DNA from: an uncultured Alphaproteobacteria bacterium
GTDB lineage: Bacteria > Pseudomonadota > Alphaproteobacteria > CAAHEQ01 > UBA3637
Direction of reading: 5' to 3'
NCBI GenBank assembly: GCA_944393195.1
Contig: CALXZG010000010.1
Span: forward strand, 1 to 43,839
DNA length: 43,839 nt
The position numbers and the translations under genes were made by a program. Each line of letters starts with the position of its first letter. The stretch's first letter is position 1. Below the pieces are notes generated by a model, which made no database searches, was not told the DNA's origin, and saw only the letters and a program-made list of their open reading frames with translations. Positions 1 to 43,839 of the stretch are shown in pieces.

Positions 1-1
1 G

Positions 2-733
2 TATCAACTATCGACAGGGGAATGTGTGACGGATTCACATCCGGAATGTGGTGATGGGGAGTTTTATAATGGACTCAGGGCTTCTTGTACAACTTGTCCA
101 ACAGAGGGAAATGCTGTCCAGAATAATCCGTCAGATATAGAGGATACGTGTGAAAAATGCGTAGGGTCGCGGCATGCTGGATATTATCCCAGCTATTGTG
201 TCTATTGTCCGAACGGTGTTGTGTGTGATGATCAATGTTGTGCTGAAGGACAAATGTGTCAACGTAGTGGTTCTTCTTATCCGTATACATATACCTGTGT
301 ATCCACATTAGGGGAAGGAGAATGTTGGACGAATGATGATTGCACAGGGGATAATCAATATTGCCAGAATGATTATGGTTGTGAAGTGACGGTTGGGACG
401 TGTGAAACAATTAGCAGCACGACGGTGACGATTAACGAGAAAACATACACGGCATCGACAGATCGTATGTCGTATCATGCGGCAGAGAACTTCTGTGATG
501 CGCTTGGGAAAAAATTAGCCCCGGTGACAGACGGGTGTACATCGGAAGAATTGGCGACGATTGAGAATTATGCTTCACGCAGTTGTACGGGGTGGGCGCA
601 CACGACGGGTAAGTGGTATTGGACAGCAACCAAATTAAGTGGGTGTACTTCGTATTATGTAGACAGTAGCAGTTCAGGCGCGGCCGGGGCGAGCCGTTGG
701 TACGACTTCTACCACTACGCCCTTTGTCGCTAA
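2..733 (+). CDS. Cys-rich secreted protein with C-terminal lectin-like domain (5' partial)
   Basis: The reading frame is open from the first bases of the window. The GTG at 26 is internal, because in-frame codons before it continue the same Cys-rich pattern (..STGEC), so the true start lies upstream. The first ~125 visible residues carry many cysteines in short CxxC-type spacings, like the EGF/stalk-type repeats of surface proteins. The last ~100 residues (MSYHAAENFCDALGKKL, then a WYWTATK strand, then ALCR at the end) resemble a C-type-lectin or formylglycine-enzyme-like fold, with Trp-rich strands and paired cysteines. The likely role is an exported binding protein; the ligand is unknown. 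The last six variable-looking codons (701-718) are all NNC, although Tyr is TAT in 15 of 16 earlier cases; see findings. A strong terminator follows at 766. The lectin-fold assignment rests on pattern only. Confidence 0.7.
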   Translation, partial: YQLSTGECVTDSHPECGDGEFYNGLRASCTTCPTEGNAVQNNPSDIEDTCEKCVGSRHAGYYPSYCVYCPNGVVCDDQCCAEGQMCQRSGSSYPYTYTCVSTLGEGECWTNDDCTGDNQYCQNDYGCEVTVGTCETISSTTVTINEKTYTASTDRMSYHAAENFCDALGKKLAPVTDGCTSEELATIENYASRSCTGWAHTTGKWYWTATKLSGCTSYYVDSSSSGAAGASRWYDFYHYALCR

Positions 734-765
734 GGTTCCCGCTTTTTGTGTGATAGGACAAGCGA

Positions 766-800
766 AACGGGGTGAAGAGGTGTTTCTTCGCCCCGTTTTT
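766..800 (+). terminator. Rho-independent terminator of the lectin-like gene
   Basis: AAACGGGG (766-773) pairs with CCCCGTTT (791-798). The stem continues inward with GAAGA against TCTTC, and a T run follows. It lies 33 bp after the stop codon. Confidence 0.85.
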
Positions 801-823
801 GATAAGAGTGAAGTCGTCCAAAG

Positions 824-1147
824 ATCCCCGCGTGCGCGGGGATACTGCGTAAATCAAAAGTTGCCGGTGGCAAGTTTTGATGCGCAAAGCAAAACCGCGC
901 AAACATCCAAAACCCCGGTGGGGTTTTGGTGTGCGCAAGGCAATGAACCTTAATGAGTCCAAGGATGCCCCGTCATCCGAGAGACGAATTTTAGGTGGAA
1001 TTGGGAGCGCGCCAAGGCAGCGGAAGTCGCCGCCGGCAAGCGGATGTTGGAATTGGAATGGAGTAAGATGGTCATGAGACCCCCGATCAGGTCGGGGGTG
1101 ACGGATTACTTATGGGATGGTTAAAAGATTCCCGCCTGTGCGGGAAT
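824..1147. repeat. Composite intergenic repeat, copy 1
   Basis: This fills most of the 570-bp gap before ccrM. In order: a 20-bp palindrome ATCCCC-N8-GGGGAT (824-843); hairpin A (855-878, centre CCGGTGG); hairpin B (907-929, a perfect 10-bp stem around GGT); a tail GCGCAAGGCAATGAA (932-946); a conserved block of about 50 bp (1007-1057) that also occurs at about 13186 and 42978; a 21-bp palindrome ACCCCCGA..TCGGGGGT (1079-1099); and ATTCCC-N8-GGGAAT (1128-1147). The stretch 1007-1117 is nearly identical to 42978-43087. Beyond 1147 there are only degenerate half-units (GGATGACGG, GGGAATGACGG) and purine-rich sequence with no credible gene. Short ORFs here (750-953, 877-1077) follow the repeat and are not genes. 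Confidence 0.85.
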
Positions 1148-1309
1148 GACGTAAAAAAAGTGCAAGGATGACGGTTTTATAGTAGGGGGTGATGGACTAA
1201 TAATAAGGGATGCAGGAAATAAAAGGGAATGACGGGGTGGGGCGGACTACTTGTGAGATTGAGGTGCCGGGGAAAGGGGTAAAAATGAGGTATCAGAGGC
1301 GGTCGTAGT

Positions 1310-2389
1310 TTAGGATTGGGGTGGGCTGAGGCGGCGGCGGAGAGTATCGAGGGGAACCCACTCTTGTGTTTCGGGGTCTTTGGCGTACCAGAACAGCCAG
1401 CCGTTGCAAGACGGACTTGTTTTATGGGTACAGGCGGCACCGGCCTGATGAATAGAGCCGACAAATGTGCCGACTCGGACAGAGCCGTCGGCGCGGACAA
1501 AGGCGCGGTGGCGGCCGGATTTATCTTTTAATTGACAGCCCGGGCGCAGGTAACCGGTGGCCAACAGCGCGCCAAAGGGGACCTTGGGATTTTCCTGTCG
1601 GGTATAGGGAATCAGGTCGGCCGCATCAGCGGGGGTAACGGCGTCTATTCGGCTTTGTGCAGCGCGGATATAGGCGGGATCCCGTTCAATCCCGATATAA
1701 TGGCGGCCGAGTTTTTTAGCAACGGCGCCGGTTGTGCCGGTTCCGAAAAAGGGATCCAAAATCGTGTCGCCGGGACGGGTGGCCGCCAGAATAACGCGGT
1801 AGAGCAATTCTTCGGGTTTTTGGGTGGTATGGACTTTGTGGCCGTTTTCATCTTTCAAGCGTTCGGGGCCGTTGCAAACGGGAATCCACCAATCGGAGCG
1901 CATTTGCAGGTCATCGTTAAAAGCGCGCATACTATCATAATTAAAGGTATATTTGGCACGGGGATATTTAGCGCACCAGATGAGGGTTTCGTGGGCATTG
2001 GCAAAGCGCGTGCCTTTAAAATTCGGCATCGGGTTGACTTTGCGCCAGATAATATCGTTGAGAATCCAAAAGCCTTGATTTTGCAGACAGCAACCGACGC
2101 GAAAAATGTTATGGTATGTGCCGATGACCCAGAGAGTGCCGGTATCTTTTAAGACGCGGCGGGCTTCGGTCAGCCACGCGTTGGTGAAGGCGTCGTAATC
2201 GGCAAAGTCGGTAAACTTATCCCAATCGTCGTGAACGGCCTGAATCGCGGTCGCGTCGGGTCGGTAGAGTTCTTTGTGCAATTGCATAAAGTATGGCGGA
2301 TCGGCGAAAACGGCGTCTACGCTATTATCCGGCAGTTGGCGCATGTGGTCAATGCAATCGCCCTGTAAAATCGTATCGATGATTGTCAT
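1310..2389 (-). CDS. ccrM: CcrM-type adenine-N6 DNA methyltransferase (GANTC)
   Basis: A beta-class amino-methyltransferase of 359 residues. The catalytic DPPY is at 30-33, followed by the CcrM-like FMQLHKELYRPD segment. The SAM-binding DPFFGTGTT is at 212-220, which is the beta-class order. Residues ~255-359 form the extra C-terminal domain typical of CcrM, which is used in DNA strand recognition. In Alphaproteobacteria CcrM methylates the adenine in GANTC late in the cell cycle and so ties transcription to replication. The ATG at 2387-2389 is used. The gene stands alone, diverging from the SIMPL-protein gene, and no restriction enzyme is nearby, as expected of a solitary cell-cycle methylase. 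The region upstream of the start (2390-2497) has no GANTC site that I can see. Family identity is firm; target specificity is inferred from family. Confidence 0.93.
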   Translation of the reverse strand: MTIIDTILQGDCIDHMRQLPDNSVDAVFADPPYFMQLHKELYRPDATAIQAVHDDWDKFTDFADYDAFTNAWLTEARRVLKDTGTLWVIGTYHNIFRVGCCLQNQGFWILNDIIWRKVNPMPNFKGTRFANAHETLIWCAKYPRAKYTFNYDSMRAFNDDLQMRSDWWIPVCNGPERLKDENGHKVHTTQKPEELLYRVILAATRPGDTILDPFFGTGTTGAVAKKLGRHYIGIERDPAYIRAAQSRIDAVTPADAADLIPYTRQENPKVPFGALLATGYLRPGCQLKDKSGRHRAFVRADGSVRVGTFVGSIHQAGAACTHKTSPSCNGWLFWYAKDPETQEWVPLDTLRRRLSPPQS

Positions 2390-2434
2390 GATCGTATATT
2401 AGCGGCAGAATGGTAATTATTTTATTAACAATCT

Positions 2435-2462
2435 TTGCTTTTTTGATAAAAAGGGCTATATT
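2435..2462 (+). promoter_or_regulatory. Putative sigma70-type promoter for the SIMPL gene
   Basis: TTGCTT (2435-2440) and TATATT (2457-2462) are separated by 16 bp. They precede the SIMPL gene, which has a strong AAAGGAG ribosome binding site before its ATG at 2498. Confidence 0.5.
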
Positions 2463-2497
2463 CAAAACAGAGTAAACAACAAAAAAGGAGAAAAGGG

Positions 2498-3217
2498 ATG
2501 ACAAACAATATCATAACAGCGGCGGCTTTAATCGGATTGGGAATTGCTATCGGCGGGGGTGTGCCGGGGTATTATTACTATGCGGCGCACATGAACAACC
2601 GGGCGGTGACGGTTAAAGGGTTGGCCGAGCGGGATGTCAAAGCAGACTTGGCCGTTTGGGATATTAAGTATCAGACAACGGGGGATATTTTATCGGAAAC
2701 GCAAAAAGCCCTTGAAGATAATCTGGCCAAGGTTCAGGCTTATTTAACGGCGCAGGGCTTTACGGCCGATGAAATTTTGGTCGGACGTATCAACACGAAT
2801 GATTTAATGGCTAATCCGTATCGGGATAACACAAAGGGACCGCGCTATATCCTAACGCAGACGGTGACGGTGCGGTCGGCTCAGGTGGATGCGGTGGAAA
2901 AATCTTTGCGCGGGATCGGGGCTTTGGTGGCGCAAGGAGTGTTGTTTGATAATCAGGAATACGGATCGCCGGTGGCTTACTTATTTACGGGATTAAATGA
3001 TGTCAAGCCGGCTATGTTAGAGCAGGCGACGGAAAATGCGCGCAAAGCGGCGGAAGAGTTTGCAAAGAGTTCCGACGCCACAGTCGGTAAAATCAAACGC
3101 GCCAATCAGGGCGTCTTTTCAATCTTACCGCGGGAGCAGACTCCGGGGGCTTCGGAAAGTCAGCAGATTAACAAGACGGTGCGTGTTGTTTCAACGGTTG
3201 AGTACTTTTTGGAGTAA
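2498..3217 (+). CDS. SIMPL-domain (DUF541) membrane-anchored periplasmic protein
   Basis: A protein of 239 residues. An N-terminal hydrophobic segment (about 5-30, ending GYYYYAAH) anchors it or acts as an uncleaved signal. The rest is a SIMPL domain: the VTVKGLAERDVKADLAVWDI strand near the start, repeated Q/E-rich helices, and the terminal VRVVSTVEYFLE strand. SIMPL proteins are periplasmic or outer-membrane-associated and have no established enzymatic activity; some relatives are linked to stress tolerance. The start follows AAAAAAGGAGAAAAGGG, an excellent ribosome binding site. It precedes a lipoprotein hydrolase by 63 bp and may be co-transcribed with it. The molecular function is unknown. 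Confidence 0.85.
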   Translation: MTNNIITAAALIGLGIAIGGGVPGYYYYAAHMNNRAVTVKGLAERDVKADLAVWDIKYQTTGDILSETQKALEDNLAKVQAYLTAQGFTADEILVGRINTNDLMANPYRDNTKGPRYILTQTVTVRSAQVDAVEKSLRGIGALVAQGVLFDNQEYGSPVAYLFTGLNDVKPAMLEQATENARKAAEEFAKSSDATVGKIKRANQGVFSILPREQTPGASESQQINKTVRVVSTVEYFLE

Positions 3218-3280
3218 ACGAGGAACGGTCGGTGTGGAAAAACGCTTGCCAACCGGTATGGATTTTGGTATCCTGATCGC

Positions 3281-4045
3281 ATGAAAAAAATACTGTATCT
3301 GATGATGTTGTTGTTCCTTGGGGCGTGTACGCACCAAAATCCGTTGAGTGATTTTCGGTTTCAGGCGGTACCGGCTTCGCCGTATGTGGTGGCCAGTTGG
3401 CATCGGATTACGGAACCGGGGAAACCGTTGAAAATTTACATTGAGGGGGATGGGCATGCGTTTGACAATGCCGGACGACCGACGGATAATCCGACACCTC
3501 AAAGTACTTTTTGGCGGGATGTCGCGGCGGGCGATCCGAGTCCGAATGTGGCCTATATCGGACGGCCGTGTCAATATTTACAGGCGGGGGCTTGTTCCGA
3601 ACGGGATTGGACGAGCGGGCGGTTTTCGGCCGAAATTATTGATAGTATGGACAAGGTTATTCGCGGATTACAAAAAAAGGCGCGTGCCGATCAGGTGATT
3701 TTAATCGGATATTCGGGTGGAGCTCAGGTTGCCGGATTAACGGCAGTGCGGCGGCCGGAAGCGGTGGCCCGAGTCATAACGGTGGCGGGGGTATTGGATC
3801 CGGCGGCTTGGGCCGCGTATCACGGAGATGCTCCGTTGCATGAATCGTTGAATCTACGGGATGAACGGGCGGTGTTTCAAACAATCCCGCAACATCACTA
3901 TGTCGGGGGGCGGGATACGGTTGTGCCGGCGGTGTTGACGCAGGAATTTATCGGGGATGACGATTTAATTACCGTTGTGCCGAATGCGACGCACAGCAAA
4001 GGGTGGAATGGTATTACGGATGAAATTTACGAGGTGCGGAAATGA
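3281..4045 (+). CDS. Lipoprotein alpha/beta-hydrolase
   Basis: A protein of 254 residues. The signal peptide ends in a lipobox, LGAC, with the lipidated Cys at 16. The mature part has an alpha/beta-hydrolase layout: an early strand KIYIEGDGHAF (a probable oxyanion region), the nucleophile elbow GYSGG with Ser145, an acid in GGRDTVVP (Asp212) and a His in ATHSKGW (His238). The substrate cannot be told from sequence; an esterase or lipase acting in the periplasm or on the inner face of the outer membrane is plausible. The 3' end overlaps the ELM1-family gene by 4 bp (ATGA), which indicates translational coupling. Confidence 0.8.
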   Translation: MKKILYLMMLLFLGACTHQNPLSDFRFQAVPASPYVVASWHRITEPGKPLKIYIEGDGHAFDNAGRPTDNPTPQSTFWRDVAAGDPSPNVAYIGRPCQYLQAGACSERDWTSGRFSAEIIDSMDKVIRGLQKKARADQVILIGYSGGAQVAGLTAVRRPEAVARVITVAGVLDPAAWAAYHGDAPLHESLNLRDERAVFQTIPQHHYVGGRDTVVPAVLTQEFIGDDDLITVVPNATHSKGWNGITDEIYEVRK

Positions 4046-4995
4046 CAAATGTATGGGTATTGGCCGATGATCGGGCGGGAAATGTAAATCAATTGTTGGG
4101 GATTGCGGCGGCTTTGGGGTGGCCGTATGAACAAAAGGAGATTCGGTACACGAAGTGGGTTCGGCTACCGAATTGTTTACGCGGGGCGACATTAATCGGT
4201 GTAACGGACGCTTCGGCGCGAGAGCTGCGAGGGCCTTGGCCGGATGTGGTGTTAAGTGCGGGGCGGCGGTCTTTTCCGGTGGCGCGGTATATTCGGCGGC
4301 AGTCGGGAGGGCGGACGCGGATTGTGCAATTAATGAATCCGGGAATGAGTGGTTTTCGGGAGGCGGATTTAGTTGTGTTGCCGGCGCATGATCGGTATCG
4401 TGGTCGGGCGGCGAATGTGTCTGTTGTGACGGGGGCACCGCATCGGGTAACGATTGATCGGTTAAAGTCGGAGCGGCAACGGTGGAAATCGGTATTGGGT
4501 GTTTATCCGCCGAAACGGGTGGCCGTTATTGTTGGTGGTGCGACAAAGGATAAGCCCTTTACAACAGAAATGGCGCGCGAGTTGGTTGCCGGTATTAAGG
4601 CGTTAAAGCCGGGATCCGTCATTGCGACGACATCACGTCGGACACCTGCCGAGGTTGTGGCTTTATTGGAACGGGAGTTGCCGGAACCGCTCTTTTTTTA
4701 CCGGTACGGAGATGCGGGAGAAAATCCGTATTTCGGATTGTTGGCCTATGCCGATGAAATTGTGGTGACGGGGGATTCGATATCGATGTGTTCGGAGTGT
4801 TGTGCCGCCGGTGTTCCCGTTTTTATTTTTGCACCGGATGAGATGGTCAGTGCCAAGCACAAGCGGTTCCATGAAACGTTATATCGGGAAGGATATGCGG
4901 CACCGTTGGGGGGTAAAGCGGTGGAACCCAAGGGAAGTTTAAATGCGGCCTTTACCGTAGCGGAACGTATTCGTGAGATTGTATCCGGAGGCTAA
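4042..4995 (+). CDS. ELM1/DUF1022 family protein
   Basis: A protein of 317 residues beginning MTNVWVLADDRAGNVNQ, the N-terminal signature of the ELM1 family (named after plant mitochondrial fission factor ELM1). Further family blocks are LPNCLRGATLIGVTD, VVLSAGRRSFPVARYIRR, VVTGAPHRV, VAVIVGGATKDKPF and VVTGDSISMCSECCAAGVPVFIF. The fold resembles a nucleotide-sugar glycosyltransferase, but no bacterial activity is established to my knowledge. It overlaps the upstream hydrolase by 4 bp. At its 3' end it overlaps the convergent DUF6476-like gene by 4 bp. Confidence 0.85.
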   Translation: MTNVWVLADDRAGNVNQLLGIAAALGWPYEQKEIRYTKWVRLPNCLRGATLIGVTDASARELRGPWPDVVLSAGRRSFPVARYIRRQSGGRTRIVQLMNPGMSGFREADLVVLPAHDRYRGRAANVSVVTGAPHRVTIDRLKSERQRWKSVLGVYPPKRVAVIVGGATKDKPFTTEMARELVAGIKALKPGSVIATTSRRTPAEVVALLERELPEPLFFYRYGDAGENPYFGLLAYADEIVVTGDSISMCSECCAAGVPVFIFAPDEMVSAKHKRFHETLYREGYAAPLGGKAVEPKGSLNAAFTVAERIREIVSGG

Positions 4996-5294
4996 TCGGC
5001 GGTTGTTGTGTCGGAAAACCGAAGAATGGCCGAAACGGTACCGGTATCGGGTTCCACAATAATCAGGCGGCGACCGTCGGGGTGGCCGGCAGTTAAAAGG
5101 CAGAGGGCTTTGCCACAGGGAACAGTATCGGTAATATCCTCCGGAAACGGTAGGGAAACGGTTGTTGTCGGAGGAATGGCGGGCTTGCGTTTTTGGGCGG
5201 TTTCTGATATTTTAGCCGCAACAAGGACAAGGCCGGCAAGAATCAGAGTGGTGAGGATGGCGGTGGTGAGTTTGAGTATGGTTAATGTTTTCAT
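4992..5294 (-). CDS. Small membrane protein, DUF6476-like
   Basis: A protein of 100 residues with a single hydrophobic helix at about 8-28 (ILKLTTAILTTLILAGLVLVAA). A short periplasmic domain follows, containing CGKALCLLTAGHPDGRRLIIVEPDTG. From memory, small one-helix proteins of this kind often sit just upstream of and divergent to rluD in Alphaproteobacteria, as here; that is the basis for the DUF6476 suggestion. The function is unknown. It starts 22 bp from the rluD start in the opposite direction, so the two share a promoter region, and it ends with a 4-bp overlap with the ELM1 gene. Confidence 0.65.
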   Translation of the reverse strand: MKTLTILKLTTAILTTLILAGLVLVAAKISETAQKRKPAIPPTTTVSLPFPEDITDTVPCGKALCLLTAGHPDGRRLIIVEPDTGTVSAILRFSDTTTAD

Positions 5295-5315
5295 GGTGGC
5301 TCCAAGGAGTTAAAA

Positions 5316-6332
5316 ATGCATATTGATGAAGCAGAAGACGTGGATATTGACGTCGTCGATTCGGAAGAAGTATATCCCGAAACGGGTGTTTTTGTCACGC
5401 CAAAAGTGACGGAAGAGCAGGCTAAAATGCGATTGGATAAATTTTTGGCTGTTTGTTTTCCGCAATTTTCGCGCAGCGGGGCGGCGCGGATTATTGAAGC
5501 CGATCGGGTTCGGTTGGTCGGAGATCCGGAGCGAATCTTGGCGGTTGATGACAAGGTTAAAGTCGGGGATATATATGAGATGACACCGCCGGAAGCGGTG
5601 CCGGCACATCCGGAGCCGGAGGCTATTCCGTTGGATATTTTGTATGAAGATGATGATTTGTTGGTTGTGAACAAGCCGGCCGGCCTTGTCGTCCATCCGG
5701 GGGCGGGGAATCCGCGGGGAACTTTGGTAAATGCTTTGTTGGCGCATTGTCATGATTCTTTGTCGGGGATTGGCGGTGTGAAGCGGCCGGGGATTGTGCA
5801 TCGGATAGACAAGGATACAAGCGGTATTTTGGTTGTGGCGAAGAATGATTGGACGCATCAGCGGTTATCGGAACAATTTGCGGAACACACGATTGAGCGG
5901 ATTTATCAGGCTTTTGTGTGGGGATATGTGCAAAAAACGACCGGAGTGGTGGTCGGGGATATCGGGCGGTCGCCGCAAAACCGGCAGAAAATGGCAATAG
6001 TGACACGCAACGGTAAACGGGCAGTGACGCATTATGAGCGGGTAGCTGTTTTCGGAGGTGGTGTCGCGTCGCATATTCAATGTATTTTGGAAACGGGACG
6101 GACGCACCAGATCCGGGTTCATATGGCATCGATCGGGCATTCTTTAATCGGGGATCCTTTGTATGGGGTGGTACCGCGCGGGGCACCGGATTGTGCAAAA
6201 TACTTTCCGCGTCAGGCGTTACATGCCGGATTTTTGGGCTTTACGCATCCGCGGACGGATGAACGGTTATGTTTTGAAGCACCGATGCCGTCGGATATGG
6301 CGGAGTTGAAAGAGGCGTTGGCCGCTTTATAA
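5316..6332 (+). CDS. rluD: 23S rRNA pseudouridine synthase, RluD/RluA family
   Basis: A protein of 338 residues. After an acidic N-terminal extension, an S4 RNA-binding domain spans about 35-85 (RLDKFLAVCFPQFSRSGAARII). The catalytic domain follows, with VVNKPAGLVVHPG and the signature HRIDKDTSGILVVAK, in which Asp155 is the nucleophile. ETGRTHQIRVHMASIGHSLIGDPLYG is also conserved. Length and S4 domain fit RluD, which modifies helix 69 of 23S rRNA, but RluC-type specificity cannot be excluded. AAGGAG lies 6 bp before the ATG. Confidence 0.88.
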   Translation: MHIDEAEDVDIDVVDSEEVYPETGVFVTPKVTEEQAKMRLDKFLAVCFPQFSRSGAARIIEADRVRLVGDPERILAVDDKVKVGDIYEMTPPEAVPAHPEPEAIPLDILYEDDDLLVVNKPAGLVVHPGAGNPRGTLVNALLAHCHDSLSGIGGVKRPGIVHRIDKDTSGILVVAKNDWTHQRLSEQFAEHTIERIYQAFVWGYVQKTTGVVVGDIGRSPQNRQKMAIVTRNGKRAVTHYERVAVFGGGVASHIQCILETGRTHQIRVHMASIGHSLIGDPLYGVVPRGAPDCAKYFPRQALHAGFLGFTHPRTDERLCFEAPMPSDMAELKEALAAL

Positions 6333-6348
6333 GGAATGCAGATTATTG

Positions 6349-6378
6349 TTGCAATCGATTCGTTTTTGTGCTTAAAAT
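6349..6378 (+). promoter_or_regulatory. Putative promoter before the secreted unknown gene
   Basis: TTGCAA (6349-6354) and TAAAAT (6373-6378) are separated by 18 bp, in the gap after rluD. The next gene has a good AAAGGAAAG ribosome binding site. Confidence 0.45.
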
Positions 6379-6411
6379 GACATATCATTCTTTAACATAA
6401 AGGAAAGCAGC

Positions 6412-7476
6412 ATGAAGATTTATTCGGGATTTTGCATTGGAGCAGCGGTTTTAGGGTTGGCTTGGGCCGGACAAGTTCAGGCGGAAAACGTATCGGGACC
6501 GTCGTCGGTATTGGTTTGTCGGGCGCATCAATGTGCGGCGGCCAGCTATTCAATGACACGGGGATTTTTGTTTAACAAGTTAAGCCAGATGATGAGTGCC
6601 AATGCCGGAAAACGGGCTTTGTTATGTGAGGCGGATCCGGTATCTCATGTATGTTTACGCGAAGGTATTCATATTCCGGCGCAGGCGGCTTTTGCAACGA
6701 CGGATATTGTGATTCCGTCGGTGAACATTGTGGACACCAAGTTGACAAAGGGACAGCCGCAAATGGATGTGGTATTAGATTATCAGGTGTCGGCTAACCA
6801 GACGGTACCGCGGTGCGCGGCGGTTGTATCACAATTGAGTGTGGCGTATGTGGATAAAGTTGAATGGATGACACCGGATTTTACCTGTCATATGACGGAA
6901 ACGGGGCGGACTTCGTTAAACGCGACGTTTAATATTGACTATATTGATTTTGACTATGGCTTTATCGGTGCGTATTACACGATCGGGGTTGGGGAATCCG
7001 TGCGCGGTGAAGGTAGCGGATATGTGTTAATGCGGTTAACGGAACAGAATATTCAGCCGCCGGAACCCGTTGTGATTGAAGAAGTGGTTATCAAACGGCA
7101 GGTTGAGGTGCCGGAAGAGGCAATCCATACCGCAGCGGCGGCTTCGGCCAAAAAGATTGTGGTTATACCCGGTGAACCCAAAATCGTATCGGTACCGGAA
7201 AATGTGAAAGAGTCGGTAGTGGCGGATCCGGTCAAGGATGAAGCGGTAACGGTTAAGACGACTTTGCCGGCGAGGAGTGTTCCGACACGGGCCGTGACGG
7301 TGAATTCGATTCAAGCGCGGCCGGCTCAGGTCACGACAACTCGGGTGGCTCCGGTAGCGGTAAATGAGGTAACACCGATTTCACGTGAACCGATTCGCAA
7401 TGAAAACACGCCGATAGAAAATGCCGGGCAGATATTGAATGATTTGTTGTATTTAGAGACACCTAAAAATGATTAA
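6412..7476 (+). CDS. Secreted protein of unknown function
   Basis: A protein of 354 residues that I do not recognise. A Sec signal peptide (1-24, ending VQAEN) is clear. Residues ~30-210 form a compact domain with several cysteines (VCRAHQCAAAS, ALLCEADPVSHVCLREG, PRCAAVV, FTCHM), probably disulfide-bonded in the periplasm. Residues ~215-345 are low-complexity and rich in Pro, Val and Thr, probably a disordered linker. The end (NAGQILNDLLYLETPKND) may be a short helix. It overlaps the M16 peptidase gene by 8 bp, so the two are probably translated together. It could be a peptidase partner or substrate, but this is inference from position only. Confidence 0.75.
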   Translation: MKIYSGFCIGAAVLGLAWAGQVQAENVSGPSSVLVCRAHQCAAASYSMTRGFLFNKLSQMMSANAGKRALLCEADPVSHVCLREGIHIPAQAAFATTDIVIPSVNIVDTKLTKGQPQMDVVLDYQVSANQTVPRCAAVVSQLSVAYVDKVEWMTPDFTCHMTETGRTSLNATFNIDYIDFDYGFIGAYYTIGVGESVRGEGSGYVLMRLTEQNIQPPEPVVIEEVVIKRQVEVPEEAIHTAAAASAKKIVVIPGEPKIVSVPENVKESVVADPVKDEAVTVKTTLPARSVPTRAVTVNSIQARPAQVTTTRVAPVAVNEVTPISREPIRNENTPIENAGQILNDLLYLETPKND

Positions 7477-8728
7477 AACGCATGTGTTATCGAACGGTAT
7501 CCGTTTAATTACGGATACCAATTCTTTGTGTGAAAGTATTTCTTTCGGGGTTTGGGTCGGTGTCGGTGCGCGGTTCGAAACGCCGGAAATCAACGGTATT
7601 TCCCATGTGTTGGAGCATATGGCTTTTAAGGGAACGACGACGCGGTCGGCTTTTGATATTTCCCGAGAAATTGAGGATGTCGGCGGTATTATGAACGCCT
7701 ATACGGGACGGGATGTGACGGCGTATTACGTCAAGGTATTAAAGGGGGATGTTCGGTTGGGAATGGACATCATTGCCGATATTTTACAGCATTCCGTGAT
7801 GAACAAAGACGAATTGGCGCGCGAGCAGGGTGTTATTATTCAAGAAATCAATATGAGTAATGATACGCCGGATGAGTTGGTGTTTGATCATTATAATGCG
7901 GTGGCTTACCCGGATCAGGCTTTGGGGCGGACAATCCTGGGAACACCGGAGACGGTGCGGGCGGTGACGAGTGAAACGTTGCTTGGGTACATGAAACGGC
8001 AATATTTGGCGGGTCGGATGGTTATCAGCGTGTCCGGAGATTTTGATGCGGATGAGATGGCTGATCGATGTGAGCAGATGTTCGGGCAAATGGCCGGCGG
8101 TGTGATTGAAAAACCGGCGGCAGCGATGTATCGCGGTGGCGCGTCGTATGTGAAAAAAGCCAATGAACAGGTCAATTTGGTTGTCGGGTTTGAGGGGTGC
8201 GGCTATACGCATCCGGATTATTATGCGGCGGCGGTGTTGGCTTCGTTATTCGGTGGCGGTATGTCGTCGCGGTTATTCCAAGAGATACGAGAGAAGCGCG
8301 GCCTTGTGTACAGCATTTATGCTTTTAATGCGCCGGAGGCAGATACGGGGACTTTCGGTATTTATGCCGGGACGGGGGAACAGGAAGTGGCCGAATTGAT
8401 GCCGGTATTATGTGATGAAATTTTGGCGTTGCCGGACATGTTAAAAGAGGGGGAAATACAACGTGCCAAACAACAGTTAAAAGCGCGATTGTTAATGCGG
8501 GAAGAAAATTGGAACACGCATGCGGAAGGAAATGCCATGGATATGTTAATCCGCGGACGTGTTGTACCGAAAGAGGAAGTCATTGCACGGATTGAGGCGT
8601 TAGATGCGGCGGCTTTGCAGGCGGCGGCACGACGGATTGTATCGGGTGTGCCGACGGTGGCGGTATTGGGGCCGATTGATCGGGTCATGCCGTATGAACA
8701 AATTACGGATCGGTTGAAGCATGCCTGA
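7469..8728 (+). CDS. M16 family zinc metallopeptidase
   Basis: A protein of 419 residues similar to bacterial processing-peptidase-like proteins. The inverted zinc motif HVLEH is at 46-50, with the downstream acidic ligand region in AREQGVIIQEI. The second M16 half includes REKRGLVYSIYAF, the Arg/Tyr substrate-binding motif of the inactive half. No signal peptide is visible, so it is probably cytoplasmic. It overlaps both neighbours by 8 bp (the secreted unknown and rnhB), forming a tight operon. Confidence 0.9.
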   Translation: MIKTHVLSNGIRLITDTNSLCESISFGVWVGVGARFETPEINGISHVLEHMAFKGTTTRSAFDISREIEDVGGIMNAYTGRDVTAYYVKVLKGDVRLGMDIIADILQHSVMNKDELAREQGVIIQEINMSNDTPDELVFDHYNAVAYPDQALGRTILGTPETVRAVTSETLLGYMKRQYLAGRMVISVSGDFDADEMADRCEQMFGQMAGGVIEKPAAAMYRGGASYVKKANEQVNLVVGFEGCGYTHPDYYAAAVLASLFGGGMSSRLFQEIREKRGLVYSIYAFNAPEADTGTFGIYAGTGEQEVAELMPVLCDEILALPDMLKEGEIQRAKQQLKARLLMREENWNTHAEGNAMDMLIRGRVVPKEEVIARIEALDAAALQAAARRIVSGVPTVAVLGPIDRVMPYEQITDRLKHA

Positions 8729-9371
8729 TTTTAGGTATGAGCGGGCGTGCGGGGATGGCCTGATTTTCGGGTTGGATGAAGCCGGGCGAGGGCCTTGGTG
8801 CGGGCCAGTTGTAGCGGCGTGTGTTTGTTGGCCGAACGAACGAATCCCTGCGGATTTAGCGGCGGCCGTTAATGATTCCAAAAAGTTGACTGCCAAAAAA
8901 CGAGAGGCTTTGTTTACGCAGATTATGGCGTCGGAAGCGATTGTCGGTATTGGGCAGGCATCAGCGGCAGAAATTGATGAAATCAATATTTTGCAGGCTT
9001 CTTTTTTAGCGATGGAACGGGCTTTGGATCAGGTTCGGGCGGCCGGGTATATGCCGGCGTATGCACTCATCGATGGTAATCGGTTGCCGAAATGGTCATT
9101 ACCGTGTCGGGCGATTGTCGGCGGGGATGGGTTATCTTTATCTATTGCGGCGGCATCCATTATCGCTAAGGTGACGCGGGATCGGATTATGTGTGACTTG
9201 GCGGCGGTATATCCGGCGTACGGGTGGGATAAAAATGCGGGCTATGGTACAAAGGTGCATATAGCGGCTTTGCGGCAATATGGTGTGACACCGCATCATC
9301 GGCGGTCGTATGCGCCGATTAAGGCTTTATTATCGGAAACAGATGATTATTCGGCCGTTTCGGCAAAGTAA
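8721..9371 (+). CDS. rnhB: Ribonuclease HII
   Basis: A protein of 216 residues. GLDEAGRGPWCGPVVAA holds the first two catalytic acids. ALIDGNRLP and SIIAKVTRDRIM supply the third and fourth, and VNDSKKLTAKKRE and GYGTKVHIAAL are family blocks. It cuts the RNA strand of RNA-DNA hybrids and removes single ribonucleotides from DNA. The start overlaps the M16 gene by 8 bp. Its last 25 bp overlap the convergent amiC 3' end, so the C-terminal residues SAVSAK are encoded opposite the amidase C-terminus. Confidence 0.93.
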   Translation: MPDFRYERACGDGLIFGLDEAGRGPWCGPVVAACVCWPNERIPADLAAAVNDSKKLTAKKREALFTQIMASEAIVGIGQASAAEIDEINILQASFLAMERALDQVRAAGYMPAYALIDGNRLPKWSLPCRAIVGGDGLSLSIAAASIIAKVTRDRIMCDLAAVYPAYGWDKNAGYGTKVHIAALRQYGVTPHHRRSYAPIKALLSETDDYSAVSAK

Positions 9372-10492
9372 ATATTGACGGCACGCGTCAGGGCTTCGGC
9401 CAATTTTTTACGATACGATTTTTGTTGCAGTTGTTTTTCTTCGGATTTATTGGACAGGTAACCCAATTCCACCAGAACGGACGGAATATTGGCCGATTTA
9501 AGGACGACAAAGCCGGCAAAGCGGTGCGCGTTGGGGACAAGCTTGACCCGCTTTTTCATTTCGGCGACGACATGATCGGCGTAAACGGCGGATTGTTCCA
9601 TTGTGTGTTTTTTGGCAAAGTCAATCAGAATATTGCCGACTTCGGGTTGATACTCGCCTAAATCCATACCGAGGATAATATCGGCTTTATTTTCCCGTTC
9701 GGCAAGAGCGGCCGCTTCGGCATCGGAGGCTTTTTCGGAAATGGTATAAACGGACAGGCCGCGGGCCGAGGTGTTTTTCGCGCTGTCGGCATGGATGGAG
9801 ATAAACAGATCGGCGTTGGCTTCGTGCGCTTTTTGAATACGACCGCGGAGCGGAATAAAAATATCCGAATCCCGAGTCAGAACGACTTTGTAGCCTTCTT
9901 TCCGGAGTTCGTCCCGCAATTCACGTGCCATTTTCAGGGTCAGATCTTTTTCATAATGACCGTTTTTAGAAATAGCACCGGGATCTTGACCGCCGTGACC
10001 GGGGTCCAGCATGATGATTTTGGTGCGTTTCGGGGATATCCGTGAGGCGGTGTTTGCGGAAGAGGTATCCGCGGCCGGCATAATACCGCCGCCGGCGCGG
10101 GTTAAATCTATCACAAAACGGTAAGGGTTGCCGGCCTGTGGTTTCAAAAGAAAGTGTTTTTCGGTCAATTGTTCGGCGGGCAAGTCGATCACGATACGGG
10201 CGGTGCCGGTGTTGGGAACGCCGGTGCGAGCCCCTTTAATAAAACCGGTAGCGGAAAAAGTGCGGGCGCCGTTGGCTTGGTTAAAAGTGGTTTGTTTAAA
10301 ATCGATGACAAGGCGTTCGGGGGATTTTAGGCGAAAAACGACGGCTTCGGCATTATCGGACAGATCGACGACAAGTCGGACGGTTTCGGGGGTATGTTGC
10401 GCGATTCGGATATCGCGAATGGTTGCGGCCGATGTTTGGGTGATCCAAAAAGCCGTTAAAACGGTAAAGAGGAGCCGTAAAAAGTGTTTCAT
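9347..10492 (-). CDS. amiC: N-acetylmuramoyl-L-alanine amidase (AmiC-like)
   Basis: A protein of 381 residues. A signal peptide covers about 1-23 (ending TSAA). An AMIN domain follows (~24-125), which targets such enzymes to septal peptidoglycan or envelope complexes. A Pro/Ser linker leads to an Amidase_3 catalytic domain starting at IIMLDPGHGGQDPGA (zinc His), then HYEKDLTLKMA (Glu) and FISIHADS (second His), with VLVELGYLSN near the end (catalytic Glu). It cleaves the amide bond between MurNAc and the stem peptide during daughter-cell separation. AmiC and AmiB cannot be separated by sequence alone; no LysM repeats are seen. It diverges from rne. Confidence 0.88.
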   Translation of the reverse strand: MKHFLRLLFTVLTAFWITQTSAATIRDIRIAQHTPETVRLVVDLSDNAEAVVFRLKSPERLVIDFKQTTFNQANGARTFSATGFIKGARTGVPNTGTARIVIDLPAEQLTEKHFLLKPQAGNPYRFVIDLTRAGGGIMPAADTSSANTASRISPKRTKIIMLDPGHGGQDPGAISKNGHYEKDLTLKMARELRDELRKEGYKVVLTRDSDIFIPLRGRIQKAHEANADLFISIHADSAKNTSARGLSVYTISEKASDAEAAALAERENKADIILGMDLGEYQPEVGNILIDFAKKHTMEQSAVYADHVVAEMKKRVKLVPNAHRFAGFVVLKSANIPSVLVELGYLSNKSEEKQLQQKSYRKKLAEALTRAVNIYFAETAE

Positions 10493-10522
10493 AAAAAAAA
10501 TGTCCGCCTGTTGTAAAAAAAC

Positions 10523-10551
10523 TTGCTTATTTATTCATATACCGATATAAT
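10523..10551 (+). promoter_or_regulatory. Sigma70-type promoter of rne
   Basis: TTGCTT (10523-10528) and a perfect TATAAT (10546-10551) are separated by 17 bp. The expected transcription start is about 10558, giving a leader of about 170 nt before the rne ATG. Confidence 0.75.
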
Positions 10552-10557
10552 CCAAAA

Positions 10558-10730
10558 TGCAATCGAAAAACGATTGTCCAAATTCTTTTTGATATCAGGA
10601 GAAAAACCGTGACGGATTCACAGTATTATTACAGAGACATGTTTGCCCGCGGTTTAATTTTCCCGGTGTTGATGACGAAAGTCGGTAGGACTTTTGTTTC
10701 ACTGTTATATTTTTCGGAGATCAATTTTAT
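10558..10730 (+). promoter_or_regulatory. Long rne 5' leader with possible upstream ORF
   Basis: The leader is about 170 nt. It holds an AGGAG site (10597-10601) followed by a GTG at 10609. That GTG opens a frame which reads for 65 codons and overlaps the rne start in another frame. RNase E mRNAs in other proteobacteria have long, autoregulatory leaders. Whether this ORF is translated is unknown; its peptide looks like no known protein. Confidence 0.35.
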
Positions 10731-13007
10731 ATGGCAAAAAAGATGCTTATTGATGCGACGCATGCGGAAGAAACGCGCGTCGTGGTGTTGGAGGACGGGA
10801 GACTAGATGAATTAGATGTTGATACGTCCACAAAAAAACAAATAAAAGGTAATATTTATCTGGCAAAGGTGGTTCGGGTTGAACCGTCTTTACAGGCGGC
10901 TTTCGTGGATTACGGCGGAAATCGGCACGGGTTTTTGGCTTTTGGGGAAATTCATCCCGATTATTATCAGATTCCGGTAGCCGATCGGGAGGCTTTAAAG
11001 GAACAAATCGCAGCCGAGCAAGCCGAAGAACGGGCGGCAAAAGAAGCCGCGGCGGAAGAGGGGGGCGAAAGTTCGTCGGAAGTTGAAACGGTCAGTGAAG
11101 CGGAAGCGGACGATATTGTGCGGCATCGGCCGTCGTTTTCGCGTCGGTACAAAATTCAGGAAGTCATCCGCCAAGGGCAGGTGATGTTGATTCAGGTGAT
11201 TAAAGAAGAGCGCGGAAACAAGGGCGCCGCTTTGACGACATATTTATCGTTGGCGGGTCGGTTCAGCGTTTTAATGCCGAACAACGGTAAAGGCGGCGGG
11301 GTTTCCCGAAAAATCAGCAATGCGAAAGATCGGAAGACGTTGCGGGCGATTGTGGACAAATTGCCGATACCGCAGGGAATGAGTGTCATTATTCGGACGG
11401 CGGGTCAAGGTAAAACGAAGACAGAGATTAAGCGTGACTTTGACTACCTGATCAAAACGTGGATGCGTATTCGGGAAAAGACGTTGGAATCCATTGCGCC
11501 GACGTTAATTCATGAAGAGGGGGACATTATCAAACGGTCGTTGCGAGATGTCTTTACACCGGATATTGAAGAAGTGTGGGTTGAGGGTGAATCCGTTTTC
11601 AAATCGACGCGCGATTTTATGAAGATGTTGATGCCGGCTCAGGCCAAAAAAATCAAGCAATACAAGGGTGATGTGCCGTTATTCCAAGAATATCGCGTGG
11701 AAGGGCAATTGGAAGCGATTCACAGTAACATTGTCCAGTTGCGGTCAGGCGGTTATTTGGTAATTGATCAGACGGAAGCTTTGGTCGCCGTGGATGTGAA
11801 CTCGGGTCGGGCAACGCGCGAACATGATATTGAAGAAACGGCTTTGCGCACAAACTTGGAAACATGTGATGAGTTGGCACGGCAATTACGCTTACGGGAT
11901 TTGGCCGGATTAGTTGTCATTGACTTTATCGATATGGATGAGCCGCGGAACAATGCGGCGGTTGAACGGCGCTTAAAAGAGGCTTTGCGGCACGATCGGG
12001 CGCGGATTCAGGTCGGTAAAATTTCCGGTTTCGGGTTGATGGAAATGTCCCGGCAACGGTTGCATTCCAGCTTTTTGGAAAGCAGTTATCGGGTGTGTCC
12101 GCATTGTGGTGGTAAAGGGGTTGTCCGGTCAACGGAATCATGTGCGATGCATGCCTTGCATATTTTAGAGGAGGCAGGCATTAAAAATCAGGGAAACACA
12201 TTGATTTTATCGGTTCCGCCGGCGGTGGCTTCGTATGTGTTGAACTTTAAGCGGGATAACCTGACATCGATGGAAAAGCGGTTCCAGATTCATGTTCAGA
12301 TTTTAAGTGATGGAATGTTGGATAAGACATCCGATTTCCGGTTAGAACGGTTGCGTGGTGACGGGGAACGGGTCAGTGTTCCGTTGGTGCCGGCACCTTT
12401 ACCGAAACGGTCTGAAAAGAATGCGCAGGTAATTGATACGATTGTGCAGGAAAATGCGGCGGCTTATCCGGAAGAGGAGGGGCAGCACGGTAATCGGAAA
12501 CGGCGGCGTTCCCGGAGTCAACGGCGTCGGGATTGGAAGCGCAAGCAAAAGCAATTAGCGGCCGAGCAGGCGGCTATGAATGACGAACGGGCGGCAAACG
12601 GTGCGCCTATGGGTGAGAGTGGGACGACTTCCGAAACGGGAACGGACCGCACGCCGGTGTCGGAAAAATTCACAGTGGTAGAGCAAGCGTCTTTGGCCGA
12701 TATTGAACAGGGAGAAAAGCCGAAGAAAGGGCGGTATCGTGATCGGAAGAAACGGTCGGACAGACAAGAACGTGCCGGTGAACCGGTATCTGATCAAAAA
12801 ACGGTAGTAGCCGGTGAAAATCGGGAAAAGGCCGACGGGAGTATGTCGGTCGCCGATAAGCCGCGGCGTGGTCGGAACGGGAAAAAAGAGGAAAAAGGAC
12901 AAGCGATTGTTCCGGTTGAGCCTCATCCGCTGCCGGCTCCGGTGGTTGATCCGGTTGAAAAGCCGGCGCCGAAAAAAGGCGGTTGGTGGAATCGTTTAAT
13001 GAGCTAA
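10731..13007 (+). CDS. rne: Ribonuclease E/G family endoribonuclease
   Basis: A protein of 758 residues. The N-terminus MAKKMLIDATHAEETRVVVLEDGRLDEL leads into an S1 domain, which is interrupted by an acidic Ala/Glu-rich insert (~85-125), as in other alphaproteobacterial enzymes. S1 resumes at RYKIQEVIRQGQVMLIQVIKEERGNKGAALTTYL. The catalytic DNase-I-like core has DVNSG (~353) and VIDFIDMD (~395), which hold the metal-binding aspartates. The zinc-link CPHCGGKG lies near 456. Residues after ~570 are a basic, Pro/Glu-rich disordered tail that normally scaffolds the degradosome. The tail ends in a WW-containing terminus (GGWWNRLMS), a pattern I associate with alphaproteobacterial RNase E. The ATG is preceded by TTTCGGAG. 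Confidence 0.93.
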   Translation: MAKKMLIDATHAEETRVVVLEDGRLDELDVDTSTKKQIKGNIYLAKVVRVEPSLQAAFVDYGGNRHGFLAFGEIHPDYYQIPVADREALKEQIAAEQAEERAAKEAAAEEGGESSSEVETVSEAEADDIVRHRPSFSRRYKIQEVIRQGQVMLIQVIKEERGNKGAALTTYLSLAGRFSVLMPNNGKGGGVSRKISNAKDRKTLRAIVDKLPIPQGMSVIIRTAGQGKTKTEIKRDFDYLIKTWMRIREKTLESIAPTLIHEEGDIIKRSLRDVFTPDIEEVWVEGESVFKSTRDFMKMLMPAQAKKIKQYKGDVPLFQEYRVEGQLEAIHSNIVQLRSGGYLVIDQTEALVAVDVNSGRATREHDIEETALRTNLETCDELARQLRLRDLAGLVVIDFIDMDEPRNNAAVERRLKEALRHDRARIQVGKISGFGLMEMSRQRLHSSFLESSYRVCPHCGGKGVVRSTESCAMHALHILEEAGIKNQGNTLILSVPPAVASYVLNFKRDNLTSMEKRFQIHVQILSDGMLDKTSDFRLERLRGDGERVSVPLVPAPLPKRSEKNAQVIDTIVQENAAAYPEEEGQHGNRKRRRSRSQRRRDWKRKQKQLAAEQAAMNDERAANGAPMGESGTTSETGTDRTPVSEKFTVVEQASLADIEQGEKPKKGRYRDRKKRSDRQERAGEPVSDQKTVVAGENREKADGSMSVADKPRRGRNGKKEEKGQAIVPVEPHPLPAPVVDPVEKPAPKKGGWWNRLMS

Positions 13008-13030
13008 CCGGTATATGTTCGGATGATAGA

Positions 13031-13056
13031 AAAGCGCCCCCAAAGGGGCGCTTTTT
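13031..13056 (+). terminator. Terminator after rne
   Basis: AAAGCGCCCC and GGGGCGCTTT pair around the loop CAAA, followed by TT. It begins 24 bp after the rne stop. Confidence 0.9.
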
Positions 13057-13106
13057 GTTGTGAAGTGTACATGATAAGTGGAATTGGAGAGGTGTGCGTC
13101 AAAAAG

Positions 13107-13275
13107 ATCCCCGATCAGGTCGGGGATACCGCGCAAGAAAAAACAATCCGGTGAATTGTTTTTTCGCGTAAGGCAATGAAACACCGCGCGCCAAGGCAGC
13201 GGAAGTCGCCGCCGGTAAGCGGATGTTGGAATTGAAAAGGGGATTGTGTTGAAAGATCCTCGCTTTCGCAAGGAT
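13107..13275. repeat. Composite intergenic repeat, copy 2
   Basis: This lies in the 357-bp gap between rne and the RND operon. In order: a 21-bp palindrome ATCCCCGA..TCGGGGAT (13107-13127); a hairpin with GAAAAAACAAT (13137-13147) and ATTGTTTTTTC (13155-13165) around the loop CCGGTGA; the tail CGCGTAAGGCAATGAA; the conserved ~50-bp block (about 13186-13234); and a 20-bp palindrome ATCCTCGC..GCAAGGAT (13256-13275). The arms of the central hairpin differ completely from those in copy 1, but the CCGGTG centre and both flanks match. Confidence 0.85.
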
Positions 13276-13300
13276 GACGGAACAGGATGGAATAGAGAGA

Positions 13301-13346
13301 AAAATGAAAACCGCCCATGTGATACGCAGATCGGCATGAGCGGTTT
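13301..13346 (-). terminator. Probable terminator of the RND operon
   Basis: Read on the minus strand, AAACCGCTCATG (13346-13335) pairs with CATGGGCGGTTT (13319-13308), with one mismatch and a 15-nt loop. TTTTCATTTTT follows. It begins about 20 bp after the pump gene stop. Confidence 0.65.
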
Positions 13347-13364
13347 CGGGATAGTCGTTATCGG

Positions 13365-16300
13365 TTATTCTTTGGGTCGTGCGCCCCAGAAATATTCCAC
13401 CATTTCCTGGAAGAAAACATAGAGGAGCGGAACAAAGAAAATCCCGATAAAGGATGCCGCGGCCAAGCCTCCGAAAATAGAGGAGCCAATCGCTTGGCGT
13501 GCCATGGCACCGGCACCGGCGGCGGTCACCAATGGGACGAATCCCATTAAGGAGGAGAAGGCCGTCATCATAATGGCGCGGAAGCGCATGTGGGCACCGT
13601 TAATAGCGGCTTCACGAATGGGGACACCTTCTTTTTCGTGTTGATCCTTAGAGAATTCGACCAACAGAATGGCGTTTTTAGCCGCCAAGGCAATCAACAC
13701 GATCAAGCCCGCCTGTGCGTACAGGTCGTTCGTGATGTTGCGGAAGAACAGCATGGCGATCGCCCCGCACAAACCGACGACGATTGAAATCATCACGGAC
13801 AGCGGCAGAACCCAGCTTTCGTACAAGGCAACCAGGAACAGGTAGGCAAACAGGAAGGCCATGCCGAACAACAGAATAATCGTATTACCGGCTTCTTGTT
13901 CCTGTAAGGCCATACCGGTCCATTGGTATTGGTACCCGGCCGGCAGGATTTTTTCCGACAACTCTTCCATCGCAGCCATCGCGGTACCGGAACCTTGGCC
14001 AGCGGCCGGAGCGCCGGTAATTTTAACCGAGCGGTAGTTATTATACCGTTGGATGGATTGGGCGCCGATGGTACGTTCGACGGTCACAAGGGAACGGAGC
14101 GGTACCATTTCGCCTTTGTTATTGCGGATGTTGATTTTAAAGATATCATCCAGCGTTCTGCGTTCCATGACATCGCCTTGGACATTCACTTCCCAGACGC
14201 GACCGTAGAGGTTAAAGTCGTTGACATACGTTCCCCCCAGCATGGTTTGCATGGTTGCAAAAATGTCGGCAATGGAGACACCGAGCGCGTAGGCTTTTTT
14301 ACGGTCTACGTTGAGTTTGACGCGCGGTGAGTCGACGGTATAGAATGTCATGACGCGTTGCAGGCGCGGGTCTTTATTCGCCGCCGCCATTAATTCGTTG
14401 GCAACGCCCAGAATTTCTTCCGGAGAAGCACCCTGTGTGCTTTGCAGAATATATTCAAAGTCGGCCGTCATACTGATACCCGAGATGGCAGGCATATTAA
14501 ACGGAAAGACTCGTGCACCTTTGATATCCATTGTTTTCATATACAATTGGGTAATGAGGCTGTTCACATCCTGACCTTTACCCATGCGTTCTTCGTAGGG
14601 TTTCAGGTGCAGAATGAAGAAGCCGTTATTCGACGATTGCACGCCGGACATAATTCCGTAGCCGGTAATCATCATGTAAGAGTCGATTTCCGGAATACTT
14701 TTGACGCGTTCGGCAATCACCTGCATCATTTCATGGGTTCGGTTCCACGAGGTTCCCGACGGCAGTTGGACTTCCATCATAAAGGCCCCTTGGTCTTCGG
14801 CCGGTAAGAAGCCGTTCGGCGTATGGTTAATCAGCCAATAGGACATATAGCCGAACAGCGCCATGATGAGCAGGACACCTTTGGAAAACGGAACGAGCCG
14901 TTTGACGCTACCGGAGTACACGTTGCGGGCTTTATCAATCCAATCCATGAAGAATTGGACGATCCGGAACGGTTTTTGGTTCGGGCGCATAATAATCGTG
15001 GCGACAGCCGGGCTGAGCGTCAGGGAGTTAACCCCCGAAATGACCATGGCCGCCGCAATCGCTATGGCAAATTGGCGATAGAGCAAGCCGGAAATACCGG
15101 GCGTAAAGGCGACCGGAACGAACACGGCGAGCAACACCATGGTAATGGCGATAATCGGCGCCGTAATACGGTCCATGGACTTTTTCACGGCATCGGCCGG
15201 CGGGAGTTTGGGATTTTCGTGCATAATGGTTTCGACGTCTTCAACCACCACGATGGCGTCATCGACCACAACACCGATGGCCAATACCAAGGCTAACAAA
15301 GAAATGGTGTTGGCCGTCACGCCGAACAAGCCCATACCGATAAAAGCACCAATCAGGGAGACCGGAATGGCCAAGGTCGGAATAATGGTGGCGCGCAAGG
15401 TTCCCAAAAACAGGTAGGTAATCAAAACAATCAAGATGAATGCTTCGATAATCGTTTGGAAAATTTCCTGTAAAGACGCGTTAACGAACTGAGCCGTATC
15501 GAACATGGTTGCCACATGAAAATCGGCCGGCATTCTCTTTTGCAATTCTTTCATTTTAGCCGAAACGGCGGCAGCCACGTCCATGGCGTTTGATCCCGGG
15601 GATTGGAAGATTGCAAAGCCGACAGCCGGACGACCGTTATAGGAAGCGTCCATGGCTTGGGATTGAACACCGAGTTCGACGCGGGCGACATCTTTCAATA
15701 ACAGGAAAGAGCCGTCCGTATTAGCACGGATAACGATTTCCCCAAATTCTTCCGGTGTGGATAAACGACCGTCGGTTGTCAGGGAGAATTGAAACTCTTG
15801 ATCCGAGGTGGTCGGCATAACGCCGATACGGCCGAGAGAGGCTTGGAGGTTTTGGCTTTTAATCGCCGTCAAAATATCGTTTGTGGACAGTTTCAGGCTT
15901 TTGAGTTTATCGTTATTCAGCCAGATACGCATACTGTACAATTGATCCGAGAACAAGAAGACGTCGCCGACACCGTGTGTCCGAGCGATTTCGTCTTTCA
16001 CGTTAATCAGCACGTAATTGGACAGATAGGCCGAATCATGTTCCGGGTTCGTTGATGAAACGGTGTACACTTGTAACATGGATCCCATTTTGGAACGCAC
16101 GGTGACACCTTGTTGTAAGACTTCTTCCGGCAACAGGCTTTCAACCGTTTTGAGGCGGTTTTGGACGTTTACGGCCGCGATGTTCGGATCGGTTCCGATT
16201 TCGAAGGTGACAGTCAGGCTGTAAGAACCGTCATCGGCACTTGTCGAGCTCATATACAACATATCTTCAACGCCGTTAATGGCAGATTCGATTTGTTGTG

Positions 16301-16487
16301 CGACGGAGGATTCAACAACGTCGGCACTGGCACCGGGGTAGACCGTTTGAACGGAAACAGATGGCGGAACAATATCCGGATATTGTTCGACCGGCATGGA
16401 GCTGAGCACCAGCATACCGGCCATAACGATAACAAGGGAAATAACCGTCGCCAACCGAGGGCGTTTAATAAAGGCGTCTGCGATCAT
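13365..16487 (-). CDS. RND efflux pump inner-membrane transporter (HAE1 family)
   Basis: A protein of 1040 residues, full length for the AcrB/MexB family. It starts [25 protein letters not shown] (first membrane helix). It has the two large periplasmic porter loops, and helix 4 with [15 protein letters not shown], whose adjacent aspartates form the proton relay. The partner Lys sits in [13 protein letters not shown] (helix 10). Twelve hydrophobic helices are visible in two groups. As a trimer it would export drugs, bile acids or other amphiphiles using the proton gradient. The adaptor gene lies 21 bp upstream in the same operon. No TolC-type outer-membrane channel gene is in the window, so one must be borrowed from elsewhere. 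Substrate is not predictable. Confidence 0.93.
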
Positions 16488-16508
16488 AGGGTTTCTCCTT
16501 TCGACGGA

Positions 16509-17642
16509 TTATTGCACCGAAACGGGTTGAACGGTGGTACCGGTTGTGATTTTTTGGAAGCCGGCAACAACCAGTTTTTCACCACCGGTCAGGCCGCTTT
16601 CGATAATCACGTCAAAATTGGGTAATTCAAGGCCGGTTTGGACGACTTGTTTCACAATCGTATTATTGGTATCGACCAAGTAGACAAAGGCACCCGTCAT
16701 ATCACGTTGAACGGCCTTCATCGGAATGACGATACGGCTGATCGGTTGTGTCCCGCGCAGAATAACGCGGCCATATTGGCCGGAAATCAAGCGGTTGTTC
16801 GGATTCGGGAAAGAAGCCTTCATTTTCAGGGTATTCATGGCTTCATCCAAGGCAACGTCGATGAAATTAATGCTGCCTTTTTCCGGATAGACTTTACCGG
16901 TTGCGGAAACAAAAGTGACTTCGGTTTCGGAACCGGTTCCGAATTGATCTTGCAAACGGGCGATATCGTTTTCGCTAACCGAAAAGACGGCGTCAATCGG
17001 GTTGATGGAAACGATTTCAGCCAACACGCCGGAGCTAGGTCCGATGAGTTCACCGACAGAAAACGTTGTTTCACCGATTTTACCGTCCATCGGTGCCACA
17101 ATCGTTGTATATTCCAAATCTTTTTGAGCCAAATCCAACAGGGCTTTCATTTCGGAAACGGTAGCTTGTGCGGAATCATTGGCGGCACGGGCTTCGTCTA
17201 ACTTGGCAGCGGACACGTCTTTTGTTTTATACAACGTTTTGGTCCGGTCGTATTGAGCTTTGGCGTTGACGGCACTGGCTTTGGCTTTGGCCAGATTGGC
17301 CTCGGCCTGACGTACCTGTGCTTCAAAGTTCACTTTTTCGATGAGGAAAAGGGGTTGATCTTTTTTCACCATATCGCCTTCTTTGAACAATTGTTCTTGC
17401 AGGAAGCCGGTGACGCGGGCGCGCAGGCCGACTTTGTCCATGGATTCAATTTTGGCAACGTAGCTCGCCTCTGGGTTAACCTGTTTCATACCGACGGTCA
17501 TGACATCAACGGCCTGTGCCGGCATTTGTTGCGTGGTGGCAGTATGGGTTGATGTCCAGTACCGGTATCCCAAATAGCCGCCGCCCGCCAAGACGACCGT
17601 TAAAACACCCAAAAGCACGATTTTCTTCATACGATTTTCCAT
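16509..17642 (-). CDS. RND efflux periplasmic adaptor (membrane fusion protein)
   Basis: A protein of 377 residues. It has an N-terminal membrane anchor (about 5-27) without a lipobox Cys, unlike lipidated AcrA. The hybrid layout follows: VGLRARVTGFLQEQLFKEGDMVKKDQPLFLIE (first lipoyl half), an alpha-helical hairpin rich in Ala/Lys/Gln (~105-180), the second lipoyl half TTIVAPMDGKIGETTFSVGELI, then beta-barrel and membrane-proximal domains. It bridges the RND pump to an outer-membrane channel. A second Met at residue 5 is an alternative start. It is the first gene of the operon and diverges from the LOG-family gene. Confidence 0.92.
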   Translation of the reverse strand: MENRMKKIVLLGVLTVVLAGGGYLGYRYWTSTHTATTQQMPAQAVDVMTVGMKQVNPEASYVAKIESMDKVGLRARVTGFLQEQLFKEGDMVKKDQPLFLIEKVNFEAQVRQAEANLAKAKASAVNAKAQYDRTKTLYKTKDVSAAKLDEARAANDSAQATVSEMKALLDLAQKDLEYTTIVAPMDGKIGETTFSVGELIGPSSGVLAEIVSINPIDAVFSVSENDIARLQDQFGTGSETEVTFVSATGKVYPEKGSINFIDVALDEAMNTLKMKASFPNPNNRLISGQYGRVILRGTQPISRIVIPMKAVQRDMTGAFVYLVDTNNTIVKQVVQTGLELPNFDVIIESGLTGGEKLVVAGFQKITTGTTVQPVSVQ

Positions 17643-17694
17643 GCGATTCTCCTTAAACTATGCAAAAAATTTTTAATAGTGAATAGGGGTTGTA

Positions 17695-17719
17695 TAGCAT
17701 TTTTTTAAAATAAATGCTA
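17695..17719. promoter_or_regulatory. Inverted repeat, candidate operator for the pump operon
   Basis: A perfect inverted repeat, TAGCATTT-N9-AAATGCTA, lies in the ~130-bp gap between the divergent pump-adaptor and LOG genes. On the minus strand a TATACA element, a possible -10 of the pump promoter, overlaps its edge. RND pump operons are commonly controlled by TetR- or MarR-type repressors that bind such dyads. No regulator gene is adjacent. Confidence 0.5.
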
Positions 17720-17772
17720 GCATCTTTTTAAAAAAATGTGGTATAGTGAAGAAAAAATCGGCGGAAAACAAG

Positions 17773-18792
17773 ATGAAAAAAAAGCGCAAAACAGCAGTTG
17801 AAATTGTATTGGAACGAGGCTCCGGATTATTAGAACGGGAGCAGAAAACCGGGCGGAAAGGAAGTACGCCAGGGCGGATTACGTCGGCTTTTTTATCACG
17901 TAACCGGGCGGGGACGACGCGAGTGTTTGTGGCGGGGGGATCCCGATCCGGCAATCGGAAAGTGTATGAGCGGGAGACATTTCGGTTGGGGCAGGAAATC
18001 GGCCGGCGGCAGTATCGGTTGGATTTCGGGTTATCATCGCGCGGCATTATGGGGGCCGTGGCGCGGGGGGTGTTGGATGCTTGGATACAATTGGATCGGC
18101 ATGTGGCGGATGCGCCGATACGGGCCGTAACGACGAAGGAGTATTTGGCTTTATACCAAAGTGATGATTTCATTGATGAGTTTTCGGATGTGGTTGTGGC
18201 GCATACGTTAGAGGAGCGTAAGCAACAGTTATTGGATGCGGACTTTGTCATTTTTGCGCCGGGCGGTGTCGGGACCTTGGATGAGTTGGCCTATGATTGT
18301 GTTGCGATGCAGGACGGGTTTTTAAATTTCAAGCCGTTTGTTTTATACAATGTAGACGGTTATTTTCATCACTTGATTGAGTATTTAAAGGAAATGCATT
18401 TAAAGGGATTTTCGGATCCGATGCCTTTTATTGTGGTGGATAACAGTTTTGAGGCCGGGTTGGCTTTTGATATGATTGACCGGTATTGTTCGGGGATGGC
18501 GAAGGAAAAGAGTCGGGCGGTTATTGAGGAATTGATTCATGATTTGCCGTATGTGATTGCGGTTAAGACGGCGCAGCCGGAGATGTCGGTGCAGGCTATT
18601 TTGAATGAAAAAGAGGCGGTTTTAAAAAACGGAAAAACGACCGAGAAGAAAAAAATGCGGGCGCGGATTGAGGATGCGTATTTAAATAAAGAAATTGAGC
18701 GGATGTATAATCGGTTGGCTAAATCCGGGCGGGATACGGCGTCGGTCAGCAATAAGTTATCATCATTAAAACGTCGGACGCGACGAACGTAA
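17773..18792 (+). CDS. LOG-family (lysine decarboxylase-like) protein with basic N- and C-terminal extensions
   Basis: A protein of 339 residues from the ATG at 17773. A GTG at 17746 would add nine residues but overlaps a TATAGT box. The core is a Rossmann-fold LOG domain: RVFVAGGSRSGN near residue 50, the FGLSSRGIMGAVARGV segment, and PGGVGTLDEL (about 162-171), the PGGxGTxxE nucleotide-binding and catalytic motif. LOG enzymes release the base from nucleoside 5'-monophosphates (cytokinin-type or general). The core is flanked by Lys/Arg-rich tails of roughly 40 residues (N) and 80 residues (C, with predicted helices), which are unusual for plain LOG proteins. The cellular substrate is unknown. 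Confidence 0.8.
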   Translation: MKKKRKTAVEIVLERGSGLLEREQKTGRKGSTPGRITSAFLSRNRAGTTRVFVAGGSRSGNRKVYERETFRLGQEIGRRQYRLDFGLSSRGIMGAVARGVLDAWIQLDRHVADAPIRAVTTKEYLALYQSDDFIDEFSDVVVAHTLEERKQQLLDADFVIFAPGGVGTLDELAYDCVAMQDGFLNFKPFVLYNVDGYFHHLIEYLKEMHLKGFSDPMPFIVVDNSFEAGLAFDMIDRYCSGMAKEKSRAVIEELIHDLPYVIAVKTAQPEMSVQAILNEKEAVLKNGKTTEKKKMRARIEDAYLNKEIERMYNRLAKSGRDTASVSNKLSSLKRRTRRT

Positions 18793-18808
18793 CAGAAGGG
18801 AGACCGGA

Positions 18809-20593
18809 ATGGATTTTATCAGCTTGCCGATTTTGGTTTTTGCGGTATTGTTGTGCGTCAGTATTTTGACAAGTCTGGTTTCTTTACGTGTCGGTGTGCC
18901 GTTAATTTTGATTTTCTTATGTATCGGATTGGTGGTCGGAGCCGGTAATTTAGAAATGTTGGAAGTTTTACGGCGTCCGCGAATTTGCTTTTTTATCGGG
19001 TCGTTGGCTCTGGCTTTGATTTTATTTGACAGCGGATTTCAGACGAAAATGAAAAATTACCGGCTTGCCAGCCGGCCGGCTTTGTTATTGGCGACGATCG
19101 GTGTGGTATTGACGGCGGTTTTATCGGCACCGTTCGCGCGGGAAATTTTGCATATCGGGTGGTTGCCGGCTTTTTTATTGGTGGTGATTATCAGTTCGAC
19201 GGATGCGGCGGCGGTCTTTTTCTTATTACGGTCGCAGGGAATTGTGTTGCGGGAAAAGGTAAAAGCAACCTTGGAAATCGAATCGGGTGCCAATGATCCG
19301 ATGGCTATCTTTTTGACGATTTCGTGTGTGACATTATTACAGCATCAGGTAAACGGTCAGACAATCGGCCTGACAACGTTGGGGCTTTTGTTTTTGGGAC
19401 AGTTGTTAATCGGCGGCGGGGCCGGCTATTTATTGGGGAAGGCGATTCCGTTTATTGTTAATCGGGTTAAATTGGAGACGGCTTTGTATCCGATTTTTGT
19501 CTTGGGGTTGGCTTTGTTGGGGTTTGCGGTGACGAACATGATGGGCGGTTCGGGATTTTTGGCGGTATATATCGCGGGGTTGTTGGTCGGAAATGCACCG
19601 ATACAGGCGCATATGCAGATTGCAAAGTTTCAACAGACGATTACGTGGTTGTCGCAGATTACGATGTTTACCTGTTTAGGGTTATTTGTTTCTTTATCGG
19701 GATTGGAGCAATATTGGCGACCGGCGTTATTGTTGGGAATGATTATGATGTTGATTACCCGGCCGTTAATGGTATGGGGATTGTTGGCCTTTTGTAAAAA
19801 CTATACGGCCGCCGAAAAGGTTTTTATTTCTTTTGTCGGATTGCGGGGGGCAACGTCTATTTTATTGGCTTTGGCACCGATCGTGTACGGATTGACTTTT
19901 GCGGATCAATTTTTCAACATGGTATTTGTGATGGTGTTGCTCAGTTTAAGTTTACAGGGATTTTTCATTCCGGCGATGGCGCGGTGGTGCCATGTGGTTG
20001 TGCCGACACCGCATCCAGATCCGGCCGTGGCCGAGGTTGATTTGCCGGGATTGGCCAACAGTTCGTTGATTTTGTATCAATTGACGGAACAGACTCCGGT
20101 AGTGTTGGGGGCGGCAATTCCGCGGTGGGCTAAACCGAGTATGGTTGTACGTAACGGGATTGCGTATTCGTCGGGAACGATTTTGCGGCAATTGGCGGCG
20201 GGGGATAAAGTGTATGTCTTTCTCCCATCCAATCATCGGCGACCGGTATTGGATCATTTATATGGGGATGGTGGGGATGAAATGCCAAATACACGGGATG
20301 TGTACGGAGATTTTCCGATTGCACCGACGACAACGTTTGGCGAGCTGCGTCAGATGTATGGTTTAAAAATTCCGCAACATGTGGCGGATATGACGATTGC
20401 CGATTTTATGGCGCAGGAATTTACCGATATTGAAATCGGGGATCGGTTGGCTTTGGATGAAATTGAATTAGTGGTGCGCGCTTTGGAAAACGACAAAATT
20501 GCCGCTATCGGTATCGATATTGATCCGAGCCGTCGGCGGCGGTTTTATGCCAAAACAAGGGACTTGGCCAAGTCGGTCTGGGAACGTTTGTAA
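18809..20593 (+). CDS. nhaP2: Potassium/proton antiporter, CPA1 family (NhaP2/CvrA-like)
   Basis: A protein of 594 residues. About twelve membrane helices cover residues 1-400. IISSTDAAAVFFLL and IESGANDPMAIFLT hold the conserved Asp pair of cation/proton antiporters. After these come a cytoplasmic TrkA-C-like segment (TPVVLGAAIPRWAKPSMVVRNG.., with LAAGDKVYVF) and a C-terminal transporter-associated domain (FTDIEIGDRLALDEIELVVRAL). The length and the two C-terminal regulatory domains fit NhaP2 rather than NhaA or NhaB. It would move K+ (and possibly Na+) out in exchange for H+. It lies 16 bp after the LOG gene with AAGGGAG before the ATG, and is probably in the same transcript. Confidence 0.85.
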   Translation: MDFISLPILVFAVLLCVSILTSLVSLRVGVPLILIFLCIGLVVGAGNLEMLEVLRRPRICFFIGSLALALILFDSGFQTKMKNYRLASRPALLLATIGVVLTAVLSAPFAREILHIGWLPAFLLVVIISSTDAAAVFFLLRSQGIVLREKVKATLEIESGANDPMAIFLTISCVTLLQHQVNGQTIGLTTLGLLFLGQLLIGGGAGYLLGKAIPFIVNRVKLETALYPIFVLGLALLGFAVTNMMGGSGFLAVYIAGLLVGNAPIQAHMQIAKFQQTITWLSQITMFTCLGLFVSLSGLEQYWRPALLLGMIMMLITRPLMVWGLLAFCKNYTAAEKVFISFVGLRGATSILLALAPIVYGLTFADQFFNMVFVMVLLSLSLQGFFIPAMARWCHVVVPTPHPDPAVAEVDLPGLANSSLILYQLTEQTPVVLGAAIPRWAKPSMVVRNGIAYSSGTILRQLAAGDKVYVFLPSNHRRPVLDHLYGDGGDEMPNTRDVYGDFPIAPTTTFGELRQMYGLKIPQHVADMTIADFMAQEFTDIEIGDRLALDEIELVVRALENDKIAAIGIDIDPSRRRRFYAKTRDLAKSVWERL

Positions 20594-20615
20594 AATAACT
20601 AGACAAACAAAAGAG

Positions 20616-20644
20616 TTGACAAAAACGTCATGTTATGCTAGACT
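20616..20644 (+). promoter_or_regulatory. Sigma70-type promoter for the coiled-coil protein gene
   Basis: A perfect TTGACA (20616-20621) is followed after 17 bp by TAGACT (20639-20644). The gene starts about 40 bp downstream. Confidence 0.7.
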
Positions 20645-20686
20645 TATTATTAAGCAGAGGAATCAGGCAAAATAAGGAGGCAGATG

Positions 20687-23656
20687 ATGACGGTATCTCA
20701 GGCATTATTAAAGAAAGCGGAACGAATACAGCGATTAGTTCAAAACGGCAGTGTGGATGAAGATCCGCAGGCGTGGATGGCGGGTGTACATGTGGCGGAG
20801 TTGGCAGAGTCCATTATTCCGATGTATTATCCGATAGCGGATGCGGCGACACGGGCGCAAGTTATGCGTCAGGCGGCGGCTTTGATGTATGGGGTGGCCG
20901 AAACGGAACAGGAAACGTTAGCGGTTTTATTGGATCGGGATGCCGCGCAAACGGTGGGTGACGTTATGATGCGTCGACCGTTGGTTCAAAAAGAGATGAC
21001 GCGGGCGGAAAAGTTATCTTTTCAGGCTTTGTCGGAAATCAGCGGATTGGATCGGCGGTTATTAACAAATACAGATTTGCAACATTTTATGGCGACGAAA
21101 ACGGGGGATATCATGTGCCGAGTTTATGCGACGGCAGAGGGGGTATCCACGGAAGAGCTATTGGATGTTGTGAAGCATCCGTTGGCGTTATTTGAAAGTG
21201 AAGCGGTACGGAAAGCGTATCGGGCCGTGCGGGGTATTGTCGGCGGTACGGCAATGAATAAATCGGCCGATGAATTTTTGGCGGATTGGGATGAAACGAT
21301 TCAGGATGTTGTGGTTAAACGGCGCTTAACGGCGGATGAGCGGCGTGAAGAAATGCGGATTGCCATGCAAATGCGGAATATGTGGGAAAAGCGCAAAGCC
21401 GAGTTGAATGACAAGTCGGATATTGTTTGGCCGGAAGCCGTGCAGAAGGTATCTCCGGACGCGGAAATACGGGAATTTGAAAACGGGCAATTTGATAAAT
21501 TGCGTGTTGAAAATGCGATTTTGCGGGCTCGGGCCGCGGCGGTTGACGGTCAGGTGACAACGCTTCAAGGTAATTTGGGAACAGCCCGGCAGTCGATGCG
21601 GCAAGCCAAGCGGGACTTGGCGGAAGAGCGGCAAATTTCGGCCAAAGAAAAGCAACTGGCTTCCCGGTTAGAGGAAGAAGTGGCGGCATTGGAAGAACAG
21701 ATTGCCGATTTGGAACGGTCTTTGCACGCACGCAAGAAGAGTGCCAATATCAAACATAAGCAGGAAATGGCGGCGAAGGCGCGTGAAATCGAAGCGTTGG
21801 AAAAGAAATTGGCCGAAGCGCGTGCCGTGTTGACGCATGAAAAGCGGCGGGCTTTACAATTAAAGAAAGAAACGGCGATCTTACAAGGGAAAGTGGCCGA
21901 TTTGGATCGTTCTTTACAGATTCAAAAGAAAAATGCGCGGACTTATCGTCGGAATCAGGCTAAAACAGCAACGCAGGCAACGACGGTTTTAGAAAAACAG
22001 TTGGCGGAAGCGCAAGCGGCGTTGGCGGCTAAAACAATCGAGAATGAAAAATTGGCTGACGATTTGGACACAACGCGGAAAATTTTGGCTCGGACAGCGG
22101 CTCTTGTCGATTTAGGAATGGTCAGAGCAAAAGCTCCGGCGGCCTTGGACGGGCAAGCGACGGAAACGGAAGCTCCGAAAACGTATGCGGAAACGGTTGC
22201 GGCGCAACGGCGTCAGGCAGAAGCCGAACGGGAAAAACAGGCGGCGGAAGAGCAAGCTGCCCTCAGCTTTGTCATGCCGAGCGAATTAATTCCTTTTTAC
22301 AATCGGTATCATCAGGTTGTGGCTTTGGTCGGCGGATATCAGGAATCGGTTTATGAAAAATATAATCAATATAAGTTTACAACGTATTGGTATAAACCGT
22401 TGACGCAGGTAGCCGATGAACAAATACCGAATGCGACGAAAGAGGAACGGATTAATTGGATAACGAATCAGGTTGACCGCTTGGCGGATGCGGGGGCAGA
22501 ACGTGATTTGGAGACATCTCCGGCAGCGGCGGAAATGTTAAAAGACAAAACAATCGGTGCCATTATTATTCACTATCACGGTGAGATGAAGAAAAACGGT
22601 TTGCGGAAATTGTTATTGCCGTTGTTCTTAATCGCCGGTCTTGTCGGTGCGACAGGATATGGTATCAGCAAGATGGTTGCCGGTAAAGAGCAAGAACCGG
22701 TGGCGGGTACGCCTGTACCGACGGCGGTGACAAATACGGTCGCGCAGGTTGCGGCACCGGTTGCGGAAACAGATGTTCCGGCGGCAGAAAAGGCCGAGAA
22801 AGTCAAGACAGACACACCGGTAGAAGGCAAGAAACCGTCCGAGGCCGGAAGTTTGATCAATATGACGTTTAATTTCTATGGAGCACCGGCTGTGACCAAC
22901 ACGGCGATGGGGCAAACGCCTGTGGCAGAAAAGAAAGATACGGTTGAGAAAAAACAAAAACCGGCGGATCGGGCGTTGGCGATCCGAGCTTTACCGAACA
23001 GTGGCGCCAAGTTGATTTTCAGTGATGATTTGGCTTTCGGTATTATCGGAAATGCTCAGTTAAAACCGCGGGTGGCGGCTCGGTTGGTGCGTAATACGGC
23101 GGCGCAGGGAATGGCCATGTTATTGCGGGACGGGTTGTCCGTTGAACAGGCCGGACGAGAATTTATCGCGCGCCAGAATGAGATGGTTCGTGGTCCCCGG
23201 ATTACGTTGCATAATATGCGTGGATCGGTTGTGGCGCAATTTTCGGTCAATAACGCACGTGATTTCTTACAGTTTGCCAATGGAGTGGTATCTAACCTGA
23301 CAGAAAACTTGCGGGGATTACCGGCCGATCAGGCAGCTTTATTCTTAGACGCTTTCGGTGGTACATTAAGTTATCCGCAACAGCAGTTGGAGCAAATGAG
23401 AGCAGCGGCTCCGCGTGAGCAGATTACGGCGTTGGCGACGGTTTTGGCCACACAGACGCGAGAGGGCTTGAAGACGGATTCGGCGTTAAGCGATACCGAG
23501 GCGGCCTTGAACGCGGTTAAGGCTATCCGAGCGGATTATCCGTCGGCGACGTATTTACCGTTGGTGTACACGGATATGGTTCGTTCTCAGCCGCAAAAAG
23601 TAGCGACTCAGGTTATGCCGGTTCCGCAAAAAGCACCGGCAGAGCGGGAACGCTAA
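20687..23656 (+). CDS. Large coiled-coil, single-pass membrane protein of unknown function
   Basis: A protein of 989 residues from the second ATG, which I prefer because AAGGAGG is 6 bp before it and only 3 bp before the first ATG (20684). I do not recognise it. Residues ~1-270 are a helical cytoplasmic domain. Residues ~275-490 are a long heptad-rich coiled coil (Glu/Lys/Ala/Leu). About 490-645 is another folded region (FVMPSELIPFYNRYHQVVALVGGY). One membrane helix follows (LLLPLFLIAGLVGATGYGI, about 645-665). A Pro/Val/Thr linker leads to a ~240-residue, presumably periplasmic domain (residues ~750-985). There is no N-terminal signal, so the topology is N-in/C-out. It has its own promoter and terminator, so it forms a single-gene unit. 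The shape suggests an envelope- or division-linked scaffold; that is inference only. Confidence 0.8.
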   Translation: MTVSQALLKKAERIQRLVQNGSVDEDPQAWMAGVHVAELAESIIPMYYPIADAATRAQVMRQAAALMYGVAETEQETLAVLLDRDAAQTVGDVMMRRPLVQKEMTRAEKLSFQALSEISGLDRRLLTNTDLQHFMATKTGDIMCRVYATAEGVSTEELLDVVKHPLALFESEAVRKAYRAVRGIVGGTAMNKSADEFLADWDETIQDVVVKRRLTADERREEMRIAMQMRNMWEKRKAELNDKSDIVWPEAVQKVSPDAEIREFENGQFDKLRVENAILRARAAAVDGQVTTLQGNLGTARQSMRQAKRDLAEERQISAKEKQLASRLEEEVAALEEQIADLERSLHARKKSANIKHKQEMAAKAREIEALEKKLAEARAVLTHEKRRALQLKKETAILQGKVADLDRSLQIQKKNARTYRRNQAKTATQATTVLEKQLAEAQAALAAKTIENEKLADDLDTTRKILARTAALVDLGMVRAKAPAALDGQATETEAPKTYAETVAAQRRQAEAEREKQAAEEQAALSFVMPSELIPFYNRYHQVVALVGGYQESVYEKYNQYKFTTYWYKPLTQVADEQIPNATKEERINWITNQVDRLADAGAERDLETSPAAAEMLKDKTIGAIIIHYHGEMKKNGLRKLLLPLFLIAGLVGATGYGISKMVAGKEQEPVAGTPVPTAVTNTVAQVAAPVAETDVPAAEKAEKVKTDTPVEGKKPSEAGSLINMTFNFYGAPAVTNTAMGQTPVAEKKDTVEKKQKPADRALAIRALPNSGAKLIFSDDLAFGIIGNAQLKPRVAARLVRNTAAQGMAMLLRDGLSVEQAGREFIARQNEMVRGPRITLHNMRGSVVAQFSVNNARDFLQFANGVVSNLTENLRGLPADQAALFLDAFGGTLSYPQQQLEQMRAAAPREQITALATVLATQTREGLKTDSALSDTEAALNAVKAIRADYPSATYLPLVYTDMVRSQPQKVATQVMPVPQKAPAERER

Positions 23657-23688
23657 CCGGTAGCGGTTGTTCGAATCGTTCTTAAAAA

Positions 23689-23715
23689 AAAAGCAGAGCC
23701 GAGAGCTCTGCTTTT
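23689..23715. terminator. Bidirectional terminator
   Basis: GCAGAGC (23693-23699) pairs with GCTCTGC (23705-23711). An A run lies on the left and TTTT on the right, between the convergent coiled-coil and prepilin genes. Confidence 0.9.
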
Positions 23716-23742
23716 GTGTATGTGTATGAAAAATGGTGACGG

Positions 23743-24240
23743 TTATTCAACGAAAAAGGTGAGTGTTTGGCTGGCCGAATCGCAGTCCCAGTCCTGTTTA
23801 CCAGCGCTACAAGAACCATGGGTGGCGTAGCGCCAGGCCATATTGGAAAGCAGGCTGCAACCGCGTGAGGGAACGCCGGCCAATGTAATTTCGAAGCAGT
23901 ACGAGTCTACGGGTTGCATGGTCATATTACCCCAGCCGGTTGTTGTTGTAGCCGTGTAACCGTCTTGACACGTGTCGGACGTACTGCCGCCGGGGATGAC
24001 ATCGTTTTCGCATATCCATTTGCCGAAGTTCTCACCCGTTGGAAAGCCGCGTCGCCAGGAAAACAGGTCGATGGCACCGCGGGCGGAGTTTTCTATCAAT
24101 TCAAAGGCGCTATTGGCGCGAAAGGTTTGAAGACCGTAATTCATACCCGAGATAGAGCCGATCGTAATCATGGAGATAATACTGATGACAGCCAGCATTT
24201 CAATTAAGCTGCGTCCGGATTCGTTGTTGTGTGTTTGCAT
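23743..24240 (-). CDS. Type IV prepilin-like protein
   Basis: A protein of 165 residues. The class III leader is short (MQTHNNESG). Cleavage is expected after Gly9, followed by RSLIEMLAVISIISMITIGSISGM, with the conserved Glu at +5 and the hydrophobic helix. The mature domain has six cysteines, including a C-terminal SCSAGKQDWDC pair. It resembles the minor pilins/pseudopilins of type II secretion or type IV pili. No assembly ATPase, platform or prepilin peptidase is nearby, so it depends on machinery elsewhere. It starts 1 bp after the cca stop on the same strand, and is probably co-transcribed with it. Many small Cys-containing pseudopilins of this type occur in some uncultured gut Alphaproteobacteria (general knowledge, not shown here). 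Confidence 0.85.
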   Translation of the reverse strand: MQTHNNESGRSLIEMLAVISIISMITIGSISGMNYGLQTFRANSAFELIENSARGAIDLFSWRRGFPTGENFGKWICENDVIPGGSTSDTCQDGYTATTTTGWGNMTMQPVDSYCFEITLAGVPSRGCSLLSNMAWRYATHGSCSAGKQDWDCDSASQTLTFFVE

Positions 24241-24241
24241 A

Positions 24242-25390
24242 TTATATTTTCCTTCCGATAGATATCATATAGTTTTTAAAAGCCTGTGTCAAAAACATTT
24301 TATCGCCGGGAAAATCCAAATCCACCCACAAACGGCGGATGATTTTCATGGCTTCTTCACGGGCGGCGGCTTTTTTCATGCCCGGCAGGCCGGTTAAATC
24401 CGGCTCCCGAAGCGGGAGAGGAGGGGCTTGCAATTGAGAAAGGGTGTGATACTCTTCGGATGTAATATCGCCGAAGATGAGGCCTCGAAGTAGGAGAAAA
24501 TCGAAAATATAGCGGCCTTCATCACCTAAAATCAGGCGCAGGGCGCGGGTGTCGCGATAGACGACCGGGCGGGCAAGGCGTTCCATGCGGGATTTTAAGG
24601 TTGTGTCACCACGGCTATTGATAGAGCCGCGCGCCAAGATAAAGAGGCGTTCCCAGACGGTGGCTTGGGGGCGGTGTTGCAGGAGAATTGTCAAGCCGGC
24701 AATATCGGCGTTGGGCATCAGGTGGGGTAGCGCATCAATTTCCTTTAATGCGGTTAAGGCCGGAATGACGCGGGGAGACATTAAAGTTTTAAGTAATTCT
24801 TTCCGCCGGCGTTCGTGGGACATATAATGCAGGCCGTAGACGTTTTGTGCGGCGATTGTTAAAACGGTCGGGTCGAGTGATTCCCCGCCGTAGAGCGACC
24901 AAAATCGGATGTAGCGGCAGATTCGGATCGGGTCTTCGGGAATGCGTTGCACCGGATCCCCGATGAAGCGAACAATATGGTTGGCGAGGTCGGCCTGACC
25001 GTCGGTATAATCGTAAATAGTTCCGTCGGCATCCATAGAGAGGGCGTTGATGGTAAAGTCACGGCGGAGGGCATCGGTGGCGTAATCGTCGATCCAATTG
25101 AACGTTGTTTTGTCCCCTTGACAGGTATCTTGGCGCAGGGTTGTGATTTCGTAGGAACGGCTACCGATTGTGGCGGTAATAACGCCATGAAAAAGGGAGG
25201 TTGGGACGGATTTGATGCCGGCCTCTTTTAACAATTGCCGAACCTGTTCGGGTGGCCAGGGGGTTGCGATATCCAAATCATGGGGCGGTACGCCGAGAAT
25301 GAAGTCGCGCACACAACCGCCGACCAGCCTTATTTTACCCTGTAAAGCCGATTGGATACGTATAATATCCGGATTCCATAATTCGTTCAT
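24242..25390 (-). CDS. cca: CCA tRNA nucleotidyltransferase / poly(A) polymerase family
   Basis: A protein of 382 residues from the ATG at 25390; a TTG at 25426 would add 12 residues but has no support. Class II nucleotidyltransferase motifs are LVGGCVRDFILGVPPHDLDIAT (metal-binding Asp-x-Asp), RRDFTINALSMD, and DPIRICRYIRFWSLYG (neck domain). It adds or repairs the 3' CCA of tRNAs. The two tRNA genes in this window already encode CCA, so repair is its minimum role here. CCA-adding versus poly(A)-adding activity cannot be settled from sequence alone. Confidence 0.88.
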   Translation of the reverse strand: MNELWNPDIIRIQSALQGKIRLVGGCVRDFILGVPPHDLDIATPWPPEQVRQLLKEAGIKSVPTSLFHGVITATIGSRSYEITTLRQDTCQGDKTTFNWIDDYATDALRRDFTINALSMDADGTIYDYTDGQADLANHIVRFIGDPVQRIPEDPIRICRYIRFWSLYGGESLDPTVLTIAAQNVYGLHYMSHERRRKELLKTLMSPRVIPALTALKEIDALPHLMPNADIAGLTILLQHRPQATVWERLFILARGSINSRGDTTLKSRMERLARPVVYRDTRALRLILGDEGRYIFDFLLLRGLIFGDITSEEYHTLSQLQAPPLPLREPDLTGLPGMKKAAAREEAMKIIRRLWVDLDFPGDKMFLTQAFKNYMISIGRKI

Positions 25391-25451
25391 ATTTGTTGTT
25401 ATACCTAATAATTGCTTGCTTTGCAATGAAAAAGAGAGTATCCTGAGAAAA

Positions 25452-26642
25452 ATGATGATAACGACAACGTGTGAATTGGCGGATGTTTGTCGGCGATTTG
25501 CGACAGAACCGTTTATAACTTTGGATACCGAATTTATTCGTGAGGCAACCTATTATCCCGAACTGTGTCTGATTCAGATGGCTTCGCCGAAAGAGGCGGT
25601 TTGTGTCGATCCGATGGCGCCGGGGTTGGATTTGGTTCCTTTATTGGCATTGCTGCAAAATCCCCGAGTGGTCAAAGTGTTTCATGCGGCGCGCCAGGAT
25701 ATTGAAATTTTTTATCGGTTGTCGGGGCAGGTGCCGACACCTTTGTTTGATACGCAGATTGCGGCTATGGTATGCGGGTATGGGGAAAATGTCGGCTATC
25801 AACAATTGGTGCAAGATATGACGGGTGTATCATTGGACAAGTCGATGCGTGTGACGGATTGGTCCCGGCGGCCCTTAAATGAACAACAGGTAGCCTATGC
25901 GTTATGTGATGTTACGTATTTACGGGATGTTTATGTCAAGTTGTCGGCAGAGTTGGCGGCTTCCGGTCGGGCCGGATGGTTGGATGAAGAAATTGCCGTT
26001 CAAAACAATCCGGAAACGTATGATGTGAACAATGAAACGGTTTGGCAAAAAATCAAGACACCGTTTAAAAAGCCGGAGCAGGTACATGTTTTTGCGCGGT
26101 TGTGTGCTTGGCGGGAAGCAACGGCCAAGCAGAAGAATAAGCCGCGGCGATATATTATGAAGGATGAGGCGTTGATTGAATTGGCCGCCGTTTGTCCCAA
26201 AACGCCGGTCGATTTGGAAAAGTTGCGTGGATTGCCGGGCGGGTTTGTCAAGGGGCGTTTGGCGGATGAGGTGTTGGCGGTTATCGCAGCAGCGCGGCAA
26301 GATCCGCCGGCGGCCTATCCGACGAATTGGCGATTGCCGAAGCCTTTGACGGCGACGCAGCGTGTCATGGCGGATTTGTTGCGCCTTTTATTGAACATGG
26401 TCAGTGAAGAGTTAGGGGTTGCGCCACGTATTATTGCGACATCGGATGAGTTGTCGGCTTTGGCGCGCGGAGATAATAATGTACCGTGTATGCGCGGATG
26501 GCGCCGGGATGTTTTCGGGGAGAAAGTGTTCCTTTTTAAGCAGGGGCAATTGGTTTTTGCGTATGATCCGCGAAAAAAACGGCCGGTCATACAAGTGATT
26601 GGTCGGCACGGTAAAGACGGCAAATTGTCCGATCCTAAATAG
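25452..26642 (+). CDS. rnd: Ribonuclease D
   Basis: A protein of 396 residues from the ATG at 25452. The open frame extends back to 25212, but that part overlaps cca antisense and is not homologous to RNase D. DEDD exonuclease motifs are present: ITLDTEFIRE (Asp-x-Glu), FHAARQDIEIFYRL, and YALCDVTYLRDVY (Tyr and Asp). An HRDC-type helical region follows (~205-290, VFARLCAWREATAKQKNKPRRYIMKDEAL). It trims tRNA 3' ends, a fitting divergent partner of cca. The -10 and ribosome site are weak in this compact 60-bp gap. Confidence 0.92.
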   Translation: MMITTTCELADVCRRFATEPFITLDTEFIREATYYPELCLIQMASPKEAVCVDPMAPGLDLVPLLALLQNPRVVKVFHAARQDIEIFYRLSGQVPTPLFDTQIAAMVCGYGENVGYQQLVQDMTGVSLDKSMRVTDWSRRPLNEQQVAYALCDVTYLRDVYVKLSAELAASGRAGWLDEEIAVQNNPETYDVNNETVWQKIKTPFKKPEQVHVFARLCAWREATAKQKNKPRRYIMKDEALIELAAVCPKTPVDLEKLRGLPGGFVKGRLADEVLAVIAAARQDPPAAYPTNWRLPKPLTATQRVMADLLRLLLNMVSEELGVAPRIIATSDELSALARGDNNVPCMRGWRRDVFGEKVFLFKQGQLVFAYDPRKKRPVIQVIGRHGKDGKLSDPK

Positions 26643-26683
26643 TCGGTGTGTGATATGACCGGCGTATCGGGTATGAATTAAAA

Positions 26684-28198
26684 CTAATCTTTCTTAAACG
26701 AGAAGAAACGGCGGAAGGAAAGTGCTTCGGCCATATGCGTTGTTTGAATCACGTCGGTTTGTTCCATATCCGCTATGGTACGGGCAATACGAATCATGCG
26801 GTGGTATCCGCGGCCGGACAGCATGAGCTTTTGGGCGGCGTTGACCAGAAAAGAACGGGCTTCGTCCGTCATCGGTGCGATCTTTTCCAGAGCACTGCCA
26901 TCCGCGTGTGCGTTAACGAGCAGGTTAAATTCCTGCCGGCGGGCGGCGCCGAAAGCTTGCGCTTTGATGACGCGTTCCCGAACGGTAGCCGAGGATTCAC
27001 CGCCGCGTTGTCTGGATAATTCCCAAGGTGGTACCAAAGGAACTTCGATTTGTAAATCGATTCGGTCGAGCAGCGGACCGGAGATTTTAGCTTGATATTC
27101 TTCGGCGCAACGCGGTGCGCGGGTACAGGCATGACCCGGTACGCCGAGATAGCCGCATTTACAGGGATTCATCGCGGCGACCAATTGGAAACGAGCCGGA
27201 TAGGTGACGTGGGCATTGGCGCGTGCAACGGATACGGTTCCGGTTTCGAGCGGTTGCCGTAATGATTCCAGAGTGGTTCGGTTAAATTCGGGAAGTTCGT
27301 CCAAGAACAAAATACCGCGGTGTGCCAAGGAAATTTCACCAGGGCGGGCTTTGAGACCACCACCGACCATGGCCGGTGTTGATGCAGAATGGTGGGGAGA
27401 ACGGAAAGGACGTTGGGTAATCAGGCGACCTTCTTTCAACAGACCGGCCACGGAGTGAATTTGGCTGACTTCCAAGACTTCACGGTGGGAAAGCGGTGGC
27501 ATAATGGAAGGCAGGCGTGCCGCCAGCATGGACTTACCCGATCCGGGCGGGCCGATCATCAGCAGATTATGACCGCCGGCGGCCGCTATTTCCAATGCGC
27601 GTTTGGCGGTGGATTGACCTTTGATATCCTGTAAGTCCGCCATCGGATCCGGTGGGGTGTCCGCTTGTCGCGTCGGGCGTGTCAAGAGTTGCCGACCTTT
27701 CAAGTGATTCATTAATTCCAGTAATGAACGGGGTGCCAAAATAACCGGTGTATCGGACCAGAGAGCTTCGGCCCCTTGTTCCGCAGGGCAAACGAAGCCG
27801 AGGTTGTGTTCGTTGGCGGCGATACTGGCTGGCAGAATACCGCAAACCGGTCGAATACTGCCATCCAAACCGAGTTCGCCCATCATCATCAGGGATGTTA
27901 TGCTATTGATCGGGATAATCCCCATGGCGCCCATTAAGGCAATGGCTATTGGCAGATCGTAGTGCGTGCCTTCTTTCACAACATCGGCCGGCGCTAAATT
28001 AACCGTAATGTGTGCGGCCGGCAATGACAGCCCCAAGGAGTGGAGCGCAGCGCGAACGCGTTCCCGGCTTTCGGCAACGGCTTTATCGCCTAAACCGACA
28101 ATGGTAAAGGCGGGTAAGCCATTGGTAATTTGGACTTCAATCCCTATTTTTAGGACGTGAATACCGGCAAAAGCGACAGAGTGGGTATGGGCCAGCAT
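26684..28198 (-). CDS. comM: YifB/ComM family Mg-chelatase-like AAA+ ATPase
   Basis: A protein of 504 residues. The N-terminal ChlI-like domain begins MLAHTHSVAFAGIHVLKIGIEVQI, with VGLGDKAVAESRERVRAAL. The AAA+ module has Walker A GPPGSGKS (216-223), Walker B region ILFLDELPEF, and a C-terminal domain containing CNCG-type cysteines (NPCKCGYLG) and the GRGYHRMIRIARTIADM segment. ComM is a hexameric branch-migration helicase that helps integrate DNA in transformable bacteria; most proteobacteria keep it even without known competence. Its ATG directly abuts the upstream lipoprotein gene (TAA then ATG), so the two form an operon. Confidence 0.92.
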   Translation of the reverse strand: MLAHTHSVAFAGIHVLKIGIEVQITNGLPAFTIVGLGDKAVAESRERVRAALHSLGLSLPAAHITVNLAPADVVKEGTHYDLPIAIALMGAMGIIPINSITSLMMMGELGLDGSIRPVCGILPASIAANEHNLGFVCPAEQGAEALWSDTPVILAPRSLLELMNHLKGRQLLTRPTRQADTPPDPMADLQDIKGQSTAKRALEIAAAGGHNLLMIGPPGSGKSMLAARLPSIMPPLSHREVLEVSQIHSVAGLLKEGRLITQRPFRSPHHSASTPAMVGGGLKARPGEISLAHRGILFLDELPEFNRTTLESLRQPLETGTVSVARANAHVTYPARFQLVAAMNPCKCGYLGVPGHACTRAPRCAEEYQAKISGPLLDRIDLQIEVPLVPPWELSRQRGGESSATVRERVIKAQAFGAARRQEFNLLVNAHADGSALEKIAPMTDEARSFLVNAAQKLMLSGRGYHRMIRIARTIADMEQTDVIQTTHMAEALSFRRFFSFKKD

Positions 28199-28912
28199 TT
28201 ACCACCGCGGGATGTTGTTTTGGTGGCGCCACCGACCGGTTGTCGGATAGTCGGATGCGACAGGGATATCTTGATACCCGGCAAATTGCGGCATATAGCG
28301 GACTTGGACAAAGCCTTGTTGTTCGAAGGATGTAATGCATGCCGCGTCATTAGAGGCGCATTGCACCTGTAAGTCCGGTCGGCCGGGATATTGCAAGAGG
28401 ATAGGTGCGACAGTCGGTTGCATCGGTGGCAGGTTTGCCCCGTATGCGGGTTGGGTTGCTTGTGCCGGTTGAGAGAAGCTGACCGGTGTGTTTATTTCCT
28501 GAACAGGTTCCCCAAGGTATGGTTGTTGATAATTTTCGGTTGGAATATAAATTTGTTGTGGCGGTAGTTCAATAATGACATTGCCATCCGGCGTCCTTTG
28601 CATTGATTGTTGTTGATAGGTTGTCGGCACAGGTTGCGTATAAGCGGGCTGTGTCGGATAGGTCGGTTGTACCGATTGGGTCGATTGTGTCGGTTGTGCC
28701 GGTTGAGCGGAAGTTGTTTCCGCAGCCGGTTGTTGCTCTTGATAAGAAGGGGGGTGAGGCAGGGGAATCGCATCCACGGAGGTATCTATTTCTTCAAAAA
28801 CGTCTTCCTGAACAGGGGTAATCGGTTTGTCATTATCTGATACCATTGTATCATCCTGAGTTTGGACGCAGGCCACAACAAGAAAGAGAGGGAGCAGAGC
28901 GATGTATTTCAT
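28199..28912 (-). CDS. Pro/Gln/Thr-rich lipoprotein of unknown function
   Basis: A protein of 237 residues. The signal peptide has a lipobox, VVAC (Cys15). Residues ~55-160 are low-complexity, with irregular QPAQPTQ/PTYPTQPAY-type repeats, probably an extended cell-wall-spanning linker. The last ~70 residues are more complex and contain two Cys (VQCASNDAACITSFEQQGF). I do not recognise a family. It is the first gene of a two-gene unit with comM, and its stop codon immediately precedes the comM ATG. A functional link to DNA processing is possible but unsupported. Confidence 0.75.
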   Translation of the reverse strand: MKYIALLPLFLVVACVQTQDDTMVSDNDKPITPVQEDVFEEIDTSVDAIPLPHPPSYQEQQPAAETTSAQPAQPTQSTQSVQPTYPTQPAYTQPVPTTYQQQSMQRTPDGNVIIELPPQQIYIPTENYQQPYLGEPVQEINTPVSFSQPAQATQPAYGANLPPMQPTVAPILLQYPGRPDLQVQCASNDAACITSFEQQGFVQVRYMPQFAGYQDIPVASDYPTTGRWRHQNNIPRW

Positions 28913-29041
28913 GAGGTTCCTTTCTGTAAAAAAACGATATTATGTGCAGTATAGCAAAAGCGTTCGGAAAAATAAAGAGGAAAACCATATTTTTTTATTT
29001 TTTATTTGATTGACAAATATCGGATCGACATTCAAAAAAAA

Positions 29042-29070
29042 TTGACTTTATAGATTTATACTTATATAAT
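29042..29070 (+). promoter_or_regulatory. Strong sigma70-type promoter of the XRE gene
   Basis: TTGACT (29042-29047) and a perfect TATAAT (29065-29070) are separated by 17 bp. The predicted start site falls at about 29077, exactly on the ATG of the regulator, with no room for a leader. Confidence 0.8.
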
Positions 29071-29076
29071 GATTTT

Positions 29077-29373
29077 ATGAAAAGTAATATGGCAGGAAAA
29101 AAACGGCGTGGTGTTGTGGCGGCAAAAGCCGCGGATTTTATACAGGTCGGCTATCGAATTCAACAGGCGCGGCGGCAGAAAAAAGTGAGTCAGGCGGAAT
29201 TGGCTAAGCGAATTGGGATGACTCAGGCGGCAATTTCTTTGTTTGAAGCAGGGGTTGGAAACATGCGAATCGGTACGGTTTATCAGATTGCACGGGCTTT
29301 GGATGTGCCGGTTTTTCAATTTTTTTTGCCGGACGGATGTCGTGTCGTTGCAGATGAAACGGCAGTGCCTTAA
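29077..29373 (+). CDS. XRE-family (Cro/CI-type) transcriptional regulator
   Basis: A protein of 98 residues. After a basic N-terminus (MAGKKRRGVVAAKAADF), a five-helix HTH_3 domain covers about 23-85: VGYRIQQARRQKKVSQAELAKRIGMTQAAISLFEAG (helices 2-3 form the HTH), then MRIGTVYQIARALDVPVFQFF. This is the arrangement of single-domain repressors used by prophages, toxin-antitoxin loci and housekeeping circuits. No target gene is adjacent on either side; tRNA genes follow. There is no Shine-Dalgarno, and the start codon lies 7 nt after the -10 box, so the message is probably leaderless. An alternative start at Met5 (29089) also lacks a ribosome site. Confidence 0.88.
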   Translation: MKSNMAGKKRRGVVAAKAADFIQVGYRIQQARRQKKVSQAELAKRIGMTQAAISLFEAGVGNMRIGTVYQIARALDVPVFQFFLPDGCRVVADETAVP

Positions 29374-29416
29374 TCGGGTTTGTCGGGCTTGATTTTGGGA
29401 AAGTGTAAAAAAAAGC

Positions 29417-29445
29417 TTGCATTTCATTTTAAAATAGGATATAAG
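29417..29445 (+). promoter_or_regulatory. Promoter of the tRNA-Arg/tRNA-Gln unit
   Basis: TTGCAT (29417-29422) and TATAAG (29440-29445) are separated by 17 bp, 26 bp before tRNA-Arg. Confidence 0.65.
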
Positions 29446-29470
29446 ATTGATGATTTTCATGTCGGCTTTT

Positions 29471-29547
29471 GCGCTTGTAGCTCAGCTGGATAGAGTATTG
29501 CCCTCCGAAGGCAAGGGTCGTGAGTTCGAATCTCGCCAAGCGCGCCA
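29471..29547 (+). tRNA. tRNA-Arg (CCG)
   Basis: The acceptor stem GCGCTTG pairs with CAAGCGC. The D-arm GCTC..GAG is present, the anticodon stem TTGCC/GGCAA encloses the loop CTCCGAA (anticodon CCG), and the T-arm contains TTCGAAT. The discriminator is G, and CCA is encoded. Length 77 nt. Confidence 0.95.
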
Positions 29548-29558
29548 TGAAATATGAC

Positions 29559-29633
29559 TGGGGTATCGCCAAGTGGTAAGGCAACGGTTTTTGATACCGT
29601 CATTCGTTGGTTCGAATCCAGCTACCCCAACCA
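29559..29633 (+). tRNA. tRNA-Gln (TTG)
   Basis: The acceptor stem TGGGGTA pairs with TACCCCA. The anticodon stem ACGGT/ACCGT encloses the loop TTTTGAT (anticodon TTG). The T-arm is GTTGG-TTCGAAT-CCAGC. The discriminator is A, and CCA is encoded. Length 75 nt. It lies 11 nt after tRNA-Arg. Its T-arm and 3' tail are partly duplicated downstream at 29683-29796. Confidence 0.95.
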
Positions 29634-29642
29634 AATAAAAAG

Positions 29643-29664
29643 ACCGCCCGAGGGGCGGTTTTTT
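29643..29664 (+). terminator. Terminator of the tRNA unit
   Basis: ACCGCCC (29643-29649) and GGGCGGT (29653-29659) pair around GAG, followed by a T run. Confidence 0.9.
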
Positions 29665-29682
29665 GTTGGGGTTAGGAGATGA

Positions 29683-29796
29683 GAACCAACGAATGGTTGG
29701 TTCGGTCGCGGAGGCTTTTGCCGGAGCGGATGTCCGAAGGACAGTCCGAATGCAATGAGGACGAGGCGGAGCCGAGCAATCCAGCTACCCCAACCA
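29683..29796 (+). repeat. Broken partial copy of the tRNA-Gln T-arm and 3' tail
   Basis: 29683-29695 is the exact reverse complement of the tRNA-Gln segment 29601-29613. GTTGGTTCG (29696-29704) repeats 29606-29614 directly. After a 73-bp unrelated, hairpin-containing stretch (29705-29777), the 19-nt tRNA end AATCCAGCTACCCCAACCA reappears at 29778-29796, identical to 29615-29633. Joined, the two direct pieces rebuild the tRNA 3' end from the T-stem to CCA. This looks like a scar of insertion or recombination at a tRNA gene. Confidence 0.8.
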
Positions 29797-29802
29797 TCGT
29801 TC

Positions 29803-29829
29803 AAAAAACGCCCAAAAGGGCGTTTTTTT
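29803..29829 (+). terminator. Second Rho-independent terminator
   Basis: ACGCCC and GGGCGT pair around AAAA, flanked by A and T runs (AAAAAACGCCC / GGGCGTTTTTTT). It follows the broken tRNA copy and isolates the next gene. Confidence 0.85.
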
Positions 29830-29873
29830 ATATCGACTAAAATATGATAAAAATACAGAAAGCTCCTTGATGC

Positions 29874-29902
29874 TTGACTGAATTGTTGATTTATGATACA
29901 AT
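29874..29902 (+). promoter_or_regulatory. Sigma70-type promoter of the islet gene
   Basis: TTGACT (29874-29879) and TACAAT (29897-29902) are separated by 17 bp. The gene starts 40 bp later, after an AAGGAGG site. Confidence 0.7.
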
Positions 29903-29941
29903 AAGTTATTCTAATCTGTTTCAAGGAGGACGTGTTTAATC

Positions 29942-30868
29942 ATGAAAAATTTACCTGCCGATCACAAGATAACTTTTGACAATTTGCAAAAACCGACAAT
30001 GTCCTTAATTGCCTCCTTTTATGAAATGTCAGATGAGGTAAAAGAAATTTTCGCGGATATGCTGGCCATTTATGACGCTCACCCGACAGAAGAAACCTCA
30101 CAAAAAATTTCAGATAAGATAATGGGTCGGGAATCCGCAACAGATAAAAAAACATGGATAAAAGAACAAGCGGCCGGTATTTTCCCTCCCGTTCGTTTGG
30201 CGGCAAAGAAAAAATACCTTGATCAAAAACAACCTGTTCCTAAAGGACTTCCCACCTCCGGTATGTTATTGGTCGGGTTGGATGTTGTTTCAAGGGCACA
30301 AAAAGATGCATTAATGGAGGCTCAGGCGGCTGCTCGTTTAATCTCTCATGTTGATGTTTTGGATCATTATCAACCCAAAACAAACTATCAAAATACAGAC
30401 GGAACGATTGAAAATGCCTTTTTGGACAAACCTTTCGCAACCAAAATGCAACGCTTGGAACATCTTGTAAATGCTGTCGTCAATGATATTTTGACACAAC
30501 ATGACGAAAAGGGACATTCTGTTTTAAATGAAAATGACATAATAGCCTTGACACGGCAGTCTTGTCGTCAAAATTCTTTTTTACAAAAAGCACGCAATGA
30601 AGGAATCAAAACTTTGATAGCCACAGCGACACTATTAGAAAAGACCAATCCGACCGTGTCCCAAAAAATAGCTGATTTAGCCCACAGTCTGATCGGAGAT
30701 AAAGAAATAAATAACAACCGGTTGTCTCCGGAGGATTACCAATCTTTAAAAACACAGGTGAAAAATCGCCCGATTGAATCCTTGGTAGAACACAGAACGA
30801 AACAAATTTTATCAATGGATGCCTCTCTGCTCCAAAAAGCATTACTCAAAAATCAATCAAACCGATAA
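29942..30868 (+). CDS. Hypothetical protein of the tRNA-associated islet
   Basis: A protein of 308 residues that I do not recognise. It appears soluble and mostly helical, with no signal peptide or membrane segment. The middle (KDALMEAQAAARLISHVDVLDHYQPKTNYQNTDG) and the C-terminal half (SQKIADLAHSLIGDKEINNNRLSPEDYQSLKTQV) look like helical bundles. Codon use differs from neighbouring plus-strand genes: it is richer in A and in C-ending codons and lacks the strong G bias of that strand. AAGGAGG lies 12 bp before the ATG, and its own promoter is at 29874. With the broken tRNA-Gln copy on its left, it is likely to have been acquired or rearranged. Confidence 0.7.
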   Translation: MKNLPADHKITFDNLQKPTMSLIASFYEMSDEVKEIFADMLAIYDAHPTEETSQKISDKIMGRESATDKKTWIKEQAAGIFPPVRLAAKKKYLDQKQPVPKGLPTSGMLLVGLDVVSRAQKDALMEAQAAARLISHVDVLDHYQPKTNYQNTDGTIENAFLDKPFATKMQRLEHLVNAVVNDILTQHDEKGHSVLNENDIIALTRQSCRQNSFLQKARNEGIKTLIATATLLEKTNPTVSQKIADLAHSLIGDKEINNNRLSPEDYQSLKTQVKNRPIESLVEHRTKQILSMDASLLQKALLKNQSNR

Positions 30869-30928
30869 CAATCGTGAACTTTCGCTCCGAAACATGATTT
30901 CGTGGTAATAGAAAAATATTTTCATTTC

Positions 30929-31237
30929 ATGAAACAGATATTGAACGAAAATTTGATTTACGAAATTTTATCCGTCGTAGAGGAAGTTCCGGCCGGAAAA
31001 ATAGCAACTTACGGCCAAATCGCACGCCTGATCGGCCGCCCGAAAAATGCCCGCCTTGTCGGCCGTGTTTTACGCTTCTCTCAATATTACGGTGACTATC
31101 CCTGCCATAGGATCGTCGCGCATAACGGCCGCCTGGTTCCCGGATGGATCGACCAAAAACGTCTGCTTCAAGATGAAGGCGTCTCCTTGAAAAAAAACGG
31201 CTGCGTTGACTTGAAAAACGATCAGTGGACCACTTAA
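30929..31237 (+). CDS. MGMT/alkyltransferase-like family protein
   Basis: A protein of 102 residues from the ATG at 30929; a GTG at 30902 would add nine residues, and neither start has a clear ribosome site. It covers only the C-terminal DNA-binding domain of O6-alkylguanine-DNA alkyltransferases: VPAGKIATYGQIARLIGRPKNARLVGRVLRF (helix-turn-helix with the Arg finger region), then PCHRIV with Cys59, then LVPGW. Short members of this size are often ATL proteins, in which the Cys is replaced by Trp (PWHR). Here the reactive Cys is kept, so repair by alkyl transfer remains possible. It lies 60 bp after the hypothetical gene and shares its base composition. Confidence 0.8.
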   Translation: MKQILNENLIYEILSVVEEVPAGKIATYGQIARLIGRPKNARLVGRVLRFSQYYGDYPCHRIVAHNGRLVPGWIDQKRLLQDEGVSLKKNGCVDLKNDQWTT

Positions 31238-31258
31238 AAATCTTCTTATTTGAAAGAA

Positions 31259-31280
31259 GAGCCCACAGGCTCCTCTTTTT
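31259..31280 (+). terminator. Terminator after the MGMT-family gene
   Basis: GAGCC (31259-31263) and GGCTC (31268-31272) pair around CACA, then CTCTTTTTT. Confidence 0.75.
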
Positions 31281-31441
31281 TATAACTTCGGCTTTGTGTC
31301 AACCGTAACCTTGTTCACCTTGCCATTCAACTGAAACGGCGGTTGATAGCGAGGACTGATCGCTGTCCCGTAATCCTGACCGATATCCAAATATTCCGTC
31401 AATGTAAACCACACCGGAATCGTTACACTCCGTTTTGACTT
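31280..31441 (-). pseudogene. C-terminal remnant of an arylsulfatase-like gene
   Basis: The minus strand reads about 53 codons from 31441 to a TAA at 31280-31282, with an in-frame stop (31442-31444) just upstream. The peptide contains VWFTLTEYLDIGQDYGTAI, then SPRYQPPFQLNGKVNKVTVDTKP. That is the usual end of sulfatases: a (D/E)xGxDxGTPVS-type motif, Y..PF.F.GK and a final KVTV strand. The catalytic N-terminal domain is absent and there is no start codon, so this is a decayed fragment. It was too short to stand out as an ORF and was found by reading the gap. The remaining bases of this 368-bp gap are terminators and an unremarkable run-up to the chromate genes. Confidence 0.6.
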
Positions 31442-31460
31442 TTAACCACAGGAAGAAGTA

Positions 31461-31490
31461 AAAACACCGCCGATTATCCGGCGGTGTTTT
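31461..31490. terminator. Strong symmetric terminator
   Basis: AAAACACCGCCG (31461-31472) pairs with CGGCGGTGTTTT (31479-31490) around ATTATC. The A/T runs would work in either direction. Confidence 0.85.
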
Positions 31491-31605
31491 TGTGGTTCGG
31501 GGGAGGGGATGAGAGGCCTTATTAAAAAATAAGTTTGAAATCCGGTGTTCCTTTTTGGTATATAAAGAGGGGAGAGTTTTTTATTTGTCGGGGAAAGGAA
31601 CGGGT

Positions 31606-32211
31606 ATGCGGTTTCAAAAAGCAGAAAAACAGGGAATGGCGAAAAAGGGAAAGCGGGTATCTTTATTCTTTTTGTTCAGTCGTTTTTTCCAAATTGCTTT
31701 ATGTGTGGTCGGCGGCGGGTTGGCGATGGTCCCGTTGATTGAGGATGTCTTTGTGCGTAAAAAGCGCGTATTGACGCATGAAGACATGTTGGACATGGTG
31801 GCTATTATGCAGACGATGCCGGGGATGATGGCGGTAAATGCAGCGATATTTGTCGGGCACCGCTTGGCCGGATTTATGGGGGCAGCGGTTGCCATTATCG
31901 GCGTTATTTTACCGTCAGTCGGCATTATGATGGGGATTGCGGCCGTTTTTCAGAGTGTGGATGTGCAAAACCCGCATATGTTGCAAGCTTTTTCGTGTGT
32001 GCGGGCGTGTGTAGCGGCTATTTTTTTGGGGACGGCGATTCGGCTTGTCAAAAGTGTGTTTCGGGGAATGTTTGATTATGTGATTGTCGGAGCCTTTATG
32101 ATTGCTTTGTTGTGTGGGTTTTCGCAAATCGCTTTGATTATTATGTCGGTGCCGATCGGGTGGGCTTATGTATTATATCAACGGTGGCAGGGAGGGCAGT
32201 ATCATGGATAA
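31606..32211 (+). CDS. Chromate transporter family protein, first half
   Basis: A protein of 201 residues from the ATG at 31606 (AAAGGAA at 8 bp). The frame opens at 31555, but that part is low quality. It has one CHR domain with about six hydrophobic helices. FFQIALCVVGGGLAMVPLIEDVFV and MVAIMQTMPGMMAVNAAIFVGHRLAG match the conserved N-terminal motifs (F-G-GG..MVP and PG). CHR proteins act as chromate or sulfate transporters, and short forms work as pairs. The second half starts 8 bp before its stop. The substrate in this organism is not known. Confidence 0.88.
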   Translation: MRFQKAEKQGMAKKGKRVSLFFLFSRFFQIALCVVGGGLAMVPLIEDVFVRKKRVLTHEDMLDMVAIMQTMPGMMAVNAAIFVGHRLAGFMGAAVAIIGVILPSVGIMMGIAAVFQSVDVQNPHMLQAFSCVRACVAAIFLGTAIRLVKSVFRGMFDYVIVGAFMIALLCGFSQIALIIMSVPIGWAYVLYQRWQGGQYHG

Positions 32212-32806
32212 TGTTTGGCTATATATCCAATTTGTCCAATTCGGCGCGTTGGCTTTCGGGGGCGGCTTTACGATTTTACCGTTGTTGTTCAGCACGTTTG
32301 TGACGGAAAGCGGATTATTCACGGCGGCCGAGTTCGGGAATTTGGTTTCTATCGCACAGATGACACCGGGGCCGGTAACGATTAACATTGCGACGTTTGC
32401 CGGGTATTTAAAGGGCGGGATTTGGTCCGCGATTGTGGCCAGCTTGGGATTGGTGACGCCGTCTTTTATCCTGACGGGCGGGGCTTTATTTGTCCTAAAC
32501 CGGTATCAGGATGCATGGCCGGTACAGGGATTTTTAAAAGGGGCGCGCCTTGTCGCTTTTGTGATGATTGTGTATGCGGTGGTTTTATTTTGCAATATGT
32601 CGATTTTTTCGGAGCCTTGGCCGGTTCGGCAGGTGTGGGAAAGCATTGTATCCGGCCGGTTAATCGTACCATCGGGATTTCGGGTGCGGTTTTTGGAGTT
32701 GGGGGTAATGGCGGTTTCTTTTATCCTGATGTGTTATCGGGTTTCGGTGCCGATGATTTTAATCGGTGCCGCCGTTTTGGGGTATTTGGTGAGTGTGTTC
32801 GGGTAA
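32204..32806 (+). CDS. Chromate transporter family protein, second half
   Basis: A protein of 200 residues from the ATG at 32204, preceded by GGGAGGG. It is a single CHR domain homologous to the first half: FVQFGALAFGGGFTILPLLFSTFV, LVSIAQMTPGPVTINIATFAGYL and GLVTPSFILTGGALFVL. With its partner it forms a two-component short-chain CHR transporter, probably in opposite membrane orientations. The overlap with the first gene (8 bp) supports co-translation. The convergent deaminase gene ends 6 bp after its stop. Confidence 0.88.
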   Translation: MDNVWLYIQFVQFGALAFGGGFTILPLLFSTFVTESGLFTAAEFGNLVSIAQMTPGPVTINIATFAGYLKGGIWSAIVASLGLVTPSFILTGGALFVLNRYQDAWPVQGFLKGARLVAFVMIVYAVVLFCNMSIFSEPWPVRQVWESIVSGRLIVPSGFRVRFLELGVMAVSFILMCYRVSVPMILIGAAVLGYLVSVFG

Positions 32807-32812
32807 GGGAGG

Positions 32813-33361
32813 CTATCTGTCCGGACGATAGACAGGATGGCGGGCAGTCATGTAATCGGTCAGAACCGCTTCACCGACGGTTTGTGCCAGACCGCCGCAA
32901 ACGGTAATACCGCGTTTTTTAAATTCACTTTGCCAATTAGGCTTAAAACCTTCATCGAATCCGGTAATGGCTTCGACTCGATCGGAGGGAACGCCGTAAT
33001 AGACGGCTTTAATGCCGGACCAGAGAATGCCGCCGAGGCACATCAGGCAGGGTTCGGATGTGCAATAGAGGGATAGGTTGTATGGTGAAAGGTCGTATGT
33101 TCCTAGAATTTGTTGCGCCAATTGAATGGCGTTCATTTCCGCGTGGCGGTGGCTGCATTGATCGCGAACGACAGTGTTGGGGGCTTGGGCTATTAAATTG
33201 CCGTCAGCGTCGTAAATAGCGGCCAAAAACGGACCGGTTCCTTTTGTCATACAAGTTTTCAGATCGGCCTGTAAATTTCGGATAATGGTGCGGGCTTGGT
33301 TAATTTGGTCGGTCGACAGGTTGGTGTTGGCTATCAAGGTTTCGGTCGTCGGTTGGGTCAT
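32813..33361 (-). CDS. Nucleoside/guanine deaminase family protein
   Basis: A protein of 182 residues of the cytidine deaminase superfamily. The zinc site is HAE (73-75, catalytic Glu75) plus PCLMC (104-108). The segment GVPSDRVEAITGFDEGF after the active site is like that of bacterial guanine deaminases (GuaD) rather than the tRNA adenosine deaminase TadA. A helical extension of about 35 residues precedes the core. It would hydrolytically deaminate a purine or pyrimidine base, probably for salvage; guanine is the best guess. Confidence 0.83.
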   Translation of the reverse strand: MTQPTTETLIANTNLSTDQINQARTIIRNLQADLKTCMTKGTGPFLAAIYDADGNLIAQAPNTVVRDQCSHRHAEMNAIQLAQQILGTYDLSPYNLSLYCTSEPCLMCLGGILWSGIKAVYYGVPSDRVEAITGFDEGFKPNWQSEFKKRGITVCGGLAQTVGEAVLTDYMTARHPVYRPDR

Positions 33362-33439
33362 ATGGTGTTCCTTTGTCGTTTTTCTTTAATAAAAGATAGC
33401 ACAGATGATGTGAAAAGGCAAGGCAGCCGCGGGGTGTTA

Positions 33440-33468
33440 TTGCAATCGCCGGCGGAGTATGGTATGGT
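33440..33468 (+). promoter_or_regulatory. Putative promoter of the isochorismatase-like gene
   Basis: TTGCAA (33440-33445) and TATGGT (33463-33468) are separated by 17 bp, 40 bp before the ATG. Confidence 0.5.
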
Positions 33469-33507
33469 TATCGAAAAAAACAGCTTAACAGAAAGGAAGT
33501 GGGGAAT

Positions 33508-34053
33508 ATGATTGATTTGGCGCAATCGGTGGTGCTATTGATTGATGTTCAGGAAAAGCTTGTCCGAGCTATGGACAGTGAATCGGTGGTATCGAATGCC
33601 GTTCGGGTAATGAAAGCGTGTCAGCTATTGCGGGTACCGGTGATTGTGACGGAGCAAAATCCGGCCGGATTAGGGGCGACCGTATCGGCCGTTGCGGGGG
33701 CTTTGCCGGCCGGTACGGTGGTGGAGGCAAAGACGTGTTTTTCAGCCTTGGTAGAACCGCGGATTGCGGAGGCGTTACAAAAAGTTGGGCGGCGACAGGT
33801 AATCATCGGCGGAATAGAGGCGCATATTTGTGTGTTTCAGACGGCCTGGGCTTTACGGGAGGCCGGATATGATGTATGGATTATGGCCGATGTTTGTGCC
33901 AGTCGAGCGGTAACGGATACAGAAACAGCTTTGACAGCTTTGCGGGATATCGGATGTCGTGTCGTTGGGCATGAGACGGTTTTGTTCGCATGGCTGCGGG
34001 ATGCGGCGCATCCGCAATTTAAGGCTATTCAGGGTTTGGTTAAGAAAAAATAA
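33508..34053 (+). CDS. Isochorismatase-like cysteine hydrolase
   Basis: A protein of 181 residues from the ATG at 33508 (AGAAAGGAAG upstream); a GTG at 33499 is less likely. The cysteine-hydrolase triad is Asp13 (VVLLIDVQEKL), Lys75 (VVEAKTCFS) and Cys108 (GIEAHICVFQTA), with the cis-peptide Gly-Ile-Glu before the Cys region. It resembles YcaC-type hydrolases, whose substrates are mostly unknown (amide or ether bonds in small molecules). It is a single-gene unit ending in a bidirectional terminator. It is not an isochorismatase of siderophore synthesis, since no partner genes are near. Confidence 0.87.
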   Translation: MIDLAQSVVLLIDVQEKLVRAMDSESVVSNAVRVMKACQLLRVPVIVTEQNPAGLGATVSAVAGALPAGTVVEAKTCFSALVEPRIAEALQKVGRRQVIIGGIEAHICVFQTAWALREAGYDVWIMADVCASRAVTDTETALTALRDIGCRVVGHETVLFAWLRDAAHPQFKAIQGLVKKK

Positions 34054-34066
34054 ACGGGAGAGCAAC

Positions 34067-34096
34067 AAAAAAGCGATCCTAACGGGTCGCTTTTTT
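34067..34096. terminator. Bidirectional terminator overlapping the pqiC 3' end
   Basis: GCGATCC (34073-34079) pairs with GGGTCGC (34084-34090, one G-T pair) around TAAC, with A6 on the left and T6 on the right. The stop codon of the convergent lipoprotein gene lies inside the hairpin. Confidence 0.88.
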
Positions 34097-34672
34097 GTGC
34101 GTTGGCAAGGTGGCTAATATATCGGCTATTTGGGAAGCCAGACGGCCGATGAGTGCGCTTTGACCGTTAGCCATGTCGGCATAGGTTACTCCGATGGGAA
34201 CGGTTTCGGCGACTTTAAGATGAGCCACGGTTTGGCCGGCGGCCGTGCGGACGGTTAACCATGCCAGCAGGCCGGCCCGATCATTGAGAACGGCGGTTAA
34301 TTGGACGATATCAACAGCGACATTGTAGTCATTTATTTCGCCGGAAAAGATTCTGTTCCGAATAACGGCGTTCGGAAGTGCCGTACTCAGATCTGTAATC
34401 AGGGTTCGTTGGATAAGAGTAGGCAATGGTTCGACCCAGCGGTTCAATTCCGAGAGGGTCATTTCGGGTGTATCGGCATCTGCGGTCAGCATTTGCGGGC
34501 GATCGAGAGACCGGGGAATTTGGACGCGGTCAACACCGACGGTCAGGCGTTGATCGGAGACGGGCTTGGTTATCGTTGGGGAAAGGGTATAAAATTGGGA
34601 TGGGGGTGTCGTTCCGCCGAAACAGCCGGCGAGTGTCAGCGTCAATGTCAGGATAATCAGATATTTTTTCAT
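34079..34672 (-). CDS. PqiC/DUF330-type auxiliary lipoprotein of the MCE transporter
   Basis: A protein of 197 residues. The signal peptide has a lipobox, LAGC (Cys17). The family begins with PSQFYTLSPT and continues LTVGVDRVQIPRSLDRPQMLTADADTPEMTLSELNRWVEPLPTLIQRTLITDLS, the usual pattern of ABC-type transport auxiliary lipoproteins. It is expected to sit in the outer membrane facing the periplasm and complete the MCE lipid path. It is the last gene of the operon, starting 3 bp after the MlaD-like gene. Confidence 0.9.
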   Translation of the reverse strand: MKKYLIILTLTLTLAGCFGGTTPPSQFYTLSPTITKPVSDQRLTVGVDRVQIPRSLDRPQMLTADADTPEMTLSELNRWVEPLPTLIQRTLITDLSTALPNAVIRNRIFSGEINDYNVAVDIVQLTAVLNDRAGLLAWLTVRTAAGQTVAHLKVAETVPIGVTYADMANGQSALIGRLASQIADILATLPTHKKATR

Positions 34673-34675
34673 GGG

Positions 34676-35461
34676 TTATTTTTTTCCTTTCAATAACGAT
34701 TCCGGATGTCGTTCGAGGTAGTCTGTTAAGTTCCGCAGAGAGAGGGCAGCCTCGGAAACATCGGACAAAGTTTGATTCAGGTTATCCAAGGTATCATTCA
34801 TTCTGGGCGGCAGGTTATGTGTCAGGGTGTTGAGGTTTTTGCTTGTTTGTGCGAGGGTAGGCAAAATGACCGGCAATTGTTGACCGAGCGTGTCCAAAAT
34901 TTTTTCCAATTTATCGAGAGATTGTTTAATGGGAATATTTTGTAAGCCTTTGGATAATTCCCCTGTCGGAGAGAGAATGGTCGGAATTTCGGGAATTTCG
35001 CGCCGAATATCGCGGGGATTATTATGCATTTCCGCCGGTGTATCGGAATTCATAACCAATTCAATCATCAATTGACCGGTTAGGTAATTTTGGGTAATTA
35101 AGCGGGCGCGCAGGCCTTTTTCGATGAGAATATCGAGCGTGCTTTTTCGGCCCCAAAAGTGTGAAAATTGGTCCGTGCGGTGCATGGGGCGCAGTTGCGC
35201 ATAGACAGGGGTGTTGAATGACAAGGTTGTTGGATCCCCGATTAATTCAATATGCGTCACTTTACCGATTTCAACACCTTTCAAGACGACGGGAGAGCCG
35301 ACGGAAAGGCCTTTCAGAGATTCGTCAAAATACATGACAACCGTATTTTTTTCGTCAGAGATCAGGCGATCCCAGACGGAGTGGACGATCAGTCCCAATA
35401 AAGCGATAAAGCCGATCAGGATAAAAAGACCGATTGTTTTTCTGTTAGGTTGTTTAGGCAT
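34676..35461 (-). CDS. MlaD/MCE-domain substrate-binding protein
   Basis: A protein of 261 residues. One N-terminal membrane helix (about 9-28) is followed by an MCE domain at about 38-118 (VVMYFDESLKGLSVGSPVVLKGVEIGKVTHIEL.., RARLITQNYLTGQLMIELVM). A helical tail of about 110 residues (SKGLQNIPIKQSLDKLEKILDTLGQQLPVILPTLAQTSKNL) probably forms a coiled extension. It is a longer, Ttg2C-like form compared with the ~180-residue E. coli MlaD. MCE proteins form hexameric rings that bind phospholipids between the membranes. It overlaps the ATPase gene by 8 bp. Confidence 0.9.
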   Translation of the reverse strand: MPKQPNRKTIGLFILIGFIALLGLIVHSVWDRLISDEKNTVVMYFDESLKGLSVGSPVVLKGVEIGKVTHIELIGDPTTLSFNTPVYAQLRPMHRTDQFSHFWGRKSTLDILIEKGLRARLITQNYLTGQLMIELVMNSDTPAEMHNNPRDIRREIPEIPTILSPTGELSKGLQNIPIKQSLDKLEKILDTLGQQLPVILPTLAQTSKNLNTLTHNLPPRMNDTLDNLNQTLSDVSEAALSLRNLTDYLERHPESLLKGKK

Positions 35462-36209
35462 GAGAGCCTCCTCTGGTTAAAAATTGAGCCACAGTATCGT
35501 TGGGCGGGTGTTTTAATAATTGAGTCGGGTTGCCGTAGGCTCCGATTCCTTTTTTATCCGCATCCAGAAAAATAGCGTTGGTGCCGATGGCAAAAATGGA
35601 CGGTAATTCGTGGGTGACGACGACAATTGTTGTGCCGAGGCTTTGGTTAATATCGCGAATTAAATCGTCCAGCAATTTAGAACTGATCGGATCCAAGCCG
35701 GCGGACGGTTCGTCAAAGTACAGAATATCGGGATCCAATGCCAAAGCACGGGCGAGACCGGCCCGTTTTTTCATGCCGCCGCTGATTTCCGAGGGATAAA
35801 AATCGCCGAAGCCTTTCAGGCCGACAAGCGCCAGTTTCAAATCGATTAATTCGGCTATCATTTGAGGGGAGTAGTCGGTATATTGTTGGAGGGGGAGGGC
35901 TATGTTTTCGGCAAGGGTCATGGAACTGAACAAAGCGCCGCTTTGGTAGAGGATACCGGCGCGTTTCATCAGGTTTGTTTTAACCGGTGCCGGTGCGGAC
36001 AGCATATCCGTCCCGTCGATCAAGACTTGGCCCGTGGCGGGGGTTAAACCGGTCATGACGCGCAGCAGGCTGCTTTTCCCACAGCCGGAACCGCCCATAA
36101 TGATAAAGATATCGCCGCGGTTGACCGAGAAAGAAATATCGCGCAACAGGACGAAATGACCGTATGCAATGGTTAGGTTTTTGACTTGAATAAACGGTTG
36201 TTGTGTCAT
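35454..36209 (-). CDS. MlaF-type ABC transporter ATPase
   Basis: A protein of 251 residues. Walker A GGSGCGKS is at 39-46; the ABC signature is EISGGMKKRAGLARALA, followed by Walker B ILYFDEPSAGLDP and the switch His in VVTHELPS. The MKKR variant after the signature is typical of MlaF/Mkl ATPases of MCE systems. It powers lipid movement by the MlaE-like permease, whose gene overlaps its start by 4 bp. Confidence 0.93.
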   Translation of the reverse strand: MTQQPFIQVKNLTIAYGHFVLLRDISFSVNRGDIFIIMGGSGCGKSSLLRVMTGLTPATGQVLIDGTDMLSAPAPVKTNLMKRAGILYQSGALFSSMTLAENIALPLQQYTDYSPQMIAELIDLKLALVGLKGFGDFYPSEISGGMKKRAGLARALALDPDILYFDEPSAGLDPISSKLLDDLIRDINQSLGTTIVVVTHELPSIFAIGTNAIFLDADKKGIGAYGNPTQLLKHPPNDTVAQFLTRGGSHA

Positions 36210-37318
36210 ATGCCGATTACCTCACATCCCCAAGTAATAAAGCCGGTCATAACAATCATCCAGACGATAGCGGCGACGACGGCCTGTGTTGTGGCGCGCC
36301 CGACGCTATCGGCGTTGCGGCCACAGGTGACACCGTAGTAGCAACCGCACAAAGCGATAACAATGCCGAAAATAAAACCGTGAAAGATACCAACCCAGAA
36401 ATTCGTCATATCGAATGCTTCGACGGAATACTTCCAATATTCGGGTAAGGAAATATCCAACATAAAGGTTCCGACGGCTCCGCCGCCGATCATGCCCATG
36501 ATATCGGCCAACAGGGTTAACAGGGGCATGGCTATAACCAAGGCAAGCAGGCGCGGTAAAACAAGAAAATCAGAAACGGGAATACCCATGGTTTTAAGGG
36601 CATCGAGTTCTTCGTTAACCTGCATGGTTCCGATGGCGGCGGCGTAGGAAGCCCCCGTTCGACCGGCCATGATAATACCGACCATAATAGCACCCATGAT
36701 GCGGGTCATACCGATAGCAACCAAACTGGCCACATAAATTTGGGCGCCGAATGTTTTGAGTTGGATGGCACCGACGAAAGCGAGAATCAGGCCTACCATA
36801 AAGCTGATCAATGCGACGATACCGATGGCGCGCGGTCCGCAGTCATCCAGGGCAAACAAAAAATCGACCGGGCGGGAAACGGCTTTGCCCCGCACCAGAC
36901 GGTGCAGGGATCCGAATGTCGTTTTTAAAAAGGCAAGGCCTTTGCGAATGGTATGTATCAGGCGCAGGGCGGCATCACCGATATTATCGGGAAACGGCCA
37001 GCGTTTCGGTTGAGTTTGTGTCGGCTTTCGATCAACGGAAAAGGCCAGGGTCAGCAAGTGATTCAGGCCGGCCGGCAGTTGTGTCATATCGGTCGTTATG
37101 TCACGGTGGCGGCAGACTTGCAGAATATGGTACAACATCACGACAAGCGAGGAATCCCATGATTGAATCCCGTCATTTTGCAAAACCAAGCGTGTCGTTT
37201 GTTTACGATTCAGCGCGGCCGTTATGGTTGTCTGAACGGCCGTGGTATCCTCCCGAAGGAAGCGACCGGCCAGTCGGACGGTTACCGTATCGGTTGTTTT
37301 TGTCAGAGTTATCGGCAC
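36206..37318 (-). CDS. STAS-MlaE fusion permease of the MCE transporter
   Basis: A protein of 370 residues starting at a GTG with AAAGGA upstream. Residues ~1-100 form a STAS-like domain (the role of MlaB in E. coli). The rest is a MlaE permease with five or six helices: ISFMVGLILAFVGAIQLKTFGA, GIIMAGRTGASYAAAIGTMQVNEELDALKTMGI (the cytoplasmic coupling helix), and FGIVIALCGCYYGVTCGRNADSVGRATTQAVV. The fusion of STAS and permease explains why no separate mlaB gene is present. It is the first gene of a four-gene operon (permease, ATPase, MCE protein, lipoprotein) for lipid transport between the membranes. The direction of transport is not settled by sequence. Confidence 0.92.
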   Translation of the reverse strand: MPITLTKTTDTVTVRLAGRFLREDTTAVQTTITAALNRKQTTRLVLQNDGIQSWDSSLVVMLYHILQVCRHRDITTDMTQLPAGLNHLLTLAFSVDRKPTQTQPKRWPFPDNIGDAALRLIHTIRKGLAFLKTTFGSLHRLVRGKAVSRPVDFLFALDDCGPRAIGIVALISFMVGLILAFVGAIQLKTFGAQIYVASLVAIGMTRIMGAIMVGIIMAGRTGASYAAAIGTMQVNEELDALKTMGIPVSDFLVLPRLLALVIAMPLLTLLADIMGMIGGGAVGTFMLDISLPEYWKYSVEAFDMTNFWVGIFHGFIFGIVIALCGCYYGVTCGRNADSVGRATTQAVVAAIVWMIVMTGFITWGCEVIGI

Positions 37319-37346
37319 GCTGTCTTATCCTTTCCCTATGAACAGT

Positions 37347-37375
37347 ACTATAAAGCCGACGCGCCGGAATGTCAA
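37347..37375 (-). promoter_or_regulatory. Promoter of the MCE/Mla operon
   Basis: On the minus strand, a perfect TTGACA (37375-37370) and TATAGT (37352-37347) are separated by 17 bp, about 30 bp before the GTG start. It is back to back with the tmRNA promoter. Confidence 0.8.
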
Positions 37376-37421
37376 TGGAAAAGAGGGAATATGGTCCCGG
37401 CCGTGACAGACTTTTTTCCTC

Positions 37422-37450
37422 TTGTTTTTTCGGGTTGGGTGTGGTATACT
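37422..37450 (+). promoter_or_regulatory. Promoter of the tmRNA gene
   Basis: TTGTTT (37422-37427) and TATACT (37445-37450) are separated by 17 bp. The expected start is near 37457, just before the tmRNA acceptor piece. Confidence 0.75.
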
Positions 37451-37557
37451 AACCATGTTCGGCGCAAGTCGGACTATGATGCTAAACGAAAAGCGGAATA
37501 GGTGTAGTGGACTCGGGGGCGGTACCCGACACCTCCACCATTTTTTATGGGCATCTA

Positions 37558-37876
37558 TTGTTTCGGGCTTCGGCTTATGTCCTTTAAAATGGACACGGCG
37601 CCTTGCCCAAAAGCAATATCTGCCGCATAAAAACCCGGTCAACCCGCGAAGAGTGGGTATGGGACGGATAGTTGTTTCGGGCTTCGGCTTATGTCCTATT
37701 AAGTGGACACGGCGCCTTGCCCAAAAGCAATATCTGCCGCATAAAATCCGGTCAACCCACGAAGAGTGGGTATGGGATGGATAGTTGTTTCGGGCTTCGG
37801 CTTATGTCCTTTAAAGTGGACACGGCGCCTTGCCCAAAAGCAATATCTGCCGCATAAAAATCCGGTCAACCCGCGA
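37558..37876 (+). repeat. Three tandem copies of a 113-114 bp repeat inside the tmRNA intervening segment
   Basis: Copies start at 37558, 37672 and 37785 with TTGTTTCGGGCTTCGGC. The first two are full length and differ at a handful of positions. The third stops after about 92 bp, at CCGGTCAACCCGCGAG. Each contains a GTCC..GGAC hairpin (with changes confined to its loop) and CGGCGCCTTGCCC. The third copy's CCGGTCA (37862-37868) pairs with TGACCGG (37885-37891) just before the coding piece. The repeats lie wholly between the acceptor CCA and the coding piece 5' end. Confidence 0.9.
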
Positions 37877-37992
37877 GGGCGTAATGACCGGGCGGAGATT
37901 CTTTCGGGGGTGAAATAGGATCGACACGCATAGTAAAGGCTTTATCTTGCATTCGGCATGGTACCACCGTTATCGGGCTGAAAAAAATAAAC

Positions 37993-38031
37993 GCAAATGA
38001 TAATTTTGCTCCGGTGGCTTTGGCCGCTTAA
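37993..38031 (+). other. tmRNA tag-peptide reading frame
   Basis: From the resume codon GCA the frame reads ANDNFAPVALAA then TAA. With the alanine carried by the RNA, the tag is A-ANDNFAPVALAA. The AANDNFA start is the part contacted by alpha-type SspB, and the final LAA is the ClpX degradation signal, as in known tags. Confidence 0.92.
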
Positions 38032-38086
38032 CAGCGTCTGAAACACCAATCAATTCCCGAACAATTTGAGCGTTCGGGTGAGGCTT

Positions 38087-38121
38087 CCCGGGAGCCCAGC
38101 AACAGAATCCCGGGGCTTTTT
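38087..38121 (+). terminator. Terminator-like hairpin after ssrA
   Basis: CCCGGGA (38087-38093) pairs with TCCCGGG (38108-38114), then GCTTTTT. It ends 17 bp before the sspB ATG, so some read-through into sspB is likely needed unless a separate promoter exists. Confidence 0.65.
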
Positions 38122-38137
38122 AGGAGAAGACGGCCGC

Positions 38138-38575
38138 ATGTTTTTAGATTACAAACCTTTTTTACAACAAGCATACAGACAGGTTATTCGACGGGTTTTG
38201 GCGCAGGTGGCCGAACAGGGATTGTGTGGAGATTCCCATTATTTTATTACGTTTCGGACGGATCGGGCGGATGTGATTATGCCGGATTTTGTGCGGGCGA
38301 AGTATCCTCAGGAAATCAGCATTGTTTTGCAAAATCAATTTAGTAACTTAATCGTGACGGAAACAGATTTTCGGGTTGATTTGACCTTTGGCGGTGTGAT
38401 GACGACGTTGGTGGTTCCTTGGACAGCGATTAAGATATTTGCCGATCCGGCGGCTCAGTTCATGTTGAGTTTTGAATCGGAAGCGGAAAAGCCCGTTGTG
38501 GAACGCACCGTAGAACCGACGGTGGATCAAGGCGATGACATTATTGATTTAACAAAATTAAGGACCGGCAAATAA
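38138..38575 (+). CDS. sspB: ClpXP adaptor SspB (alpha type)
   Basis: A protein of 145 residues from the ATG at 38138 (AGGAG upstream). An in-frame GTG at 38066 lies inside the tmRNA hairpin region and is rejected as a start. The fold blocks are YFITFRTDRADVIMPDFVRAKYPQEISIVLQNQFSNLIV, then TDFRVDLTFGGVMTTLVVPWTAIKIFADPAAQF, the SspB core that binds the SsrA tag. An acidic flexible linker leads to a terminal DDIIDLTKLRTGK, the likely ClpX-binding tail. It delivers tagged proteins to ClpXP. Its position directly after ssrA places the tag and its reader side by side. It overlaps the RHH gene by 1 bp (TAATG). Confidence 0.9.
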   Translation: MFLDYKPFLQQAYRQVIRRVLAQVAEQGLCGDSHYFITFRTDRADVIMPDFVRAKYPQEISIVLQNQFSNLIVTETDFRVDLTFGGVMTTLVVPWTAIKIFADPAAQFMLSFESEAEKPVVERTVEPTVDQGDDIIDLTKLRTGK

Positions 38576-38796
38576 TGGAAAAGCATTCTGTTATGATTGC
38601 GGGGCATGCGACCAGTTTATCTTTGGAACCCGAATTTTGGGCGGCTTTACGGCGATTGGCGGCGCGTCGCGGTGTGTCGGTGGCAGAGCTTATCCGGCGC
38701 ATTGATTATGTGCGACAAGGAAATTTATCGGGGGCGGTGCGTGTTTTTATTTTACGCGCGTTAGAGGAAGATATACAAAATTACCAAGCCGAGTAA
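38575..38796 (+). CDS. Ribbon-helix-helix domain protein (RHH_4 type)
   Basis: A protein of 73 residues. MIAGHATSLSLEPEFWAALRRLAARRGVSVAELIRRIDYVRQGNLSGAVRVFILRAL matches the RHH_4 pattern (GH.TSL.LE..FW..L, then LI..ID, then L..A.RVF.L) found in small alphaproteobacterial proteins. RHH proteins usually bind DNA as dimers; the target is unknown. It is translationally coupled to sspB. Its last 36 bp overlap the convergent uppP 3' end. Confidence 0.85.
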   Translation: MEKHSVMIAGHATSLSLEPEFWAALRRLAARRGVSVAELIRRIDYVRQGNLSGAVRVFILRALEEDIQNYQAE

Positions 38797-39546
38797 AACG
38801 CGGTAGACGGCAAAAATAGCGAATGACGCGTGTTTCAGCCAGCTCATCAAAAAATGGATAACCAGTAATCCGAAAACGGCCGCGAGACCGATACCGGTCA
38901 GCATATGCCATGAGGCAAATTGGGATAGGGTATGTGTTTCCCACGCTTGCCATAAAATATAACCGGCGGCGGCAGCAATGACGGGAATGGACAATAGCAT
39001 GGAGAACTTGGCGCTATCCTGTCGATTAAAACCGAACGCGCGGCAGCAGGTCATGGTAATACCGCTTCGGCTTGTCCCCGGAATCAGCGCCAGAGTTTGG
39101 GCAGCACCGACGCAGAGGGCTTCGGCACAGCTCATTTGCCGGATATCATGGCGGGGTTTCATTGTTTTATCAACAACCCAAAGGAGGATTCCGTAAAAGA
39201 TAGAGGTACCGGCGATAATGACGGGTGTTCGAAAGCGAATGAGAATAGTGCCGCAGAAAAAGCCGACCAATAAAGCGGGGATGGTTGCGATAATGAGGTT
39301 GCGAACCATACGGGTGTCTTGTTGCCGGGTAAACAAACCGGTTGTCAGGCGGTAGATATCCCGCCAAAAGTAGGCAATGACGGCGACCAATGTTCCGACA
39401 TGTAAGGCAACGTCGGTAGCCAAAGATTGAGATGAAAACCCAAGTTTTTCACTGAGTACCAAATGGCCGGAAGAGCTAATCGGTAAAAATTCCGTCATAC
39501 TTTGGATAAGAGCGAGGAGAGCGACGCTGAGGAATTGTATAATCAT
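38761..39546 (-). CDS. uppP: Undecaprenyl-diphosphatase UppP (BacA family)
   Basis: A protein of 261 residues with about eight membrane helices. Motif 1 is QSMTEFLPISSSGH (15-28, catalytic Glu19 region) and motif 2 is PGTSRSG (156-162, Arg160). It dephosphorylates undecaprenyl pyrophosphate to recycle the lipid carrier of peptidoglycan and O-antigen synthesis, and confers bacitracin tolerance. It lies 15 bp after pgm on the same strand. Its end overlaps the RHH gene. Confidence 0.94.
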   Translation of the reverse strand: MIIQFLSVALLALIQSMTEFLPISSSGHLVLSEKLGFSSQSLATDVALHVGTLVAVIAYFWRDIYRLTTGLFTRQQDTRMVRNLIIATIPALLVGFFCGTILIRFRTPVIIAGTSIFYGILLWVVDKTMKPRHDIRQMSCAEALCVGAAQTLALIPGTSRSGITMTCCRAFGFNRQDSAKFSMLLSIPVIAAAAGYILWQAWETHTLSQFASWHMLTGIGLAAVFGLLVIHFLMSWLKHASFAIFAVYRVLLGLVILYIFL

Positions 39547-39561
39547 GGTATGGTATCCTTA

Positions 39562-41193
39562 TCAGGTAATTGTCGTTGGCGTTTCCCGGCCGGTATGTTT
39601 TTTGAGGTTGGCTATTTGGCGACTGATGTCCGCTAAATCAGCCATTGCCGTGGCAGGGGATTGGGAAAAACGAGTGGCATCCGTTGTTCGTTCGTTCAGG
39701 TAGACGCGCAGGGTTGCGCCACTACTACCCGTTCCGGACAGGCGGTAGACAATTCGGGCGTCGGAACCGAACGAAAGGCAGATACCTTGGCCGGTGGCTG
39801 TATCGCCGGTGACAGGGTCGGCATACGTAAATTCGGCAGCGTCGGTGATTGTTCGGTCGTTGACGGTGGTGCCGTTCAATGTCGGCAGGCTTTCCCGTAA
39901 TTTTTCCATCAATGTATTGGCATCGGTGGCATCGAGGCCTTCGTATGATTGTTGCATGGCGAAAACGCGGCCATATTGTTGCCAGAGGGCGTGGGTAATC
40001 TCGGCAACTGTTTTACCGGTTTGCGCCAAGATACTCAGCCAAGCTAAAATAGCCCAGATACCGTCTTTTTCGCGCAAGTGGCAGGAGCCGGCACCGAAGC
40101 TTTCTTCGCCGCAGAGGGTGATTTTACCGGCGTCGAGCAGGCTACCGAAAAATTTCCAGCCGGTTGGTGTTTGGTAGCACGCAATGTGTTTGTCGCGTGC
40201 GACGGCATCGGCGGCAAACGAGGTTGGCATGGAGCGGGCAACGCCGGTTAAGCGGCCGTGATAGAAAGGAATGGAATCGAGGTATTGGGTGAGGATAGCG
40301 AGGCTATCGCACGGATTCAAGAAAAAGGAACGGCCGAGGATCATGTACCGGTCGCCGTCCCCGTCGGAGGCAGCAGCAAAATCGGGTGCCGAATCGGCGT
40401 ACATCATATCGACGAGATGTTTGGCGTATGTCAGGTTGGGTTCGGGGTGGAGGCCGCCGAAATCCGGCAACGGTGTTCCGTGAATGACGGTTCCGGCCGG
40501 TGCGCCGAGGAGGCCTTCAAAAATACGTTTGGCGTACGGACCCGTGACAGCGTTCATCGCGTCATAGATCATGGTGAAGCCGTTTGTGAACAAGGTTTTA
40601 ATGGCCGAAAAGTCAAAAATTTCCTGCATATAGGCAGCGTAATCGGCAACGGGATCGATGACTTCTATAACGGTATTGCCGAATGTTTGTTCGCCGATTT
40701 CGGACAGGTCGATATCCGGTATATTCATGGTCCAATAGCGATCAATGGTGTGGGCGCGCGCCGTTATTTTATCCGTGACGGATTGCGGGGCCGGTGCGCC
40801 GTTTTCGGTATTGAATTTAATACCGAAATCACCGTCGGGACCGCCGGGGTTATGGCTTGCCGACAGGATAATACCGCCGATAGCACCGTATTTGACGATG
40901 ATATGGGAAGTGGCCGGAGTTGACAACAGACCGTTTTGTCCGACGATAATGCGGCCGAATTGGTTGGCGGCCGCTATTTTTAAAATGGTTTGAAGTGCTT
41001 TATCGTTATAGAAACGGCCGTCGCCGCCGATAATCAGGGTTTTACCGGCAAAGCCTTCGAGCGAATCGAAGATAGCCTGTGTAAAATTTTCAATATAGCG
41101 GGATTGGCGGACAACGGCTGTTTTCTTACGCAATCCGGATGTCCCCATGGCTTGATCCAGATACGGTTCTGTTTTAATTGCTGTAATATCCAT
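39562..41193 (-). CDS. pgm: Alpha-D-glucose phosphoglucomutase
   Basis: A protein of 543 residues, the long form resembling eukaryotic PGM1. The phosphoserine loop is SASHNPGGPDGDFGIKFN with Ser113. The metal site DGDGD is at 277-281, the sugar-binding GEESFGAGS lies later, and the C-terminal phosphate loop is RLSGTGSSGATLRVYL. It interconverts glucose 1-phosphate and glucose 6-phosphate, supplying sugar nucleotides for envelope polysaccharides or glycogen. It is placed between mipZ and uppP, all on the minus strand. Confidence 0.94.
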   Translation of the reverse strand: MDITAIKTEPYLDQAMGTSGLRKKTAVVRQSRYIENFTQAIFDSLEGFAGKTLIIGGDGRFYNDKALQTILKIAAANQFGRIIVGQNGLLSTPATSHIIVKYGAIGGIILSASHNPGGPDGDFGIKFNTENGAPAPQSVTDKITARAHTIDRYWTMNIPDIDLSEIGEQTFGNTVIEVIDPVADYAAYMQEIFDFSAIKTLFTNGFTMIYDAMNAVTGPYAKRIFEGLLGAPAGTVIHGTPLPDFGGLHPEPNLTYAKHLVDMMYADSAPDFAAASDGDGDRYMILGRSFFLNPCDSLAILTQYLDSIPFYHGRLTGVARSMPTSFAADAVARDKHIACYQTPTGWKFFGSLLDAGKITLCGEESFGAGSCHLREKDGIWAILAWLSILAQTGKTVAEITHALWQQYGRVFAMQQSYEGLDATDANTLMEKLRESLPTLNGTTVNDRTITDAAEFTYADPVTGDTATGQGICLSFGSDARIVYRLSGTGSSGATLRVYLNERTTDATRFSQSPATAMADLADISRQIANLKKHTGRETPTTIT

Positions 41194-41231
41194 TGGTTCC
41201 CCCTATGGTTGGCGGAGCCGTCGGGCATCCG

Positions 41232-42023
41232 CTATTTTGTTTCGACCAATATATCCGATCCCCAGATTTGGTGTAATAAAACACCTAATTCCTGACGAGC
41301 CGTGTTTGCCGACACGGTGGACGGTACATGAATATTGTTATCCCGAAAATCGAGCATCGTCAAGCCTTTTAAGAATAATTCCCGAAAAACGACGCGTTCG
41401 GCAATGCCGCCGGCCAATGTAAAGTGGATACGACGGGCAAGTGCATTCAACAGAATAGACATGGTGCGTGAGTTTTTGCTTTTGCTATAAAGCAGGCGGT
41501 TACGAACGACAATCCAGTTAATCGGCGGTTTGCGTTCCAACATCCGTTGTTGCCGGGTGGACCAAACAGTTTGAGCAAAATGGCTGGGCCCTTTGATACG
41601 CAGGGTGTCGGCTTCAACCGTAGCCAGAATATCCAAATCGACCAAGCTGTCGTTTAACGGTGTGACCAAGCAATCGGCCATGACCATGGCTTGACCGCCT
41701 AAATCGGTATGAGCGCCCGGCGTGTCGATAATAATGGCATCGACGCGGTTGATGACTTTGTCGATTTGGCTACGCAACGTATAGATTTTTGCAATGTCCG
41801 GTGTCCAGCAGGTATGTTCCGGCATGGGCAACGGAATATTTTTATCGCGCGCGAAATTTTGTCTGTTTTCGATATAGTGGGTTAAGCTGCCCTGATTGGC
41901 ATCCAGATCAAACGAAGCAACCGTTTTACCGGCACGCAACAGAGCAATAATCGTATGCATGGCGAGTGTTGATTTACCCGTTCCGCCTTTTTCGTTTGCA
42001 AAGACGATGATTTTAGCTGTCAT
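41232..42023 (-). CDS. mipZ: Division-plane positioning ATPase MipZ
   Basis: A protein of 263 residues of the ParA/MinD superfamily. The deviant Walker A is KGGTGKST (12-19, with the signature Lys). Also present are VASFDLDANQGSLTHYIENR and IIIDTPGAHTDLGGQAMVMADCLVTPLNDSLVDLDIL, both characteristic of MipZ rather than chromosome-partitioning ParA. MipZ dimers form a gradient from the poles through ParB and inhibit FtsZ polymerisation, so the ring forms at mid-cell. It is found mainly in Alphaproteobacteria lacking Min. AAAGGAT lies 8 bp before the ATG. Confidence 0.93.
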   Translation of the reverse strand: MTAKIIVFANEKGGTGKSTLAMHTIIALLRAGKTVASFDLDANQGSLTHYIENRQNFARDKNIPLPMPEHTCWTPDIAKIYTLRSQIDKVINRVDAIIIDTPGAHTDLGGQAMVMADCLVTPLNDSLVDLDILATVEADTLRIKGPSHFAQTVWSTRQQRMLERKPPINWIVVRNRLLYSKSKNSRTMSILLNALARRIHFTLAGGIAERVVFRELFLKGLTMLDFRDNNIHVPSTVSANTARQELGVLLHQIWGSDILVETK

Positions 42024-42064
42024 TAATAGTATCCTTTTGAAATGAGGCCACGTATATATACCTT

Positions 42065-42089
42065 TTTCGGGCTTTTGTCAAGCCCGAAA
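42065..42089. other. Perfect hairpin between mipZ and the upstream gene
   Basis: TTTCGGGCTT (42065-42074) pairs with AAGCCCGAAA (42080-42089) around a 5-nt loop. On the minus strand no T run follows, so it is not a standard terminator. It would lie in the mipZ leader, or between the two genes if they are co-transcribed, and could be a processing or stability element. Confidence 0.5.
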
Positions 42090-42114
42090 TGGTTGTTTGT
42101 TTCAATAAAAAGGG

Positions 42115-42693
42115 TTAACCGTCGTATGAGTTATCGTTTTCCCCGCGACGATATTGCGGTCTTGTCATGCTGACGGCCAACGGATCGTCTTTACAATCTT
42201 TCAGGCAGCGCATACGGTTTGGACCAATTTTCTTATCGATCTTTTTCTGTAATTGTTCGACTAATTCCGGATCAGTTGTTAAGGCAATCGCCCGTTTTAC
42301 AATGTCAACATAGCTATCCGGATCGGTGCCTCTGTACCTATGTTGAACCAATGTTTGAGCGCAGAGGTTGGCGACCGCCATACACAGCACCTTATCTTCT
42401 TTCGAAAAATCAGGTTCTTTGGGCATTTCTGAAATGGTAAACAACATATGAGAAATCAATATGTGTGTCATATTGGAAAAACGTGTCGCGTATTTCGGTA
42501 AAAAATCGACAATTTTTTTCAGTTGTGTTTTGTTAAAGCCCCAATCATGCAAACGGATTTGACCCATAACCAAAATACTCGCGTACGGTCGTATTTTTTC
42601 GTGGTCTTTCACCCAATCCTTTGAAGAAGACAATCGCGTGACAGCCCGTTGTATTTCAATACGATGTAATTTTTCTAAATCTAAATGTGACAT
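42115..42693 (-). CDS. Hypothetical protein upstream of mipZ
   Basis: A protein of 192 residues that I do not recognise. No signal peptide or membrane helix is seen; it is predicted to be mostly helical (LEKLHRIEIQRAVTRLSSS, LKKIVDFLPKYATRFSNMTHILISHML, KVLCMAVANLCAQTLVQHRY). Four cysteines are scattered, two in RMRCLKDCKDD near the end. AGGAGG lies 5 bp before the ATG. It is 91 bp upstream of mipZ on the same strand, separated by a perfect hairpin. Function unknown. Confidence 0.7.
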   Translation of the reverse strand: MSHLDLEKLHRIEIQRAVTRLSSSKDWVKDHEKIRPYASILVMGQIRLHDWGFNKTQLKKIVDFLPKYATRFSNMTHILISHMLFTISEMPKEPDFSKEDKVLCMAVANLCAQTLVQHRYRGTDPDSYVDIVKRAIALTTDPELVEQLQKKIDKKIGPNRMRCLKDCKDDPLAVSMTRPQYRRGENDNSYDG

Positions 42694-42848
42694 ATGTTCC
42701 TCCTGTTACTATGAGATCAGTATAACACGGTTTTGAAAAAAGTCAACAAAAAATATAAGGGGGTGGGGGAAGGGGGATAGAAGGAGGAATGGTGGAGTAG
42801 AATTGAGGAAGAGGAGGGTGTTGAAAGATTCCTGCCTCTCTTTACGTC

Positions 42849-43178
42849 ATTCCCGCGCAGGCGGGAATCTTTAAGCGGCGGAGTGAGGATTGAAAGACCC
42901 CCCGATCAGGTCGGGGGCTTTTAAAAGTGTAGTTGTACGTCCAAAGATCCTCGCTTGTGCAAAGCAATGAAACACCGCGCGCCAAGGCAGCGGAAGTCGC
43001 CGTCGGCAAGCGGATGTTGGAATTGGAAAGGGAGTAAGGTGGTCATGAGACCCCCGATCGGGTCGGGGGTGACGGATTACTTATGGGGTCGGGGTGGTTT
43101 AAAGATCCTCGCTTGCGCAAGGATGACGAATGAATAAATAAGCGCAAAGATACTGTGTAAATCAAAAGTTGCCGGTGG
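42849..43178. repeat. Composite intergenic repeat, copy 3
   Basis: This fills most of the 559-bp gap after position 42694. In order: ATTCCC-N8-GGGAAT (42849-42868); a CCCCCGATC..TCGGGGG hairpin (42899-42917); a half-unit ATCCTCGC; the tail TGTGCAAAGCAATGAAACACC; the conserved block and its extension (about 42978-43087), nearly identical to 1007-1117; a 21-bp palindrome (43050-43070); ATCCTCGC..GCAAGGAT (43105-43124); and a fragment 43149-43178 that repeats 841-870 with one mismatch, cut off in the middle of the CCGGTG hairpin. The part before 42849 is purine-rich with no gene. The short ORF at 42955-43137 is only the repeat. Confidence 0.85.
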
Positions 43179-43194
43179 GGTTAAAAAGGGAAGT

Positions 43195-43226
43195 TGTCGT
43201 TCAGGCATTTGATGACTTGAACGACA
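43195..43226 (-). terminator. Possible terminator of the right-edge gene
   Basis: Read on the minus strand, TGTCGTTCA (43226-43218) pairs with TGAACGACA (43203-43195) around a 14-nt loop, followed by ACTTCCCTTTTT. The T run is about 7 nt away, so its strength is uncertain. Confidence 0.45.
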
Positions 43227-43252
43227 GGTTGATATGTGATCTTTGTTGTATT

Positions 43253-43839
43253 TTAATGGCACAACAGATCCGGTTCGATTTCTGATAATTTAACGGTTAC
43301 AGATGATGCCCTGCTGTGATTGGATCCGGCATTCGCTTTAATCGTATATGATTTACCACGTTCGAAATTAAAGTCATTTTCTTTTAACAGATTTTTACCA
43401 TCCAGCGTAGCCGAACCTTGTCTGGTTGTTGTGGCCAGTGTTTTTCCAGTAAACGATTTTGACGTATGGAAATAAACAATGCCACTCGCATACGGATCGC
43501 AGGTTTTTCTGTCTGCGAAGGTTGGATTACCAAGACTGAAATCAGGTGTACTTGAAGATGATGAGCTTGTACGGTTGCATGCATCCCCCCAAACGTTTAC
43601 AACTTTTAATCCGTCTGCTTTTCCTAAATAAGCGCATGAAATAGGAGAACAAGTATTGTTTTTGCAATACGGTAAATCCCAATTTTTCTCTTCACATTGT
43701 GCATTCGTTGTGCATTCGATACATTTCTTTCCGTTCCAATAAGGCGTTTCATCCGGACAGGTTTCACACAGATAGGTTTCTGTATTACAGGTCGGTGTAT
43801 CGCCGGAACAATGGGCGTTTTTCAGGCACACAACGCATT
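43253..43839 (-). CDS. Cys-rich secreted protein (5' partial at window edge)
   Basis: The minus-strand frame is open to the right end of the window. The GTG at 43831 is internal, because the preceding in-frame codons (C-V) continue the Cys pattern. The first ~75 visible residues hold short CxxC / CxxxxxC repeats (CETCPDETPYWNGKKCIECTT, then NAQCEEKNWDLPYCKNNTC), resembling the stalk of the gene at the left edge. The remaining ~115 residues are a beta-rich domain (FSLGNPTFADRKTCDPYASGIVYFHTSKSFTGKTL) with two more Cys and a Ser-rich linker (SSSSSS). It is likely exported and surface-exposed. The C-terminal domain shows no NNC codon run like the left-edge gene. Function unknown. Confidence 0.7.
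   Translation of the reverse strand, partial: CVVCLKNAHCSGDTPTCNTETYLCETCPDETPYWNGKKCIECTTNAQCEEKNWDLPYCKNNTCSPISCAYLGKADGLKVVNVWGDACNRTSSSSSSTPDFSLGNPTFADRKTCDPYASGIVYFHTSKSFTGKTLATTTRQGSATLDGKNLLKENDFNFERGKSYTIKANAGSNHSRASSVTVKLSEIEPDLLCH

Follow-up and report, generated by a model that had tools for sequence, protein, structure and literature searches.

A lectin-like gene at a contig end as a probable trans target of a diversity-generating retroelement in an uncultured alphaproteobacterium

The window, that is, the whole stretch of 43,839 nucleotides analyzed here, is contig C10 of the draft genome of an uncultured alphaproteobacterium (24 contigs with a total of 1,153,272 bases; completeness, 88.6%). 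Its first open frame (positions 2 to 733 of the forward strand, 243 codons) lacks the 5′ end, which is cut by the contig start, and closes with a TAA stop codon at 731-733. Judged by its paralogues, the gene encodes a putative prepilin-like protein whose middle is rich in Cys and whose C-terminal domain (401-730) is lectin-like. Behind a TGG codon (698-700) come six NNC codons (TAC GAC TTC TAC CAC TAC; 701-718) and then GCC CTT TGT CGC (GCCCTTTGTCGC; 719-730), in exactly the frame, at the coordinates, and with the Ala-Leu-Cys-Arg ending reported by a first-pass annotation, which read the stretch as a target of a diversity-generating retroelement (DGR). That annotation also described a switch of Tyr codons from TAT to TAC. 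The switch holds, Tyr being TAC at 701, 710, and 716; the annotation counted 15 TAT codons among the first 16, and upstream of 701 we find 17 Tyr codons, 16 of which are TAT. Third-position C is found in 26 of the 230 codons before 692.

Alignment of 21 paralogues places the variable region (VR) at 674-718, with an approximate 5′ limit, and shows that the codon footprint begins at 692, ahead of the six NNC codons. Here AGC CGT (692-697) fills an NNC slot and an NNT slot, for which the predicted template is AAC AAT; for the codons at 701-718 it is AAC throughout, the last possibly being TAC. GCCCTTTGTCGC is the conserved 3′ end of the VR and stands in the position of an initiation-of-homing sequence, a function that it may also have. 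A hairpin with a 15-bp stem and a 4-nt loop (765-798, forward strand; z, −5.1) is located 35 nt 3′ of the VR and could equally well be a terminator or a DGR hairpin. GC-rich short palindromic interspersed elements (of the CCCCG..GCGGGGATGAC type) are present at about 826-850, 1078-1100, and 1126-1150 of the window and at L022:10-45; such elements adjoin lectin genes and also occur inside some 5′ coding ends (peptide KIPAFAGMT). Elsewhere in the window, at 37418-38117 of the forward strand, there is a permuted alphaproteobacterial tmRNA (Rfam alpha_tmRNA, 218 bits) that ARAGORN did not report; because it is spread over 700 bases, against a 355-position model, it must contain a long extra sequence.

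No Pfam family was matched in a search with the window protein. When a profile built from 24 domains of the family, taken from several genera, was compared with solved C-type lectins, the phospholipase A2 receptor was the best match (E = 1.4e-9), followed by LY75 and langerin, both below E 1e-3, and a profile made from the copies of this genome only matched the same lectin families with weaker E values. The VR thus lies within a C-type-lectin scaffold, as in DGR targets, and the C-terminal C-type-lectin fold proposed at first pass is borne out at the profile level. A single-sequence AlphaFold2 model of the lectin domain (pLDDT 45) was too poor and was not used for a fold search. Nearly all paralogues with a readable start carry a GRSMVEMLGVLAVMGVLSIGG-like prepilin segment with the motif G[RK]SMVEMLGVLA..., by which these N termini appear to be class III prepilin-like; the best Pfam N_methyl match has an E value of 0.12, under the cut-off, and the window copy lacks its 5′ end.

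The gene belongs to a large family. The stretch at 560-740 has 19 further strong copies in the same genome, and the pattern CGCCCTKTGTCGCT occurs at 20 places with at most one mismatch, compared with 2 for the reversed control pattern. A domain profile search of the genome returned 25 lectin-like loci and one short fragment, and 21 of these 25 paralogous C-type-lectin-like genes bear a clear DGR fingerprint. The copies sit at the 3′ ends of open frames, and the 21-copy consensus end, of which close variants occur among the paralogues, is TCA GGC GCG GTC GGG TCT NNC NNT TGG (NNC)5-7 GCC CTK TGT CGC, followed by a stop codon. The last part, GCCCT[TG]TGTCGC, is the conserved 3′ end of the VR across the paralogues; two more-distant copies finish in ALCH. 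The NNC run varies between five and seven codons in steps of one codon, and other lectin loops are variable between paralogues as well, without the NNC pattern. In 14 of the 21 VRs every codon fits NNC, and four family members (C4:366, C16:13845, C15:16753, and C2:75139) have eroded VRs. Family members in which the frame is short, the VR frame is shifted, or the NNC run is eroded are L176 (G000:C2:79000-81500), L175 (C2:74000-76500), L173 (C4:366-713), and L174 (C16:13845-14180); they are likely decaying targets. About nine contigs end near the lectin-gene repeats, which interrupt the assembly at the targets.

The codon statistics of these genes are those predicted if a template reading AAC AAT TGG AAC AAC... 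is copied with its adenines misread. In the 21 paralogues, C is the third base of 116 of the 124 codons behind the TGG slot (94%), compared with 14.1% upstream in the same genes and with 23.7 ± 4.3 codons expected from the synonymous usage of the genes themselves (binomial P of about 6e-88, a value that overstates independence, as the copies are related). The third position is C in 20 of 21 copies in slot 7, the exception being one TGG, and T in 19 of 21 in slot 8, the NNT codon before TGG. Paralogues differ pairwise at 70% of the predicted template-adenine sites and at 12% of the interleaved sites; likewise, first and second codon positions differ by 69% in the VRs and by 17% upstream. Thus, as judged from the paralogues, the genome's own template being unavailable, the genes possess a 3′-end VR that varies mainly at predicted template adenines, in agreement with the DGR-target reading of the first-pass annotation. 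Third positions in the VRs diverge by 14%, close to the synonymous background of 17% upstream, so that there is no sign of recent resetting and recent rewriting cannot be claimed.

One could imagine the same genes without any DGR, as lectin gene duplicates shaped by diversifying selection or by gene conversion, combined with a local bias for C-ending codons or a drifted AAC repeat. The single-codon steps in run length and the loops that vary without the NNC pattern would suit such an origin, but selection would hold neither 94% third-position C in genes that otherwise have 14% nor an NNT slot just before TGG. Moreover, relatives possess the template, Avd, and RT and show adenine-only changes; the cassettes of genomes G001, G003, and G041 largely refute this explanation, and we regard it as very improbable.

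Two genomes of the same genus (G001, locus L047; G003, locus L046) carry avd, a template (TR), an intact reverse transcriptase (RT) with the sequence YGRYVDD, and a VR; within the repeat of about 108 nt, their TRs and VRs differ by 10 and 11 substitutions, respectively, every one at A. The TR of the relatives is an AAC-rich stretch before the conserved end, located between avd and RT and directly preceding the latter. In the third genome, G041, which belongs to another genus of the same family, Avd is identified by PHROGs and Pfam, and so is the Avd of G003, there with a Pfam match under the cut-off. The TR of G041 reads ...GTCAACAACAACAATCGCAACAACAACAACTACGCGGTTTGTCGG. Its target is a homologous lectin gene on a different contig, which departs from the TR by a 3-nt insertion in the AAC run and by 20 substitutions, 14 of which are at A; of the six non-A changes, one is in the diversified stretch and five are in the last codons. 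The RT frame at this locus (G041:C69, L054, 987-2132) has one in-frame TAA after 163 codons, with the YxDD half downstream and with intact-looking avd and TR upstream.

Among 43 genomes of the family, RTs are present in 10 and related lectin domains in 27. Remote copies of the lectin target exist in G001 and in G019, and a run of N lies exactly inside the VR of such a target in the latter (G019:C6:4500-6500, L216), which is what a meeting of many alleles at this place would produce. G027, a 95% complete genome in which no RT was found, and G009, whose RT is of another type, both encode lectin prepilins with NNC runs. The G009 RT was rejected as the writer of the G009 lectin genes because its locus has no similarity to the targets. 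This second RT type (G009:C4, L203, 2944-4023; 30% identical) stands beside a large ATPase-like gene containing a CASWSASSN..-type stretch that is repeated in a small upstream frame; this arrangement resembles a further DGR, one whose target would be of an unusual AAA type. Named relatives of the RTs include Alphaproteobacteria metagenome-assembled genomes from deer and other ruminants.

In the window genome, a single RT matching Pfam RVT_1 was found, on contig C1, and no second one at E ≤ 1. It starts 67 nt 3′ of the stop codon of the C1 target copy, and its first ~213 residues share 47 to 48% identity with the G003 and G001 RTs and match positions 18-231 of a 427-position DGR-RT profile. The YxDD half is absent from every downstream frame, and a search of the rest of the assembly, run with no positive control, did not recover it; a reading of the tail past residue ~213 as a displaced C-terminal helix was unsupported by a profile search. 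A same-genus Avd query, which did recover the G003 Avd, found no avd in this genome, and an Rfam search around the C1 RT gave no match. The first-pass annotation, whose interpretation our analysis supports, placed the cassette elsewhere in the genome. A DGR-type RT remnant does lie on another contig, and AAC-bearing templates of the predicted kind exist in relatives; no near-identical sequence differing at A was found in the draft, whose incompleteness leaves room for a TR in the organism. The C1 target copy was rejected as the template because its own codons are diversified (AAA GAC GAC ATC AAC TAC). Directly before the RT, where relatives carry the TR, C1 has a target VR, which lacks the hairpin that follows the window target and the one at L004; such a picture would arise either from recombination between TR and VR or from repeats wrongly joined during assembly. 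Searches of genome_contigs with the target protein and of viral_contigs with the RT and the VR pattern returned no relatives, the latter giving no sign of a phage origin.

Taken together, the adenine-type imprint of this genome and its RT remnant, along with the homologous targets and complete avd-TR-RT cassettes of relatives, indicate that the window gene is a trans target of a DGR, one of about 25 prepilin-like/lectin paralogues whose last codons were rewritten in trans; from these sequence comparisons we assign this reading a probability of roughly 0.88. The template RNA would carry an AAC-rich stretch ahead of GCCCTTTGTCGC, the exact template of this strain being a prediction. An error-prone RT and its partner Avd would copy this RNA, misreading adenines, and the cDNA would replace the matching 3′ end of any of the target genes. 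In this way AAC would become NNC in the predicted binding face of the lectin, while TGG, TCT, and the third-position C would be kept. The products may be displayed on a pilus-like structure, and the lectins may bind ligands. The varying number of NNC codons counts against one template unless slippage occurs; slippage in (AAC)n, as between TR and VR of G041, could produce the codon-step differences, and so could the use of more than one template.

Given that neither a TR nor a complete RT was located, the array may be frozen. As a special case of rewriting in trans, the DGR could have made the imprint and then lost the TR, avd, and the catalytic half of the RT, leaving a fixed lectin repertoire subject to ordinary mutation and duplication. 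We lean slightly toward such a decayed cassette: the RT breaks off at about position 231 of 427 with its remainder missing, neither TR nor avd is in the draft, a target VR without the hairpin holds the place of the TR, four VRs are eroded, and G027 retains NNC-run lectin genes in a 95% complete genome without RT. Leftover targets are also kept by isolates of Treponema denticola, eight of which have targets but no RT/TR (PMC4891356). On the other hand, with an 88.6% complete assembly and some nine contig ends near the repeats, the C1 arrangement may be a chimeric join or a cassette may have been lost from the assembly, and the 14 VRs without any codon off NNC fit decay poorly. The breaks of the assembly at targets and the mostly pristine VRs favor an intact avd-TR-RT cassette that was left unassembled, or that sits on another element, and that rewrites the array at present, as do the intact cassettes in the same genus. 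Such ongoing activity is a serious but somewhat less probable alternative, given that there is neither a second RT at E ≤ 1 nor a matching phage contig and that third-position divergence is not below the synonymous background. Because the draft breaks at these very repeats, it does not settle the choice between a decayed and a missing cassette.

DGRs with multiple targets and orphan targets are already known; it is the number of targets and the prepilin-lectin architecture that stand out here. The cassettes of G001, G003, and G041 resemble the C1 locus in RT sequence (47 to 53% identity in the N-terminal half) and in having the TR before the RT, and their targets share a ...SSGAV..NNN..YALC-like C terminus, but they possess complete TR and avd (and an intact RT in G001 and G003) and few recognized targets per genome. 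The TvpA-type DGR of T. denticola likewise combines one TR/RT with several dispersed targets of the C-type-lectin fold and has leftover targets without TR/RT; its 2 to 7 targets per genome are FGE-sulfatase-type lipoproteins, whereas about 21 clear targets in the window genome encode prepilin-like proteins (PMC4891356). In cyanobacteria, 76 remote targets are distributed over 21 genomes (PMC7517822) and Trichodesmium has 18 target loci (PMC8867640); as in our family, these CLec genes carry the VR at their 3′ end; however, those targets are tied to signaling domains, and the cassettes are present in their genomes. According to work cited in PMC12632263, DGRs act on Bacteroides tip pilins, so that pilus-type binding proteins are diversified in gut bacteria there too; those are type V lipoprotein pilins, in contrast to the class III prepilin-like N termini suggested here by a motif. 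A literature search for DGR together with "prepilin," with poor coverage of subscription journals, gave no match.

The target count exceeds the 7 of T. denticola and the 18 loci of Trichodesmium. Surveys of RT-adjacent VRs miss remote targets (Roux et al., PMC8144416), and here a target family spread over the genome was reached from the codon footprint alone. We tentatively propose, at somewhat less than even odds, that a gut alphaproteobacterial lineage maintains prepilin-like lectins as very large repertoires written by a DGR (about two dozen genes in a genome of 1.15 Mb), that several members (the window genome, G027, and perhaps G009) have lost the writer, their formerly hypermutating array now being a fixed multigene family, and that slippage on templates rich in AAC shifts the run length in whole codons. 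The genomes that hold this family, some with the cassette and others lacking it, form a natural series in which the fate of DGR targets after loss of the writer may be followed.
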